Source of the DNA: Devosia epidermidihirudinis
GTDB lineage: Bacteria > Pseudomonadota > Alphaproteobacteria > Rhizobiales > Devosiaceae
NCBI RefSeq assembly: GCF_000971295.1
Contig: NZ_LANJ01000012.1
Location: 1 to 64,000, forward strand
DNA: 64,000 nucleotides
Direction of reading: 5' to 3'
The position numbers were made by a program, and so were the translations under genes. The stretch's first letter is position 1. Every line of letters starts with the position of its first letter. The notes under the pieces are model-generated. The model did not search any database. It saw only the letters and a program-made list of their open reading frames with translations, and was not told the DNA's origin. This document shows positions 1-64,000 of this stretch, one piece after another.

Positions 1-1
1 T

Positions 2-52
2 CAGCCGCCAACCGCCCCCGCCCCCTTGTCGCCAACCTCGCCCTCAGGCTAA
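2..52 (+). CDS. possible 3' end of an upstream gene
   Basis: An open frame enters from the left edge and stops at TAA 50-52, giving a short Pro/Ser-rich tail. A second open frame stops at 62. Related genomes often have pyrC (dihydroorotase) directly upstream of plsY, but too little sequence is present to identify the gene or choose the frame. Confidence 0.2.
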   Translation, partial: QPPTAPAPLSPTSPSG

Positions 53-80
53 TTCTGCCTAAAGCCCTGGGGAGCAGTCG

Positions 81-680
81 ATGACCATCAACCTGATCTA
101 TGCAGCCATTCTGGGCTATCTCTGCGGCTCGGTGCCGTTTGGCCTGCTGCTGACCCGCGCTGCCGGTCTCGGCGATATCCGCGCCATCGGCTCCGGTAAC
201 ATTGGCGCAACCAATGTGCTGCGCACCGGCAATCGCTGGCTCGCTGCTGCCACGCTCATTCTCGACGCCGCCAAGGCCGCGCTGCCCGTTCTGTTGGCCC
301 GTGGCCTCTGGGGCGAAGACGCTGCCATGGTCGCTGCTATCGCGGCCTTTGCGGGCCATTGCTTCCCGGTCTGGCTGGGCTTCAAGGGCGGCAAGGGTGT
401 CGCCGTGATGATCGGCTCGCTGCTGGCGCTGGCATGGCCTGTTGGCCTCATCTTCTGCGCCGTCTGGCTGCTCATCGCCTTCGCCCAGAAAATGTCCTCG
501 CTGGCCGCGCTTACTGCCGCCGCAACCGCGCCGATCTTTGCCTACGTGATCGTCAACGAGAAGCTGGCGGCCACCGCTGGATTGCTGGCCATCCTGCTGT
601 TCTTCCAGCACCGCGCCAACATCATGCGTTTGTTGCGCGGCACCGAGCCCAAGATTGGCTCGGAAAAGAAGGCCCCATAA
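81..680 (+). CDS. plsY: glycerol-3-phosphate acyltransferase PlsY
   Basis: A 199-residue inner-membrane enzyme that moves an acyl group from acyl-phosphate to glycerol-3-phosphate, the first step of phospholipid synthesis in the PlsX/PlsY route. The family signatures are visible: [14 protein letters not shown] near residue 37 and [15 protein letters not shown] near residue 92, which form the acyl-phosphate and glycerol-phosphate binding loops. About five hydrophobic segments and normal length support the call. ATG 81 has a GGGGAG ribosome site 6 nt upstream. dprA follows after about 20 nt, as in many Hyphomicrobiales, so the two are probably co-transcribed. Confidence 0.96.
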
Positions 681-701
681 ACCTTGGCGGCGGGCGCGAC
701 C

Positions 702-1805
702 ATGTTGACGCCCGCCCAACGAACCGCCTGGCTTCGCCTGCTCCGCACCGACAATGTCGGGCCCGCCACCTTCCGCCAATTGCTCAATCGTTTCGGCTCT
801 GCCGAAGCAGCGCTTGATGCCCTTCCAGACATTCTCAAGCGCACCGGCAAGCCCCTCCGCATCACCACGCAGGCCCAGGCCGAGGATGAACTCGCCGGGC
901 TTGATCGCTACGGCGCCCGCCTCGTCGCCAGTGGCGAGCCGGCCTATCCACCTCTGCTCAATTTCATCCCCGCCGCCCCGCCTTTGGTCACCATGGCCGG
1001 CGGCGAAAACCTCGATTGGCAGCGCACTGTCGGCATCGTCGGCGCGCGCAACGCCTCATCGGCCGGCATCAAGATGACCCGCCTGCTTGCCACCGATCTT
1101 GGCGAGCGCGGTTACACCATCGTCTCCGGCCTTGCCCGTGGCATCGACGCCGCCGCCCACAAAGCCACGCTGACGACAGGCACCATTGCCGTCCTCGCGG
1201 GTGGCTTCGACAAGATCTATCCAGAAGAAAACATCCCGCTTGCCCATGACATTCTCGACAATGGCGGCGCCCTGCTGACCGAGATGCCGCTGGGCTGGGA
1301 ACCCCGCTCCCGTGACTTCCCGAGGCGTAACCGATTGGTTTCCGGTCTATCGCTGGGCATCGTCGTGGTCGAGGCCGCCAAAAAGAGCGGCTCTCTTATC
1401 ACTGCCCGCCTGGCGCTGGAACAAAACCGCGACGTCTTCGCCGTTCCCGGCTCCCCGCTCGATCCTCGCGCCGAAGGTGGCAACGCCTTGATCCAGCAGG
1501 GCGCCAAGCTCATCACCTGCGCAGAGGACATCATCGAAACCCTTGGCAGCGCCGACCCGGCCCGCTCCTACCTCTTTGACCGCGATTGGGAACCCGACCT
1601 CGACCCATCCCCTGAAGCCGCCCCCACCGAAGACGACCGCACCCGCCTGCTCCAGCTCATCAGTTCGACACCCGTCGAAGTCGACGAACTCATCCGCCAA
1701 TCCGACCTCACAGTATCAGCCATGCAAATGCTGCTGCTGGAGCTGGACCTCGCCGGCCTGATCGAATGGTCGAGCGGCCAACTCGTGGCGCTGAAGTACT
1801 CTTAG
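702..1805 (+). CDS. dprA: DNA-processing protein DprA
   Basis: Single-strand DNA-binding protein that loads RecA during natural transformation; it is also widespread in bacteria not known to be competent. About 367 residues: an N-terminal helical segment (LLRTDNVGPATF), a Rossmann-like core with GIVGARNAS, SGLARGIDAAAH, AVLAGGFDKIYP and the FPRRNRLVSGLS motif, and a C-terminal winged-helix (DML1-like) domain. I chose ATG 702 (MLTPAQRTAW). The frame stays open to a TTG at 684, but those six codons look like linker. It lies just after plsY and probably shares its transcript. Confidence 0.93.
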   Translation: MLTPAQRTAWLRLLRTDNVGPATFRQLLNRFGSAEAALDALPDILKRTGKPLRITTQAQAEDELAGLDRYGARLVASGEPAYPPLLNFIPAAPPLVTMAGGENLDWQRTVGIVGARNASSAGIKMTRLLATDLGERGYTIVSGLARGIDAAAHKATLTTGTIAVLAGGFDKIYPEENIPLAHDILDNGGALLTEMPLGWEPRSRDFPRRNRLVSGLSLGIVVVEAAKKSGSLITARLALEQNRDVFAVPGSPLDPRAEGGNALIQQGAKLITCAEDIIETLGSADPARSYLFDRDWEPDLDPSPEAAPTEDDRTRLLQLISSTPVEVDELIRQSDLTVSAMQMLLLELDLAGLIEWSSGQLVALKYS

Positions 1806-1854
1806 GCCAGAAACCTGAACCAACGGCCGCGGGTGTGCGCCGTTTTTCCAATTC

Positions 1855-1935
1855 ATCGTCATTGCCCGGCTCGTCCGGGCAATCCAGCTTTCGATGGGTG
1901 CGGCATGGATCACCCGGACGAGCCGGGTGATGACT
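1855..1935. repeat. paired inverted palindrome, family F4
   Basis: Two palindromic arms, GTCATTGCCCGGCTCGTCC and its near-complement GGACGAGCCGGGTGATGAC, face each other across about 25 nt. This is a REPIN-like pair of short palindromes downstream of dprA. The arms differ slightly (TGCCCGG against ACCCGG), as expected for an old element. Confidence 0.7.
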
Positions 1936-1958
1936 ATGGTGGGGAGTGAAGCAGTCGT

Positions 1959-1982
1959 CTCCCTCCCCCTTGTGGGGAGGGA
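1959..1982. repeat. short C/G-rich palindrome
   Basis: CCCTCCCC and GGGGAGGG arms around a short loop. It resembles one half of the family E elements and may be a degenerate unit. A similar minimal hairpin (CTCCCCTATGGGGAG) lies at about 3972-3987, before topA. Confidence 0.5.
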
Positions 1983-2007
1983 TCAAGGGTGAGAGTGATT
2001 CACCCGA

Positions 2008-2125
2008 GTACCCCCACCTAACCTCCCCCTGATAGGGGGAGGAACCTTACAGTGGATGGGGTCACATCCCACCAGAAACGCGATGCAGTCCCTCCCCCTC
2101 TGCAGGGGGAGGCTAGGAGGGGGTA
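2008..2125. repeat. paired palindrome element E1 (family E, REPIN-like)
   Basis: The left unit has CTAACCTCCCCCTG followed by AGGGGGAGGAAC. The right unit is its inverted form, CCTCCCCCT...AGGGGGAGGCTAGGAGGGGGTA. About 45 nt of non-conserved spacer separates them. Each unit is itself a hairpin and the two also pair with each other. It lies between the convergent 3' ends of dprA and murB. The remaining bases of the 1806-2153 gap hold no gene that I can see. Confidence 0.85.
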
Positions 2126-2153
2126 GACGCACAAACCCAAGGAAACGCGGGCA

Positions 2154-3173
2154 CTACAAAAACACCGGCTCCTCAGCCAGCTGCACACCAAACCGCTCGC
2201 GCACCGTTCGCTTCACATGGTCAGCCAGCGCCGCGACATCCCCCGCCACGGCGCCCCCATAATTCACCAGCACCAGCGCATGGCGCTCCGACATGCCCAC
2301 TGGTCCCAGCCGAAACCCCTTCAGCCCGCTCTTTTCGATCAGCCAGCCAGCCGAAAGCTTTAGCCGCCCATCGGCCTGCAAGAAGTTCGGTGCTGTCGGA
2401 AATTCCGCCAGCAGGGCCTGCGCATCCGCGGCCCCAACAATCGGGTTCTGGAAGAACGACCCGGCATTCGGCGTCACCCGCCAATCCGGCAATTTCGACC
2501 CACGCAGCGCCAGCACCCGCTCCATCACGGCGCGTGGCGTCACCTCGGCCCCCTCACCCAGCTCAGACAGGCCGGCAAAGCTCACATTGGGCACCCATAC
2601 CGCTGGCAGCCGAAGCTGCAGCGACAGCACCACAAACCGTCCAGCCTCCCGCTTGAACAGGCTGTCGCGATAGGCAAACGCACACTCGTCTTTGGCAAAC
2701 ACCCGCTCGCGCAACTCGTCGCGGTCAAACACCGTGACCGTCTCGATCACGTCGGCCACCTCAACGCCATAGGCGCCGATGTTCTGAACGGGCGCAGCGC
2801 CAACTGTTCCGGGAATACCGGCAAGGTTTTCAATCCCACCCAGCCCCTGCTCTACCGTCCAGCCGACCAGCTCGTTCCAGTTCTCGCCCGCCGCAACGTC
2901 AACCAGCGTGCCCTCAGCCCCGGTTTCAACGACACGTCGCCCCATGATGGCGATCATCGCGGTCACACCATCGAAATCCGGCGCCAGCACCACATTGCTC
3001 CCGCCGCCCAGAATGCGCAGGGCAAAGCCATCCGCAGCGGCCTCCGACAGCAGTGTTGGTACCATCTCTGGCGCTGTTATCAGCACCCCGAGGCGCGAAC
3101 GCGCGCCCAGCGCCAGCGTATTGCGCGTGGTCAGGTCGAAATCTGGAATCAAGGAAAGGCTTGGAACGGTCAT
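2154..3173 (-). CDS. murB: UDP-N-acetylmuramate dehydrogenase, type I MurB
   Basis: FAD enzyme that reduces UDP-GlcNAc-enolpyruvate to UDP-MurNAc in peptidoglycan synthesis. The 339 residues follow the Escherichia coli (type I) pattern: GGGSNVVL for FAD binding, IPGTVGAAPVQNIGAYGVE, YRDSLFK, and NAGSFFQNP with the catalytic serine. The Tyr loop and C-terminal extension typical of type I are present. ATG 3173 gives MTVPSLSL; the open frame reaches 3248 but that extension is not family-like. Hyphomicrobiales usually carry a different MurB type inside the dcw division cluster, so this may be a second, acquired copy. It points against its neighbours and lies between repeat E1 and the ankyrin gene. 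Confidence 0.93.
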   Translation of the reverse strand: MTVPSLSLIPDFDLTTRNTLALGARSRLGVLITAPEMVPTLLSEAAADGFALRILGGGSNVVLAPDFDGVTAMIAIMGRRVVETGAEGTLVDVAAGENWNELVGWTVEQGLGGIENLAGIPGTVGAAPVQNIGAYGVEVADVIETVTVFDRDELRERVFAKDECAFAYRDSLFKREAGRFVVLSLQLRLPAVWVPNVSFAGLSELGEGAEVTPRAVMERVLALRGSKLPDWRVTPNAGSFFQNPIVGAADAQALLAEFPTAPNFLQADGRLKLSAGWLIEKSGLKGFRLGPVGMSERHALVLVNYGGAVAGDVAALADHVKRTVRERFGVQLAEEPVFL

Positions 3174-3327
3174 TTGGCCTAAACACCAATGTTTGGGTGG
3201 TCGGGCAATGCCCAACCCCTCGCTAGCATGGCGGCCCTTAACGGCCAACTCCAGCGCTCAAATATCAGTGACCCCCGCTTTAGCGCGCTCTATGCCATGC
3301 TGCCGACAAAGATAGAGAGGACATTCA

Positions 3328-3954
3328 GTGCGTTACATCCTAGCCATGCTTCTATTGTTGGGGAGTATCACGATGGCCAAAGCTGATGTGCTCGATGCCG
3401 TAACGCAGCGCGACAGCCGAGCTTTGGCCAGTCTGCTGCAGGCCGGCGAAGCACCCGATCAACGCAATGCAGAGGGCCAGACCGCGCTGCTCGTCGCCGT
3501 TTGGAACAATGACATCGCCTCGGCGCGCCTCCTTCTCGAAGCGGGGGCCGACGTCAACGCCAAGGATCGGATCAGCGATAGCCCATTCCTGCTTGCCGGA
3601 GCCCGCGGTCGCCTCGAGATCCTCCGCCTCATCCTTGATCATGGCCCCGACCTCAAAAGCCTCAACCGTTTCGGCGGCACGGCCCTTATTCCGGCCGCTG
3701 AACGCGGGCATCTCGAAACCGTAGAAGCACTGCTCAAAGCAGGCGTGGATCCGAACCACGTCAACAATCTCGGCTGGACCGCCCTGATGGAGGCCGTGAT
3801 TCTGGGCGACGGCACCGAGACCTATCAGCGCATCGTGACCGCGCTTCTCGATGGCGGCGCCGATCCGGCCATACCCGATGGCAATGGCGTCACCGCCCCT
3901 GAGCACGCAACTGAGCGTGGTTACAGCGCAATCGCGGCTCTCCTTGCCCGCTGA
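3328..3954 (+). CDS. exported ankyrin-repeat protein
   Basis: A 208-residue protein with an N-terminal signal peptide (MRYILAMLLLLGSITMAKA, likely cut after AKA) followed by about five ankyrin repeats, for example GQTALLVAVWNNDIASARLL, FGGTALIPAAERGHLETV and GWTALMEAVILG. Ankyrin repeats bind other proteins; the partner here is unknown, presumably periplasmic. The start is GTG 3328, with GAGAGG 7 nt upstream. It is divergent from murB with about 150 nt between, and these two genes interrupt the usual dprA-topA junction. Confidence 0.85.
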   Translation: MRYILAMLLLLGSITMAKADVLDAVTQRDSRALASLLQAGEAPDQRNAEGQTALLVAVWNNDIASARLLLEAGADVNAKDRISDSPFLLAGARGRLEILRLILDHGPDLKSLNRFGGTALIPAAERGHLETVEALLKAGVDPNHVNNLGWTALMEAVILGDGTETYQRIVTALLDGGADPAIPDGNGVTAPEHATERGYSAIAALLAR

Positions 3955-4080
3955 AAACCGGCCAAAGATTTCTCTCCCCTATGGGGAGGATACCCAGTGT
4001 GAAAGCGAGCCCGTTGACACGCTCCTTTCGCTTCACCATGTTGCGCCACCTTACAGAAGCGGTTGCGGAACAGGATTTCC

Positions 4081-6756
4081 ATGAAGGTCGTCGTCGTTGA
4101 AAGTCCGGCTAAAGCTAAGACAATCAACAAATATTTGGGCTCGGGCTATGAAGTCCTGGCATCCTTCGGCCATGTCCGCGATTTGCCGGCCAAGGACGGT
4201 TCGGTTCGTCCTGACGAAGATTTTGCCATGTCCTGGGAGGTCGATACGGCCTCCAAGAAGCGCATCGCCGACATCGCCAACGCTCTCAAGGGAGCCGATG
4301 GCCTGATACTGGCGACTGACCCTGATCGCGAAGGCGAAGCCATTTCCTGGCACGTGCTCGACGTTCTGCGTCAGAAAAAGGCGATCAAGAAGGACACCGA
4401 AGTCAGCCGCGTCCTGTTCAACGCCATCACCAAGGATGCCGTGCTGGCCGCTATGGCTAAGCCGCGCGACATCGATATGCCGCTGGTCGATGCCTATCTG
4501 GCCCGCCGCGCTCTCGATTATCTCGTGGGCTTCACCCTCTCGCCCATCCTGTGGCGCAAGCTCCCGGGCTCCCGCTCGGCTGGCCGCGTGCAGTCGGTGG
4601 CGCTGCGCCTCGTGTCTGACCGCGAAGCAGAGATCGAAAAGTTCAAGGCAGACGAGTATTGGTCCGTCGAGGCCAAGCTCGCCCAGTCCGGCAAGAGTTT
4701 CCTCGCCCGCCTGTTCTCGGTCGATGGCAAAAAGACCGACAAGCTCGACATCAAGACCGGCGAAAACGCCGCCGAGCTGAAAAAGCTCATCGAGTCCGGC
4801 CAGTTCAACGTCTCGTCCGTTGAAAAGAAGCCGACCAAGCGCAATCCCTACGCGCCGTTCACCACCTCTTCGCTGCAGCAGGACGCGTCCTCGCGCCTAG
4901 GCCTGTCGCCAAATCGCACCATGCAGATCGCCCAGCGCCTCTACGAAGACGGTCTGATCACCTATATGCGTACCGACGCCGTGCAGATGGCGCCTGAAGG
5001 CATTTCCATGGCCCGCTCGGTCATCGGCAAATACTACGGCGAGGAGTATCTGCCCGAAAAGCCACGCATCTATCAGACCAAGGCAAAGAATGCCCAGGAA
5101 GCGCACGAAGCCATCCGTCCGACGGATATGTTCAAGCGCCCCGAGCAGCTCCACCTCGATGCCGACCAGGCCAAGCTCTATGGCCTGATCTGGCGCCGCA
5201 CGCTCGCGTCGCAGATGAAATCAGCCGAGATCGACCGCACCACGGTTGATATCGCGGTCAATGTGCCCGGTCGCAGCGTCGAGCTGCGCGCCGTCGGCTC
5301 CGTCGTTACCTTCCCCGGCTTCCTCGCGCTCTATGGCGTCGAGGCCAAGTCCGATGAAGAGACCGAGGACGAAGACAGCCGCGAGCTGCCCCCACTGGCC
5401 GTTGGCGACAAGCCAAGCCTGCAGGCAGTGGATATCGAGCAGCACTTCACCCAGCCGCCGAGCCGCTACACCGAAGCCAGCCTCATCAAGAAGATGGAAG
5501 AGCTGGGCATCGGTCGCCCATCGACCTACGCGGCCACGCTCACCACCCTCAAGGACCGCGACTATGTCCGCCTCGAAGGCAAGGCCTTGCACCCCGAAGA
5601 TCGCGGCCGCATCGTCACCGCCTTCCTCGAGAGCTTCTTCACGCGCTATGTCGAGTACGATTTCACCGCCAATCTCGAGCAGCAGCTCGATCTCATTTCG
5701 GCTGGCGAACTCGAATACAAACAGGTTCTTCGCGACTTCTGGAAGGACTTCACCGCTGCGACCACCGAGATCAAGGATCTCCGCGTCTCCGAGGTGCTCG
5801 ACGCCCTGAACGACCTGCTCGCCAGCCGCATCTTCCCGCCCAAGCCCGACGGCGGCGATCCGCGCCTGTGCCCAACCTGCGGCACCGGCCAGCTCTCGCT
5901 CAAGCTCGGCAAGTTTGGCGCCTTCATCGGCTGTTCGAACTATCCTGAATGCCGCCACACCATGCAGCTCTCCGACGCGGCCAACGGCCAGTCGGGCGAA
6001 GCCGCAGCCGGCGACGGCGTTCTCGGCACCGATCCAGAATCGGGCGAAGACGTCCACCTCAAGACCGGCCGTTTCGGTCCCTATGTCCAGCTCGGCGATG
6101 GCAAGGAGCCAAAGCGCTCCTCCATTCCAAAGGGCTGGGACGCGGGCACCATGACGCTCGAAGCAGCGCTCAAGCTGCTGTCGCTGCCGCGCGAAGTGGG
6201 CTTGCATCCTGAAACCCAGCTCCCCATTTCTGCTGGGCTGGGTCGCTATGGCCCCTTCATCCTGCACGATGGCAAATACGCCAACCTGCCCGATGTCGAA
6301 GAAGTCTTCACTGTCGGTCTCAACCGCGCTGTCGATCTTCTCGCGCAGAAGGCCGCTGGCGGGTTCAAGCGCGGCGGTGCTGCCGTGGCAGCCATCCAAA
6401 CCTTCGAGCACGACGCAGGCCCCATCACGGTCCGCGCAGGCCGCTATGGTCCCTACGTCAACCAGGGCAAGATCAACGCCACCATCCCCAAGGATATTGC
6501 GCCCGAGGCCGTAACCGTCGAGCAGGCGATGCAGTGGATCGCTGCCCGCGCCGAGGCCACCGGCACCAAGGTCAAAAAGGCGCCGGCCAAGAAAGCCGCA
6601 GCCAAAAAGCCTGCTGCAAAGAAGACGACAACAACCAAAGCTGCAGCCACCAAGGCCGCCGCCAAGGACGGCACTGAAAAGCCGGCTGCCAAAAAAGCCG
6701 CGCCAAAGAAAGCCGCCGCCAAAAAGACCGTCTCGGACGAAGACGTCCCGTTCTAG
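4081..6756 (+). CDS. topA: DNA topoisomerase I
   Basis: Type IA topoisomerase that relaxes negative supercoils. 891 residues: TOPRIM domain at the N-terminus (VVVESPAKAKTI, then the acidic DPDREGEA motif), active-site tyrosine about residue 295 in LITYMRTDA, one C-terminal zinc finger beginning C597-P-T-C600, then glycine-rich TopA repeats (KTGRFGPYVQLG, ISAGLGRYGPF, RAGRYGPYVN). The last 70 residues are a Lys/Ala-rich DNA-binding tail. ATG 4081 is chosen because AGGA lies just upstream and MKVVVVESPAKAK is the family start. A TTG at 4063 is in frame. Confidence 0.97.
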   Translation: MKVVVVESPAKAKTINKYLGSGYEVLASFGHVRDLPAKDGSVRPDEDFAMSWEVDTASKKRIADIANALKGADGLILATDPDREGEAISWHVLDVLRQKKAIKKDTEVSRVLFNAITKDAVLAAMAKPRDIDMPLVDAYLARRALDYLVGFTLSPILWRKLPGSRSAGRVQSVALRLVSDREAEIEKFKADEYWSVEAKLAQSGKSFLARLFSVDGKKTDKLDIKTGENAAELKKLIESGQFNVSSVEKKPTKRNPYAPFTTSSLQQDASSRLGLSPNRTMQIAQRLYEDGLITYMRTDAVQMAPEGISMARSVIGKYYGEEYLPEKPRIYQTKAKNAQEAHEAIRPTDMFKRPEQLHLDADQAKLYGLIWRRTLASQMKSAEIDRTTVDIAVNVPGRSVELRAVGSVVTFPGFLALYGVEAKSDEETEDEDSRELPPLAVGDKPSLQAVDIEQHFTQPPSRYTEASLIKKMEELGIGRPSTYAATLTTLKDRDYVRLEGKALHPEDRGRIVTAFLESFFTRYVEYDFTANLEQQLDLISAGELEYKQVLRDFWKDFTAATTEIKDLRVSEVLDALNDLLASRIFPPKPDGGDPRLCPTCGTGQLSLKLGKFGAFIGCSNYPECRHTMQLSDAANGQSGEAAAGDGVLGTDPESGEDVHLKTGRFGPYVQLGDGKEPKRSSIPKGWDAGTMTLEAALKLLSLPREVGLHPETQLPISAGLGRYGPFILHDGKYANLPDVEEVFTVGLNRAVDLLAQKAAGGFKRGGAAVAAIQTFEHDAGPITVRAGRYGPYVNQGKINATIPKDIAPEAVTVEQAMQWIAARAEATGTKVKKAPAKKAAAKKPAAKKTTTTKAAATKAAAKDGTEKPAAKKAAPKKAAAKKTVSDEDVPF

Positions 6757-6773
6757 GGGTCCTAGTCGATAGA

Positions 6774-6890
6774 GCACCCCCTCCTAGCCTCCCCCTGAAC
6801 AGGGGGAGGAACCGGACAGCGGGTGAACCAAACGCGTGCCCCAAATGCGATCTGTCCCTCCCCCTATCAGGGGGAGGCTAGGAGGGGGTA
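6774..6890. repeat. paired palindrome element E2 (family E)
   Basis: A full family E pair: CTAGCCTCCCCCTG...AGGGGGAGGAACC on the left and ATCTGTCCCTCCCC...AGGGGGAGGCTAGGAGGGGGTA on the right, with about 45 nt between. It begins about 20 nt after the topA stop codon. Confidence 0.88.
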
Positions 6891-6929
6891 CTCCGATCGC
6901 CGCTCAATCACCCCCACACCCCCTAAAAA

Positions 6930-6955
6930 CAAAAAGCCCGGGCCGTGGCCCGGGC
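6930..6955 (-). terminator. intrinsic terminator, minus strand
   Basis: GCCCGGGCC and GGCCCGGGC arms. On the minus strand the stem is followed by TTTTTGTTTTT, so it ends a leftward transcript. The nearest minus-strand candidate is the small CxxC ORF at 7070-7276. The bare hairpin could also slow plus-strand readthrough from topA. Confidence 0.7.
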
Positions 6956-7069
6956 AAGTTATTGGAAAAGGCGGGGTGAGCGCCTAGCTGTTCAGCGCTC
7001 GAACCCCTGCAGCGCGGTCGTTTCCGGCACACGCTGCTGCCACCATCATGGCCATTTGCGCTGGTAAGG

Positions 7070-7276
7070 CTAATGGGCCTTTGGTCGCATCCTCTCGGGA
7101 TCGGCTATCGCCGGGTCAAAGGCTTGGTTTGCCGCGCGTTTCTCGCCATCGCTGGTGCCGAACAGATGCTCTGGCGGGCGACGGGGGGACGAATAATCGG
7201 CCATGCACCATGGGCAACGAACGGCGGCGCGTGGCCGAGGTCCAGCACATGACAGACAGAGCCTAAGGGCGGGCAT
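7070..7276 (-). CDS. candidate small CxxC zinc-ribbon-like protein
   Basis: A 68-codon ORF read leftward, with ATG 7276 and a GGAGG ribosome site 6 nt upstream. The N-terminal half has two CxxC pairs (C7-L-S-C10 and C21-P-W-C24), the usual spacing for a small zinc knuckle; the C-terminal half is charged and Pro-rich. I do not recognise a family. A leftward intrinsic terminator lies 120 nt downstream, supporting a real transcript antisense to its neighbours. A further 23-codon ORF (MAMMVAAACAGND...) follows before the terminator. No function is assigned. Confidence 0.4.
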   Translation of the reverse strand: MPALRLCLSCAGPRPRAAVRCPWCMADYSSPRRPPEHLFGTSDGEKRAANQAFDPAIADPERMRPKAH

Positions 7277-7615
7277 AACAAACCTCCATGCTTCGCACCC
7301 CTTGGGTGCAAGCCAAAAATAGATTAAGGGGAATGAGCGTTTCCGCTCGAATGCCGATATGGCCAGCCATTTAGACTTTTCAATGGCTTGATTGGACAAG
7401 TTCATGCCAACCCGGCAGACCTTGGTATAACTTGGCTGAATTCCAACAAATAACGCCAGCCCTGCGTCTGGCTGTTGGCTCTCGGGCCACCGCCCCGTTG
7501 TACCCCCCACCATTCCAGTCCATATCTAGTCCAACTCGCCCGCCCCATGGAGTCCGGGCCAACATTACAGTCCGGCGCTCCCACATTCGGTGATGCGCCT
7601 TATAGAAAGCTACCC
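7277..7615. other. gap between small ORF and rnr, with two inverted repeats
   Basis: No convincing gene. At 7295-7309, GCACCC-CTT-GGGTGC is a perfect inverted repeat about 20 nt before the small minus-strand ORF. At about 7336-7349, GAGCG-TTTC-CGCTC is another. Both lie where an operator for the minus-strand ORF could sit. The right half should hold the rnr promoter, which I cannot place. Confidence 0.4.
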
Positions 7616-9901
7616 ATGGCCAAAGCGCCAACGACCAAAACCAAATCAACGTCGGGCCCACGCCGCCCGCGCCAGCCAGCCGCTGGCACCCTGCCAACCC
7701 GCGAGCAACTGCTCGAAGCGCTCAAGAACACCGACGACATCAAGGGCAAGCGCGATCTTGCCAAGGTGTTCGGCATTCGCGGCGATATGCGTCGCCCGTT
7801 CAAGGCCATGCTGGCCGAGCTTGAAGGCGATGGCATCATCACGCGCACCCGCAAGGCGCTGCGCCGCACTGCCGCCCTGCCCGCCGTTACCGTGCTCGAT
7901 ATCCCCACCGATGCCGATCCGGACCATCTGCACGCCTTCCCGGCGCAGTGGAACGAGGAAGAAGGCGAACGCCCCCGCGTAACCGTACTGGCGGGTCCAA
8001 ATGTCCGCGTGGTGCCCGCGCCCGGCGATCGCATCCTGGCCCGCATTGATGCCGGCGACGATGACATTCCGGTCTACACCGCCAAGGCGATGAAGATTCT
8101 CGACAAGCCGCGTCGCGGCCAGATCGGCATTGTGCGCATGGACGATGAAGGCGCCCGCCTCATCCCCGTTGATCGCAAGCAGAAGGAAATGCGCATTCCG
8201 CTCGGTGACTTGCTCACCGCAGCCGATGGCGATCTTGTGGAGGTCGAAGTCAAGCTCTCCGGCCGCCTGATGATCCCGCGCGCCAAGGTCGTCGCGGTCA
8301 TCGGCAATCCCATGTCCGAAGGCGCGGTCTCTATGATCGCGATTCACAACCTCGAAATTCCCTATCGCTTCCCCGCCAGCGTCATTCGCGAGGCCGATCA
8401 GGCCACCGAGGCAACGCTCAAGGGCCGTGAAGACTGGCGCGATGTGCCGCTCATTACCATCGACCCGTTCGATGCCAAGGATCATGACGACGCCGTCTAT
8501 GCCGAAGCCGACAAGGACCCGGCCAATCCCGGTGGCCACGTCGTCATCGTCGCCATTGCGGACGTTGCAGCCTATGTCCGCCCCGGCACCCCGCTGGATC
8601 GCGAAGCCTACACGCGTGGCAACTCGGTCTATTTCCCTGATCGTGTCGTGCCTATGCTGCCCGAGCGTATTTCCAACGAGCTATGCTCGCTCAAAGAAGG
8701 CGTTCCGAGAGCCGCTCTGGCCGTTCGCATGGTGTTTGGCGCCGATGGCAAGAAGCGCAATCACAGCTTCCATCGCATCCTGATGCGCTCGGCCGCTAAA
8801 CTGAGCTACCAACAGGCTCAGGCGGCCATTGATGGCAATGCCGATGACCAGACGGGTCCACTGCTCGAACCCATTCTGCGCCCGCTCTACGCGGCCTATG
8901 ATGCCATGGCGTCGGCACGTGACAAGCGTGGTCCGCTCGACCTCGATCTGCCAGAGCGCAAGATCGTGCTCGACGAAAAGGGCATGGTCAAAGACATCCG
9001 CATTCCAGAGCGGCTCGATGCCCACCGGCTGATCGAAGAAATGATGATCGCCGCCAACGTCGCTGCCGCGGAAACGCTGGAGCAGAAGAAATCCAACCTG
9101 CTCTATCGCGTCCACGACGAGCCCAGCAGCGAAAAGCTGCAGGCCCTGCGCGATTTCCTTGGCTCGCTCGATATTTCCATCAAGAAGTCTGACAGCGTCC
9201 GCGCTTCCGACTTCAATGGCATTCTCGGCCAGGCCCGCAAGGCGGGCAATGTCGAACAGGTGTCCGAGATGGTCCTGCGCAGCCAGGCACAGGCCGAATA
9301 CTCAGCCGAGAACTACGGCCACTTCGGCCTCAATCTCGACCGCTATGCCCACTTCACCTCGCCCATTCGCCGCTATTCGGATCTGATCGTTCACCGCGCG
9401 CTGATCCGCGCACTCGATCTGGGTGATGATGGCCTGTCCGAAAACGAAACCCTCAAGCTGGCAGGCATCGCGCAGCACCTCTCCTCCACTGAGCGCCGTG
9501 CCATGTCGGCCGAACGCGAAACCGCCGACCGCCTGCTGGCCCAGTTCCTGGCCACCAAGATTGGCGCCCGATTCGAAGGTCGCATTTCCGGCGTCACCCG
9601 CTCCGGCCTGTTCGTGCGTTTGCTCGAAACCGGCGCTGACGGTTTCATTCCCGCCTCGACGCTCGGTCAGGATTATTATCGCTATGTCGAAGAGCGGCAG
9701 GCGATGATCGGTGATCGCACCGGCGAGAAATTTGCTCTCGGCGATCGCGTAACCGTTCGGCTACTGGAGGCCGCCCCAGTCGCAGGCGCACTGCGCTTTG
9801 AGCTGCTGTCGGAGGGCGTCCGCGTCAATCCGTCATCTTCAAGAAAGGGCCAAAAGCGCCCACCTAGGTCGTACGGTCCCAAGGGACGTAGGAAGAGGTA
9901 A
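7616..9901 (+). CDS. rnr: ribonuclease R
   Basis: Processive 3'-to-5' exoribonuclease that degrades structured RNA. 761 residues: N-terminal helix-turn-helix-like region (EQLLEALKNTDDIKGKRDLAKVFG) and cold-shock domains, central RNB domain with the metal-binding DPFDAKDHDDAVY signature and HFTSPIRRYSDLIVHR, then an S1 RNA-binding domain (GARFEGRISGVTRSGLFVRL) and a basic tail. ATG 7616 (MAKAPTTK) is chosen. An in-frame GTG at 7475 would add 47 residues unlike the family. The next gene starts 4 nt after the stop, so the two are co-transcribed. Confidence 0.96.
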   Translation: MAKAPTTKTKSTSGPRRPRQPAAGTLPTREQLLEALKNTDDIKGKRDLAKVFGIRGDMRRPFKAMLAELEGDGIITRTRKALRRTAALPAVTVLDIPTDADPDHLHAFPAQWNEEEGERPRVTVLAGPNVRVVPAPGDRILARIDAGDDDIPVYTAKAMKILDKPRRGQIGIVRMDDEGARLIPVDRKQKEMRIPLGDLLTAADGDLVEVEVKLSGRLMIPRAKVVAVIGNPMSEGAVSMIAIHNLEIPYRFPASVIREADQATEATLKGREDWRDVPLITIDPFDAKDHDDAVYAEADKDPANPGGHVVIVAIADVAAYVRPGTPLDREAYTRGNSVYFPDRVVPMLPERISNELCSLKEGVPRAALAVRMVFGADGKKRNHSFHRILMRSAAKLSYQQAQAAIDGNADDQTGPLLEPILRPLYAAYDAMASARDKRGPLDLDLPERKIVLDEKGMVKDIRIPERLDAHRLIEEMMIAANVAAAETLEQKKSNLLYRVHDEPSSEKLQALRDFLGSLDISIKKSDSVRASDFNGILGQARKAGNVEQVSEMVLRSQAQAEYSAENYGHFGLNLDRYAHFTSPIRRYSDLIVHRALIRALDLGDDGLSENETLKLAGIAQHLSSTERRAMSAERETADRLLAQFLATKIGARFEGRISGVTRSGLFVRLLETGADGFIPASTLGQDYYRYVEERQAMIGDRTGEKFALGDRVTVRLLEAAPVAGALRFELLSEGVRVNPSSSRKGQKRPPRSYGPKGRRKR

Positions 9902-9905
9902 TCGG

Positions 9906-10301
9906 ATGGCTAGCGAAGTCAAAACCCTCGAAGAACGCAGTGTTTGGCAGGCAATGTGGCGTGGCACGCTGTGCAAGTGCCCGCATTGCGGTCAGGGCAA
10001 GATGTTCCGCGCCTATCTCAAGGTTGCTGAAAACTGCGACGTCTGCGGCGAGCAGCTCAATCTGCACCGCGCCGATGACTTCCCGCCATACATCGCCATC
10101 ATGATCGTCGGCCACATCCTGGTCGCGATCATGCTGCACATGGACATGGTCTACCACGTCAATCCACTGACCTACCTGTACACCATGGTCCCATTGTCGA
10201 TCATAATGCCTCTCGCCATGCTCCCCTCCATCAAGGGTGCGATCGTTGGCCTGCAGTGGGCCAACCGCATGTATGGCTTCGGAACTGGTCAGATTGACTA
10301 A
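9906..10301 (+). CDS. DUF983 membrane protein
   Basis: A 131-residue protein with an N-terminal zinc-ribbon-like segment (CKCPHCGQGKMF...CDVCGEQL, two CxxC pairs) followed by two transmembrane helices (PYIAIMIVGHILVAIML and YTMVPLSIIMPLAMLPSI). It belongs to DUF983, conserved in alphaproteobacteria beside rnr and rpmG; its function is unknown. ATG 9906 lies 4 nt after the rnr stop codon, so it is translated from the same message. Confidence 0.9.
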   Translation: MASEVKTLEERSVWQAMWRGTLCKCPHCGQGKMFRAYLKVAENCDVCGEQLNLHRADDFPPYIAIMIVGHILVAIMLHMDMVYHVNPLTYLYTMVPLSIIMPLAMLPSIKGAIVGLQWANRMYGFGTGQID

Positions 10302-10307
10302 GCCGAC

Positions 10308-10335
10308 TTGACAATCTGCGGCAAATCCGTAGGTT
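10308..10335 (+). promoter_or_regulatory. probable sigma-70-type promoter for rpmG
   Basis: TTGACA at 10308-10313, then 16 nt, then TAGGTT at 10330-10335, about 60 nt before the rpmG start. The -35 box is perfect; the -10 box is weak, as is common in alphaproteobacteria. A GC hairpin (GCGCCGCGATTTCGTGGCGC) at about 10349-10368 lies in the leader. Confidence 0.5.
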
Positions 10336-10395
10336 GCGCCCAAATTCAAAGCGCCGCGATTTCGTGGCGCCTTATTGTTTGTCGAGGATACTCCA

Positions 10396-10563
10396 ATGGC
10401 CAAAGCCGCTTCCGTCAAGATCAAGCTCGTGTCGACGGCTGATACTGGCTTCTACTACGTCACCAAGAAGAACGCCCGCACCCAGACCGAGAAGCTCTCG
10501 TACAACAAGTACGATCCGGTTGTGCGCAAGCACGTTGAATTCAAGGAAGCCAAGATCAAGTAA
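10396..10563 (+). CDS. rpmG: 50S ribosomal protein L33
   Basis: A 55-residue ribosomal protein of the large subunit. It starts [14 protein letters not shown] and ends with the conserved [19 protein letters not shown] region. This is the cysteine-free (zinc-independent) L33 form. It has its own promoter upstream and an intrinsic terminator 30 nt downstream. Confidence 0.97.
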
Positions 10564-10589
10564 TCTGGCGCCGTTTTCGACGGATAGAC

Positions 10590-10620
10590 AAAAGCCCCGG
10601 ATTTTTCCGGGGCTTTTTTG
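10590..10620 (+). terminator. rho-independent terminator of rpmG
   Basis: AGCCCCGG and CCGGGGCT arms with a short AT loop, followed by a T run on the plus strand. Confidence 0.92.
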
Positions 10621-10970
10621 TCGCCGTTTGTCAGGCTTTTCGCGCGCAGGTGCTAACAGTCTGCTAGCGCATACGCCGGGTCTGTCACAATGCGCGAACG
10701 GTAAAAGTGGCTGATCCGGAGTGGCATGTCGAAGAGGCCACTCTGTCCACATCCGGACCAGCCGCCCTACGGATCCCAGGAGTTGCGGCGGACCCAGGAT
10801 AGCGCAGGGAGCGATCAGCAGCGTCACCCAAGGGCGTGCCTGCTGTCTGGCTGGACCCTACGCCCGCCGCGCCAAAACACAAGGAAATCCGGGCCTCACA
10901 GCCAGATAACCTTTTGTTAATTATAACAGATAACCCTAACGCATCCAATTGCAGCAATTGCTGCCGGGGG
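10621..10970. other. 350-bp gap with several hairpins, no gene seen
   Basis: It lies between the convergent ends of rpmG and pleD. There is no convincing ORF. Inverted repeats are dense: GAGTGGC...GGCCACTC at about 10718-10742, and GCCGCC...GGCGG just after. An AT-rich patch (TTTTGTTAATTATAAC) lies at about 10912-10927. It could hold a small RNA or the end of the pleD transcript, but no T-tailed terminator was found. Confidence 0.4.
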
Positions 10971-12341
<1,371 letters not shown>

Positions 12342-12432
12342 TACAGCCTCGAAAACCTGTTCGCTGGCCGACAGCAACTACCGTCGGCATGGAGCGTGCC
12401 GACCAGTCTTGCCAAAGTAAGGCAGTCAGTGA

Positions 12433-12804
12433 TCAGGCAGGACCAATGTAGCGTGCAATAGTTTCCAGAAAGTGAGGCACAGAAATGGGCTTACTGATGT
12501 AACCCTCGCACCCGCCTTGCAGAATCCGTTCTTCATCGCCCTTCATGGCAAAAGCAGTAACGGCGATGACCGGGATGTGCGCCAGCTCATCATCATCTTT
12601 GAGCCACTTGGTCACGACCAGCCCGGAAACTTCCGGAAGCTGGATATCCATCAGGATCAAATCAGGATGATGCGCACGCGCAAGATCAAGCGCCTCCATC
12701 CCACTGCGGGTCTGGATGACGGCATATCCGCGCGATTCGAGCAGATCGTTGAAGAGCTTCATATTGAGCTCATTGTCTTCGACGATCATCACAGTCTTTG
12801 GCAT
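12433..12804 (-). CDS. divK: single-domain response regulator DivK
   Basis: A 123-residue receiver domain that relays phosphate signals controlling CtrA activity and cell polarity. Acidic pocket E9/D10, phospho-acceptor D53 (LILMD53IQLPE), T83-region VTAFAM and the conserved lysine in YISKPIS are all present. No output domain. The same-strand pleD follows after 91 nt. The divergent DUF3572 gene starts about 60 nt upstream. Confidence 0.95.
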
Positions 12805-12867
12805 TTATCTATCCTTGCGCCACTAGGACGCTGGCGGCACTTCGCATTGCCGCACGCTTCAGCTACC

Positions 12868-13182
12868 ATGCAAACTCTTACAAAACACCAAATGAGGCCG
12901 GCTTTGCTGCGTTCTGAGAAAGTCGAACCTTCCGTCACAACTCTGGCCGATTCCTGCCTGGGCTACCTTGCGGAAAACCCAGACGAGCTGTTGGCTTTCA
13001 TGCAATTTGCTGGCCTCGATCCTGATGCACTCCGCCGCTCCGTTGGCGCACCGGCATTCCAGCGCGGCCTTATCGATTACTTTGCATCAAACGAACCGAT
13101 TCTGCTCGCCCTCTGCGCCAACACGGGCACATCCCCGGAAGAGTTCATGCGGGTATGGTATCGCCTCAACCCAGCCGGGTGA
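12868..13182 (+). CDS. DUF3572 family protein
   Basis: About 104 residues (96 if ATG 12892 is used; neither start has a clear ribosome site). The core (SCLGYLAENPDELLAFMQFAG...FMRVWYRLNP) is the DUF3572 pattern, conserved in Hyphomicrobiales beside divK; its role is unknown. It ends 3 nt before dinB, so the two are almost certainly translated from one message. Confidence 0.8.
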   Translation: MQTLTKHQMRPALLRSEKVEPSVTTLADSCLGYLAENPDELLAFMQFAGLDPDALRRSVGAPAFQRGLIDYFASNEPILLALCANTGTSPEEFMRVWYRLNPAG

Positions 13183-13185
13183 GCG

Positions 13186-14508
13186 ATGGCGAAAAACTGG
13201 CTCTGTCGCGATTGCCTGCATCATGGGACGGCGTCCGAACCACGTCGCTGCCCTACATGTGGTTCACCGCGCTTACAATTTCATGACGAACTGTTCGACC
13301 TCTCAATCGCCCACGTCGATTGCGACGCCTTTTATGCGTCAGTCGAAAAGCGCGATGATCCTTCCCTCCGCGATAAGCCGCTGATTATCGGCGGCGGCGT
13401 CCGTGGCGTCGTTTCCACTTGCTGCTACATCGCTCGCCAATATGGCGTCCGCTCAGCCATGCCCATGTTCAAGGCTCGCCAGCTTTGCCCCGATGCAGTG
13501 ATCATTAAGCCGAACATGGCAAAATACGTGGCGGTCAGCCGTCAGATCCGCGCGCACATGGATGCCCTGACGCCGCTGGTGGAGCCACTCTCACTTGACG
13601 AAGCTTTCCTCGACCTGTCCGGCACCCAGGCGCTGCACAAGGCCCCACCAGCAGTGGTGCTCGCCCGCTTTGCTCGCGCTGTCGAGACAGAGATCGGCGT
13701 GACTATCTCCGTCGGCCTGAGTCACAACAAGTTCCTCGCCAAGATTGCCTCAGACCTGGACAAGCCTCGCGGCTTTGCAGTGATCGGCGCTGCGGAGACC
13801 ATAGCGTTCCTGGCACCCAAACCCATCAGCCTCATCTTTGGCGTCGGCAAGGTACTCGCCGAAACGCTTCGGAAAGACGGCCTCACCACTATCGGCCAGC
13901 TACAGGAGGAGCCGCCCGAGAACCTGATGCGGCGATACGGAGAAACCGGCGCGCGTCTCTCTCGTCTATCGCGCGGCATCGACAGCCGCCGCATCTCCAA
14001 CGATAGCGAGATGAAAACCGCCTCATCAGAAACTACATTTAACAATGATATCAGTAGCCTGGACGAACTTTCAACAGAACTACTAAAGGTTTCGGAGCGC
14101 CTTTCCGAACGCCTCAAGGCCAAGAATATCGTCGGCGACACGGTCACCCTAAAGTTGAAGTCTGCCGGTTTCCGCTTGCGTACTCGCGCCCGGCACTTAA
14201 TGATCCCGTCGCAGCTCGCAAATGTGATTTATGAGACCGGGTTGTCGCTGCTCGAAAGAGAGATCGACGGCACTGCTTTCCGACTGATCGGAATCGGTGT
14301 TTCCGGTATTGATACCGCTGACGGCAACGATCCTGCGGATTTGCTGGAGCCCAATGTGGCCCGCAAGGCTGCTGCCGAGCGCGCGATGGACCGCGTCCGA
14401 AACCGTTTCGGGCGAGAGGCTGTTGTGCGAGGCAAACTCTACAAACAGCGACCGGACCCTGCGCCGGTTGAGACCGAAGACGACAAAAACGAAGGCAAGA
14501 CCAGATGA
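13186..14508 (+). CDS. dinB: DNA polymerase IV with N-terminal zinc ribbon
   Basis: Y-family translesion polymerase. 440 residues: an unusual N-terminal CRDC...CPTCGSPR zinc-ribbon segment (residues 7-28), then the palm with [15 protein letters not shown] (metal Asp and steric gate), [22 protein letters not shown] (catalytic acidic pair), thumb and little-finger domains. The zinc extension is absent from E. coli DinB but occurs in rhizobial homologues. No obvious beta-clamp QxxLF motif was seen near the C-terminus. It overlaps ridA by 4 nt (ATGA). Confidence 0.93.
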
Positions 14509-14963
14509 CCAGCCCAATCGAAAAGCTCCGCGAACTCGGCTATGAATTGCCAGCCTCGACGGCACCAGTAGCCTCCTATGTTCCCGTCACCCGCAGCGGC
14601 AATCTCGTTTTTGTCTCGGGTCAGATCTCGATTGCCTCCGGAACCGTTATCACCGGCCGTCTCGGCGACAACATGAACGTGGTTCAGGGCGGCAATGCTG
14701 CCGAAGTCGCCATCGTCAACGTCCTCTCCCAGATCGTCCACCTCGCAGGCGTCCCGCTGGAAGACATCAAGCGCGTCCTCAAGATCACTGTCCTGGTCGC
14801 CTCGACACCTGACTTCTTTGAGCAGCATCTGGTGGCCAATGGCGCATCCAACCTGCTGATCGGCGTTCTCGGCGACAAGGGCAAGCATGCCCGCGCTGCG
14901 TTCGGCGTCGCTGCCCTGCCCCTCGGCGCAGCGGTAGAAATCGAAGCCATCATCGAAGTCTGA
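14505..14963 (+). CDS. RidA family protein
   Basis: A 152-residue member of the RidA/YjgF/L-PSP fold. RidA enzymes hydrolyse reactive enamine/imine intermediates from amino-acid metabolism. The conserved C-terminal block [20 protein letters not shown] keeps the substrate-binding arginine. The ATG overlaps the dinB stop codon by 4 nt, indicating translational coupling. The subfamily (long form with an N-terminal [11 protein letters not shown]) is common in alphaproteobacteria; the precise substrate is not known. Confidence 0.88.
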
Positions 14964-15023
14964 GCGTAACGCGAACGTCACATTCTGGTGCCAATGAGGC
15001 CCTCCAACTAGTACGAGGCCAGC

Positions 15024-15776
15024 ATGACCGACGCTCTCTTTCCCGATCCGATCGCCCATCGCGGCCTGCATAACCGCGCCGAAGGCATCATCGAAAATAG
15101 CGCCAGCGCCTTTGAGGCCGCCATTGCCGGCGGCTTCGCAATCGAATGTGACGTTCAGCTCACCAGCGACGGCGTCGCTGTCATTTTCCACGACGACGAC
15201 CTCTCCCGCCTGACGGGCAAGGTTGGCGCCGTGGCGGACACGCTCGCAGCAGACCTGACCACGACGCCACTTCTGGATAGCGCCAGCGGGGATTGCCCAC
15301 AGCGCTTTACCGACTTCCTCAAGCAGATTGCCGGACGCGCCCTGCTCCAGATCGAGCTCAAGCACCAGCGCGACACTGCCGGTACGCAATTGCTGGCCCG
15401 CGCCGTTGCTGAGGCCCTCAAGTCCTATGAAGGCCCAGTGACCATCGAGTCGTTCGATCCGAACCTGCTGACGGCTATCCGCCAGTTCGGTTTCGCCGGG
15501 CCACGCGGCATCATCACCTACGACTACGAAGACGCCAACGAGGATTCACATCTCACGGCCGAACAGCGTTTCACCCTCCGCCACTTGCTGCATTGGCATG
15601 AGACCCAGTTCGATTTCATTTCCTGTGACAAGAACGCCCTCAACTTGCCCGCCATCAGCTTCTGGCGCGTCCTCGGCAAGCCTGTGACGGCCTGGACCAT
15701 CCGTTCGACAGAGGAAGCCGCCAAGGCACGTGACCATGTCGACCAGATCGTCTTTGAAGGTTTTGACCCTGCATAG
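15024..15776 (+). CDS. glycerophosphodiester phosphodiesterase
   Basis: A 250-residue TIM-barrel enzyme that hydrolyses glycerophosphodiesters to glycerol-3-phosphate plus an alcohol. GDPD signatures: AHRGLHN near the start, ENSASAFEAAI, ECDVQLTSDGVAVIFHDDDLSRLTG with the metal-binding Glu/Asp and catalytic His, and IELKHQ. There is no signal peptide, so it is probably cytoplasmic. It lies 60 nt after ridA. Its last 41 nt overlap the next gene in another frame. Confidence 0.9.
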   Translation: MTDALFPDPIAHRGLHNRAEGIIENSASAFEAAIAGGFAIECDVQLTSDGVAVIFHDDDLSRLTGKVGAVADTLAADLTTTPLLDSASGDCPQRFTDFLKQIAGRALLQIELKHQRDTAGTQLLARAVAEALKSYEGPVTIESFDPNLLTAIRQFGFAGPRGIITYDYEDANEDSHLTAEQRFTLRHLLHWHETQFDFISCDKNALNLPAISFWRVLGKPVTAWTIRSTEEAAKARDHVDQIVFEGFDPA

Positions 15777-16563
15777 GTGCTGTCTGCTCGCGGGCATCCT
15801 GATGCTCGCGAGCCCCGCCACCCTAGCGGCAACGATCATCCTGCCACCTGCTGGTGGGCAGTACGATTCCCAGCTCGGCGGCGCCTACCCGCCACCCGAT
15901 GGCGTCACCGTGTTGAGCCGCGATCGCACCGAGCCACCTGTGCCCGACCTCTACAACATCTGCTACATCAACGCCTTTCAAACCCAGCCGCACGAGCAGT
16001 ATCTATGGACGGCTTTACCGACCAGCGTGCTCCTGACCCGTCCCGACGGTTCATTTGTTGAGGACCCGAACTGGCCCGGTGAAATTATCCTCGACACCAG
16101 CACGTTTGAAAAACGCGCTGCGCTGTTTCTGGTCACCGCACGCTGGATCGCCCAATGCGCCCGTGACGGCTTCCAGGCCATTGAGGCAGACAATCTAGAC
16201 ACGTATTCGCGCTCGAACGGCGCGCTGACGGTGGCGGACAACCTTGCCTATGCCAGCGCCCTCGCCGCCCATGCCCACAGCCTCGGACTGGCTTTCGCAC
16301 AGAAAAATGGCGCTGACCTGGGGCCGCAGGGCAAGTCAGCAGGCTTCGATTTCGCCATCGTTGAGAGTTGCCAGATGTACGCCGAATGCGACGCCTACAC
16401 GGACGTCTACGGCCGCAATGTCATAGAAATCGAGTACACCGACACGGACCCTCGATTTTTCGAGACAGCCTGCGCTGCCCGTGGCGAGAAAATCTCCGTC
16501 ATCCGCCGCGACCGCAACCTTACAATGTCAGGCGATCCGTCCTATTTCTATCGGACCTGTTGA
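15736..16563 (+). CDS. exported GH114-like (spherulin-4 type) protein
   Basis: A 275-residue predicted secreted protein with a signal peptide (LLAGILMLASPATLA). The body matches the glycoside hydrolase family 114 / endo-alpha-1,4-polygalactosaminidase-like TIM-barrel pattern: CYINAF, WPGEIILD, IAQCARDGFQAIEADNLDTY, LGLAFAQKNG, DFAIVESCQMYAECDAY and VIEIEYTD. Several cysteines suggest disulfides. The substrate is unknown; a galactosaminoglycan-type exopolymer is the family precedent. ATG 15736 lies inside the 3' end of the upstream gene; an internal TTG start (15763) is possible. Confidence 0.75.
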   Translation: MSTRSSLKVLTLHRCCLLAGILMLASPATLAATIILPPAGGQYDSQLGGAYPPPDGVTVLSRDRTEPPVPDLYNICYINAFQTQPHEQYLWTALPTSVLLTRPDGSFVEDPNWPGEIILDTSTFEKRAALFLVTARWIAQCARDGFQAIEADNLDTYSRSNGALTVADNLAYASALAAHAHSLGLAFAQKNGADLGPQGKSAGFDFAIVESCQMYAECDAYTDVYGRNVIEIEYTDTDPRFFETACAARGEKISVIRRDRNLTMSGDPSYFYRTC

Positions 16564-16581
16564 CACTCGCCGGACATTCTC

Positions 16582-17760
16582 TTGGCACCCCAGCCCACAT
16601 TTCGCGCGACCATCCATCCTTCGACCGCCAGCATTCCAGCGGAGGTATGGAACAACCTTGCTCCATCACATGATGGAAAGCCGGATAACCCATTCCTGGA
16701 TCACGCCTTTTTCCTCGCGCTTGAGCAATCCGGTTGCGCCAATGGCCGGACGGGATGGCAGCCTCAGCACATCCTGCTGAGCGATGAGAATGATACTCCG
16801 GTCGGCCTGATGCCGCTGTTTCTCAAGTCCCACTCCATGGGTGAGTACGTCTTCGATCACGGCTGGGCGAATGCGTTTCAGGAGGCCGGCGGCAGCTATT
16901 ACCCCAAGCTGCAATGCTCGGTCCCCTTCACGCCTGTAACCGCGCCCAAGCTGCTGGTTCCCTCCGGCGATGCCGAGGTAACAGTCGCCCTGCTCTCTGC
17001 CGCTCAGCAGCTCGCAGGGCAGCGCCACGCATCGTCCGTCCACGCCACCTTCGTACCAGCAGATCAAGCTGACGAGATCACGGCTGACGGTTGGCTGCAC
17101 CGCGTCGATACCCAGTTCCACTGGCATAACGAGGGCTTTGCGACCTTCGACGATTTCCTCGAGACCCTATCCTCCCGCAAGCGCAAGACCATCCGCCGGG
17201 AGCGTCGCGACGCATTGGCCGATGGCATCACGGTCAAATGGCTAACCGGCAGCGACCTGCAGGAGCATCACTGGGACGCGTTCTACGATTTCTACGAGGA
17301 CACCGGCGCCCGCAAATGGGGCACGCCCTATCTCAATCGCGAGTTCTTCTCGCGCCTCAACGAAACCATGGCAGATCGCATCGTGCTGATGCTGGCCTAT
17401 GACGGAGCGGAGCCCATCGCGGGTGCCATCAATTTCGTCGGTAACGACCGCATCTATGGCCGCAATTGGGGCTGCACCCGCGACGTGCCGTTCCTGCATT
17501 TCGAGCTGTGCTATTATCAGGCCATCGACTACGCCATCGCCCACAAGCTGGCCGTGGTCGAAGCAGGCGCGCAGGGCGAACACAAACTCGCCCGCGGCTA
17601 TGCCCCCGCAACCACCCATTCCGTCCACTGGATAGCCCATCCTGGTCTGCGCAAGGCGGTTTCAGACTTCCTCAACCGTGAACGCAACGCCGTGGCCCAT
17701 GAACAGGCGCTGCTCGACCAGTTCACACCATTCCGCAAGGGTGAGCGCACCGACCGCTAG
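16582..17760 (+). CDS. GNAT/FemAB-like acyltransferase (DUF482)
   Basis: A 392-residue soluble protein of the DUF482 (COG3146) predicted N-acyltransferase family. It keeps the family landmarks NPFLDHAFFLALEQSG, DHGWANAFQEAGGSYYPKLQCSVPFTPV, SSRKRKTIRRERR, GRNWGC and AGAQGEHKLARGY. The substrate is not known. No ATG is available near the 5' end; the best start is TTG 16582, 18 nt after the previous stop codon, so it is probably coupled to the GH114-like gene. Confidence 0.85.
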   Translation: MAPQPTFRATIHPSTASIPAEVWNNLAPSHDGKPDNPFLDHAFFLALEQSGCANGRTGWQPQHILLSDENDTPVGLMPLFLKSHSMGEYVFDHGWANAFQEAGGSYYPKLQCSVPFTPVTAPKLLVPSGDAEVTVALLSAAQQLAGQRHASSVHATFVPADQADEITADGWLHRVDTQFHWHNEGFATFDDFLETLSSRKRKTIRRERRDALADGITVKWLTGSDLQEHHWDAFYDFYEDTGARKWGTPYLNREFFSRLNETMADRIVLMLAYDGAEPIAGAINFVGNDRIYGRNWGCTRDVPFLHFELCYYQAIDYAIAHKLAVVEAGAQGEHKLARGYAPATTHSVHWIAHPGLRKAVSDFLNRERNAVAHEQALLDQFTPFRKGERTDR

Positions 17761-17814
17761 CCGTGTCACTATCGCCACTTTCCCCAAGCCCATAACGGCC
17801 TTATGTAGGAACCC

Positions 17815-18939
17815 ATGATCTGGGACATTGTCGTTTTTCTGCTGCAGGCCTTCCTCGTATTCGTGGTTTCGACCGCGTTGTTCGACGCGCTGCATTGGGT
17901 GCTTCACAAATGGGAAAACTCGCGCATCCCGCTGCTGCGCAAGTTCTCATCCTGGCATTGGGTGCACCATAAGTTCCTGGGCCTCGATATGCAGATCAAC
18001 CCGGCCTATGCCCGGGCCAATATCTGGTTCCACATTCTGCCGGAATACCTGACTTCAATGGCAGGAACGGTCGTATTCCTGTTCATCTTCCCATGGCCCG
18101 TAATTGCCGCCGTCGCGGCGCTCCGCACCATCATGCTGGTCATGACGCTGCGCGAAGAGGGGCTGGACTACAATCACATGTCCATGGACCGTGTGGGCGG
18201 CCAGCAGGGCCTGCTGTGGGTGGATAACAACTACCACGCCATGCACCACGTCTATCCGCACAACTTCTTCTCGTCCTTTGCCAACGTCTTCGACCTGATC
18301 TTCGGCACCACATGCCAGATCAAGGGACGCCACTTTCTGGTCACTGGTGCGGGTGGTGCCTTTGGGGCAGCCATGGTCGCCAAGCTCACTAGCCTTGGCG
18401 GCATAGTCGAGACCGCCAAGTCCGGTGTCGACTTCTCGGCAGGCAACTACGCGGCGATGAAGGAAAAACTGGAGCGCGCCGAGGTTCTCGTGCTCGCACA
18501 TGGCGCCAAGTCCGACGATTGTTGGGACGCCAACTACGTCACGTTCCGCGACCTCACCGAGCTGTTCACCGAGATGGGCAAGACGCGCCTGGCACCACCA
18601 GAAGTGTGGGCAGTTGGTTCTGAAGTCGAGTTCCATGGCGACATGGGTATGGACGAGCTCAAGGCTTATTCATCGTCCAAGCGCGCTTTCGCTTGGCGCG
18701 CTCGCGACTTCTACCGCTCCGATGCGCTGATCTACCGCCACATCGTGCCTTCCTCCTTCACCTCCGCCATGGGCAAAGGCCCGATGAGTGCAGGCACCGC
18801 AGTCAACATCGCGCTGTTCTTCATCCGTCGAGGCTTCCGCTACGTACCGGTGACATTCACCGGCCTCGCCGTCCTCAACTACTTCCGTTTCCGTTTTTTC
18901 CAGAAGGGCCAGCCGGACGACTTTAAGCCGGCGGAATGA
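17815..18939 (+). CDS. fused fatty-acid hydroxylase / short-chain dehydrogenase
   Basis: A 374-residue two-part protein. The first ~170 residues are a membrane-bound di-iron fatty-acid-hydroxylase (sterol desaturase) domain with clustered histidines (HWVLHK, HWVHHK, NYHAMHHVYPH) and hydrophobic segments. The rest is an SDR-type Rossmann domain with VTGAGGAFGAAM for NAD(P) and YSSSK as the Tyr-x-x-x-Lys catalytic pair. Such bifunctional fusions occur in databases but their substrate is unclear; a lipid hydroxylated then oxidised in sequence is a reasonable guess. It lies 54 nt after the acyltransferase and 3 nt before the HIT gene. Confidence 0.85.
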   Translation: MIWDIVVFLLQAFLVFVVSTALFDALHWVLHKWENSRIPLLRKFSSWHWVHHKFLGLDMQINPAYARANIWFHILPEYLTSMAGTVVFLFIFPWPVIAAVAALRTIMLVMTLREEGLDYNHMSMDRVGGQQGLLWVDNNYHAMHHVYPHNFFSSFANVFDLIFGTTCQIKGRHFLVTGAGGAFGAAMVAKLTSLGGIVETAKSGVDFSAGNYAAMKEKLERAEVLVLAHGAKSDDCWDANYVTFRDLTELFTEMGKTRLAPPEVWAVGSEVEFHGDMGMDELKAYSSSKRAFAWRARDFYRSDALIYRHIVPSSFTSAMGKGPMSAGTAVNIALFFIRRGFRYVPVTFTGLAVLNYFRFRFFQKGQPDDFKPAE

Positions 18940-18942
18940 TCC

Positions 18943-19359
18943 ATGACCTATGACCCGTCCAACATTTTCGGCAAAATTCTGCGCGGCGAAATCCCGGCTC
19001 ATAAGGTCTATGAGGATGAAACCGCACTGGTGATGATGGACATCTTCCCGCAATCGCGCGGTCACACCCTCGTCATTCCCAAGGCCGTCTCGCGCAATTT
19101 GCTCGATGCCGACCCAGCCGCCCTCGCGGCCGTCATTCCTCTGGTCCAAAAAGTCGCCAAGGCCGTCAAATCAGCCACCAATGCTGATGGCATTCGGCTG
19201 GCGCAGTTCAACGAAGCCACTGCCGGGCAGACGGTGTTCCATCTGCACTTCCACATTATTCCGGCCTATGAAGGCACAGCCCTGGCGCCTCACGCCGGCG
19301 GCAAAGCCGACGATGCAGAACTGGCAGCTTTGGCCAGCGAGATTGCAGCGCAGCTCTAG
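18943..19359 (+). CDS. HIT family nucleotide-binding protein
   Basis: A 138-residue histidine-triad hydrolase. The HLHFHIIP motif carries the HxHxH nucleophile; the N-terminal FGKILRGEIPAHKVYEDE and PQSRGHTLVIPK segments match the HINT/HIT branch that hydrolyses nucleoside phosphoramidates and related compounds. The exact substrate is unknown. It starts 3 nt after the fusion gene, ending the plus-strand run, and its stop codon overlaps the stop of a small minus-strand ORF. Confidence 0.92.
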   Translation: MTYDPSNIFGKILRGEIPAHKVYEDETALVMMDIFPQSRGHTLVIPKAVSRNLLDADPAALAAVIPLVQKVAKAVKSATNADGIRLAQFNEATAGQTVFHLHFHIIPAYEGTALAPHAGGKADDAELAALASEIAAQL

Positions 19360-19430
19360 TGCAGGTGCCAGGACTTCGCTGTCAGCACACCCACGATAGC
19401 CATAGTCCCAATGATCATCAGCAAGGTCAT
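19356..19430 (-). CDS. candidate 24-residue membrane peptide
   Basis: A 24-codon ORF: MTLLMIIGTMAIVGVLTAKSWHLH. One hydrophobic helix fills residues 2-17, followed by a basic and His-ending tail, as in many bacterial single-helix small proteins. AAGGAG lies 7 nt before ATG 19430, an excellent ribosome site, inside a perfect 10-bp inverted repeat. It is 50 nt downstream of lolD on the same strand, so it may be the last gene of the proS-lolC-lolD operon. No homologue is recognised; being this short, it is easily missed by gene finders. Confidence 0.5.
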   Translation of the reverse strand: MTLLMIIGTMAIVGVLTAKSWHLH

Positions 19431-19434
19431 TACC

Positions 19435-19456
19435 GTTCTCCTTGAGCAAGGAGAAC
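19435..19456 (-). promoter_or_regulatory. perfect hairpin enclosing the ribosome site of the small ORF
   Basis: GTTCTCCTTG, 2 nt, CAAGGAGAAC: a perfect 10-bp inverted repeat. On the minus strand the AAGGAG ribosome site is the 3' arm of this stem, so folding would hide it. There is no T run, so it is not a typical terminator for lolD. It could alternatively bind a dimeric regulator. Confidence 0.55.
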
Positions 19457-19480
19457 GGATTATGCGCCCGTTTAGCCCAA

Positions 19481-20167
19481 TCACAAAATGTGGTCGACGA
19501 CCAAACCGCCCTTGAGCGTCACCACGCGATCGGCGCGGCGCGCAAGATCATGATTGTGCGTGGCGATTAGCGCCGCAGCGCCTTCGTTCTTGATTAGGTT
19601 GGCCAAGGCGCCAAATACGATATCGCTGGTCTCAGGGTCGAGATTACCCGTCGGTTCATCCGCCAGAATCACTTTGGGATGGTTTGCCGCCGCACGCGCG
19701 ATCGCGATACGCTGCTGCTCGCCCCCAGACAGCTCGGCCGGCCGGTGCGATGCCCGTGGCCCAACACCCAACAGATCCAGCAGCTCCATGGAACGCTTGT
19801 CAGCATCGGCAGGAGACACGCCCGCAATCAGCTGCGGCATGGAGACGTTCTCCAGCGCCGTGAACTCGGGCAGCAGGTGATGGAACTGATAGACATATCC
19901 GACAGTCGAACGGCGGAGCTGCGTACGCCCGCGGTCACCCAACTTGCTGGTCGGAATGCCAATGATCTCGATCTCGCCGCCCTGAGGGCTCTCCAGCAGC
20001 CCAGACAGGTGCAATAGCGTCGACTTGCCCGCACCCGATGGGGCAACAAGCGCTACCAACTCACCACTCTGCACGGTCAGGTTTGCCGCCTCGAGCACGC
20101 GGATGACCTTGTCACCCTGACCATAGTGGCGATGAACATCGCGAAGAACCAGATGTGGCTTACTCAT
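19481..20167 (-). CDS. lolD: lipoprotein-releasing ABC transporter ATP-binding protein
   Basis: Cytoplasmic ATPase of the LolCDE complex, which releases outer-membrane lipoproteins from the inner membrane to LolA. 228 residues: Walker [10 protein letters not shown] (first Gly replaced by Ala), Q-loop [10 protein letters not shown] typical of LolD, signature LSGGEQQR, Walker [13 protein letters not shown], and H-loop ATHNHD. ATG 20167 ([10 protein letters not shown]) is chosen over the longer open frame. It overlaps the permease stop codon by 8 nt. Confidence 0.95.
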
Positions 20168-21530
20168 AACGCAGGGCCTCGACTGGATCATATTGAGCGG
20201 CGCGCCAAGCCGGATAAAGCGTGGCAAGGAAGCTGAGACCAAGCGCGAGGCAAACCACGACGGTCACCTCAATCGGATCAGTCTTGGATGGCAGCGACGA
20301 CAGGAAGAACACTTCAGGCGGGAAGATCGCCACACCGAGCGTGTTCGACACAAAGGCCCGCAGCGTCTCGGCATTCGCCGCAACGACCAGGCCCAGCACC
20401 AGTCCCGCAAATGTCCCGATGAAACCGATAGTGGTCCCGGTGATCGAGAATATGCGCATGATGGCCCCTCGCGTGGCCCCCATGGTGCGCAACACGGCGA
20501 TATCGGAGCTCTTGTCCTTCACCAGCATGATGAGGCTGGAAATGATGTTGAACGCGGCCACAAGGATGATCATCGACAGGATCGTGAACATCACGACACG
20601 CTCGACCTGAAGCGCCGAGAAGAACGTCTCATTGCGCTGCTGCCAGTCCGTCATGACCAACGGGCGCGTGTTGGGATCACTCTGGAGACGCTCGCGCATC
20701 ACCGTGACATTGTCCGGGTCATCAATGAAAATCTCGACGGCGGTCGCCTGTGCGACGCGCTGGTATGCCGCGTCGATCTCTTCGTCCGTGGCAAGTGGGT
20801 CCAGCGGCGCCTGCCCCGGCTTCAGCACATCCTCATACATCTTGAAGAAGTCCTGCGCCGGCTCGATGGGCATGTACATAAAGAAGCTGTCAAACTCGAC
20901 CATGCCGAGATTGAAGATCACATTGACCGGATAGGATCGAATTTGGGGGGTCGAACCAAACGGCGTCATCGCCCCGTTCGGGTTGATGATCTGCACCTGA
21001 TCGCCCAGAGACAGCCCCAAGGTCTGCGCCAGACGATAACCTATTGCGACACCCTTGGAGGTGTCCCACTGGTCCCAACCGCCCTGCTCTGCCGCGTTGT
21101 ACAGCAGGCTGAGCTTCTTGATGTTCGCTTCGTCCATGCCGCGAACGGTAACGCCGGTCGAACTGTTACGCGCCGACGCCAGCACCTGGCCTTCAACGAA
21201 ATAGACGGCAAACTTCACGCCATCGACCTGCTGCAGCGCCTCAACGGTTTCCTTGTAGTCGGTGAACTGACGCTCAATCGGGAAGGCCGTGAAGTGCCCA
21301 TTAAGGCCGAGTATTTTGGTCAGCAATTCGGCACGGAAGCCGTTCATCACAGACATAACGACGATCAGCGTCGCCACGCCAATGGCAACGCCGACCATGG
21401 TCAGGCTGGCGATCACCGAAATGAACGCCTCTTTGCGGCGGGCCCGCAGATAGCGGCCCGCCACCATCCATTCAAAGCGCGAAAAGGCGCGCGTGCCCTT
21501 GTTCAGTGCAGGCTGCGCCGTATCGGTCAA
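20160..21530 (-). CDS. lolC: lipoprotein-releasing system permease LolC/LolE
   Basis: A 456-residue inner-membrane permease of the LolCE type: one N-terminal helix after [23 protein letters not shown], a large periplasmic domain (about residues 60-300), then three C-terminal helices ending in [21 protein letters not shown], the FtsX/MacB family tail. Only one permease gene is present, so a homodimer probably replaces LolC plus LolE, as is usual in alphaproteobacteria. Its ATG overlaps the proS stop by 4 nt. Confidence 0.94.
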
Positions 21531-22876
21531 ATGTCAGTCTTTCTTTGTGGTTCGATCAGGCCCTTCAGGCGCGCCACCGCGTCCGCGATCGGCAGCGTCT
21601 CGCGCTCGCCGGTCTTGCGGTGCTTGATTTCCGCTTCGCCAGCCTTGAGGCCGCGTGGCCCAAGGATGATCTGATACGGAATGCCCACAAGGTCTGCCGT
21701 CGTGAACTTGGCGCCAGCGCCCTGATCCCGATCGTCATAGAGCATATCGAGGCCAGCCGCGTTCAACTCGGCATAGAGCTTGTCGCAAGCCGCGTCGCAT
21801 TCCGCATCGCCTGCCTTGAGATTGATGAGCACGGCCTCAAACGGCGCGACGCTGACGGGCCAGACAATGCCGGACTCGTCGTGGAACGCTTCGATGATGG
21901 CAGGCACCAGCCGGGTAAGGCCGACGCCATAAGAGCCCATATGCACTGTGATTTCCTTGCCGTCGGGACCGGTTACGGTCGCCTTCATGGGCTCGGAGTA
22001 CTTGGTGCCGAAGTAGAAAATATGGCCAACTTCGATACCGCGCGCAGAAACGCGATTTTCTTCCGAAACCGTGCTCTCGAACTCAGCCATATCGACCATG
22101 TCTTCGGTCGCGGCATACATCGAGGTCCAGTCTTCAAAGATCGGGTGCAGGTCGCCGCGGAAATCGGTGTCCTTGCCTGGGATAGGCTTATCGAGCAGGC
22201 GCTTGTCGCAGAACACTGCGCTTTCGCCGGTGTCCGCCAGCACGATCCACTCATGGCTCAGATCACCACCAATTGGGCCGGTGTCGGCCCGCATTGGAAT
22301 GGCTGTCAGACCCATGCGGGCATAGGTGCGCATATACGCGACGAACATGCGCTCGTAGGCCTTCACGGCCTCTTCCTTGTTCAGGTCGAACGAATACGCG
22401 TCCTTCATCAGGAATTCGCGGCTGCGCATGGTGCCGAAGCGAGGACGCACCTCGTCGCGGAACTTCCACTGGATGTGGTAGAGGTTCAACGGCAAGTCCT
22501 TGTAGGACTTTACGTAAGTGCGGAAAATGTCGGTGATCATTTCCTCGTTGGTCGGACCATAGAGGAATTCGCGCTCGTGGCGATCTTCGATGCGCAGCAT
22601 CTCTTTGCCATAAGCGTCATAACGCCCGGACTCGCGCCAGAGATCAGCCGACTGGATGGTCGGCATCAAAAGCTCGATCGCGCCGGAGCGGTTCTGCTCC
22701 TCTTCGATGATCTTCTGGACCTTCATCAGCACTTTGTAGCCGAGTGGCAGCCACGAATAGAGGCCCGAGGCCTGCTGGCGGATCATCCCGGCCCGCAACA
22801 TCAGGCGATGCGAGACAATCTCTGCCTCTTTCGGAACGTCACGCAAAACAGGCAGGAAGTAGCGAGACAGACGCAT
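21527..22876 (-). CDS. proS: prolyl-tRNA synthetase, short alphaproteobacterial form
   Basis: Class II aminoacyl-tRNA synthetase that charges tRNA-Pro. About 449 residues, the compact form without the large editing insertion of E. coli ProS. Family landmarks: [19 protein letters not shown] start, [25 protein letters not shown], motif 2 around [26 protein letters not shown], and [10 protein letters not shown] in motif 3. ATG 22876 is chosen by homology. It heads the coupled proS-lolC-lolD group. Confidence 0.96.
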
Positions 22877-22997
22877 GTTGGCTCCCGAAAGGACAGTCGA
22901 CTCAAGGCTTTTCTTGATGCCCACTCAAATCCTACTCGTCCATCCGATGCAAGCATGGAAGGCATGCAGAATCTGCGTGACAGTCTCAAATCTTGTT

Positions 22998-23157
22998 GTT
23001 AGGGTCCCTCACAATAAAGCAAAGGCGGTCCAAACCGCCGGACGTCGACAACGTCAAGGGAGGAGCGTTGGCAGCGCGCTTCAGTAGCGCACCTAAGACC
23101 AGCGTATTGTCGATCAAACTCAATTCAGCGGGGCCCTAGTGCCCCGCTTTTTTGTTT
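22998..23157 (+). ncRNA. candidate structured small RNA
   Basis: There is no ORF, but four consecutive stems: GGCGGT-ccaa-ACCGCC (23024-23039), GACGT...ACGTC (23041-23055), GCGCT-tcagt-AGCGC (23076-23090), and a strong terminator hairpin at 23128-23147 with a T run. An unpaired GGGAGGAG stretch lies between stems 2 and 3. The layout (own terminator, plus strand, between minus-strand genes) suggests a trans-acting sRNA of about 130-150 nt. The 5' end is a guess and I cannot assign it to a known family. Confidence 0.4.
23128..23157 (+). terminator. rho-independent terminator, plus strand
   Basis: GCGGGGC and GCCCCGC arms, six-base loop, then TTTTTTG. No plus-strand protein gene precedes it, which is the main argument for the sRNA. 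Confidence 0.88.
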
Positions 23158-23172
23158 GTAGCGCCTGCAACC

Positions 23173-23652
23173 TTATTTGCGCTGACAGCCATCAATCACC
23201 GACCCTACGCTCTCTTCTATGCCTTCGACCGAGAAGCTGTGCCGTGTTTGCTTGTAGCTAATTTGTACCGGATTCTTGGCGCCACGCATCGCGTTGAGCA
23301 CGTCGAGCACACCCCCTTCATTTGAGCTCTCGACCACGATCGTTCGCTCGCCACCAATGTCGTCATTGTAGCCCTTGAGGGGACCGAACTTGGTGCCATC
23401 GACGGACGCTGTGACGTCAAGGTCGCCAGCATCTTCACCGCGTGGGTCAAAATCCTCGCCGGTGAACAGCAAGAGGGTCAATTCACCGGGAAATTTGAAG
23501 TCGCAATAAACCTGAAGTTCGACAGTGCGGGCGTCATCACGCCCAAAGGCGGCGTAGAACCACGACTTCTTACTGGTATTGCTGTCAGCTTCCCACGCGG
23601 CTGAGACAGGCGTGGCGAACATCAAAAGCGGCAGCAACAGAAATAGCTTCAT
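23173..23652 (-). CDS. secreted hypothetical protein
   Basis: A 159-residue protein with a clear signal peptide (MKLFLLLPLLMFATPVSA, cut before AW). The mature part is acidic, probably beta-rich, and has two cysteines (in VYCDF and near the C-terminus in DGCQRK) that could form a disulfide. I do not recognise a family. It lies between the DUF1467 gene and proS on the same strand, with about 70 nt on the DUF1467 side. Confidence 0.75.
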   Translation of the reverse strand: MKLFLLLPLLMFATPVSAAWEADSNTSKKSWFYAAFGRDDARTVELQVYCDFKFPGELTLLLFTGEDFDPRGEDAGDLDVTASVDGTKFGPLKGYNDDIGGERTIVVESSNEGGVLDVLNAMRGAKNPVQISYKQTRHSFSVEGIEESVGSVIDGCQRK

Positions 23653-23722
23653 CGTGTATCCAGGATGGGTCTGAGAGACCCATCCCTAACAGGGAAGCAG
23701 GCTCAATTGCGGCCAAACGCTG

Positions 23723-23971
23723 TTAGCGGTTCCAATAGTGGTGGAGAGTTTCGTTGCTGAGGCCCCACAGCAGCAATGCGGTGATCACGATGGAGATTCC
23801 AGTGGCGAGCGATAGCTTGTAGAGCAGCCGGGGGGCAACAGGTGCGCCCGGCTCTGTTCCAGCGATAACCTCACCAGCCTCAGCCTGGCTACGCTGGCCA
23901 ATTGGCAAAACAGCCACAAAGGCGAGCCACCAGACCACGAAGAAAACGGCGATGAACGACCCGATTTGCAT
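23723..23971 (-). CDS. DUF1467 membrane protein
   Basis: An 82-residue protein with two transmembrane helices (IGSFIAVFFVVWWLAFVAVLP and LATGISIVITALLLWGL), matching DUF1467, a family of unknown function conserved between the RNase J gene and proS in Hyphomicrobiales. Its ribosome site lies inside a small inverted repeat (GGAAAG-TCC-CTTTCC, 23972-23986) touching the start codon. Confidence 0.85.
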   Translation of the reverse strand: MQIGSFIAVFFVVWWLAFVAVLPIGQRSQAEAGEVIAGTEPGAPVAPRLLYKLSLATGISIVITALLLWGLSNETLHHYWNR

Positions 23972-24007
23972 GGAAAGTCCCTTTCCTGTTGGCGGGAAGT
24001 TACGCGT

Positions 24008-24032
24008 CTAGCGATCCCCGCGAAAGCGGGAA
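24008..24032. repeat. single F2 palindrome
   Basis: ATCCCCGCGAAAGCGGGAAT, one unit of the common proteobacterial CCCGCGAAAGCGGG palindrome. A paired copy lies at 48171-48246. Confidence 0.7.
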
Positions 24033-24062
24033 TCGCCGTTGCCTATTGACGCAGGAGAGAGA

Positions 24063-25736
24063 TCAGACGCGGTGCACGAAAACCGATACGTTCGGCTTGC
24101 GGCCCCAATACGCATTGACCTCGTTGCGGATGGCCTTGAACAGGGCGGAGTTCAGAACTTCGGTGTCGCTGCGACGCTTGGGAGGCACCGACTTCAGCAC
24201 ACCAGCAATAGTGTCTTCCACCAAGTCGCTCAAAGATTCGTCTTCGGTCTCCGGCAAGCCTTCGATCACCAGATCGGGACCCGAGACGACCTGCCCGCCG
24301 CCGTTGACACAAAGGCTGACCACAACGTGGCCGCCAAATGAGAGGCGACGACGACCTTTGACCCCTGATTCTTCCGGCGTGCAGAGCACCAGACCATCGA
24401 GATAGAGCTCGCCGGTACGCACTTCGCTCGGGAATGTCATGGGCTCGGGGAACAGCCGCACGAGATCACCATTGCGCGCTTCGCAAACGTTAGGAATGCC
24501 CTGCTCACGACCGAGCTTGGCATGAGCCTGCAGGTGAACAGCTTCACCATGCACCGGCACCAGCACCTCTGGCTTGACCCATGAATAGAGCTTGCGGAGC
24601 TCATCGCGACGCGGATGGCCAGTGACGTGCACCAGACCGTCATTCTGCGTAATGACCTCGACGCCCTTGTCGATCAGCATGTTCTGGATGTCGATGACTT
24701 CGCGCTCATTGCCCGGGATTGCCCAGGACGAGAAAATCATCCGGTCGCCGGCGCTGAGATCAATCACCGGATGCTCGCCACGGGCGATGCGCGCAATTGC
24801 GGCCCGGGCCTCGCCCTGGCTGCCAGTGCAGATCAACACGATCTTGTTGCGGGCTAGCCCACGATAAGCGTCCTGGTCGAGCAAAGGCGGCAAGCCTTCG
24901 AGCATCCCAAGTTCCTTGGCGATGCCCATAATGCGGTGCAACGAGCGACCCGACATCACCACCTGACGACCAGCCAGATGCGCGGCACGAACGATGGAAA
25001 TCACACGACCAACGTTCGACGCGAACGTGGTCACCGCAACGCGATTTGGCGACTCAGCGATCATCGCAGCCAGATTGGCGGCAACTTCTGCCTCGCTCGG
25101 GCTTTCGCCGTCCTTGAGCGCATTGGTCGAGTCGCAGATCAGTGCGAGAGGCGTGGAAGTATCCTCGCCAATCTTCTGCAGACGTGCGACGTCGGTCGGC
25201 GCATTGCCAACTGGCGTCGGATCAAGCTTCCAATCGCCGGTATGCAGCACGCGCCCAATTGGCGTCGAGATCAGCAAGGCGTTCGATTCCGGGATCGAGT
25301 GCGCAACGTTGATCGCTTCAATGGTGAACGGGCCGACATTGAAAGGCTTGCCGGGACGCATGATGGTGATGTCGACATTCTCGACAATCCCGTCCCCTGC
25401 CCGCTTTGCCGCCAGCATTGCGGCCGTGAATGGCGTGCAGAACACTGGCTTTTCAAAACCCGGCCAAAGGTCAAGCACTGCACCGTAGTGATCTTCGTGG
25501 CTGTGGGTGAGGATCAGGCCGAGAATGTCGTCAGCGCGTTCCTCGAGGAACTCGGGGTTCGCCATAATCAGTTCGATGCCGGGCAGATCCGGACCGCCAA
25601 AGGTCACGCCGCAATCGACGACGATCCACTTACGCGAGCGCTCGGGGCCAAAGCCATAAGCGCCCATATTCATGCCAATCTCGCCTACGCCACCGAGTGG
25701 CACAAAGACGAGTTCGTCCCTTTGGTTTTTAGCCAT
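24063..25736 (-). CDS. rnj: ribonuclease J
   Basis: Metallo-beta-lactamase-fold ribonuclease with 5'-3' exo- and endonuclease activity, acting in rRNA maturation and mRNA decay in alphaproteobacteria. 557 residues: LILTHSHEDHYGAV carries the zinc-binding HxHxDH; beta-CASP features include FASNVGRV and VMSGRSLHR; VHVTGHPRRDEL and VPVHGEAVHL supply the last histidines; a C-terminal domain follows. It is the gene after birA in the nuo-birA-rnj arrangement. Confidence 0.94.
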   Translation of the reverse strand: MAKNQRDELVFVPLGGVGEIGMNMGAYGFGPERSRKWIVVDCGVTFGGPDLPGIELIMANPEFLEERADDILGLILTHSHEDHYGAVLDLWPGFEKPVFCTPFTAAMLAAKRAGDGIVENVDITIMRPGKPFNVGPFTIEAINVAHSIPESNALLISTPIGRVLHTGDWKLDPTPVGNAPTDVARLQKIGEDTSTPLALICDSTNALKDGESPSEAEVAANLAAMIAESPNRVAVTTFASNVGRVISIVRAAHLAGRQVVMSGRSLHRIMGIAKELGMLEGLPPLLDQDAYRGLARNKIVLICTGSQGEARAAIARIARGEHPVIDLSAGDRMIFSSWAIPGNEREVIDIQNMLIDKGVEVITQNDGLVHVTGHPRRDELRKLYSWVKPEVLVPVHGEAVHLQAHAKLGREQGIPNVCEARNGDLVRLFPEPMTFPSEVRTGELYLDGLVLCTPEESGVKGRRRLSFGGHVVVSLCVNGGGQVVSGPDLVIEGLPETEDESLSDLVEDTIAGVLKSVPPKRRSDTEVLNSALFKAIRNEVNAYWGRKPNVSVFVHRV

Positions 25737-25809
25737 GGGTCAGTTCAGTCCTTTCGAGCGCAACGCCGGAGCGATCATTGGTCGCCGGTCGCCTGCGCAA
25801 TTGTTGTGG

Positions 25810-26646
25810 TCAGCTTCGGGCGCTGGCCGTGGCCCCAAAATGTACGTCGCCCGCGGTAATCACGATGCGACGGTCGTCGTCCGAACGAACGATCAATCGT
25901 CCTTCGTCGTCGATGGTTTCAAAAATTCCGCGCAACACTTCGCCGTTTTGATTGACCGCCACTGGCGCGCCAATCCCGGCCGCCGATGCGCGCCATTGCT
26001 TCAGAACGTCGCCAATGCCGCGACCGTCATTCCACATACCAAAAGTGTCGACCCAGGCATCGCTGAGGGCCTCAAACACCGATTGCGCATCACGCGATAC
26101 GCCAAGATCGAGAAGACTTGTCGCGGGATAAGGCAAACCCTGCGGCGCGGCAATAGCGTTGACGCCAAAGCCAATCGCGATGGCGTGACGGCCATCGCTC
26201 AGCTTCTGCGCTTCAAGAAGAATGCCCGCCAGCTTGGCGCCGTCCGCCAGCACATCATTGGGCCACTTGAGCGCAATCCGTGCCTTGGAGCCATCAGACT
26301 GACCATCCGCACCATCAATGCCGATCTTGACCAAACCGCTTGGGAGAATCGATGACAGCGCACGATTGAGCGAAACGCCCGCTACGAACCCGAGGGTTGC
26401 CGCCAAAGTAGGGCTGGATTCCGGAACGATGAGCAAGGTCGCTGCGAGATTGCCAACAGGGCTTTCCCATTGACGGCCACGGCGACCACGGCCGGCGTTC
26501 TGCTGCGCGGTGACAAACCAGACACCGCCTGTATCGCCTGCGGCAGCTGCCGCAAGCGCTTCTGTGTTGGTGGACCCAATGGTTTCAAAGCTGCGTAGCC
26601 GATACCCGGCCATCCGCGCCTTGGGCCCGAGTGTAAAGTCGGTCAC
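25810..26646 (-). CDS. birA: biotin--[acetyl-CoA-carboxylase] ligase
   Basis: Attaches biotin to carboxylase carrier domains. 278 residues without an N-terminal DNA-binding domain, so it is a ligase only, not a repressor. Motifs: FETIGSTNTEAL, GRGRRGRQWESP (biotinyl-AMP loop) and ALKWPNDVLADGAKLAGILLE. The start is GTG 26646, directly abutting the nuoN stop codon; ATG 26613 (MAGYRLRSFE) is the alternative. It is expressed with the complex I operon by position. Confidence 0.93.
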   Translation of the reverse strand: MTDFTLGPKARMAGYRLRSFETIGSTNTEALAAAAAGDTGGVWFVTAQQNAGRGRRGRQWESPVGNLAATLLIVPESSPTLAATLGFVAGVSLNRALSSILPSGLVKIGIDGADGQSDGSKARIALKWPNDVLADGAKLAGILLEAQKLSDGRHAIAIGFGVNAIAAPQGLPYPATSLLDLGVSRDAQSVFEALSDAWVDTFGMWNDGRGIGDVLKQWRASAAGIGAPVAVNQNGEVLRGIFETIDDEGRLIVRSDDDRRIVITAGDVHFGATASARS

Positions 26647-28092
26647 CTAAAACAGGCTTCCAGCAGCACTACGCGCCAGGCTCGACAGCGGGCTGCCGAC
26701 GGTGAAGAAATACGTCACGATCAGGAATGTACTGACAGCCATGATGATGTTGAGCTCAGCAGGCACGGCCTCGAACTCATGCACAGGTTCGTCGAAGTAC
26801 ATGACCTTCACCACGCGCAGATAGTAGAACGCGCTAATGGCGGACGCGAGCATGCCGATGACCGACAGGACGTAGAGCTGGGCATCAATAGCAGCCAGGA
26901 ACACCTGCCACTTGGCAAAGAAGCCAGCGAGTGGCGGCATACCGATCAGCGAGAACATCAGGATAGCCATCACAGCAGCAACGAATGGCCGCGTCTGGGC
27001 CGCACCGGCCAGCTCGTCGATGTTCTCCACATAGCCCTTGTCCGTCCGCAGCGACAGGATGCACGCGAACAGACCAACGGTCATGGCGATATAGATCGCC
27101 ATATAGACCGCGACGCCTTCAACACCGCCCTGGCTGCCCGAAGACAGACCAACGAGCGCGAAGCCCACATGGCCAATCGATGAATACGCGATGAGGCGCT
27201 TGATCGACTTCTGGCCGATGGCCGCAAACGCAGCCAGAACCATCGAAGCGATCGACAGGAAGATAACGATCTGCTGCCAGTCATGCGCAATCGGCTGGAA
27301 GGTGTCGATCACCAGGCGCACCATCAGAGACATTGCTGCCACCTTCGGTGCCGTGGCGAAGAACGCCGTCACTGGTGTCGGCGCGCCTTCATACACGTCC
27401 GGCGTCCACATGTGGAACGGCACGGCAGAGATCTTGAACGCAATACCAGCCAGCAGGAACACGACACCAAAGATCAGACCGATGGAACGACCTTCGGTGG
27501 CAATGGCCAGCACGATCTGCTGCAAATTGGTGTGGCCGGTGAAGCCATAGATCAGCGACGCGCCATAGAGCAGCATGCCCGAGCTGAGCGCGCCCAGCAC
27601 GAAATACTTCAAGCCCGCTTCAGTCGCACGGCTGTCATCGCGCTTGATCGCCGCCAGCACGTAAAGTGCCAGGGACTGCAGCTCGAGGCCGATATAGAGG
27701 CTCATGAGATCGTTGGCCGAAACCATCATCATCATGCCCAGCGTCGCCAGCAGCACGAGGATCGAGTACTCGAACTTGTGCGTGCCGTTCTCCACGGCAT
27801 GCGGCAAAGCCAGCATCAGTGCAAAGGCTGAACCGCCCAGCACCAGCACCTTCATATAGCGCGCGAAACCGTCGGCGATGAACACGCCGTTGAACAGCAC
27901 GCCATCGACGGGCTGCAGCACCACAAGCGCTGCCACAATCACCAACAGCACAACCGCGCTGTAGGACACGAGGAGCGAGCGCTCCTTGTTGATGAAAACA
28001 CCAACCAGCAGCAGCACGACGGCGCCAACCGCCAGCAGCATTTCTGGATAGGCGGGAGCCAAGCTCGCGAAATCTGTAACGTCTGAGTTCAC
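26647..28092 (-). CDS. nuoN: NADH dehydrogenase subunit N
   Basis: Antiporter-like membrane subunit of complex I; helps pump protons. About 481 residues with some 14 helices and the conserved [24 protein letters not shown] and [18 protein letters not shown] signatures. GTG 28092 ([13 protein letters not shown]) is chosen because GGAGA lies 7 nt upstream; the longer frame adds a basic, unlikely leader inside nuoM. It is the last nuo gene and is followed without a gap by birA. Confidence 0.95.
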
Positions 28093-28102
28093 GGGAAGTC
28101 TC

Positions 28103-29668
28103 CTAGTGCGACGCTGCCGGGGCCGCCGGCGCTTCGCTGGCGGCAACGGGCTCGGCGGAAGCGCCCAGCTGTGGGTTAGGCGCGCTCAGGTCGATACCGA
28201 CCGATGCCGAATATTGGGCTACAAGTTTATCGACTGCTGCTGCAGTCGTGTCGAGGATCGGCGCCGGATAGAAACCGAACACGATCGTCAGCACGATCAG
28301 TGGATACAGGATGACCTTCTCGCGCAGATTGAGATCGAGGATCGCCTTGAGGTTTTCCTTGGTCAGTGCGCCGAAGATCACGCGGCGGTAGAGCCACAGC
28401 GCGTAGCAGGCCGACAGGATCACACCGAACGCAGCGCCGAACGCCACCCAGGTGTTGACCTGGAACACGCCCATCATCGTCAGGAATTCGCCGACGAAGC
28501 CAGACGTGCCGGGCAAGCCGACATTGGCCATGGTGAAGACCATGAACGCGAAGGCATAGCGGGGCATACGCGACACAAGGCCGCCATAGGCAGCAATGTC
28601 ACGGGTATGCATGCGGTCATAAATGACACCGACGCAAAGGAAGAGCGCGCCAGACACGATACCGTGCGAAATCATCTGGAACAGCGCGCCCTGAATACCC
28701 AGCGAGTTACCGGCAAAGATACCCATGGTCACAAAGCCCATATGGGCAACGGACGAGTACGCGATGAGCTTCTTGATATCCGTCTGCACCAGAGCGATCA
28801 GCGACGTGATGATGATCGCCGCAACGGACAGGAAGAAGATGATGTTGGCGAACTGCAGTGAAGCGTCCGGGAACATCGGCAGGCTGAAGCGCAGGAAGCC
28901 GTAGCCGCCGAGCTTGAGCAGAATTGCCGCAAGGATCACCGAGCCAGCAGTCGGTGCCTGAACGTGGGCCTCTGGCAGCCAGCGATGGAATGGCCACATT
29001 GGCATCTTGACCGCGAGGGAGGCGAAGAATGCCCACCACAGCCAAGGCTGCATGGATTCGGGGAACTGATGGGTCAGCAGCTTGGAAATGTCGGTCGTGC
29101 CGCCATTCCAGTACATCGCCATGATCGCCAGCAACATCAGCACCGAGCCGACGAAGGTATAGAAGAAGAACTTGTAGCTGGCCTGGATACGCGCCGAACC
29201 ACCCCAGATACCGATGATCAGGAACATCGGAAGCAGCGTGCCTTCGAAGAACACGTAGAACATCGCCAGATCGAGCGTAGTGAACACGCCGATCATCAGG
29301 GTTTCCAGGATCAGGAATACGATCATGTATTCCTTCATCCGCTTCTCAACGGATTCCCAGCTCGACAGCACGCAGAACGGCATCAGCAGTGCCGACAGCA
29401 CCACAAACAGCACCGAGATACCATCGACACCAACACGGTAGCCAATGGTATCGCCGATCCATGGCCGGTTCACCACAAACTGGAACCCGGCATTGGATGG
29501 ATCGAAAGCCTGCCACATGAACAGCGCCAGCACGAACGTCACCACTGTCGTCGCCAGAGCGATCCAGCGGATCGCATCGAGCGAGGTCTTTGGCGTGAGC
29601 AGGATCAACACTGCGCCCAGAAGGGGCAGAAAGGTCAGGACTGTGAGGATAGAATTGTCAAAGGTCAT
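28103..29668 (-). CDS. nuoM: NADH dehydrogenase subunit M
   Basis: Second antiporter-like proton-pumping subunit of complex I. 521 residues, multiple helices, with [41 protein letters not shown] and [15 protein letters not shown], all typical of NuoM. The Ala/Pro-rich C-terminus (about 25 residues) is variable in the family. The ATG overlaps the nuoL stop codon. Confidence 0.97.
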
Positions 29669-31731
29669 CAGATCAGTCCCCCGGCCGCAATGGCCCAGGT
29701 CAGCAGTGCCGCAATGCCGATCAGCATGGCGAAAGCGTAGTGATAGAGGTACCCGGACTGCAGCTTGACGACCCAGGAGGTGACGTTCTGAACGCGACGG
29801 CCGAGGCCCTCGGTGATCTTTTCATTGATCAGCCAGTCATCGAAGCCCTTCCAGAAGGCGCGTCCAATCCACAAGGCCGGCTTGACGAAGATCACGTTGT
29901 AGAGCTCGTCGAAGTACCACTTGTTGAGCAGGAACTTGTAGAGCCCCGGGTTCTGTGCGGCGAGCTTGCCCGGCAGATCGGTTCGACGGATATACATGAA
30001 CCATGCGGTCACGAAGCCGATCAGCATTGCAAAAGTAGCGCTCCACTTCACCCAAACCGGCACATGGTGGGCGGCTTCGATGATGTCGTGGTCCACAACG
30101 ATAGAACCAGCGAAGAAGTGTTCGATGTGTTCTACGTCGTGGAAGAACATGCCGTAGAACACCGCACCAGCCAGCACTGCGCCGACGGCGAGCACATAAA
30201 GCGGGATCTGCATGACCTTTGGTGGCTCATGCGCATGGTCATAGGCCGAACCGTGGTGCGCGTCGTGACCATGGTCATCATGGGCCGCGTGATCATCATG
30301 AGCATGGTCGTCATGGTGGTCAGCTTCGGCAACACGTGGCGAGCCGTGGAACGTCAGGTGGATCAGGCGCCACGAGTAGAAGCTCGTGAACAGCGCCGCA
30401 ATCACCAGCATCCAGAAAGCGAACATGCCGGTATTGCCGCCAACGGCGTAAGCCGCTTCGATGATCGAGTCCTTGGAAAAGAACCCTGCAAAACCGAGGA
30501 ATTCGCTACCGGGAATACCAACACCAGTCAGTGCCAGCGTACCAATGAGCATCATCGCGTAGGTGACAGGGATCTTCTTGCGAAGACCGCCCATGTTCCG
30601 CATGTCCTGTTCGTGATGCATGGCGTGGATCACCGCGCCGGCGCCCAGGAACAGCAGAGCCTTGAAGAAGGCGTGCGTGAACAGGTGGAAGACACCTGCT
30701 GAGTAAGCCCCTGCCCCCAGGGCCACAAACATATAGCCGAGCTGCGAACAGGTTGAGTAAGCGATCACGCGCTTGATGTCGTTCTGCACCAGACCAACCG
30801 TCGCTGCGAAGAACGCAGTGATGGCGCCGATGATCATGACGAACGTCAATGCCACAGGCGATGCCTCGAACAGCGGCGACAGGCGCGCAACCATGAACAC
30901 ACCGGCCGTCACCATGGTTGCCGCGTGGATCAGCGCCGACACTGGGGTCGGGCCTTCCATAGCGTCAGGCAACCACGTGTGCAGCAGGAACTGCGCCGAC
31001 TTACCCATGGCACCCATGAACAGCAGCAGGCAGACCACAGTCATCGCATCGAGCTTCCAGGCGAGGAAATCGATGGTCACGCCAGCGGCGCCGGGAACGG
31101 CATGGAATGCACTGTCGAAGTCGATGTGGCCCAGCACCATGAAGGCGCCGAAAATGCCAAGCAGGAAACCAAAGTCACCAACACGGTTGACGACGAAGGC
31201 TTTCATGGCTGCCGCATTTGCAGATGGCTTGGTGTACCAGAAACCGATCAGCAGATACGATGCAACACCCACGCCTTCCCAGCCGAAGAACATCTGCAGG
31301 AAGTTGTCCGCCGTCACCAGCATCAGCATGGCGAAGGTGAAGAGCGACAGGTAAGCGAAGAAGCGGCTGCGGTGCGGATCGTCGGCCATGTAGCCGATCG
31401 AATAGGTGTGAACCAGCGCGGACACGGTGTTGACCACAACCAGCATGATAGCGGTCAGCGTATCGACGCGCAGCACCCAGCGCAGATCCATGTCACCGAC
31501 CTGGATCCAACGCATGACTTCAACTTTGACGACAGCCGTATGGCCATCAGCCACGGCGCCAGCAAGCCCGCCGCCAAAGGCGACCGGCAGAAAAACCACC
31601 CAGCTCAGCACTGCAGCAATGAGCAGCAGGCCGGTGGTGATGTACTCGCTCAGCCGATGGCCGATGATGCGCCCCAGCAACCCTGCAATCAGGGCGCCGA
31701 TGAGGGGCAGGAAAACAATCGCTTGGATCAT
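29668..31731 (-). CDS. nuoL: NADH dehydrogenase subunit L, with His-rich loop
   Basis: Largest antiporter-like subunit of complex I, with the long lateral helix. 687 residues; [39 protein letters not shown] and [20 protein letters not shown] are diagnostic. A hydrophilic stretch at about residues 467-500 is packed with His and Asp ([20 protein letters not shown]), resembling metal-binding loops. Similar insertions are found in some rhizobial NuoL proteins but not in E. coli; its role is unknown. Confidence 0.97.
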
Positions 31732-31742
31732 AGCGGTGGTTC

Positions 31743-32057
31743 TTAGCCCTTCATCATGTTGACGTCTTCAACCGCGATGGAGCCGCGGTTGCGGTAGAAA
31801 ATAACCAGGATCGCGAGACCGATGGCGGCTTCAGCAGCGGCCACTGTCAGGATTAGCAGCGCGAAGACCTGCCCCTGCAGATCGTTCAGTTGGGCGGAAA
31901 ACGCCACGAAGTTCAGATTGACCGCCAGAAGGATCAATTCCACCGACATCAGGATGACGATGATATTCTTGCGGTTGAGGAAAATTCCGAACACGCCGAG
32001 CGTGAACAGGATGGCCCCCACGGTCAGGTAGTGACCGAGCCCAATACCCAAGCCCAT
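31743..32057 (-). CDS. nuoK: NADH dehydrogenase subunit K
   Basis: Small three-helix membrane subunit of complex I, in the proton path next to NuoJ. 104 residues of normal length; the conserved Glu-containing [13 protein letters not shown] and [19 protein letters not shown] are present. It begins 9 nt after nuoJ ends. Confidence 0.96.
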
Positions 32058-32066
32058 TTAAGCCTC

Positions 32067-32675
32067 CTACAACCCTTGACCGCTTTTGACTTTAACGACT
32101 TCCAGCGTCTCGGAGACCTTGCGGCCCACCTGGACGTTCGGGTCCTGCCGCTTGACGTTTGGCTTGTGGCGCAGCGTCAGGACAATCGCCCCGATCATTG
32201 CCACCAGCAGCACAGCGCCGGCCCCCTGGAAGACAAACACATACCGCGTATAGAGCACCTGCCCCAGCGCGCGGGTGTTGTCGATATTCGGATTAATTGG
32301 CAGTCCTGATGCCCCCGCCACTTCTGGCGAGATCACGAAGCTCCCTGCGACCAACAGCAGCTCCAGCAGCAGCACGATACCGACGACCGCGCCAATCGGC
32401 GCATATTGCAGCAGCCCCTGGCGCAGCGATGCGAAGTCCACGTCGAGCATCATCACGACGAACAGGAACAACACGGCCACGGCACCGACATAGACCACGA
32501 TCAGGATCAATGCGAGGAACTCAGCCCCCGCCAGCATGAACAGGCCCGCAGCGTTGAAGAACACCAGGATCAGGAACAACACGGCATGAACCGGGTTGCG
32601 TGCCGAAATCACCATGAACGCCGAAGCGACCGCGACGATCGAGAACAGATAGAAGAAGAATAGTGGAAGGGTCAT
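32067..32675 (-). CDS. nuoJ: NADH dehydrogenase subunit J
   Basis: Membrane subunit of complex I near the quinone channel. 202 residues, five helices; NPVHAVLFLILVFFNAAGLF and ILIVVYVGAVAVLFLFVVMML match the family. The approximately 35-residue cytoplasmic tail (NVKRQDPNVQVG...) is usual for alphaproteobacteria. It lies between nuoI and nuoK with about 10-nt gaps. Confidence 0.95.
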   Translation of the reverse strand: MTLPLFFFYLFSIVAVASAFMVISARNPVHAVLFLILVFFNAAGLFMLAGAEFLALILIVVYVGAVAVLFLFVVMMLDVDFASLRQGLLQYAPIGAVVGIVLLLELLLVAGSFVISPEVAGASGLPINPNIDNTRALGQVLYTRYVFVFQGAGAVLLVAMIGAIVLTLRHKPNVKRQDPNVQVGRKVSETLEVVKVKSGQGL

Positions 32676-32686
32676 GCTCTTCCCTC

Positions 32687-33175
32687 TCAGCGATACGGAG
32701 CGTCGGCGCTGAGGTTGGCAGCGATTTCACGCTCCCAACGGTCGCCGTTGTCGAGGAGCTTTTCCTTCGAGAAGTAGAGCTCTTCACGCGTTTCAGTGGC
32801 GAATTCGAAGTTCGGACCTTCCACGATGGCATCCACCGGGCAGGCTTCCTGACAGAAACCGCAGTAGATGCACTTCACCATGTCGATGTCATAGCGAACC
32901 GTGCGGCGCGTACCATCGTTCTGGCGCGGACCAGCCTCGATGGTGATCGCCTGTGCAGGGCAGATAGCTTCGCACAGCTTGCAGGCGATGCAGCGTTCTT
33001 CCCCATTGGGGTAACGGCGCAGCGCGTGCTCACCACGAAAACGCGGGCTCACATGCCCCTTTTCAAAGGGGTAGTTGATGGTCGGCTTTGGCGCGAAGAA
33101 ATAGCGCATGGCCAGGAAAAACGCCGAAACGAGTTCCTTCAGCAGCAGCGTGTTGACGACTTGGGTAGCGCGCAT
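32687..33175 (-). CDS. nuoI: NADH dehydrogenase subunit I
   Basis: Peripheral-arm subunit carrying two 4Fe-4S clusters (N6a, N6b) that pass electrons towards NuoB. 162 residues; both cluster motifs are intact: [12 protein letters not shown] and [15 protein letters not shown] 33175 ([14 protein letters not shown]) is chosen; an upstream in-frame extension to 33271 lies in nuoH and is not family-like. The ATG overlaps the nuoH stop by 1 nt. Confidence 0.97.
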
Positions 33176-34272
33176 CAGGCAACCCCTCCGTGCCAGCCCC
33201 AACCGGTGAGCTGGAGAATGAATGCAAGAACGATGACCGTCAGCAGCGAGATCGGCAAGAACACCTTCCAACCAATACGCATCAGCTGGTCATAGCGGTA
33301 GCGCGGCACGATGGCCTTGGCCATGGCGAACATGAAGAACACCAAGGTCAGCTTCAGCACGAACCAAATCACACCGGGGATCCATGTAAATGGCGGCAGA
33401 TCAATCGGACTGGCCCAGCCACCCAGGAACAGGATGGTGGTCATCGCGCACATCAGAAGGATCGAGATGTACTCGCCCAGCATGAACAGCATGTAGGGTG
33501 TCGACGAATACTCGGTCATGAAACCGGCCACGAGCTCGGATTCACCTTCCGCCAGGTCGAACGGAGGACGGTTAGTTTCCGCCAGCGCCGATACGTAAAA
33601 GATCACGAACATCGGGAACAGCGGCAGCCAGAACCAGTTGAGGAAGCTCAACCATGGCACGCCAAGCGTATGGGCCAGGCCCATTTCCTGCTGCGCGGTG
33701 ACAATATCGCTGAGGTTCAGCGAGCCAACGCAGAGCAGAACAGTGATGATCACGAGGCCGATGGAGACTTCGTACGACACCATTTGGGCGGCGGAACGGA
33801 GCGAACCGAGGAAGGGGTACTTCGAGTTAGACGCCCAGCCGCCGATGATCACGCCATAAACGCCCAGCGACGAAATCGCGAGGATATAGAGGATGCCGAC
33901 ATTGAGGTCAGCAATCACCCAACCGGCATTCACCGGGATCACGGCCCAGGCGCCGAGCGCCAGAGTTGCCGTAATCAGCGGCGCCATGATGAACAGAACC
34001 TTGTCAGCGCCAGCCGGGATCACCACTTCCTTGAAGGCAAACTTCAGAAGGTCGGCGAAGCTCTGAAACAGACCAAACGGACCCACAACGTTGGGACCAC
34101 GGCGGATCTGGACTGCAGCCCAGATCTTGCGGTCAGCGAGCAGGATGAATGCGGTGAACACCAGCAGGCAAACCAGCAGCAGCAGCGCCATATAGACGAA
34201 GCCAACATGCGTGCCCCAGCCGAGAACCGGGATACCGAGCAGGTAGTCGAGAGCAGAGGTAATAAAGTCCAT
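33175..34272 (-). CDS. nuoH: NADH dehydrogenase subunit H
   Basis: Membrane subunit that forms much of the quinone-binding channel between the two arms of complex I. 365 residues, about eight helices; [22 protein letters not shown] and [21 protein letters not shown] are diagnostic and intact. Confidence 0.97.
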
Positions 34273-34281
34273 TGTGCTCCC

Positions 34282-36348
34282 CTACTCTGCAGCCTGCCGC
34301 AAACCAGCGGCAGTTGCAGCGCACTCGCCCATGGTTGCCGACGAGCGTGCAATTGGGTTGCTGAGATAGAAATCGCTGATCGGCGACACGAAAGTTGTCT
34401 TCTTGCCTTTGGTCGAGCCCTTGGCCAGCTTGGCCACGTCCGCGCCATTGCCAGCGGCAATCGCATCGACGCGCGCCAGATGCGGATACTGCGCATAGAG
34501 CGCCGCACGCAGCTGAGCCAGCGAGTTGAATGGCAGAGGCGAACCGACAACGGCCGACAAGGCGCGAATGATCGCCCAGTCTTCCTTGGCATCGCCGGGT
34601 GGGAACACGGCGCGGTTCGTCACCTGCACGCGGCCCTCGGTGTTGACATAGGTCGCGCTCTTTTCGGTGTAGGTCGCGCCAGGCAGGATGACGTCGGCGC
34701 GATGTGCGCCATTGTCGCCATGCGAACCGATATAGACGACGAGCGTCTCACCGAGGTTGGCCAGATCGTGTTCGTCTGCGCCCAGAAGGAACAGCACGTC
34801 CACGCCACCCGACAGCATGGCTTCGGAGTCGGCTGCGCCCTTGCCCGGCACAAAACCGATATCGAGCGCACCAACGCGCGACGCCGCATTGTGCAGCACG
34901 GCAAACCCGTTCCAGCCTTCAGCGAGCTCGGCATTGCTGGTCGCCAGCTTGGCGGCAGTCGCCAGCACGTCAGCAGTCGCTGCGCCCTCGCCCACAATCA
35001 CCAGTGGCTTCTTGGCATTGGCCCAGACCTTGGCGAAATCACCATTGCCTGCAGCCAGATCAGCCAGAGTGTCGCTGCCGGCACCGAGATGCTGGTACTG
35101 GTAGGTCAGATCAGCGGCTTCACCAATCACCCCGATTGGAAGGCCGGTTGCGCGCCATACCTTGCGGATACGAGCGTTAAGAACCGAAGCTTCCTTGCGT
35201 GGATTGGTGCCAATCAGCAGGATCGCATCAGCCTGTTCAATGCCGGCAATCGTCGAGTTGAAGATGTAGGATGCGCGGCCATTGGCCGGGGTCAGGCCCG
35301 AGCCAACACGGCGCGCATCGACATTGGTCGAACCGAGCGACGCGAGCAGCGCCTGCAGCGCGAACATCTCTTCAACGCCGGCGAGATCGCCAGCAATTGC
35401 GCCAATACGTGCGCCTGGCTTCTTGAGAGCCTTGGCCACGGTCTGGAATGCATCATCCCAGGTGGTCGCGCCGAGCTTCTTGTTGCGACGCACATAGGGC
35501 CGATCCAGACGCTGGCTCTTGAGACCATCCCAGATGAAACGGGTCTTGTCGGAGATCCATTCTTCGTTGATCGCCTCGTTGATCCGCGGCAGAACGCGCA
35601 TCACTTCGCGACCACGGCTGTCCACACGGATGGCCGAACCAACCGCGTCCATCACGTCGATGGATTCGGTCTTGTTCAGCTCCCATGGACGGGCATGGAA
35701 TGCATAAGGCTTGGAGGTCAGCGCACCCACTGGGCACAGATCGATCACATTGCCCTGCAACTCGCTCGTCAGTGCCTTTTCGAGGTACGTCGTGATCTCA
35801 GCGTCTTCGCCGCGACCCAGCAGACCCATTTCGGCAATGCCGGCAACTTCAGTGGTGAAACGGACGCAACGCGTGCAGTGAATGCAGCGGTTCATCGACG
35901 TCTTGACCAGTGGGCCAATGTACTTGTCTTCGACGGCGCGCTTGTTTTCCGCGAAACGGTTCTTGTCCACGCCATAAGCCATGGCCTGATCCTGCAAATC
36001 GCACTCACCGCCCTGATCGCAGATCGGGCAATCCAGGGGGTGGTTGATCAGCAGGAATTCCATCACGCCTTCGCGGGCCTTTTTGACCATCGGCGTGTTG
36101 GTGAACATTTCTGGCGCTTCGCCATTTGGGCCAGGACGCAGATCCTTGACCGACATGGCGCACGACGCCTGTGGCTTTGGTGGACCGCCCTTAACCTCAA
36201 CGAGGCACATGCGGCAGTTGCCAGCTACAGACAGGCGCTCGTGATAACAGAAGCGCGGGATTTCCGCGCCAGCTGCTTCAGCGGCCTGCATCAGCGTGTA
36301 GTAGTCAGGAACTTCGACGAGTACGCCGTCGACCTTGATATTTGCCAT
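34282..36348 (-). CDS. nuoG: NADH dehydrogenase subunit G
   Basis: Largest peripheral-arm subunit of complex I. 688 residues: N-terminal 2Fe-2S ferredoxin domain (CYHERLSVAGNCRMC), His/Cys cluster motif (HPLDCPICDQGGECDLQD), a 4Fe-4S motif (CIHCTRCVRFTTEV, then DLCPVGALTSKP), followed by a molybdopterin-oxidoreductase-like domain that has lost its cofactor in this family. The NuoG-specific extra N7 cluster motif was not looked for exhaustively. Confidence 0.96.
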   Translation of the reverse strand: MANIKVDGVLVEVPDYYTLMQAAEAAGAEIPRFCYHERLSVAGNCRMCLVEVKGGPPKPQASCAMSVKDLRPGPNGEAPEMFTNTPMVKKAREGVMEFLLINHPLDCPICDQGGECDLQDQAMAYGVDKNRFAENKRAVEDKYIGPLVKTSMNRCIHCTRCVRFTTEVAGIAEMGLLGRGEDAEITTYLEKALTSELQGNVIDLCPVGALTSKPYAFHARPWELNKTESIDVMDAVGSAIRVDSRGREVMRVLPRINEAINEEWISDKTRFIWDGLKSQRLDRPYVRRNKKLGATTWDDAFQTVAKALKKPGARIGAIAGDLAGVEEMFALQALLASLGSTNVDARRVGSGLTPANGRASYIFNSTIAGIEQADAILLIGTNPRKEASVLNARIRKVWRATGLPIGVIGEAADLTYQYQHLGAGSDTLADLAAGNGDFAKVWANAKKPLVIVGEGAATADVLATAAKLATSNAELAEGWNGFAVLHNAASRVGALDIGFVPGKGAADSEAMLSGGVDVLFLLGADEHDLANLGETLVVYIGSHGDNGAHRADVILPGATYTEKSATYVNTEGRVQVTNRAVFPPGDAKEDWAIIRALSAVVGSPLPFNSLAQLRAALYAQYPHLARVDAIAAGNGADVAKLAKGSTKGKKTTFVSPISDFYLSNPIARSSATMGECAATAAGLRQAAE

Positions 36349-36353
36349 CAGCC

Positions 36354-37661
36354 CTACTCCGCCGCAATCGATGGCACGGCGCCATCGCTGGTGGACGAAT
36401 ATGTGTACTGCTCAATGCGCGCCTCGATGACGTCGCGGAAGTTGCGGATCAGACCCTGAACAGGCCAAGCCGCCGCGTCGCCAAGAGCGCAGATAGTGTG
36501 ACCTTCGATCTGCTTGGTCACTTCGAACAGCATGTCAATTTCGCGCTTCTGAGCGCGGCCTTCGACCATGCGTTCCATCACGCGCATCATCCAGCCCGTG
36601 CCTTCACGGCAAGGGGTGCACTGGCCGCAGCTCTCGTGCTTGAAGAAAGCCGAAATGCGCCAGATGGCTTTGATGATGTCGGTGGACTTGTCCATGACGA
36701 TCATGCCGCCCGTGCCGAACGACGACTTCTTCTCGCGGAGGCCGTCAAAGTCCATGATCGCAGTCATCATGTCTTCGCCGCGCACCACAGGGCACGATGC
36801 GCCGCCAGGGATCACTGCAAGCAGATTGTCCCAGCCGCCGCGAATGCCGCCGCAATGCTTTTCGATGATGTCCTTGAAGCTTTCGCCCAGGGCTTCCTCG
36901 AAAGTCGCAGGCTTGTTGACGTGGCCAGAAACCATGAACAGCTTGGTGCCGACGTTATTCGGACGGCCGATCGAAGAGAACCAGCCAGCAGAACGGCGCA
37001 GGATTTCCGGCACAACAGCGATCGACTCGACATTGTTCACCGTGGTCGGGTTGCCATAAACGCCCATGCCAGCCGGGAATGGCGGCTTGAGACGTGGCTG
37101 ACCCTTCTTGCCTTCCAGCGATTCCATCAGCGCGGTTTCTTCACCGCAGATGTAAGCGCCAGCGCCGTGATGGACGATGATGTCCAGATCCCAGCCGTGA
37201 ATGTTGTCCTTGCCGATCAGCTTGGCTTCATAAGCCTCTTCAACGGCCTGCTCCAGCCGCTCGCGCTCACGCACGAACTCGCCACGGACATAAATGAATG
37301 CCAGATGGGCATCCATGGCGCGGCAGGCGATCAGACAGCCTTCGATAAGGTGATGCGGATCGTGGCGAAGGATCTCGCGATCCTTACATGTACCGGGCTC
37401 TGACTCGTCGGCATTGACCAGCAGGTAGTGCGGCCGACCATCATTGACCTTGGGCATGAACGACCACTTGAGACCGGTCGGGAAACCCGCGCCGCCACGA
37501 CCACGAAGACCCGAGGCCTTGACCTCGTTGGTGATCCAGTCGCGCCCCTGGTCGAGGAATTCCTTGGTACCATTCCAGCCGCCGCGCTTGCGCGCGCCTT
37601 CGAGGCGCCAATCGCCCTGGCCGTAAAGGTTGGTGAAGATGCGATCCTTGTCAGCGAGCAA
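36354..37661 (-). CDS. nuoF: NADH dehydrogenase subunit F
   Basis: NADH- and FMN-binding subunit, the electron entry point of complex I. 435 residues: [19 protein letters not shown] (FMN/NADH loop), [33 protein letters not shown], and the C-terminal 4Fe-4S (N3) motif [15 protein letters not shown] followed by [11 protein letters not shown]. Its start lies 11 nt after the nuoE stop. Confidence 0.97.
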
Positions 37662-37672
37662 TTCTCACACTC

Positions 37673-38986
37673 CTAACGCGGCTTCTTGCCGAAGACGCGG
37701 ACATATTCCTCCTCGCCACCACGGGCGAGCACTTCGGCCTGCTTCAACCAGTCGTCGCGTTCAACGCGACCTTTGAAGTTGAGCGAGCCTTCAACCTGAT
37801 CGATCTGCTCTGGCGTCAGAGCGGCGACCTGGCCCCACTTGGTGATTCCAAGCGCATTGAGGCGACGCTCCAGCACAGGACCAACACCGGCGATCAGCTT
37901 GAGATCGTCGGCAGCACCTTCCGGCGCCACGAACAATGGTGCATCCCCGCCCTTTTCGGCAACGGGATTGACCTCTTTCGGGTTCGCCTTGGGAGCGATG
38001 ATGGTGCGGGTCTTCGTCGTACCGGTCGCCGCAGCGCCATCGGCAGGCGCGCTTGCAGTAGACTTGCCTGGAGCTTTTCCACCATCGACCTTGGCCGCTT
38101 CGGACTCAGAGCCAGTCGCATCCGGACGCATGGCCTTGTTGGGTTCGCCATCGGCGTGGGCAGAAGCCCCAGCAGCCTTACGCTCACCCTCGGCCTTGGC
38201 TTCAGAAACCTTGCCCTCTCTGGACGGTCCCTTGAGCGCAGGAGCAGACTCTTCGCTTACATCCTTCGGCTTGGCGGCCGTTGTCGGAGGTGGCGATGCC
38301 GGCGCAGCAGCGGCAGCTGGTGCTGCGGCCTCCGGTGGCGGTGGGGGCGGAACGAATTTTTCGCGGAACGTAGTCGCTTCTTCGAGCAACACGACGCGTC
38401 CACCTTCAGGCGCCGCATTGAGACGCTCGGTCTGCGTACCCGGCTTGATCGAGGCGCCGTTGCCGGCGGCAAAGGCATCAATGATCTCGGCCAAACGCTC
38501 TTCAGACAGATCCTCATAGGTATCCTTGAAGATCGTAACCATCGGTGCGTTGACGCAAGCGCCGGCGCATTCGACTTCTTCCCAGCTCAGCGTGCCATCG
38601 GCATTGAGATGGCCCGGCTCATGATGAATCTTGCTCTTGCAAACATCCATCAGACCTTCAGCCCCACGCAGCATGCACGGCGTTGTGCCGCAAACCTGGA
38701 CGTGAGCGCGGGTGCCGACCGGTTGAAGCTGGAACTGCGTATAGAACGTGGCGACTTCGAGCACACGAATGTAGGCCATGCCGAGCATATCGGCGACCTT
38801 CTCGATCGTGGCGCGGGTAACCCAACCGTCCTGTTCCTGCGCACGCATAAGCAGCGGGATAACAGCGGACTGCTGACGACCAGCCGGGTAAAGCCCGATC
38901 TTCCAATCAGCCCATTTGGCGTTCTCAGCATTGAAAGCGAAGTTTGGCGGCTGAACCGACTCATCCGCAAGGCGACGCGCAACCAT
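37673..38986 (-). CDS. nuoE: NADH dehydrogenase subunit E with C-terminal HhH extension
   Basis: Thioredoxin-like 2Fe-2S subunit of the NADH-oxidising module. It is 437 residues, more than twice the usual 160-220. Residues 1-170 are ordinary NuoE with the CGTTPCMLRGAE and ECAGACVNAPM cluster cysteines. A Pro/Ala/Lys-rich disordered linker fills about 205-350. The end (about 360-435: DLKLIAGVGPVLERRLNALG) is a helix-hairpin-helix-like domain also seen in ribosomal and DNA-repair contexts. The fusion is in one continuous frame, with no sign of a sequencing error. Confidence 0.95.
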   Translation of the reverse strand: MVARRLADESVQPPNFAFNAENAKWADWKIGLYPAGRQQSAVIPLLMRAQEQDGWVTRATIEKVADMLGMAYIRVLEVATFYTQFQLQPVGTRAHVQVCGTTPCMLRGAEGLMDVCKSKIHHEPGHLNADGTLSWEEVECAGACVNAPMVTIFKDTYEDLSEERLAEIIDAFAAGNGASIKPGTQTERLNAAPEGGRVVLLEEATTFREKFVPPPPPPEAAAPAAAAAPASPPPTTAAKPKDVSEESAPALKGPSREGKVSEAKAEGERKAAGASAHADGEPNKAMRPDATGSESEAAKVDGGKAPGKSTASAPADGAAATGTTKTRTIIAPKANPKEVNPVAEKGGDAPLFVAPEGAADDLKLIAGVGPVLERRLNALGITKWGQVAALTPEQIDQVEGSLNFKGRVERDDWLKQAEVLARGGEEEYVRVFGKKPR

Positions 38987-40182
38987 CAGCGATCAACCTC
39001 TCCGAACACGATATCGAGGGAACCCAGGATCGCCGAAACGTCAGCCAACATATGGCCGCGACACAGGAAATCCATGGCCGACAGATGCGCAAAGCCTGGC
39101 GCGCGGATCTTGCAGCGATATGGCTTATTGGTGCCATCGCTGACCAGATAAACGCCGAACTCGCCCTTTGGCGCTTCAACAGCGGCGTAAACTTCGCCAG
39201 CTGGGACCTTGTAGCCTTCAGTGTAGAGCTTGAAGTGATGGATCAGAGCTTCCATCGACTTCTTCATCTCACCACGGCTTGGCGGCACAACCTTGCCATC
39301 GAGCGAGGACACGGGGCCCTTGCCTTCGGGAGCATTCAGCTTGTCCACGCACTGCTTCATGATGCGGGTCGACTGGCGCATCTCTTCCATACGGATCAAA
39401 TAGCGGTCGTAGCAGTCGCCGTTCTTGCCGATTGGAACGTCAAATTCCATCTCGTCGTAGCATTCATAAGGCTGGCTCTTGCGCAGATCCCAGGCAGCAC
39501 CCGAACCACGCACCAGAACGCCCGAAAAGCCCCAGTTCCAGGCGTCTTCCAGCTTCACGACGCCAATATCGACGTTACGCTGCTTGAAGATGCGATTGTT
39601 GGTCAGCAGGCTATCGATATCAGCAAGCGCCTTCGGGAAGGTCTCGCAGAACGTTTCGATGTCATCGATCAGCGCCTGAGGCAGATCCTGATGGACCCCA
39701 CCCGGACGGAAATAAGCAGCGTGCATACGCGCGCCAGAAGCGCGCTCGTAGAACACCATCAGCTTTTCGCGCTGCTCGAAGCCCCACAGTGGCGGCGTCA
39801 GAGCACCAACGTCCATCGCCTGCGTGGTCACGTTCATCAGGTGAGCCAACAGACGCCCGATTTCCGAATACAGCACACGGATCAACTGGCCGCGGCGCGG
39901 CACGGTCAGTCCCAGCAGCTTCTCGACGGCCAGAGCAAAGGCGTGCTCCTGGTTCATCGGCGCCACGTAGTCGAGGCGGTCGAAGTACGGGACGGCCTGA
40001 AGATAGGTCTTGGATTCGATCAGCTTTTCGGTGCCGCGATGCAGCAAACCAATATGGGGATCGACACGCTCGACGATTTCGCCGTCAAGCTCAAGAATCA
40101 GACGAAGCACGCCGTGCGCTGACGGGTGGACCGGGCCGAAATTGATAGTGAAGTTGCGAACTTCGGTTTCCGAAACACTCAT
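38986..40182 (-). CDS. nuoD: NADH dehydrogenase subunit D
   Basis: 49-kDa quinone-site subunit of complex I, related to NiFe-hydrogenase large subunits. 398 residues; [21 protein letters not shown] near the start holds the quinone-ligand histidine; [23 protein letters not shown] and the C-terminal [27 protein letters not shown] are all as expected. Its start overlaps the nuoC stop by 4 nt. Confidence 0.98.
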
Positions 40183-40796
40183 TGCTTGGCCTTCTCGTCA
40201 CCGGGCAGCACGTAATCAGTACCTTCCCAGGGCGACAGATAGTCGAACGAACGGAATTCCTGCGCCAGACGCACGGGCTCATAGACCACACGCTTGCGCT
40301 CTTCGTCGTAGCGAACTTCGACGAAACCAGTGGTCGGGAAATCCTTGCGTAGCGGATGACCATCAAAACCGTAGTCGGTCAGGATACGGCGCAGGTCTGG
40401 GTGGCCAGAGAACAGCACACCATAGAGATCGTAAGTTTCGCGCTCGAACCAACCTGCCCCGACGAACACGTCAGTAATCGAGGGCACCGGCGTCATGTCA
40501 TCAGCCGAAACCTTTACGCGAATGCGCTGGTTCAGATGCGGGCTCATGAAGTGATAGACGACCTCGAAGCGCTCGTCGCGCTCGGGATAGTCAGCGCCAC
40601 ACACATCGACAAACGAGATAAAACGGCAGCGCGGATCGTCACGCAGGAACGTCGCCACAGAAACGATCGAATCCCGCTCCACAACGAGCGTGAGTTCGCC
40701 GAATGCGACGGCCTTTGCTAACAGTGTGCTACCCAATTGCCCCGCAATGTGCTCACCGAGATCCGCCAATGGATCAACCTGGATTGCTTCATCCAT
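40179..40796 (-). CDS. nuoC: NADH dehydrogenase subunit C
   Basis: 30-kDa peripheral subunit that packs against NuoD. 205 residues; the signature [25 protein letters not shown] and [12 protein letters not shown] is intact. It is separate from nuoD, not fused as in E. coli. Confidence 0.97.
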
Positions 40797-40807
40797 AATC
40801 AGCGATC

Positions 40808-41389
40808 CTAACGTTCGATTGTGCCAGTGCGGCGAATCTTCTTCTGCAGCAACAGGATGCCGTAAAGAAGCGCCTCAGCGGTTGGAGGGCAGCCAGGAAC
40901 ATAAATGTCCACTGGCAGCACACGGTCGCAACCGCGCACGACCGAATAAGAATAGTGATAATAACCGCCGCCATTGGCGCAGCTGCCCATCGAGATGACA
41001 TAACGAGGCTCTGGCATCTGGTCATAGACCTTGCGCAGAGCCGGAGCCATCTTGTTGGTCAGCGTACCGGCAACGATCAACACGTCAGACTGGCGTGGGG
41101 AGGCACGCGGCGCGGTACCAAAGCGCTCGATGTCATAGCGAGGCATGGACATCTGCATCATTTCAACGGCGCAGCATGCCAGACCCGTCTGCATCCACAT
41201 CAGCGAGCCCGTACGGGCCCAGGTGATGAGCTGAGCTGCTGTAGACAAGAGAAATCCCTTGTCAGCCAACTCATCCGTCACTTCGGTGAAGAATGGATCA
41301 GTCGCGCCTGCCGGCTTGTTAGTGCGCGGATCAATGAGGCCCGTGGGGCGCGGCGCGATAAGCGTGCCGTCTTGTTCGCTCAATCCCAT
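40808..41389 (-). CDS. nuoB: NADH dehydrogenase subunit B
   Basis: 20-kDa subunit with the terminal 4Fe-4S cluster N2, which reduces quinone. 193 residues; cluster cysteines in [24 protein letters not shown] and [18 protein letters not shown] 41389 (MGLSEQDG) is chosen with an AAGGGG site upstream; it overlaps the end of nuoA by 10 nt. An in-frame ATG at 41410 is less likely. Confidence 0.97.
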
Positions 41390-41745
41390 TCCAGAGCCCC
41401 TTTCCGCCATTCATAGATAAACCCGACGGTCAGAACGCCGAGGAAGATCATCACAGACCAAAAGCCGAACCAACCTACGTCCCGGAAGGCCACGGCCCAC
41501 GGGAAGAGGAAGGCAACTTCCAGATCGAAAATAATGAACAGAATCGAGACGAGATAGAATCGAACGTCGAACTTCATACGCGCATCGTCGAATGCATCGA
41601 AACCCGCCTCAAACGCAGACACCTTCTCGGGGTCAGGACGTTTGACTGCGATAAGGAACGGCGCAACGAGGAGCGCAAGTCCAATAACGGCAGCAAGGCC
41701 AATGAAAAGGACGATCGGCAGATAGTCGCTGAGCAAATCAGTCAT
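41380..41745 (-). CDS. nuoA: NADH dehydrogenase subunit A
   Basis: First gene of the complex I operon. 121 residues, three helices; [44 protein letters not shown] spans the family signature that contacts NuoD/NuoH. Normal length. All fourteen nuo genes follow in canonical order with short gaps or overlaps. Confidence 0.96.
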
Positions 41746-42110
41746 GCGGCAGCCTGTTTTCTGGGCCGGTCGGGCGACCGGTATCGCGAGAGCCCCGCAA
41801 GCAATTTGGGCAAGCGGACCAACGCGACAGTTGATGGCTTGGGCTTAGACCTTTGGCTAGTGGGTTTCAAGGGAAAGAAAATATGAACAAAACAATCATA
41901 TATGACGCATGGTAGGCGCGCATCTCGCGCAGCGAATTGAATTTTCTTTCCAAGCAGCTGCAGACGGATGCATCAATTAACTGCGACGGTGGACATTCTC
42001 TAAACGTCACCGCGCTGCGATGAGCGAGCCGGTACCCGTCGATACGGACAATGCCAGAATTTGCCGGCGGAGAATCGTCTCCTGACAGGCCACGCACTGG
42101 CGCAAAAAGC
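41746..42110. other. nuo operon leader and upstream region, no gene
   Basis: No believable ORF. A perfect inverted repeat CCGGTCG-GG-CGACCGG (41766-41781) lies about 20 nt before nuoA, and a possible promoter is listed separately. The left-pointing omp gene's terminator closes the region on the right. Confidence 0.5.
41843..41871 (-). promoter_or_regulatory. possible nuo operon promoter
   Basis: Read leftward: CTTGAA, 17 nt, CTAAGC, ending about 100 nt before nuoA. The boxes resemble the alphaproteobacterial CTTGAC-N17-CTATAT pattern, but the -10 is weak. Confidence 0.3.
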
Positions 42111-42141
42111 AAAAAAAGGCGGCCCGGGAAACCGGACCGCC
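42111..42141 (-). terminator. rho-independent terminator of the first omp gene
   Basis: On the minus strand: GGCGGTCCGG, TTTC loop, CCGGGCCGCC, then seven T. It begins about 50 nt after the omp stop codon. Confidence 0.92.
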
Positions 42142-42191
42142 GCGTAATTTCCGAACGCAGGGCGGCACGAACCGCCCGGCCAGAATGATTC

Positions 42192-42740
42192 TTAGAAGTG
42201 GTAGGAAACGCCGACGGTGGCCTTGGCCGCTTCGAACAGCTGCTTGTTGGTATCGTCGAAATCGTTGAGACCAACCAGCTGAGCGCGAACAGACACAGCC
42301 TCCGTCACCGCCAACTCAACACCACCGCCGAGCTGGTAGATGCCAACATTGTCGGCCCCTTCAGCGGTCTTAACTCCGGCACCTGCAAGTCCGTAAACCA
42401 GCACAGCGTCTGTAACAACAGCACCAACGCGCGCGTTCACGAAGAACTCGCCAGCGCTGACATCGTTGTTCCAAACGTATTCTGCCGTACCTTCAAGACC
42501 CAGCAGGATCGGATCCGCGACGATGAAATTCACACCAGCATGTGCCCCGATGACACCAACGGTCAGGAGCTCGTCGAACTGAGCCCCGCCCTGAACACCG
42601 GCATAGAGACCATTCCAGGAAAAGCCAGCGGCTTCGTAGATTGGCTGTGGTGTGGTTGGAATGAGCAGATCAGCGGCCTGAGCACCACCAACGAGAAGTG
42701 CAGCAGCTGCCACACCGAGAGAAAACGAACGTACAAACAT
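42192..42740 (-). CDS. Omp25-like outer-membrane beta-barrel protein, copy 1
   Basis: A 182-residue small porin-like protein. Signal peptide MFVRSFSLGVAAAALLVGGAQA, then AADLLIPTTPQPIYEAAGFSWNGLYAGVQGG, a typical Hyphomicrobiales barrel start. It ends ATVGVSYHF, with the terminal Phe needed for BAM recognition. ATG 42740 is chosen at the signal peptide. Copy 2 upstream is very similar over its whole length, including the leader DNA. Confidence 0.9.
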   Translation of the reverse strand: MFVRSFSLGVAAAALLVGGAQAADLLIPTTPQPIYEAAGFSWNGLYAGVQGGAQFDELLTVGVIGAHAGVNFIVADPILLGLEGTAEYVWNNDVSAGEFFVNARVGAVVTDAVLVYGLAGAGVKTAEGADNVGIYQLGGGVELAVTEAVSVRAQLVGLNDFDDTNKQLFEAAKATVGVSYHF

Positions 42741-42819
42741 TAATGCGTAGCCCCATAGACTTAACCGTAGTCGAGGGACAGATGGACCACGCCACAGGTG
42801 ATTTGCAACCGCTAAAACC

Positions 42820-42849
42820 AAAACGGCGAACCGGTAAACCGGTTCGCCG
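42820..42849 (-). terminator. terminator between omp copies
   Basis: CGGCGAACCGG and CCGGTTCGCCG, a perfect 11-bp stem. On the minus strand it is followed by TTTTGGTTTT. It lies after copy 2 and before copy 1, so each copy seems to be its own unit. Confidence 0.75.
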
Positions 42850-42910
42850 AATTGGGTTTGCAAGACGCTAGGCAGACAGGGCGGAAAGCCGCCCTGCCCA
42901 TTTGCAAATC

Positions 42911-43474
42911 TTAGAAGTGGTAGGAAACGCCGACGGTTGCCTTAGCAGCGTCGAAGAAGTCGTTGTTGGCGTTGTTGTCGAAATCGCCAAGGCCAACGAG
43001 CTGAGCACGAACGGACACAGCGTCGGTCACTGCGAATTCAACACCGCCACCGAGCTGGTAGATGCCGCGGTTGTCGACGTTTTCCTGCGTAGCAACGCCA
43101 GCACCTGCGAGTGCGTAAACGAGCACTGCGTCGGTAACAACAGCACCAACGCGTGCGTTCACGAAGAACTCACCGCGGTTCAGGTCAACACCGTTGTTGG
43201 TGCCCCAAACGTATTCTGCAGTGCCTTCGAGGCCGAGCAGGATTGGATCAGCAACGATGAAGTTCACACCAACATGTGCGCCAACGACGCCAGCGGTGAA
43301 ACCGTCGAAGAACTCAGCGCCGCCCTGGACGCCAGCATAGAGACCATCCCACGAGAAGCCAGCGGCTTCGTAGATTGGCTGTGGGGTCGTTGGGATGATG
43401 AGGTCAGCAGCCTGAGCACCACCAACGAGAAGCGCGGCAGCTGCCACACCGAGAGAAAGCGAACGTACAAACAT
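42911..43474 (-). CDS. Omp25-like outer-membrane beta-barrel protein, copy 2
   Basis: 187 residues, with signal peptide MFVRSLSLGVAAAALLVGGAQA, and the same GFSWDGLYAGVQGG opening and ATVGVSYHF ending as copy 1. It differs by a few insertions in surface loops (NNGVDLNRGEF, NNANNDFF). The 30 nt before both start codons share a near-identical block containing TTAACCGTAGTCGAG in plus-strand orientation, so the duplication included the control region. Confidence 0.9.
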   Translation of the reverse strand: MFVRSLSLGVAAAALLVGGAQAADLIIPTTPQPIYEAAGFSWDGLYAGVQGGAEFFDGFTAGVVGAHVGVNFIVADPILLGLEGTAEYVWGTNNGVDLNRGEFFVNARVGAVVTDAVLVYALAGAGVATQENVDNRGIYQLGGGVEFAVTDAVSVRAQLVGLGDFDNNANNDFFDAAKATVGVSYHF

Positions 43475-43776
43475 ATCTTGCACTCCCATAGAGTTAACCG
43501 TAGTCGAGCGATAGATGCATCACCTCAACGCGCGAAACAACCCCAAAGCTGCCAAAATTGGGCAGTGCGGCTAACTTTCAATGACCATTTGGGGGTAGGT
43601 GTTGCGCGAATGCCGCGCAATTGGCCCAGTTTGATACAAAGGCAAGCTTTCCTCCCCCCGGAAGCTCCGTCATTTGCACTGGGAGATGAGTCGCCGTCAA
43701 GCAAATGTGGCGAAACTTAAGCAAAAAAGTTACCAAAAGGCTCTGATTGGCCGTTAGGCGCGAATCCCCGCCTTAT
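43475..43776. other. 300-bp gap without a gene
   Basis: It holds the duplicated leader of omp copy 2 near 43480-43515 and otherwise nothing that I can identify. The ORFs here are short and lack codon bias. Confidence 0.4.
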
Positions 43777-44322
43777 TCAGAAATGGAAGTTCGCCCCAAT
43801 GGTGAACTGACTATTTGAGTCGTTACCCTCCGCCGGGACGCTCTGCAGATATCTGGCCTCGACGCTCACATTATCAGTGAGAGCCATCTCAAGGCCTCCA
43901 CCGACCAAAACGTTGCTCTTCGTCGTGTCGTCGAGGCTAATGCCGTAGCCGCCAGCGGCATAGACGACGAGATCGTCTGCCACCACGAGCCCTGCACGTC
44001 CGAGTATCTGTCCGTAGGCAGCGCTGCCAAGATCGCCGCCGGCCAGCCCCGAGACCGCGACCTCGGCCCCCAAGAGGTAAAATTCGAACTGCGTGTTGAC
44101 GCCGAGTTGCACGCCTCCGCCCAGTTGTGCCTCACTTGGAGCATTCGTCCGAGCCGCCCCATACACACCCGCATAGAAGCCACTCCAATCAAAGGCGGCT
44201 TCGTGGACCGGCATTTCGCCAGGCGCACTCGTTGAGATTGAAATTGTATCCGCCGCAGCGCAGGCGGGGATAAGTGCGACGCCAACGATGGCAGCTAAGC
44301 CCACCTGCATGAATACGCCCAT
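43777..44322 (-). CDS. outer-membrane beta-barrel protein, divergent third paralogue
   Basis: 181 residues; hydrophobic signal sequence (QVGLAAIVGVALIPACAAA), then HEAAFDWSGFYAGVYGAARTN, the same barrel opening as the two Omp25-like neighbours but with low identity elsewhere. It ends TIGANFHF, with terminal Phe. ATG 44322 (MGVFMQVG) is chosen because GGGGGAA lies about 6 nt upstream. No clear terminator was found after it. Confidence 0.8.
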   Translation of the reverse strand: MGVFMQVGLAAIVGVALIPACAAADTISISTSAPGEMPVHEAAFDWSGFYAGVYGAARTNAPSEAQLGGGVQLGVNTQFEFYLLGAEVAVSGLAGGDLGSAAYGQILGRAGLVVADDLVVYAAGGYGISLDDTTKSNVLVGGGLEMALTDNVSVEARYLQSVPAEGNDSNSQFTIGANFHF

Positions 44323-44397
44323 CGGGTTCCCCCACTCAGAGTGCACCAGTGCAACGTAGCGCGGCGCTGCAAGTTCCCGACCGCTGCGCCGTCGCCT

Positions 44398-45120
44398 TTA
44401 TAGAGTACCGACGAGAACGGGCTGATCGCGGTATTCATTCGGGAAGAGCTTTTGCAGCGCTGTTACCTTGGGCAGATCGTTGATGACGATGTAGGGCCAG
44501 GTTGGGTTCAGCGTCAGGAAATCCTGATGATACTGCTCGGCTGGATAGAATGCCTTGAACGGCTCAATGGTCGTGACAATGGGACCAGTGAAGAGCTTAT
44601 CCCCGTCGAGCTGAGCGATGTAGGCCTTGGCGACCTGCGCCTGATCGTCGTTCACCGCGAAGATCGTCGAGCGGTATTGGGTGCCGTGGTCCGGACCCTG
44701 ATAGTTCAGCTGGGTCGGGTTGTGGGCGACAGAGAAATAGATCTGCAGCAATCGCCCATAACTGACGACCTTGGGATCATAGGTGATCTCAACGGTTTCG
44801 GCGTGACCTGTGGTGCCAGTGCTGGTCTGGTCATAGGTCGCGGTATCGGCCGCACCACCAGAATAGCCGGACACAGCGTTGGTAACCCCTTTCACCCGCT
44901 GGAAAACTCCTTGCACACCCCAGAAACAGCCACCCGCGAATACAGCGACGGCAGCCGCACCAGTATCGCTGACATCAGTGGTCGGCGCGGGAATGACGAC
45001 GGGGGCTTCCTGGCCGCGGGCGCCAACGGCGAAAATCCCCAAGGCGAGCGCGGGAAGGAGCAAAAAGGCTGCGAGAATCCTGCGCCTTTGTGGCGTGGTG
45101 GAAATGACTGCGGATGACAT
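44398..45120 (-). CDS. msrA: exported peptide-methionine (S)-S-oxide reductase
   Basis: Repairs oxidised methionine in proteins. 240 residues: an N-terminal signal/anchor (ILAAFLLLPALALGIFAVGARG) sends it to the periplasm; the catalytic motif GGCFWG has C65; TGHAETVEITYDP, HNPTQLNYQGPDHGTQYRS and PAEQYHQDF follow. C65 is the only cysteine in the whole protein, so the usual resolving cysteines are missing and an outside thiol must regenerate it. No msrB is fused or adjacent. Confidence 0.94.
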   Translation of the reverse strand: MSSAVISTTPQRRRILAAFLLLPALALGIFAVGARGQEAPVVIPAPTTDVSDTGAAAVAVFAGGCFWGVQGVFQRVKGVTNAVSGYSGGAADTATYDQTSTGTTGHAETVEITYDPKVVSYGRLLQIYFSVAHNPTQLNYQGPDHGTQYRSTIFAVNDDQAQVAKAYIAQLDGDKLFTGPIVTTIEPFKAFYPAEQYHQDFLTLNPTWPYIVINDLPKVTALQKLFPNEYRDQPVLVGTL

Positions 45121-45256
45121 GTGCGGATCCTGATTGGTGCAACTTGCCCTTAGATACGCATTCTATCGGCCTTTAGTTCTCCCCAGGCACCTGCCTCACG
45201 CGGAAATGACCGATTCCGTGCCTTTGCGCTGCCATACAGATTCGGTATGGGAGGGC

Positions 45257-45421
45257 ATGACGCAAACGCCGACAAATATTGATCCCTATGCGGAGCTGGA
45301 TAATCGCTCCGACGCCTTTGAACTGGCCGAAGAGTTCCGCAAGCGCCGCCCGCTGCGTCCGCGGCCACATACACGTGGCGGTTTCCCGCAGGATCGCAAT
45401 CGCCGCGGGGCAGTCGACTGA
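45257..45421 (+). CDS. small hydrophilic hypothetical protein
   Basis: 54 codons: starts MTQTPTNIDPYAELDNRSDAF and ends in a basic Arg/Pro-rich tail. Composition looks protein-like, but the ribosome site (GGAGGG) is only 1-2 nt from ATG 45257. An in-frame ATG at 45206 would add 17 residues. It is divergent from msrA. No family recognised. Confidence 0.4.
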   Translation: MTQTPTNIDPYAELDNRSDAFELAEEFRKRRPLRPRPHTRGGFPQDRNRRGAVD

Positions 45422-45450
45422 TCATTTTTTCTGCTGGAGAGATTCACATC

Positions 45451-45519
45451 ATGCGCACATTCGGCCGTCGCGTGTGGCTCACAAATGGCTACGCGAAAGC
45501 GGAGATGCGGTTAGCTTAA
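45451..45519 (+). CDS. possible 22-codon ORF
   Basis: ATG 45451 with GGAGAG 9 nt upstream, encoding MRTFGRRVWLTNGYAKAEMRLA. It follows the previous small ORF by 29 nt on the same strand. Only the ribosome site supports it. A hairpin AGCCCG-TC-CGGGCT at about 45543-45556 follows, without a T run. Confidence 0.2.
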   Translation: MRTFGRRVWLTNGYAKAEMRLA

Positions 45520-45598
45520 TCGGGAGAAAATGCGGTGTGTTGAGCCCGTCCGGGCTGAGCGCCACCTTTCCAATTCCCTGCATATTCAAGGGGGAAGG

Positions 45599-45675
<77 letters not shown>

Positions 45676-45743
45676 AGAGTAGTCGAACAAACCCTGAGGT
45701 CATGTTCGCTTAGTATAGTCTGCGGCACACTTCGGTGAAGAAG

Positions 45744-45820
<77 letters not shown>

Positions 45821-45965
45821 AGCGCTTGCGAACAAGTCGTTCGCGCAACGTGGTGTCCGTTTAGCGACCACCCCTATCGAAGTCAAGCGAGCGAAATGCT
45901 CCGCACGTCATTTTCATGAAAAACCCGACAGATAGTGAAATTGCCATCAAGCGCCTGTGCGTAAA

Positions 45966-45994
45966 CACAAAAAGCCTCACCGCAAAAGTGAGGC
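45966..45994 (-). terminator. terminator after tRNA-Val
   Basis: Minus strand: GCCTCAC, seven-base loop, GTGAGGC, then TTTTTGTG. It lies about 50 nt after the tRNA-Val 3' end and would separate tRNA-Val from the tRNA-Asp pair. Confidence 0.8.
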
Positions 45995-46043
45995 AAGTAC
46001 CGCTGATCATGGTGGAATTTGGGACCCCGCCCTAAGCAGGAAA

Positions 46044-46119
46044 TGGTGGGCGATGACGGACTCGAACCGCCGACATCCTCGGTGTAAACGAGGCGCTCTA
46101 CCAACTGAGCTAATCGCCC
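46044..46119 (-). tRNA. tRNA-Val (TAC)
   Basis: A 76-nt cloverleaf: GGGCGAT acceptor pairing with ATCGCCC, AGCTCAGTTGGTAGAGC D-arm, anticodon loop TTTACAC (TAC), GGTTCGA T-arm, and an encoded CCA. Confidence 0.96.
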
Positions 46120-46195
46120 GCCGGGGCAGAAGCCCGACGTGAAGTGCGCTCTGATTAGGGCCCCTGCCCTGAATCGTCAACACCAATTACAGAAA

Positions 46196-46227
46196 AGAAA
46201 TGGCCCCGGCGCAAAGCGCTCGGGGCC
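46196..46227 (-). terminator. terminator of hupB
   Basis: Minus strand: GGCCCCGAGCG, short loop, CGCCGGGGCC, then ATTTCTTTT. It is 27 nt after the hupB stop codon. Confidence 0.82.
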
Positions 46228-46253
46228 GATCAGCTTGCCGAAGGGAATCGGTC

Positions 46254-46526
46254 TTAGTTGATCGCATCCTTCAGGCCCTTACCGGGCTTGAACTTAGCCT
46301 GGTTCGAGGCCGGGATCTGAATCTCAGCGCCGGTAGCAGGATTACGGCCAGTCGAAGCCTTGCGCGCCGACACAGCAAAGGTACCGAAACCGACGAGGCG
46401 GACTTCTTCGCCAGCCTTCAAGGAGCCAGTGATGGCCTCGAACACTGCGTCAACCGCTTCGGCGGCCTGTGCCTTGGTGATCGTCGCCTTGTCGGCAACA
46501 ACGCCAACCAGATCGTTTTTGTTCAT
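46254..46526 (-). CDS. hupB: DNA-binding protein HU
   Basis: A 90-residue nucleoid protein that bends DNA as a dimer. It starts MNKNDLVGVVADKATITKAQA; the DNA-grasping beta-arm contains VGFGTFAVSARKASTGRNPATGAEI with the intercalating proline. GAGGAAA lies 4 nt before the ATG. Its place after lon, beside tRNA-Val, is typical of the order. Confidence 0.97.
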   Translation of the reverse strand: MNKNDLVGVVADKATITKAQAAEAVDAVFEAITGSLKAGEEVRLVGFGTFAVSARKASTGRNPATGAEIQIPASNQAKFKPGKGLKDAIN

Positions 46527-46585
46527 AGCGTTTCCTCACAGTGAATGCCCGCCCGCTGGCGAACTCAAAACTCGCAAACCCTTTG

Positions 46586-46599
46586 TCGATTCTAATCGA
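46586..46599. promoter_or_regulatory. inverted repeat in the hupB upstream region
   Basis: TCGATT-CT-AATCGA, a perfect 6-bp inverted repeat 60 nt before hupB. On the minus strand it follows a CTTGCG box, so it falls where the promoter spacer would be. Possible operator; not proven. Confidence 0.3.
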
Positions 46600-46729
46600 A
46601 ACGCAAGGAATTCCGGGCTTCTCAGCCAGTTCGGCGGTACAAATCTGTTAATGGACCGGAAAATTTCGTCCGGCAAGCAGGCTTTGCGGGTTTTGCCGGT
46701 TATCCGGCCTTTTCCGGGGGTTTTCCCAC

Positions 46730-47929
46730 TTATTCACCGGCCGGATTGGGCACGACCAACCGCCGCCTGATTCCCAGCATGAGCGGCAGCGCGAGCAGAT
46801 AAATGCCCGCTCCGACGATCCAGATGATTCCCGGCCAGATGCCGCGCACCTCGAAATAGACGAGGCTAAAGAACAGCGGCCCAAAAACAGATGCGAGACT
46901 GACCAGACTCGCCAACACGCCCTGCAACTGCCCCTGCTTTTCAGAATCGACCTGCGTTGTGGTCAGCGATTGCAGCGCCGGCATGCCGATACCGCCCAAG
47001 GCGAACAGTGGCGCGAGGGCAAACATGACCCAACCCTGTGTTGCCACGCCCAGAATCACCAGGGCCGTCAGCTCGCAGGCCATCCCCACCACCAGAGCCC
47101 AGCGCTCACCGAGGCGCGCGACGGCGGGTCCTGTGAGAAAAGCCTGCGCACCCGCGTGGAAAACGCCGAAGGCGCCAAGGGAGAGGCCGATCATCAGACC
47201 ATTCCACTGGAATCGATCCTCGCTGAACAGCGCCCAGATCGTGCCGTACATGGTGCCGACGAAATTCATGATGACGAAAATGGCCATCAGCGGAATCAGC
47301 GCCTTGAAGGTCAGCGCCCATTTCAACGGTTTGAACGGGTTGAGCGTCTCGAAGTCGAATTTCGCACCGGCTTTGCCATGGCGCGACTCGGGCAATACGA
47401 AGAGCGCGAGTGCCAAATTGATTCCATTGAGCGCAGCCGCGGCGATAAACGGCGCCCGCACCCAGATATCGCCGAGCACACCACCGAGCACCGGTCCGAT
47501 GATAAAGCCAACGCCGAACATGGCATGGAACAGGCCGAAGCGGCGTGCGCGCTCCTCTTCGGTGGAAATATCGGTGATGTACGCGGTCGCCACGGCCATG
47601 TTCGCGCTGGTAATGCCGGAAATGGCCCGGCCCAGCACCAGCATCCAGAGCTCAGGCGCAAAAGCCATCACCAGATAGTCGATAGCCGCACCGGCCAGTG
47701 ACACTAGCAGCACCGGTCGACGACCGTAGCGATCGCTCAAAACACCCAGAATCGGTGAAAACAGAAACTGGCACGCCGAATAGAGCGCCAACATGATTCC
47801 CAGCGTCGTCGCGACCTGGGTCATGTGCCCCACATCGCGCAACAGCGCCGGCAGAATCGGGAAGATCAGGCCGATGCCGATCGCGTCGAGAGTCACGGCG
47901 GCCAGAATGACCATAAGCGGCTTGTTCAC
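46730..47929 (-). CDS. MFS exporter, Tet (TCR) type
   Basis: 399 residues, 12 predicted helices, inner membrane. TetA-like hallmarks: DAIGIGLIFPILPALL in helix 1, motif A GVLSDRYGRRPVLLVSL between helices 2 and 3, and AYITDISTEEERARRFG after helix 4. It belongs to the drug:H+ antiporter family that includes tetracycline exporters, but no tetR lies nearby, so the substrate is unknown and resistance should not be assumed. The ATG at 47929 has no close same-strand neighbour upstream. Confidence 0.88.
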   Translation of the reverse strand: MNKPLMVILAAVTLDAIGIGLIFPILPALLRDVGHMTQVATTLGIMLALYSACQFLFSPILGVLSDRYGRRPVLLVSLAGAAIDYLVMAFAPELWMLVLGRAISGITSANMAVATAYITDISTEEERARRFGLFHAMFGVGFIIGPVLGGVLGDIWVRAPFIAAAALNGINLALALFVLPESRHGKAGAKFDFETLNPFKPLKWALTFKALIPLMAIFVIMNFVGTMYGTIWALFSEDRFQWNGLMIGLSLGAFGVFHAGAQAFLTGPAVARLGERWALVVGMACELTALVILGVATQGWVMFALAPLFALGGIGMPALQSLTTTQVDSEKQGQLQGVLASLVSLASVFGPLFFSLVYFEVRGIWPGIIWIVGAGIYLLALPLMLGIRRRLVVPNPAGE

Positions 47930-48042
47930 GACACGGCTCCACTGGTTCGCGCCTGATCGCCCGCGGGGAAAGGCGCGCTGATGTTACTGCTTTTTATGAC
48001 GAGTGGTGCTGACAGATTTCGACAGGATGTTGGGGGAGACGA

Positions 48043-48145
48043 GTACCCCCACCTAGCCTCCCCTGAACAGGGGGAGGAATGCGCGCGGTGGGATCTGGCG
48101 GGATGGTGCCAGTGAGTGGAGTGGTTGCCCCCTATCAGAGGAGAA
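48043..48145. repeat. degraded family E pair (E3)
   Basis: The left unit CTAGCCTCCCCTGAACAGGGGGAGGAA is nearly intact (one C missing). The right unit is reduced to CCCCCTATCAGAGGAG. Confidence 0.6.
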
Positions 48146-48170
48146 ACAGGCATCGCATTTCACCCACGAC

Positions 48171-48246
48171 GTCATTCCCGCGAAAGCGGGAATCCACCGT
48201 TGGGGTTGGATTGAAGAAGGGAGATTCCCGCTTGCGCGGGAATGAC
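48171..48246. repeat. paired palindrome, family F2
   Basis: GTCATTCCCGCGAAAGCGGG on the left and its near-complement CCCGCTTGCGCGGGAATGAC on the right, about 30 nt apart. This palindrome type is common in many Proteobacteria. Confidence 0.8.
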
Positions 48247-48296
48247 GCAGTGATGGTGGTCGGCCGCGTCGGAGTGGGAGTGCCGGTGAAGCAAGA

Positions 48297-48336
48297 GTAC
48301 CCCCCACCTAGCCTCCCCCTGAAAAGGGGGAGGAAC
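48297..48336. repeat. single family E unit (E4)
   Basis: One left-type unit: CTAGCCTCCCCCTGAAAAGG and GGGAGGAAC. No partner follows. Confidence 0.75.
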
Positions 48337-48375
48337 GGCACCGTGGGTTTGGCGCGCGTCGTTCTCAAGCTCGGT

Positions 48376-48480
48376 GTCATCCTGGCCTTGAGCCGGGATC
48401 CATTATGTGATGGTCGTTTGAGCCACCTGCCATGGTGACGCGAGCTCGAGATGGACCCAGGCTCAAGGCCGGGGTGGCAT
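48376..48480. repeat. paired repeat, family F6
   Basis: GTCATCCTGGCCTTGAGCC on the left and GGCTCAAGGCCGGGGTGG on the right, inverted, about 50 nt apart. Imperfect complementarity. Confidence 0.6.
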
Positions 48481-48518
48481 GGTGGGTGTGGCTGCTTGCG
48501 CGGAAATCGCGAGCAAGA

Positions 48519-48637
48519 ATACCCCCTCCTAACCTCCCCCTGAAAAGGGGGAGGAACAGATTTGAGGGCTTGGCGGAATGGCGCCCGCGAGTGGAGCGAG
48601 TTCCTCCCCCTCTCAGGGGGAGGTTAGGTGGGGGTAC
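48519..48637. repeat. paired palindrome element E5 (family E)
   Basis: Intact pair: CTAACCTCCCCCTG...AGGGGGAGGAACAG and TTCCTCCCCCTCTC...GGGGGAGGTTAGGTGGGGGTA, about 50 nt apart. Confidence 0.88.
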
Positions 48638-48663
48638 TGCGATCTCGCAGCGCCCCCCAGAAT

Positions 48664-48690
48664 CAAAAACGGCGGCCGCTGGGGCCGCCG
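48664..48690 (-). terminator. terminator of the 48712-49071 gene
   Basis: Minus strand: CGGCGGCC, loop, GGCCGCCG, then TTTTTG, directly after the stop codon. Confidence 0.85.
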
Positions 48691-48711
48691 TTTCATCAGA
48701 TCAAATGCGAA

Positions 48712-49071
48712 TTACGAGTTGATCAGCGCGGAGCAATCTTCGTCGCTGTAGCGCAGGTCGGCTTCGGCATTGGTCATGTCCTCGACTGCGGCCTCGACAT
48801 AGAACTCAACCAGACGGTCATATTCGGCTTCTTCGATATTGTCGGCGATGAGAGCGGCATGCGCCTTGGCGAAAGCGGCATCGGCGGCCTTGTTTGCCTC
48901 GGCAGCGTCTTCTGCACTGACGCCGTCGATCTTGGTGACGACGGTGTAGGCTGCGCCACACCACAGGGCGATATCAACGTCGTCGCTGACTTCTTCTTCC
49001 TGAGCGAAAGAGGGAACAGCAAAGGTCAGCAAGGCAGTGGCAGCAAGCGCTGCAAGCAATTTTACGGTCAT
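48712..49071 (-). CDS. secreted hypothetical protein
   Basis: 119 residues; signal peptide MTVKLLAALAATALLTFAVPSFA (cut before QEEE). The mature part is acidic and alpha-helical with two cysteines (in ALWCGAAY and DEDCSALI) likely to pair. ATG 49071 is preferred over 49095 because the signal peptide starts there. I do not recognise a named family. It is an independent unit with its own terminator, downstream of lon. Confidence 0.75.
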   Translation of the reverse strand: MTVKLLAALAATALLTFAVPSFAQEEEVSDDVDIALWCGAAYTVVTKIDGVSAEDAAEANKAADAAFAKAHAALIADNIEEAEYDRLVEFYVEAAVEDMTNAEADLRYSDEDCSALINS

Positions 49072-49177
49072 GACGCTATCTCGAAGGCCGTGCACCCAAC
49101 AGAATGTTGGTCATCGGGCCAGATTACATAGCGTGACGGAGCCGCGCCGTCTTTTGATTTTTAGAGTGCAATAGATG

Positions 49178-49204
49178 CAAAAACGGCGGCCCGTTGGGCC
49201 GCCG
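49178..49204 (-). terminator. terminator of lon
   Basis: Minus strand: CGGCGGCCC, AAC loop, GGGCCGCCG, then TTTTTGC, 24 nt after the lon stop codon. Its stem is almost the same sequence as the terminator at 48664. Confidence 0.92.
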
Positions 49205-49227
49205 TTCATATTGGATGTACTTCCGAC

Positions 49228-51663
49228 TTAGTGCGGCAGACCGGCTGCAGCGTCGTCGGCGGCCGTATCGGGCGTTGCCGTGGTGGCTGGAGGCGTATCG
49301 TCGAAGTGCCACTCGATTGGCTCAGGCTTGCGCACCAGAGCGCGCTCAATGACCTGATCCATCCGGCTGACAGGAACGATCTCCATGCCTTCCTTGACGA
49401 TATCGGGGATCTCGGCGAGATCGCGCACGTTCTCTTCCGGAATCAGCACCGTCTTGATTCCGCCACGGAGAGCCGCAAGCAGCTTCTCCTTGAGACCGCC
49501 GATGGGCAGAACCCTGCCCCGCAGCGTGATTTCGCCCGTCATGGCGACATCGTTGCGCACCGGAATACCGGTCATCACCGAAACGATTGCCGTTGCCAGA
49601 CCGATACCAGCCGATGGACCGTCCTTAGGCGTGGCGCCTTCAGGCAGGTGCACGTGGATATCGCGCGTGTCGAACATCGGTGGCTTGATGCCGAAATCGA
49701 TCGACCGCGACCGCACATAAGCGGTGGCCGCCGTCAGCGATTCCTTCATCACTTCCTTGATGTTGCCGGTCACGGTCATGCGACCCTTGCCCGGTGTCAT
49801 CACGCCTTCAATCGTCAGCAACTCGCCGCCGACCGAGGTCCAGGCCAGACCGGTCACCAGACCAACCTGTGCTTCGGCTTCGATCACGCCATGCTTGTAG
49901 ATATCCGCACCAAGATATTTGGCGAGCTTATCTTCATCGATGACGATCGACTTGACCTTGGTCTTGACGATCTCGGCCACGGCCTTGCGCATCAGCTTGC
50001 TGATTTCGCGCTTGAGGTTACGCACGCCCGCTTCACGGGTATAGCGCTGGATCAAGGCGGTCAGCATCTCGTCGCTCAGCTCGAACTCGCCATGGGCAAG
50101 CCCGTTTTCCTTGAGCGTCTCCGGGATCAGGTGCTGCTTGGCGATCGCGTGCTTCTCCTGCTCGGTGTAGCCGGACAGGCGAATGATCTCCATGCGGTCC
50201 ATCAGTGGGCCGGGGATGTTCAGGGTGTTCGAGGTCGTCACGAACATCACGTCCGAAAGGTCGTAGTCGACCTCAAGGTAGTGATCGGCAAACGTGTGGT
50301 TCTGTTCCGGATCGAGCACTTCAAGCAGTGCCGAAGACGGATCGCCACGGAAGTCCTGGCCCATCTTGTCGATTTCGTCGAGCAGGAACAGTGGGTTGGA
50401 CTTACCCACCTTCTTGAGCGACTGGATCACCTTACCGGGCATGGAGCCGATATAGGTGCGGCGGTGGCCACGGATTTCGGCTTCATCGCGCACGCCGCCA
50501 AGCGCCATGCGGATGAACTCACGACCGGTCGCCTTGGCAATCGACTTGCCAAGCGAGGTCTTGCCGACGCCTGGAGGACCGACGAGGCAGAGGATCGGGC
50601 CCTTGAGGGAACCGGTACGGCCCTGCACGGCCAGATACTCCAGAATGCGTTCCTTGACCTTCTCGAGGCCATAGTGATCCTCGTCCAGAACCTTTTCGGC
50701 CAGGACCAGGTCGCGCTTGACCTTGCTCTTCTTGCCCCATGGCAGGCCGAGCAGCACATCGAGATAGTTGCGCACGACGGTGGCTTCAGCCGACATCGGG
50801 CTCATGGTCTTGAGCTTCTTGACCTCGGCTTCCGCCTTGGCCTTGGCTTCCTTCGACAGGCGCGTCTTGGCGATGCGCTCTTCGATCTCGGTGATCTCGT
50901 TCGCGCCTTCCTCGCCGTCGCCCAGTTCCTTCTGGATCGCCTTCATCTGCTCGTTGAGATAGTACTCGCGCTGGGTCTTCTCCATCTGCCGCTTGACTCG
51001 GCTCCGGATGCGCTTTTCCACCTGCAGAACGCCGATTTCGCCTTCCATCAGGCCCAGAATCTTCTGGAAGCGCTCGCCAACCGAAACGGTCGAGAGCAGG
51101 TCTTCCTTCTCGTGGATCTTGATGACGAGGTGGCTGGCAATGGTGTCGGCCAGCTTGGAGTGGTTCTCAATCTGACCAACCGCGGCAACAACTTCTGCCG
51201 AGATCTTCTTGTTGAGCTTCACATAGCTGTCGAACTCGGTCTGGGCCGAGCGAGCAAGAGCCTCCACTTCGGTGGCGTCTTCCTCTGGCTCAGGCAAAAT
51301 GGATGCCTCGGCCTCGAAATAGTCCACGGTCTGCAGATAGCGATCGATGGTGGCGCGGCTCAGCCCTTCCACCAGCACCTTGACGGTGCCGTCTGGAAGC
51401 TTGAGCAGCTGCAATACAGTGGCAATGGTGCCGGTCGCATAGATCTGGTCCGGAGCCGGATCATCGTCCTGTGCGTTCTTCTGGGTCACCACGAGGATGT
51501 GCTTGTCGTCGCGCATCACTTCTTCAAGCGCCTTGACGGATTTCTCGCGGCCAACAAACAGCGGCACGATCATGCCGGGGAAGACCACGATATCGCGCAG
51601 CGGAAGAACTGGGTAAACCCGATCCCGGCTGGCATCGCCGCCGGTGGGATTGACGTCCGACAT
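49228..51663 (-). CDS. lon: ATP-dependent protease Lon
   Basis: Homohexameric AAA+ serine protease that degrades misfolded and regulatory proteins. 811 residues: N-terminal LAN domain (VYPVLPLRDIVVFPGMIVPL), coiled-coil middle, Walker A GPPGVGKT, Walker B LFLLDEIDK, and protease domain with catalytic Ser in PKDGPSAG and Lys in GLKEKLLAA. The acidic Ala/Thr-rich C-terminus is usual for the order. lon, clpX and clpP share the strand but are separated by inserted genes. Confidence 0.98.
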   Translation of the reverse strand: MSDVNPTGGDASRDRVYPVLPLRDIVVFPGMIVPLFVGREKSVKALEEVMRDDKHILVVTQKNAQDDDPAPDQIYATGTIATVLQLLKLPDGTVKVLVEGLSRATIDRYLQTVDYFEAEASILPEPEEDATEVEALARSAQTEFDSYVKLNKKISAEVVAAVGQIENHSKLADTIASHLVIKIHEKEDLLSTVSVGERFQKILGLMEGEIGVLQVEKRIRSRVKRQMEKTQREYYLNEQMKAIQKELGDGEEGANEITEIEERIAKTRLSKEAKAKAEAEVKKLKTMSPMSAEATVVRNYLDVLLGLPWGKKSKVKRDLVLAEKVLDEDHYGLEKVKERILEYLAVQGRTGSLKGPILCLVGPPGVGKTSLGKSIAKATGREFIRMALGGVRDEAEIRGHRRTYIGSMPGKVIQSLKKVGKSNPLFLLDEIDKMGQDFRGDPSSALLEVLDPEQNHTFADHYLEVDYDLSDVMFVTTSNTLNIPGPLMDRMEIIRLSGYTEQEKHAIAKQHLIPETLKENGLAHGEFELSDEMLTALIQRYTREAGVRNLKREISKLMRKAVAEIVKTKVKSIVIDEDKLAKYLGADIYKHGVIEAEAQVGLVTGLAWTSVGGELLTIEGVMTPGKGRMTVTGNIKEVMKESLTAATAYVRSRSIDFGIKPPMFDTRDIHVHLPEGATPKDGPSAGIGLATAIVSVMTGIPVRNDVAMTGEITLRGRVLPIGGLKEKLLAALRGGIKTVLIPEENVRDLAEIPDIVKEGMEIVPVSRMDQVIERALVRKPEPIEWHFDDTPPATTATPDTAADDAAAGLPH

Positions 51664-51945
51664 CTTTAATCCTTTCCGGGGCGCGCAGGAGAAAGGATGT
51701 GGGTAGCGCGCCCGTTATAGACAGCCCCGACCTTAGAAGGCTGAGCTGATTCCAGTTAATAAATAGGTTTGTCCTAGGCCCCCGCAAGTCAACCTTTGCC
51801 GTTTTATAACGGTTAACTCGCTTTGCGGGCCTGCCCTACCCTCAATGCATGGTGGACTTGATCGCCCGCCTGCTTTCGTAGCGTTATGTGCGTCCGGCAT
51901 GCTGATGTTTCAAGCACCAGACTGCCATTCCATGAAAGGGCCGCC

Positions 51946-52941
51946 ATGAGCACCAATTCTCCGCACAAGCGTCGCATCGATCTGCTGGGTGTCGCCACAG
52001 CATCAGGCGCCTCCGTGCGCGGCTGCGGCATGGGGCCCGAAGCGCTCCGCGTGGCGGGCCTGGCCGAGGCCCTGATCGATCTGGGGCACGAGGTGGCGGA
52101 CCACGGCGATCTGCGCCGGCCAGCCCCGGCTATTGATGCGGGCCCCGCTAGCCTGCGCCTGCCCGATGCGCGGCGGGCCGACGTGCTGGACCTCGCCGAA
52201 CGCGCCAGTGATCAGGGGCTGGCGATCCTTGAGGCGGGCAATTTCCCGGTGTTTCTGGGCGGCGATCATTCGATTGCCATGGGCACGGTTTCGGCGGTGG
52301 CGCGACATTGCGTAACCAAAGGCAAACCGGTTTTCGTACTCTGGATCGACGCCCATGCCGACTACAACACGCCGGAAACCTCGCCTTCGGGGAACCTCCA
52401 CGGCATGCCGCTGGCGCTGCTGTGTGGCGAGCCAGAGTTCGACGACAGCTATCGCGGCGACTGGCTGGGGCGGATCGATCCGCGCAATGTGACGGTGATC
52501 GGTGCGCGCTCGGTGGACCGCGAGGAACGGCGGCTTTTGGCATCGCGCGGCGTCGAGGTGCTCGACATGCGCAAAATCGACGAGCTGGGCGTTGTGGCGC
52601 TGATGCGCACGGTGATTGAGCGCGTCCGCAAGGCGGGCGGGCATCTGCATGTGAGCCTCGACGTCGACGCCATGGACCCATCCATCGCGCCGGGTGGCGG
52701 CACGCTGGTTCCAGGCGGGCTGAGCTATCGCGAGGCCCACTTGATCATGGAAATGCTGCACGATAGCGGCGTTGCGGGTTCTCTGGATGTGGTGGAGCTC
52801 AATCCGTTCCTCGACCACGGCGGGCAAAGCGCCACGCTGCTGGTTGATCTGGTGGCGAGCCTCTTTGGGCGTCAGATCATGGGCGAAGAGCCGGGTCCAA
52901 TGGCGTTTGTGACGGAGGACGAGGCGGGGGCGGCTGAGTAG
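51946..52941 (+). CDS. rocF: arginase
   Basis: Manganese enzyme that splits arginine to ornithine and urea. 331 residues: GVATASGASVRGCGMGPEALR start, GGDHSIAMGT, WIDAHADYNTP and SLDVDAMDPSIAPGGGT, which together give the binuclear Mn ligands; VVELNPFLDHGG supports arginase rather than agmatinase. ATG 51946 has AAAGGG 5 nt upstream; an in-frame start at 51886 is rejected. It is divergent from lon and is one of the genes separating clpX from lon. Confidence 0.93.
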   Translation: MSTNSPHKRRIDLLGVATASGASVRGCGMGPEALRVAGLAEALIDLGHEVADHGDLRRPAPAIDAGPASLRLPDARRADVLDLAERASDQGLAILEAGNFPVFLGGDHSIAMGTVSAVARHCVTKGKPVFVLWIDAHADYNTPETSPSGNLHGMPLALLCGEPEFDDSYRGDWLGRIDPRNVTVIGARSVDREERRLLASRGVEVLDMRKIDELGVVALMRTVIERVRKAGGHLHVSLDVDAMDPSIAPGGGTLVPGGLSYREAHLIMEMLHDSGVAGSLDVVELNPFLDHGGQSATLLVDLVASLFGRQIMGEEPGPMAFVTEDEAGAAE

Positions 52942-52957
52942 GCTTTGGGATTGAAGA

Positions 52958-53075
52958 GTCCCCCCACCTAGCCTCCCCCTGAAAAGGGGGAGGAACTCGC
53001 GCGGCGGGTGGGTGCGACGATGCCCCAAGCTCGATCTGTTCCTCCCCCTGTCAGGGGGAGGTTAGGTGGGGGTAC
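52958..53075. repeat. paired palindrome element E6 (family E)
   Basis: Intact pair: CTAGCCTCCCCCTG...GGGGGAGGAAC and ATCTGTTCCTCCCCC...GGGGGAGGTTAGGTGGGGGTA. It starts 17 nt after the arginase stop. Confidence 0.88.
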
Positions 53076-53106
53076 TGAGGCCTAACAACGACCACCCACC
53101 ACCCAG

Positions 53107-53187
53107 TCGTCACCCTCGGGCTTGACCCGAGGACTCTGCACTTCCTGCATGTCTGAAGAACCCTCGGGTCGAGCCCGAGGGTGACGA
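53107..53187. repeat. paired palindrome, family F3 (copy a)
   Basis: TCGTCACCCTCGGGCTTGAC and, inverted about 40 nt later, GTCGAGCCCGAGGGTGACGA. A second copy is at 60277-60359. It abuts the stop codon of the HTH-citrate synthase gene. Confidence 0.8.
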
Positions 53188-53192
53188 TCCAG

Positions 53193-54326
53193 CTAGGTTG
53201 CGTCGCCCGCCCCCAGTCCCACATACTCCGCCCGTGGGCGCATCAGCTGGCCAGTGGCGACTTGCTCCATGGCGTGAGCCAGCCACCCAACAGTCCGGGC
53301 CATGGCGAAAAGCACCAGGGGCGCTTCTTTGGGCAGACCGAAGCTGGCGGCCATGGCGACGAGCGCGAAGTCAATATTCGGCTTCTCGCCGGTGATGCGC
53401 TCGGTGACCTCCTGTAACGCGGCGAAAGGCTCGGCCGGCTCGAAGATAGAGAGCAGTGCAGCGGCGCGTGCATCGCCATCTGGATAGAGCGGGTGGCCGA
53501 ACGCTGGTATCGACTGTCCCTGTGCGAGGCGGGCCACCACGGCGGCCTCTGCGCCCAGTGTCTCGGCTTCAAGAGCCAGCGCCTGCGCAGAGGCAGCCGC
53601 ACCGCCATGCAGCGGCCCGGTGAGCGCTGAAAGCCCCGCCAAAGTGCCTGCGGCCAACGATGCGCCCGTGGAGACGGCAACGCGTGTGGCGAAGGTTGAT
53701 GCGTTGAGTTCGTGATCGGCCAACAGCACCAGTGCCCGGCGGATGGCGTCAGCAGCGCGGGGGCGCTCCCATGTAGCGGCGAGCCTTTCATGTAACGAAC
53801 CCGCTACCGATCTGGTAAAGCCGCTGGCGATGGTGGAGAGCACCGACGCGGCTTCAATTTTGAGCACGGCACCTGAGCGACCAAAGGTCGGCACGTCACT
53901 GGCCGCGCGGCGCGCCAAGGCAACGAAGGCGGCTTCAAAGCCGGGCGTTTGTGCGACGTGACTCAGGTCACAGGTGACGGGATCACTCCCCCAGAGGAGT
54001 GCGGCGATCTCCTCCAGCGACATCGTGTCCGCCAAGTTCACCGCGTCGCGACCCCGATAGAGCAACCTGCCCTGCGCAATGGTGGAAATGGATGTCTGCA
54101 TCACAGGCTCGCCAAAGCGCATGGCGTCGACGGCGATGGTTGCCTGCTTGCGCCGACCAGCGGCGCGCTGGGCCAAACGGCGCACATCCTCGCCGCGATA
54201 GAGACTCTTGCGGCTATCGGCGGGATCTGGCCGCGCCGTGATGCGGCCACGGCTGACATTGGCATAAAGCGTCTGCGGCTGGGTGCCCAGCAGTTCCAGC
54301 GCTTCGCTCGCACTCAGCCAATCCAT
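53193..54326 (-). CDS. citrate synthase homologue fused to an N-terminal helix-turn-helix
   Basis: 377 residues. The first ~55 (WLSASEALELLGTQPQTLYA, NVSRG, RKSLYRGEDVRRL) are a MerR/excisionase-like DNA-binding domain. The rest is a citrate synthase fold keeping the active residues: His in GPLHGGA, His in PAFGHPLY, Arg in GDARA, Asp in KPNIDFAL, Arg in MARTVGW and Arg in MRPRAEYVG. It could be an enzyme that also regulates. It is divergent from a second homologue, with a palindrome in the shared 85-bp gap. Confidence 0.88.
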   Translation of the reverse strand: MDWLSASEALELLGTQPQTLYANVSRGRITARPDPADSRKSLYRGEDVRRLAQRAAGRRKQATIAVDAMRFGEPVMQTSISTIAQGRLLYRGRDAVNLADTMSLEEIAALLWGSDPVTCDLSHVAQTPGFEAAFVALARRAASDVPTFGRSGAVLKIEAASVLSTIASGFTRSVAGSLHERLAATWERPRAADAIRRALVLLADHELNASTFATRVAVSTGASLAAGTLAGLSALTGPLHGGAAASAQALALEAETLGAEAAVVARLAQGQSIPAFGHPLYPDGDARAAALLSIFEPAEPFAALQEVTERITGEKPNIDFALVAMAASFGLPKEAPLVLFAMARTVGWLAHAMEQVATGQLMRPRAEYVGLGAGDAT

Positions 54327-54347
54327 TGATCCTCACATTGATCATTT

Positions 54348-54363
54348 ACGTCAAGATTGACGT
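54348..54363. promoter_or_regulatory. palindromic operator candidate between the two citrate synthase genes
   Basis: ACGTCAA-GA-TTGACGT, a perfect 7-bp inverted repeat. The right arm contains TTGACG (54357-54362), which with TACCTT 16 nt later (54379-54384) forms a plausible plus-strand promoter for the next gene. A direct repeat ATTGATCCTCACATTGAT (54326-54343) lies beside it. The N-terminal HTH of the divergent protein is the obvious candidate to bind here. Confidence 0.5.
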
Positions 54364-54411
54364 CAACCTACGACGACCTACCTTAAGGCGCAACAACCAC
54401 AGGAGAGTTCG

Positions 54412-55494
54412 ATGAAAAGTGGTCTTGAAGACGTCGTTGCCGCCGAAACCAGGCTGTCCGATGTTGATGGCGCCCATGGCCGCCTGATCATTCGCGGGCA
54501 CTCGCTGGACGATCTGGTGGGGCACAGCACCTATGAGGACGTCATAGCGCTGCTATTCGATGGCTACTTTGCTAGCGAAGCCGACCTGCCCCGCGCGCTC
54601 GGCAAGGCGCGTAGCGAGGTGTTCGCGCATCTGGCCGTCGTTGACGCAAGCCTCCTCGCGCTGCCGCCGGTGGACGCTATGCGCGCGCTGCTGGCCCGAT
54701 TGCCAGATGGCGAGGATCTACCCTCGGCCTTGAGGCTGATTGCCGGCCCTGCAGTGTTCACCGCTGGGCTGATCCGGCTGCGTCAGGGGCTGGACGTTAT
54801 TGCGCCGGATGCATCGATGAGCCACGCCGCCGATACGCTGCGCATGACGCATGGCACCGTGCCGAGCCCGGAGCAGACTGCGGCGCTGGATCGCTATCTG
54901 ATGACGGTGTCCGATCACGGGCTCAACGCCTCGACCTTCGCCAGCCGTGTGGTTGCATCGACGCAGGCGGGCCTGACATCGTCGGTGTTGGCGGCGCTGA
55001 GCGCGCTCAAGGGCCCGCTGCATGGCGGCGCTCCGGGACCGGTGCTGGATGCACTGGATGGCGTTGGCTCGCCTGACAATGCCAGCGCCTGGCTCGAGGC
55101 CGCGTTGGCGCGTGGGGATCGGCTGATGGGATTTGGGCACCGCGTCTATCGCGTGCGTGATCCCCGTGCTGATGCATTGAAGACGGCTGTGCGTCTGCTG
55201 GCCAATGGCGGGGCCATCGACCCTGCCCGGCTGGCACTGGCCGAGGCGGTGGAAGCCGCGGCGCTGGATTTGCTGAAACGCAAGAAACCCGATCGGGCGC
55301 TGGACACCAATGTGGAGTTCTACACCGCGCTGCTGCTGGAAGCGCTTGGGTTTCCGCGTGAGACGTTCACGTGCGTTTTTGCCATGGGGCGGACGAGCGG
55401 GTGGCTGGCCCATGCGCGGGAACAGGCACTAACGGGGCGGCTGATCCGGCCGATGTCGGTTTATGTGGGGCCGAGCGTGGCGGTGGCGGCCTGA
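54412..55494 (+). CDS. citrate/methylcitrate synthase homologue
   Basis: 360 residues with no extra domain. Citrate synthase features: RGHSLDDLVGHSTYEDVIALL, GPLHGGAPG and GFGHRVYRVRDPRADAL. Two active-site positions differ from the family norm: the catalytic Asp (usual PNVDFY) is Glu here (TNVEFYTA), and the C-terminal RPRxxY is RPMSVYVG, losing the Arg that reaches into the partner subunit. Citrate or 2-methylcitrate synthase activity is therefore uncertain. GGAGAG lies 5 nt before ATG 54412. Confidence 0.85.
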   Translation: MKSGLEDVVAAETRLSDVDGAHGRLIIRGHSLDDLVGHSTYEDVIALLFDGYFASEADLPRALGKARSEVFAHLAVVDASLLALPPVDAMRALLARLPDGEDLPSALRLIAGPAVFTAGLIRLRQGLDVIAPDASMSHAADTLRMTHGTVPSPEQTAALDRYLMTVSDHGLNASTFASRVVASTQAGLTSSVLAALSALKGPLHGGAPGPVLDALDGVGSPDNASAWLEAALARGDRLMGFGHRVYRVRDPRADALKTAVRLLANGGAIDPARLALAEAVEAAALDLLKRKKPDRALDTNVEFYTALLLEALGFPRETFTCVFAMGRTSGWLAHAREQALTGRLIRPMSVYVGPSVAVAA

Positions 55495-55510
55495 TGGCCG
55501 AGGGATTGGA

Positions 55511-55608
55511 GTACCCCCTCCTAACCTCCCCCTGATAGGGGGAGGAATCCGCTCAGCGTTCGTCCAATCTGTTCCTCCCCCTTTTCAGGGGGAGGTTAGG
55601 AGGGGCAC
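55511..55608. repeat. paired palindrome element E7 (family E)
   Basis: Left unit CTAACCTCCCCCTG...AGGGGGAGGAA and right unit ATCTGTTCCTCCCC...GGGGGAGGTTAGGAGGGGCAC, with a short spacer of about 20 nt. The right unit and part of the spacer encode the last codons of the DUF559 gene. Confidence 0.88.
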
Positions 55609-55945
55609 TCTTCAGCGCATCCGCAACGAGCAGGTAGACGCCCTCGGGATTTCCCAACACATCGAGATTGGTGAAACGGACTACGCGATATCCGCGCTCT
55701 TCTATGTATGCCGTGCGCACGGCATCAGCGGCTAATCCGGCGTCAGAATAATGGCTGTCACCGTCTATCTCGAACGCCAGTTTCGCCCGTTTACAGGCGA
55801 AGTCGACGATATATGGGCCCACCGGAACCTGTCGGCGGAAATGCCAGCCGGATTGGCGGAAGGTATAGAGGATTTCCCAAAACCTGAGCTCTGCCGGGGT
55901 TGGTTCGCGGCGGAGTTTTCTTGCGAGTTCGGTTCGCTGTCCCAT
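55553..55945 (-). CDS. DUF559 (Vsr-like fold) endonuclease-like protein
   Basis: 130 residues. The core (RTELARKLRREPTPAE, LRFWEILY, WHFRRQVPVGPYIVDFAC, KLAFEIDGDSH, YRVVRFTN) is DUF559, related to the very-short-patch repair endonuclease fold with a likely D...E-x-D metal site. AGGAGG, 4 nt before ATG 55945, belongs to repeat E8, and about the last 17 codons are read from repeat E7. The gene thus sits exactly between two family E elements. Its biochemical role is unknown. Confidence 0.85.
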   Translation of the reverse strand: MGQRTELARKLRREPTPAELRFWEILYTFRQSGWHFRRQVPVGPYIVDFACKRAKLAFEIDGDSHYSDAGLAADAVRTAYIEERGYRVVRFTNLDVLGNPEGVYLLVADALKSAPPNLPLKRGRNRLDER

Positions 55946-56061
55946 ACCCCCTCCTAGCCTCCCCCTGAAAAGGGAAGGAACTTGATCCGTATCAGTCCAC
56001 GATCTTGCCCCAACCAAAATCTGTCCCTCCCCCTTTTCAGGGGGAGACTAGGTGGGGGTAC
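55944..56061. repeat. paired palindrome element E8 (family E)
   Basis: Left unit CTAGCCTCCCCCTG with a damaged second arm (AAAGGGAAGGAAC) and right unit ATCTGTCCCTCCCCC...GGGGGAGACTAGGTGGGGGTA. Its left edge touches the DUF559 start codon and carries the ribosome site. Confidence 0.85.
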
Positions 56062-56070
56062 TCTTCAAAA

Positions 56071-56101
56071 ACAAAAACGCCGGACCCAGGGGCCCGGCGT
56101 T
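56071..56101 (-). terminator. terminator of clpX
   Basis: Minus strand: ACGCCGGGCCC, loop, GGTCCGGCGT, then TTTTTGTTTTT. It lies 25 nt after the clpX stop and just right of E8. Confidence 0.9.
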
Positions 56102-56123
56102 TTCAATTCAGTCTGGTAGACCT

Positions 56124-57401
56124 TTATGCCCCGGCGGGGAGGTCTTCCTTTTTACGGTCGGAGTAGATGTAGAGCGGACGGACGTCCTTGCCCTTGACCA
56201 CTTCTTCCGAGATCACGACTTCTTCCACGCCTTCCAGCGATGGCAGGTCGTACATCGTATCGAGCAGGATCGCTTCCATGATGGAGCGCAGGCCGCGAGC
56301 ACCGGTCTTACGTTCGATGGCCTTCTCGGCAATCGCCTTGAGGGCATCCTCGTGGAAAGAAAGTTCGACTTCTTCCATCTGGAACAAACGCTGGTACTGG
56401 CGAACCAGGGCGTTCTTTGGTGCGGTCAGGATTTCGATCAGGGCCGCGATATCGAGGTCTTCGAGGGTCGCGAGCACTGGCAGGCGACCGATGAACTCGG
56501 GGATCAGCCCGAAGCGCACCAGATCTTCTGGCGCCACATCGGCAAGAATCTGGCCGACGCGACGGTCGTTCGGGTCCTTGACGGTGGCCGAGAAGCCGAT
56601 GCCCGAGCCTTCACCACGCGCCGAGATGATCTTTTCGAGGCCGGCAAATGCACCGCCGCAGATGAACAGGATATTGGTCGTGTCCACCTGCAGGAATTCC
56701 TGCTGTGGGTGCTTGCGACCGCCCTGGGGCGGAACCGAAGCCACGGTGCCTTCCATGATCTTGAGCAAAGCCTGCTGCACGCCTTCGCCCGATACATCGC
56801 GGGTGATCGACGGATTGTCAGACTTGCGGCTGATCTTGTCGACTTCGTCGATATAGACGATGCCGCGCTGCGCCTTTTCGACATTGTAGTCGGCGGCCTG
56901 CAGCAGCTTGAGGATGATGTTTTCCACGTCCTCGCCGACATAGCCGGCTTCGGTCAGCGTTGTGGCATCAGCCATCGTGAACGGCACGTCCAGAATACGG
57001 GCCAGCGTCTGAGCCAGCAGCGTCTTACCCGAACCAGTCGGACCGATCAGCAGGATGTTCGACTTGGAAAGCTCGATATCCTGGTTCTTGGACGAGTGGT
57101 GCAGGCGCTTGTAGTGGTTATGGACGGCCACGGAGAGTACGCGCTTGGCGCGGTACTGGCCGATAACGTAATCGTCGAGCACCTTGCAGATTTCTGCAGG
57201 TGTCGGCACGCCATCGGAGGACTTGACCATCGAGGTCTTGTTCTCTTCGCGGATGATGTCCATGCACAGCTCAACGCATTCATCGCAGATGAACACAGTT
57301 GGGCCGGCGATCAGCTTGCGAACCTCGTGCTGGGACTTCCCGCAGAACGAGCAATAAAGCGTGTTCTTTGAGGATTCGCCGTTCGTCGTGTCTTTGGACA
57401 T
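56124..57401 (-). CDS. clpX: ClpXP unfoldase subunit ClpX
   Basis: AAA+ unfoldase that feeds substrates to ClpP; in alphaproteobacteria it is needed for CtrA turnover. 425 residues: N-terminal zinc domain ([11 protein letters not shown]...CDECVELC), Walker A GPTGSGKT, Walker [11 protein letters not shown], and the ClpP-docking IGF loop region. Normal length. clpP lies 170 nt upstream on the same strand; an imperfect hairpin (GCCGGATCGGCC...GGTCGGTTCGGC) sits in that gap. Confidence 0.97.
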
Positions 57402-57573
57402 CCTGTCACTCCCGGGAGCAGCGTGCCCCCAAAATCATGCGCTATAGGTGACCCTAGCGCGTGAGCCTAAAGAAAGTATAAGCCGAACCGACCTTAAAGG
57501 CCGATCCGGCTACGTGCAATCGCGCATGGATCACAGTCCACGGCGCATCAGCAATGTGCTTAATGGCGGCCAA

Positions 57574-58203
57574 TCAGACCGCGCTATCCGGCACAACGCG
57601 CTTTTCGATCACGGTGTCGATCAGACCGAAGGCCTTGGCCTCTTCTGGCGACAGGAAGCGATCGCGCTCAAGAGCGTTCTCGATTTCCTCGTAGGTGCGG
57701 CCAGTGTGCTTCTCATAGATCTGATTAAGACGGCGCTTCAAACCCTCGACTTCCTTGGCATGAATCAGGATGTCAGTGACCTGACCCTGGAAGCCGCCGG
57801 AAGGCTGGTGGACCATGACGCGGGCATTTGGCAGCGCAGTACGCATGCCGGCTTCGCCAGCTGCAAGCAGAAGCGAACCCATCGAAGCCGCCTGCCCCAT
57901 GACCATGGTGGCCACTGGCGCGCGGATGAACTGCATGGTGTCGTAGATCGACAGGCCAGCGGTCACAACGCCGCCAGGCGAGTTGATGTACAGCGAGATT
58001 TCCTTCTTCGGATTTTCCGATTCGAGAAACAGAAGCTGCGCCACGATCAGCGACGCCATGTTGTCCTCGACCACGCTGGTCACGAAGATGATGCGTTCGC
58101 GCAGCAGGCGCGAATAGATGTCAAACGCGCGCTCGCCGCGGTTGGACTGCTCGACCACCATAGGAACGAGCGTATTCATGTAGATATCGTGCGGATCCCG
58201 CAT
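57574..58203 (-). CDS. clpP: ATP-dependent Clp protease proteolytic subunit
   Basis: Serine peptidase that forms the 14-mer chamber of ClpXP/ClpAP. 209 residues; catalytic triad Ser107 (GQAAS107MGS), His132 (MVH132QPSGG) and Asp181 (ERD181RFL) all present. M1 ([10 protein letters not shown]) is kept; M9 is possible. The clpP-clpX order is canonical. About 240 nt upstream holds its promoter but no gene. Confidence 0.97.
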
Positions 58204-58445
58204 GTGATGCCCCTTTGCTGCGCCGGGTCGCGGACCGGGCTAGCTGTAGTCGGTTGGAACACGATTCCCGCACTCGGACATCCAGGGCCCAGGGATCATG
58301 TCGAAATTCGAATCAGCGCGACTGGCCGATTGCAGACGATGCCGCTTAACGTGCGGTAAAGGCACAGATAGGCGGCATTGGGGCCAGCTTCAATAGCACT
58401 GACACGCCAAGTGTCGGCAAGGTGAAGCGCCCCGCCCCGTCCGCT

Positions 58446-58685
58446 CTATTCGGCCGAGGCCGCAAAGCCGACGGCCACGCCCTTTTTCTTGAAATAGGCC
58501 TGCATGATCTTGCGGCCCTGACGGTTGTTCTGGGCGAGCTTTGATGGCTCGAACACGGCTTCCTTGACGCCATCGCGCGCCATGGTCGACTTAAGAGCAG
58601 CAATGTGCTGGTCGAGGTCTTCGTTATTGCCCTTGATCGAGGTGTAGATGTTGTCGATGGCCTGGGCCAGCGTCAGATCGCTCAC
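58446..58685 (-). CDS. small conserved hypothetical protein
   Basis: 79 residues, soluble, basic C-terminal half (QNNRQGRKIMQAYFKKKGVAVGF). GTG 58685 (MSDLTLAQAI) is chosen because GGAG lies 8 nt upstream; a GTG three codons earlier sits on top of that site. I know of no function. It is separated from clpP by about 240 nt and divergent from the P450 gene. Confidence 0.7.
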   Translation of the reverse strand: MSDLTLAQAIDNIYTSIKGNNEDLDQHIAALKSTMARDGVKEAVFEPSKLAQNNRQGRKIMQAYFKKKGVAVGFAASAE

Positions 58686-58816
58686 GATACGCACTCCAAA
58701 AAATCCATTACCCCTGCACTAGCGATTTTTTCGGCAGGAGCAAGGCATCACCGCACCTTGCAATGGCTTTGCCTGCCCGTCAGGATCGGGTTTTCGTTCC
58801 TCTTGTAGTGATTTTT

Positions 58817-60073
58817 ATGGCCGCCATCGTTCAGCTCAAGCCGATCACCGGCGTTCCCGCAGCCAGCAGCGCCAGTGCCAATCCGCGCGATCCGGCCTTC
58901 TTCCAGAACCCCTATGCGTTCTACGATGCGCGCCACGCCAACAAGCCGACGTTCTTCTGGGAGGAATATGGCCACTGGTGCTGCGCCGGGTTCAAGGAAG
59001 TCAGCGCCCTGCTCCGCGACAAGCGCTTTGGCCGCGAAATTCTGCATGTGGCGACGCGCGAAGAACTCGGCATGCCCGAGCCCAAACCGCATACAGCGGC
59101 GTTCGACCTCACCGAGAAATACTCGCTGCTCAACCTCGAGCCACCCGGGCATACGCGGCTGCGCATGCTGGTCAATCGGGCGTTTGTGTCGCGCCATGTC
59201 GAGCAATTGCGCCCACGTATCGTCAAGCTAGCCAACGAAATGATCGATGGCTTTGAGGGCGAGGACAGCGTCGACATCATCAAGGCGTTCGCCGCGCCGA
59301 TTCCGGCCATCGTGATCGCCGAAATGATCGGCCTGCCCGCCGAGAGCGCACCGCAATTGCTGGCGTGGTCCAACCGCATGGTGGCCATGTACATGTATGG
59401 CGTCAGCCACGAGACCGAGCTGGATGCCAATCAGGCTTCTGCCGACTTCATGGATTATCTCCGCGCCATCATCGCCGAGCGCCGCAAACAGCCGCGCGAG
59501 GACCTGCTCACCCACATGCTGACCTCCGATCAGGGTGGCGAGCGGCTGACCGATGAAGAGGTGATGTCGACGGCCATCCTGCTGCTCAATGCCGGGCATG
59601 AGGCAACGGTTCACACCACGGGCAATGGCGTTAAATCCATCCTCGAAAGCGGTATCGATCCGGTTACGCTTTTCTCAAGCGAAGAACAGACGGCCGCCAC
59701 CGTGGAAGAATGCCTGCGCTTTGACGCGCCGCTGCACATGTTCACCCGCTATGCCCTGAGCGACCTGGAATTTGACGGCATCCAGATGCGCAAGGGCGAC
59801 GTCATCGGACTGCTGCTGGGCGCGGCCAACCGCGACCCTGCCCGCTTCGCCAATGCCAATGCATTCGACCCGTTCCGCACCGATGGCGCCAATGTCAGCT
59901 TCGGCGCCGGCATCCACTTCTGCATCGGCGCGCCGCTGGCTCGCATCGAGCTGCAGGTGGCGTTCAGCGAACTGTTCCGCCGCCTGCCAAAGTTGCGGAT
60001 TGCCGAGGCGCCTCGGTACAATGACGTGTACCATTTCCACGGGCTGGAAAAGCTGATGGTGAGTTGGAAGTAG
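58817..60073 (+). CDS. cytochrome P450
   Basis: Soluble bacterial P450 monooxygenase, 418 residues. I-helix AGHEAT near residue 260 (oxygen activation), ExxR as EECLR near 298, PF region DPFRTDG, and heme-binding loop FGAGIHFCIGAPLAR with the Cys ligand near 368. The class resembles the CYP107-like soluble group; the substrate is unknown. ATG 58817 is chosen; the longer frame adds a hydrophobic leader. No ferredoxin or reductase gene is nearby, so electrons must come from elsewhere in the genome. Confidence 0.94.
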   Translation: MAAIVQLKPITGVPAASSASANPRDPAFFQNPYAFYDARHANKPTFFWEEYGHWCCAGFKEVSALLRDKRFGREILHVATREELGMPEPKPHTAAFDLTEKYSLLNLEPPGHTRLRMLVNRAFVSRHVEQLRPRIVKLANEMIDGFEGEDSVDIIKAFAAPIPAIVIAEMIGLPAESAPQLLAWSNRMVAMYMYGVSHETELDANQASADFMDYLRAIIAERRKQPREDLLTHMLTSDQGGERLTDEEVMSTAILLLNAGHEATVHTTGNGVKSILESGIDPVTLFSSEEQTAATVEECLRFDAPLHMFTRYALSDLEFDGIQMRKGDVIGLLLGAANRDPARFANANAFDPFRTDGANVSFGAGIHFCIGAPLARIELQVAFSELFRRLPKLRIAEAPRYNDVYHFHGLEKLMVSWK

Positions 60074-60074
60074 A

Positions 60075-60251
60075 ATGAAACGCGCTCTTTTGGGCCTGGT
60101 GGTCTTTGTGGTGCTGCTCGTGGCCGCAGGCTTTGGTTCGCTGGCCCTGCAGCATGTGCTGTCGCCGAACGCACAGTGTCTGAACCTTGGCGGCAGTTGG
60201 GACGGCGAGGCTGGGCAATGTGTGGGGAGCGATTATCCGCTGCCGGAGTGA
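60075..60251 (+). CDS. small membrane-anchored or secreted protein
   Basis: 58 codons, starting 1 nt after the P450 stop codon. MKRALLGLVVFVVLLVAAGFG is a single hydrophobic helix or signal peptide; the rest has two cysteines in the pattern CLNLGGSWDGEAGQC, likely a disulfide loop. The tight spacing suggests coupled translation with the P450. I recognise only a general resemblance to small rhizobial exported proteins. Too short for many gene finders. Confidence 0.65.
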   Translation: MKRALLGLVVFVVLLVAAGFGSLALQHVLSPNAQCLNLGGSWDGEAGQCVGSDYPLPE

Positions 60252-60276
60252 GAGTGACCGAGATTACCCCCACGGC

Positions 60277-60359
60277 TCGTCACCCTCGGGCTTGACCCGA
60301 GGGTTCTTTTTGCCATTTCGCGAAGTGTAGAGCCCTCGGGTCAAGCCCGAGGGTGACGA
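60277..60359. repeat. paired palindrome, family F3 (copy b)
   Basis: TCGTCACCCTCGGGCTTGAC and, inverted about 45 nt later, GTCAAGCCCGAGGGTGACGA. Nearly the same as copy a at 53107. Confidence 0.85.
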
Positions 60360-60384
60360 CTGAGTTATCGGGATCCCGGAGTGA

Positions 60385-61857
60385 CTAAAGACTTGCCAAC
60401 ACCCCAGGTACCAGCAGGGGCAAGTCTTCGCTGATCAAGCCGGGGCCGCCGAAGCGGTTGGCGGCTTCGGCGTGGAGCCAGACGCCGGCGCAGGCGGCTT
60501 CCCAGCCGGCCATGCCCTGCCCCATGAGACCGGCGATGATGCCGGCCAGCACGTCGCCTGACCCCGCAGTTCCGAGCCACGCCGGCGCGTTGGCGTTGAT
60601 GGCCAGGCGTCCGTCGGGACTGGCGATGATGGTATCGCTGCCCTTGAGGACGATGATGGCGCCGGAATGGGTGGCGGCGGCACGCGCCTTATCGATACGC
60701 GCACCTGGGACGTCGCCAAAGAGGCGCTGAAATTCGCCCTCGTGGGGCGTCAGCACGACTGGGCGCGACTGCGCATTGATGGCGTCAAAGAGAGCGCCGG
60801 GGCCGTCAACGAAGCTGGTGAGGCCATCGGCGTCGAGGACCGTGGCAGTGCCAGAATTGAGCACTGCAAGAACGTTCTGACGCGTCGCCTCGCCTATACC
60901 GGCAGCGGGACCAATAACGGCGGCATTCATGCGCTTGTCGGCGAGCAGTTCGGCGATGCCAGCGGCATCCCTCGCGGGTTTGAGCATGATGGCGGTGACA
61001 TGGGCAGCGTGAACCATCAGCGCGTCCTCGGCGCCGAGCAAAGACACAACGCCAGCGCCGACGCGGAACGCGCCCATCGCCGCCAAACGCGAGGCCCCGG
61101 TGTGGAGCGGACCGCCGGAGATGACCACCGTATGGCCGCGATCGAACTTGTTGCCATCCGGATCAGCCGCTGGCAGCGACCAAATCGTTGGCGTGTTCTG
61201 CCAGGCGGCCGCGTCGATGGTGTCGAGAACCGTATCGGGAATGCCGATATCGGCCAGAACGACCTCGCCGCAGAGATCGCGCGCGGGCAATAGAAGGTGA
61301 CCGGGCTTGAGTCGAAAGAAGGTTACGGTCATATCGGCGATCATCGCGGAGCCACGCACGGCGCCGGTTGCCCCATCAATGCCACTTGGCACGTCGATGC
61401 TGACCACCGGGCGGGCGCTGGTGTTGATTAGCTCGATAATCTCGGCCATGGCGCCATCAACGTCACGATCCAGCCCTGCCCCAAGCAGCGCATCGACCAC
61501 GAGATCAGCCTCCTCAACGTCGCTGGCCGTCGGCGCGGTCACCTTGGCAGTCCATTGCGCAGCCACTGCGGCAGCGTCGCCCTTGAGGGCTTCGCGATCC
61601 CCTACGAGACGCAACTGAACGGGCCAGCCACGCTGCTTGAGAATCTGGGCGACGACAAAGCCATCGCCACCATTATTGCCGGGGCCACACAGCACCAGCA
61701 CCGAGCGCTGATAATACCGCTCCATGATGGCTTCCGCGACAGCCTTGCCAGCGGTCTCCATCAGCTTGAGCGACCTGATTCCCCCCTGCACCGCCAGTCG
61801 GTCGGCCTCGCCCATCTGTGTGGGGGTGAGAAGGATTTCTGCATTGGCGATGGTCAT
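60385..61857 (-). CDS. nnr: bifunctional NAD(P)H-hydrate repair enzyme
   Basis: Repairs damaged NAD(P)H hydrates. 490 residues: N-terminal epimerase domain (Yje[39 protein letters not shown]) and C-terminal ADP-dependent dehydratase domain ([51 protein letters not shown]). Normal length. It is convergent with the P450 pair and lies between tig and clpP, where many related genomes have no gene. Confidence 0.95.
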
Positions 61858-61875
61858 GGATCAACTCTCAATAGA

Positions 61876-61956
61876 CCTCATCCTGAGCCTGTCGAAGGAC
61901 GAGGTCGTGGCGCGGTGCCCGTTCACCTCGTGGTTCGACAAGCTCACCATGAGGTG
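61876..61956. repeat. paired repeat, family F5
   Basis: CCTCATCCTGAGCCTGTCGA and, about 35 nt later, the inverted form ending GTTCGACAAGCTCACCATG. This motif is widespread in alphaproteobacterial intergenic DNA. It sits just upstream of nnr. Confidence 0.75.
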
Positions 61957-61980
61957 AACTCATAGGGCACACAGAAATAC

Positions 61981-62006
61981 AAAAAAGCCGCCCATTTCTG
62001 GGCGGC
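61981..62006 (-). terminator. terminator of tig
   Basis: Minus strand: GCCGCCCA, GAAA tetraloop, TGGGCGGC, then TTTTTTG, 25 nt after the tig stop codon. Confidence 0.93.
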
Positions 62007-62029
62007 TCTAAATTCAGCGGTGGAACACC

Positions 62030-63409
62030 TTAGTGGTGGTGCTCTTCCGGAACGTCGTCTTCGTCAGCCTGGATGAGCTTTGCGAGTTCCGCGCGGGTCA
62101 TCTTCTTGTCGGTGATAGCGCCGAGATCGGCAACGTAGTCAACGACCTTGTTCTCGAACACCGGGGCACGCAGACCTGCAAGCGCCTGTGGGTTCTTGCG
62201 GTAGTAGTCGTAAACCTGCTGTTCCTGGCCTGGGAAGCGACGGACTTCCGCGATGAGCGCCTGCTGGTGCTCTTCTTCGGTCACGTTCACGTCGTTCTTG
62301 TTGCCGATTTCGGCAACAACCAGACCGAGGCGCACGCGGCGCTCAGCGATCTTGCGGTACTGTTCCTTGGCGGCTTCTTCGGTCGTGCCTTCGTCTTCGA
62401 AGCTACGGCCGTGATGCTCGATCTCGTGAACAACGCGGTTCCAGATGGTGTCGAATTCCGCGTCGACCAGCTGAGCTGGGACGTCGAACTTGTGGCCATC
62501 ATCGAGTGCATCGAGGATCTGGCGCTTGACGTGCTGACGGCTCATGGATGCCAGTGCGGCTTCCATCTGCGTCTTCACTGCAGCGCGAAGGGCTTCAACG
62601 TTCTCAACGCCGAGCTTCTGGGCGAACTCGTCATCCAGATCACCGGTGTTTGGACCGTCGACGTGCAGAACGGTAACCTCGAAGGTTGCCTTTTTGCCAG
62701 CCAGTTCGTCGCTCTGGTAGTCAGCTGGGAACGTAACTTCGATCTCGCCAGTCTGGCCCTTCTTGAAGCCGATCAGCTGCTCTTCGAAGCCTGGGATGAA
62801 TTCGCCCGAGCCAACAGTCAGGTGAGCATGGTCGGACGTGCCGCCATCGAACGCCTTGCCGTCGATCTTGCCAACGAACGACAGACCGAGACGGTCGCCA
62901 TTCTCGACAACACCCTCGTCACCCTTGTCGGTGTAGCCACGGTTCTGTGCGAACACGCGGTTGACTTCGGCGTCGAGTTCTTCGTCGGTGATCTCAACGA
63001 CAGGCTTGTTCAACTTGACGCCCTTGAGGTCCATCAGTTCGACTGGTGGCAGAACTTCGTACTCAACGTCGAAAGACAGGTCGGCATTGCCGTCGAGCAC
63101 TTCGTTGATCACAGCCTGATCGTCTGGCAGATCAACCTTTGGCTGAGCAGCAGCGCGCTCATTGCGGCCATCAAGAGTGTCCGAGACGGTCGAGTTGATC
63201 GCGTCGGTCATCACTTCGGACATAGCCGAACGGCCGAACATCTTCTTGATGTGCGCCAGTGGCACTTTGCCTGGACGGAAGCCCTTGATGTTGGCCTGAC
63301 CCTTAAGCTCTTCGAGCTTGGCGCTGAGGCGCGTGTTGAGGTCGGCGGCCGGAATAGTGACGCTCAGCTTGCGCTTAAGGCCTTCGTTGAGGGTCTCAGT
63401 AACCTGCAT
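62030..63409 (-). CDS. tig: trigger factor
   Basis: Ribosome-bound chaperone with a peptidyl-prolyl isomerase domain. 459 residues: ribosome-binding tail with GFRPGKVPLAHIKKMFG, FKBP-type PPIase domain (GDRLGLSFVGKIDGKAFDGG, GSGEFIPGFEEQLIG), and helical arms. It ends in HHH. ATG 63409 (MQVTETLNEGLKRK) is the family start; upstream in-frame ATGs at 63430 and 63445 are rejected. Confidence 0.97.
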   Translation of the reverse strand: MQVTETLNEGLKRKLSVTIPAADLNTRLSAKLEELKGQANIKGFRPGKVPLAHIKKMFGRSAMSEVMTDAINSTVSDTLDGRNERAAAQPKVDLPDDQAVINEVLDGNADLSFDVEYEVLPPVELMDLKGVKLNKPVVEITDEELDAEVNRVFAQNRGYTDKGDEGVVENGDRLGLSFVGKIDGKAFDGGTSDHAHLTVGSGEFIPGFEEQLIGFKKGQTGEIEVTFPADYQSDELAGKKATFEVTVLHVDGPNTGDLDDEFAQKLGVENVEALRAAVKTQMEAALASMSRQHVKRQILDALDDGHKFDVPAQLVDAEFDTIWNRVVHEIEHHGRSFEDEGTTEEAAKEQYRKIAERRVRLGLVVAEIGNKNDVNVTEEEHQQALIAEVRRFPGQEQQVYDYYRKNPQALAGLRAPVFENKVVDYVADLGAITDKKMTRAELAKLIQADEDDVPEEHHH

Positions 63410-63455
63410 TCGGTTCAATCCCGTATTCATTGATCTCTGGGCCAAGTCCAGACTG

Positions 63456-63540
63456 TGGTGCGGGTGAGAGGAATCGAACCTCCACGCCTTGCGGCGCTGG
63501 AACCTAAATCCAGTGCGTCTACCAGTTCCGCCACACCCGC
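63456..63540 (-). tRNA. tRNA-Leu (TAG)
   Basis: An 85-nt class II tRNA read leftward: GCGGGTG acceptor pairing CACCCGC, anticodon stem CTGGA/TCCAG with loop TTTAGGT (TAG), long variable arm GCGCCGCAAGGCGT, GGTTCGATTCC T-arm, and an encoded CCA. It is 47 nt upstream of tig. Confidence 0.95.
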
Positions 63541-63602
63541 AAAAAGGACCCGTTGGCCGGGTTGGGGTTGCATCTATATGAAGAAGGAAAGCCAGTCAAA
63601 GC

Positions 63603-63959
63603 CTAGCTTGGCGTTTTCGCCGGAATGGAGAAGACTCTGGCGATAAGACCGTCTTCAACCACCAGCATGATAGCAACTTCCACAGGTATATCGCCCAGAC
63701 CGTGGATCAGTTCATGGTCGATAACGGTGTTGCCCAACACGATACGATTGACGAGTTCGGCCCGCAAACCCTCGTGATTGAAGCGATTTTCGGCGTAAAA
63801 CTTGCCGTAGGCGGCCTTGCCCTGGAGCAGCGGCACCATATCGGGCAGCCGAAAGCTGCTGACGTCTTCGGCAAAGGCCGAGAGAAAAAGCGGCAGGTCG
63901 CGCTTGTTGTAAGCCTCAAATTGCAGCTCGGCGCACTCAAGTGGCGTCATTTTTGTCAT
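63603..63959 (-). CDS. SnoaL/NTF2-like protein
   Basis: 118 residues of the NTF2-like cone fold (SnoaL or steroid-isomerase type): ECAELQFEAYNKRDLPLFLSAF opening, DVSSFRLPD, FYAENRFNHEGLRAELVNRI and a C-terminal strand VAIMLVVEDGLIARVFSIP. Small polar-ketone isomerases and many orphan proteins share this fold, so no substrate is assigned. ATG 63959 is chosen with AGAAGG 9 nt upstream; a GTG three codons earlier overlaps that site. Confidence 0.8.
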   Translation of the reverse strand: MTKMTPLECAELQFEAYNKRDLPLFLSAFAEDVSSFRLPDMVPLLQGKAAYGKFYAENRFNHEGLRAELVNRIVLGNTVIDHELIHGLGDIPVEVAIMLVVEDGLIARVFSIPAKTPS

Positions 63960-64000
63960 TTGCTTCACCCTTCTCCGCGCGAGATCGTCACACTTGGCTA

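Follow-up and report, generated by a model that had tools for sequence, protein, structure and literature searches.

Palindromic repeats occur widely in bacterial genomes, and the RAYT family is, to our knowledge, the only one tied to them. In SBW25, several REPIN/RAYT enzyme lineages are reported to share one genome, each with its own repeat (PMC3116915). The CGTC-tagged REPs of Alphaproteobacteria were presented in a 2013 survey as hairpin dimers for which no dedicated transposase was apparent (PMC3733652). For the DUF559 family, there are reports of a role for Caulobacter VsrA, a DUF559 protein, in a Vsr-like repair context (PMC12907096) and of transposase/DUF559 segments as recombination hotspots in Legionella (PMC12308824). 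Open-access literature, searched without bioRxiv and mostly by title, yielded no link of DUF559 to REPIN, REP or palindromic repeats, though absence from such a search is weak evidence; nor did the open-access literature yield a joint treatment of repetitive extragenic palindromic sequences and very short patch repair. The motif CCCTCACCC returned only papers unrelated by title from the open-access repeat and palindrome literature, and the REP papers among the matches listed concern HUH enzymes, TnpA_REP, an IS or models.

A locus resembling REPIN/RAYT in layout, with a different enzyme, lies in the window, by which we mean the whole 64 kb stretch of DNA analyzed (Table 1). As in REPIN/RAYT, repeats of a matching type border the enzyme gene, and these repeats are short palindromic inverted doublets dispersed between genes; whereas RAYT is an HUH Y1 enzyme (IS200/IS605-like), the enzyme here is a Vsr-fold DUF559 nuclease (PF04480).

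Table 1. The DUF559 gene, the elements at its two ends and the other family E units of the window.
Feature	Position	Strand	Details
DUF559 gene	55553..55945	minus	130 aa; ATG at 55945; PF04480 E=2.7e-28
Pfam domain of the DUF559 gene	55619-55936		
Element E7	55512..55605		two inverted family E hairpin units, the left at 55512-55548 and the right at 55572-55605
Element E8	55945..56060		two inverted family E units, the left at 55945-55981 (in part decayed) and the right at 56024-56060
Dispersed family E pair	about 2013..2121		
Dispersed family E pair	about 6779..6886		
Dispersed family E pair	about 48524..48632		
Dispersed family E pair	about 52963..53070		
Lone family E units	48056 and 48312		

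The first-pass annotation had described two paired palindromes touching the ends of the DUF559 gene, and this holds: E7 and E8 abut the gene, with E8 in contact with the start codon (CAT at 55943-55945). The arms of both elements are 93% complementary, 35 nt apart in E7 (arm pair I3) and 56 nt apart in E8 (arm pair I2). As a strict dimer E7 spans 55515-55605, and E8, with its decayed left arm, is missed by the strict dimer detector. Among the 55 other window genes (crude gene call), 11 had a strict dimer at one end and none at both. At its 3′ end the DUF559 frame reads through the right E7 unit and stops in the E7 spacer, so the last residues of the protein are encoded by the repeat. Repeat-derived C termini (PSP..RGRG-like peptides) were also seen in many other DUF559 frames, among them L007, L009, L010, and L016, and protein annotation will be confused by them. 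The window also has two adjoining divergent genes, at 53193-54326 (minus strand) and 54412-55494 (plus strand), both citrate-synthase-like as judged from sequence. Rfam gave two matches over 54000-57000, both sub-threshold. PADLOC did not match the window DUF559 protein and gave weak partial matches for the other four DUF559 proteins of the same genome.

The four pairs and two lone units elsewhere in the window fit the "about six more" family E elements counted initially. Strict hairpin dimers unmatched by the E pattern were also present, at 1854-1938, 48170-48247, 53107-53187, and 60277-60359. Across the 3.86 Mb genome the family E motif has 98 copies (52 + 46), with units dispersed as inverted doublets, and the same pattern read backwards as a control has none. 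The genome carries five DUF559 genes, each bordered by hairpin repeats on inspection by eye: two of family E (L002 and L005), two of family F (L003 and L004), and one of family G (L001). Family E is therefore one of several gene-repeat pairs, and the earlier picture of a single pair needs widening. The annotation's remark that no RAYT is present was borne out at genome scale, with no Y1_Tnp match at E 0.001.

We then examined repeats beside DUF559 in 80 DUF559-centered regions of 11.9 to 19.9 kb, 40 from genus and 40 from class/phylum searches, chosen by hand from the matches listed rather than at random. Detection of hairpin dimers used no family motif, and control genes came from a crude longest-ORF caller. 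The real sequence of these regions, 1.56 Mb in total, gave 90 strict dimers, and 0.31 Mb of Markov-shuffled sequence gave none. A dimer lay within 150 bp of 20/44 genus and 18/40 class/phylum DUF559 genes, compared with 41/599 and 22/532 other genes in the same regions, where direct DUF559 neighbors (75 and 80, respectively) were skipped; dimer density was 16-fold (genus) and 22.5-fold (class/phylum) higher near DUF559 than elsewhere. These counts supersede those of an earlier dimer detector, in which 88 loci yielded 22 dimers, every one of them next to the DUF559 match. In a separate flank test, 200 nt from one side of a gene was compared with the reverse complement of the other side, at a score of 16 or more. 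This was passed by 33/44 genus and 22/40 class/phylum DUF559 genes, against 0/548 and 3/486 control genes (3/1,034 together), 0/84 shuffles, and 0/30 ParE toxin genes, included as an accessory-gene control. By either test, 40/44 genus and 31/40 class/phylum DUF559 genes were positive, with nine of the latter failing. Y1_Tnp loci had been intended as a positive control, and 22 of 30 were usable; flanking inverted repeats were found at 1/22 and a dimer at 0/22, but many of these loci are probably IS200-type or other Y1 proteins, making the result uninformative on RAYTs. Twelve further regions, with DUF559 domains in long open frames, were considered as a negative control and dropped, since they proved to hold normal stand-alone DUF559 genes whose frames are long by chance; flanking inverted repeats at the same score occur in 10 of the 12, and all 12 lie outside the genus set described below.

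DUF559 is carried by 60/75 genus genomes. From 58 genus genomes we collected 140 distinct DUF559 genes, leaving out about a dozen listed places and weaker places. Family-blind testing found inverted flanks at 97/140, a dimer in 260 nt at 77/140, and one or the other at 126/140, with 14 failing. By motif, units flank 137/140, on both sides in 91, and the same motifs placed a unit at 48/536 genus-region control genes and on both sides of 0/536; for family E alone the figures are 35/140 DUF559 genes and 11/536 controls. Motifs H and I were defined after viewing 27 unlabelled DUF559 flanks, which makes the family-blind counts the fair measure. The unit tail faces the gene in 209/256 classified unit sides, with 260 more unclear, a polarity expected anyway of outward-tailed dimers and hence unused as evidence. 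We also drew on named genomes, keeping the best 80 of 579 relatives (80 contigs, 82 DUF559 matches), a set that thereby leans to typical DUF559. Here 70/82 matches were positive by either test (flank 59/79, dimer 26/82) and 12/82 failed, and control genes showed inverted flanks in 1/403 and dimers in 18/403. By phylum, the passing matches were 60/69 in Pseudomonadota, 4/4 in Thermodesulfobacteriota, 3/3 in Chloroflexota, 2/2 in Planctomycetota (one of which, L266, has low-complexity flanks and may be a false positive), 0/1 in Nitrospirota, and 1/2 unplaced, a tally of 81 matches after one under 60 bits was dropped. The association between DUF559 and repeats is thus general, with four phyla among the passers. 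An absence of enrichment, the outcome named at the outset as speaking against a link, is excluded: enrichment is very strong and extends beyond the genus into other classes and phyla.

The repeats also follow the enzyme lineages. Motif labels for the 140 genus genes were G (63), E (35), H (16), F (15), I (8), and none (3), with E given precedence; 22 of its rows also fit the loose H motif. On a DUF559 tree of 138 rows, the labels ("none" included) require 11 changes, compared with a mean of 67.9 when shuffled and 0/200 shuffles as low. Labels G and I are each set apart from the rest by a single branch (support 84 and 100), and E, H, and F change 6, 6, and 3 times, on a tree of only 107 columns in which 60/135 inner branches are open. 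Inherited insertions were removed by keeping one row per label and genomic context, and the resulting 39 rows gave 8 changes against a shuffled mean of 18.6 and a minimum of 14 in 500. Collectively, the five repeat families track DUF559 lineages. This bears on the idea that hairpins act as insulators, such that a harmful nuclease gene is tolerated only where they end or dampen transcription and repeats accumulate by selection, the protein being inert on them. The units are indeed GC-rich hairpins directly upstream and downstream of the gene, and in many loci among the matches listed the start codon is within a few bases of the upstream unit. Any hairpin would do for this purpose, yet the repeat family tracks the DUF559 lineage across 38 crudely clustered genomic contexts, and E copies are more numerous in genomes with an E-type gene (see below); we consider insulation improbable.

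Several DUF559 lineages in one genome, each with its own repeat, is a further likeness to REPIN/RAYT. Unlike in that system, E-type DUF559 genes occupy 20 genomic contexts in the genus, and the GTAG tag is rare at DUF559 flanks (GTAG at 3/325 and CTAC at 4/325 hairpins). With the wrong enzyme and no GTAG tag, the DUF559 system works like REPIN/RAYT and is not a member of it. The DUF559-flank repeats share with the CGTC-tagged REPs, as surveyed in PMC3733652, the form of alphaproteobacterial hairpin dimers, but CGTC lies within 6 nt of only 16/325 and GACG of 24/325 DUF559-flank hairpins. An assignment of families E to I to the CGTC REPs was rejected on the uncommonness of this tag.

Orthologous sites differ between species in what they hold. 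At the citS-clpX site of the window, we compared 30 clpX loci, in which a citrate-synthase-like gene adjoins clpX in 11, is farther away in 3, and is unmatched in 16. Among the 11, the genome of the window has dimer-DUF559-dimer, and a single E dimer is present in G013, G012, and G064, where the detector overlooked the one in G064 and inspection by eye recovered it. No repeat occurs in G071, G020, or G040; dimers of other kinds occur in G036 and G022; and inspection by eye showed other palindromes in G043 and G025. In other species, another palindromic pair of GTCATTCCCGC type, presumably of the CGTC REP class, stands left of clpX (L414 and L418); the clpX site thus attracts several repeat families. 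A second site lies in a presumed hydantoin or pyrimidine breakdown operon, so named from its sequence. Of 15 loci compared, one junction was measurable in 12: DUF559 and units fill 565-637 nt in L090, L103, L107, and L112, and DUF559 is absent in eight. Among these eight, L100 (36 nt) and L102 (47 nt) are without any repeat, and the sole palindrome in L101 (94 nt) is of another kind. A short hairpin, perhaps a remnant, is retained in L091 and L098, and different sequence occupies the junction in L093, L105, and L106. The L091 dimer is absent from the 90.8% identical site in L105. At both compared sites DUF559 is intergenic, and not in an intron or a conserved coding target as would be expected of an EDxHD homing endonuclease.

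Crude screening gave 65 empty-site candidates among 648 pairs. Of 12 listed, five were clean by eye (L091 vs L105, L103, and L112; L401 vs L400; L390 vs L393), and the rest still had a unit; no clear target-site duplication, of the sort a MITE with a DDE transposase would leave, was named at the empty sites, including L105 for the L091 dimer. At strain level no clean empty site for an E cassette was found, the best G044 match being short and near a contig end and G063 being unmatched. A DUF559 query with its flanking E unit had 26-50 matches in each of six genomes. In G005, a DUF559 gene is flanked by two E dimers that each contain one of two alike transposase genes (344-1418 and 2155-3229 of L385), presumably IS110-type by sequence; opposite-strand E units 1,233-1,254 nt apart elsewhere in G005 suggest further copies.

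The strongest rival to a repeat-handling enzyme takes the repeats as recombination handles, with DUF559 a passenger or homing gene that homologous recombination in the flanking repeats exchanges among sites and strains, the repeats being spread by something else. The citS-clpX site fits this account, since the single E dimer of three relatives stands against dimer-DUF559-dimer here as if a cassette had recombined into a resident dimer, and so do the recombination hotspots reported for Legionella transposase/DUF559 segments (PMC12308824). It fails to explain why DUF559, and not any accessory gene, is bracketed (ParE 0/30, controls 3/1,034), or why cassettes occur at an operon site that is repeat-free in some relatives, and no other candidate enzyme was found, Y1 being absent from the genome. 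We therefore judge it unlikely, if less so than insulation.

Repeat number was also compared between genomes with and without the gene, as the first-pass annotation had proposed. In genus genomes at least 90% complete, family E was commoner with an E-type DUF559 (median 40 units, n = 30, range 1-164) than in the remaining genomes taken together (median 6 units, n = 38; P = 3.6e-5, one-sided), kinship being ignored in these counts, and in 12 of the 38 genomes without an E-type gene the DUF559 genes were only partly read. The nine of these 38 without any DUF559 had a median of 2 E units (0-44). Phylogenetic pairing leaves only 5 independent pairs, with which a sign test cannot reach 0.05. Exceptions occur in both directions: G044 (131), G064 (97), G012 (82), G049 (60), G067 (46), and G050 (44) have many E units and no cognate DUF559 among those read, and G046 (1), G040 (5), and G068 (6) have an E gene and few units. 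These exceptions count against our preferred explanation, as do the matches failing the family-blind test (14/140 genus, 9/40 class/phylum, and 12/82 named) and the lack of a defined target-site duplication. At class level, at least 3 copies of a generic motif were found in 19/38 genomes with a full-domain DUF559 (that of the window included), compared with 5/106 without (P = 2.8e-9, kinship ignored). Abundant repeats in genomes lacking DUF559, the other finding that had been named as adverse, are therefore not the rule, but individual cases such as G050 and G108 do exist. G108 has 35 generic repeat copies and no DUF559 match, and its congener G216 has both; the two are a natural case for the fate of repeats after gene loss.

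The enzyme itself is well conserved. Seven positions are invariant in 93 aligned DUF559 sequences (E19, F49, D61, G62, H65, D74, and R90), including acidic residues and a histidine, and dN/dS is 0.03-0.23 in 39/42 close pairs and undefined in 3; the gene is under strong purifying selection. An AlphaFold model of the window protein (mean pLDDT 91) matched in Foldseek the EDxHD homing endonuclease I-Bth0305I (3r3p_A, E 7.0e-6) and Vsr (1cw0_A, 5.0e-3; 1vsr, 6.1e-3), with which DUF559 shares its nuclease fold, and also NGO0050 (3hrl) and PvuRTs1I (4oq2). Profile matches were E 2.2e-4 to 3r3p and E 3.5e-38 to NGO0050, a solved DUF559 protein whose entry describes it only as endonuclease-like and has no repeat link in its title. 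When aligned to 3r3p with HMMER, residues E19 and D74 are shared, and D61 and H65 stand opposite N and W, respectively. Unlike I-Bth0305I and Vsr, the DUF559 here is a bare domain of ~107 aa, intergenic at the sites read and with no added DNA-binding region seen. Taken together, conserved residues, selection, and a modeled fold used elsewhere for homing and nicking point to a conserved and probably active nuclease. Strong purifying selection would also suit a host-serving controller, a nuclease that acts on the repeats without spreading them, by processing REP hairpins in RNA or by resolving or repairing hairpins in DNA, and the repair role reported for Caulobacter VsrA (PMC12907096) suggests that some DUF559 members may serve the host, which counts against our preferred explanation. 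Set against this, cassettes and dimers differ among species at the same sites, and the match of five lineages to five repeat families resembles selfish co-evolution, such that we give the controller little credence.

DUF559 mostly lies between repeat copies, each lineage with its own family, which suggests that it spreads or handles the repeats. By analogy with RAYT and REPIN, we find it fairly probable that DUF559 genes of this kind form a two-part mobile system with the hairpin repeats bordering them, with an unrelated enzyme that would bind, cut, or move the repeats. In such a system, the nuclease would recognize the tail-plus-hairpin unit of its own family and cut there, whether as folded single strand, cruciform, or duplex, and copies would then spread via host replication and repair, in a homing-like manner and with no transposase. 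Dispersed dimers would be its non-autonomous members, and the gene-bearing cassette its autonomous form. A broader proposal, which we hold to be evenly poised, is that DUF559 proteins are the first non-RAYT enzymes of palindromic-repeat mobility. The repeats would then form a REP superfamily in at least four bacterial phyla, often with a CCCTCACCC-like tail and a CCCTCTCCC-like hairpin in lineage variants, copied by a Vsr-fold endonuclease through homing-like cutting and repair without a transposase, each lineage with its private repeat population.

The strong, lineage-specific tie of repeats to a nuclease family of "unknown function" provides a candidate enzyme and predicted enzyme-repeat pairs. 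It concerns another group of repeats than those linked to RAYTs, beside the mainly alphaproteobacterial CGTC class, for which a dedicated transposase was not apparent in the 2013 survey (PMC3733652). For DUF559, carried by most genomes of the genus, the tie to repeats suggests a role.
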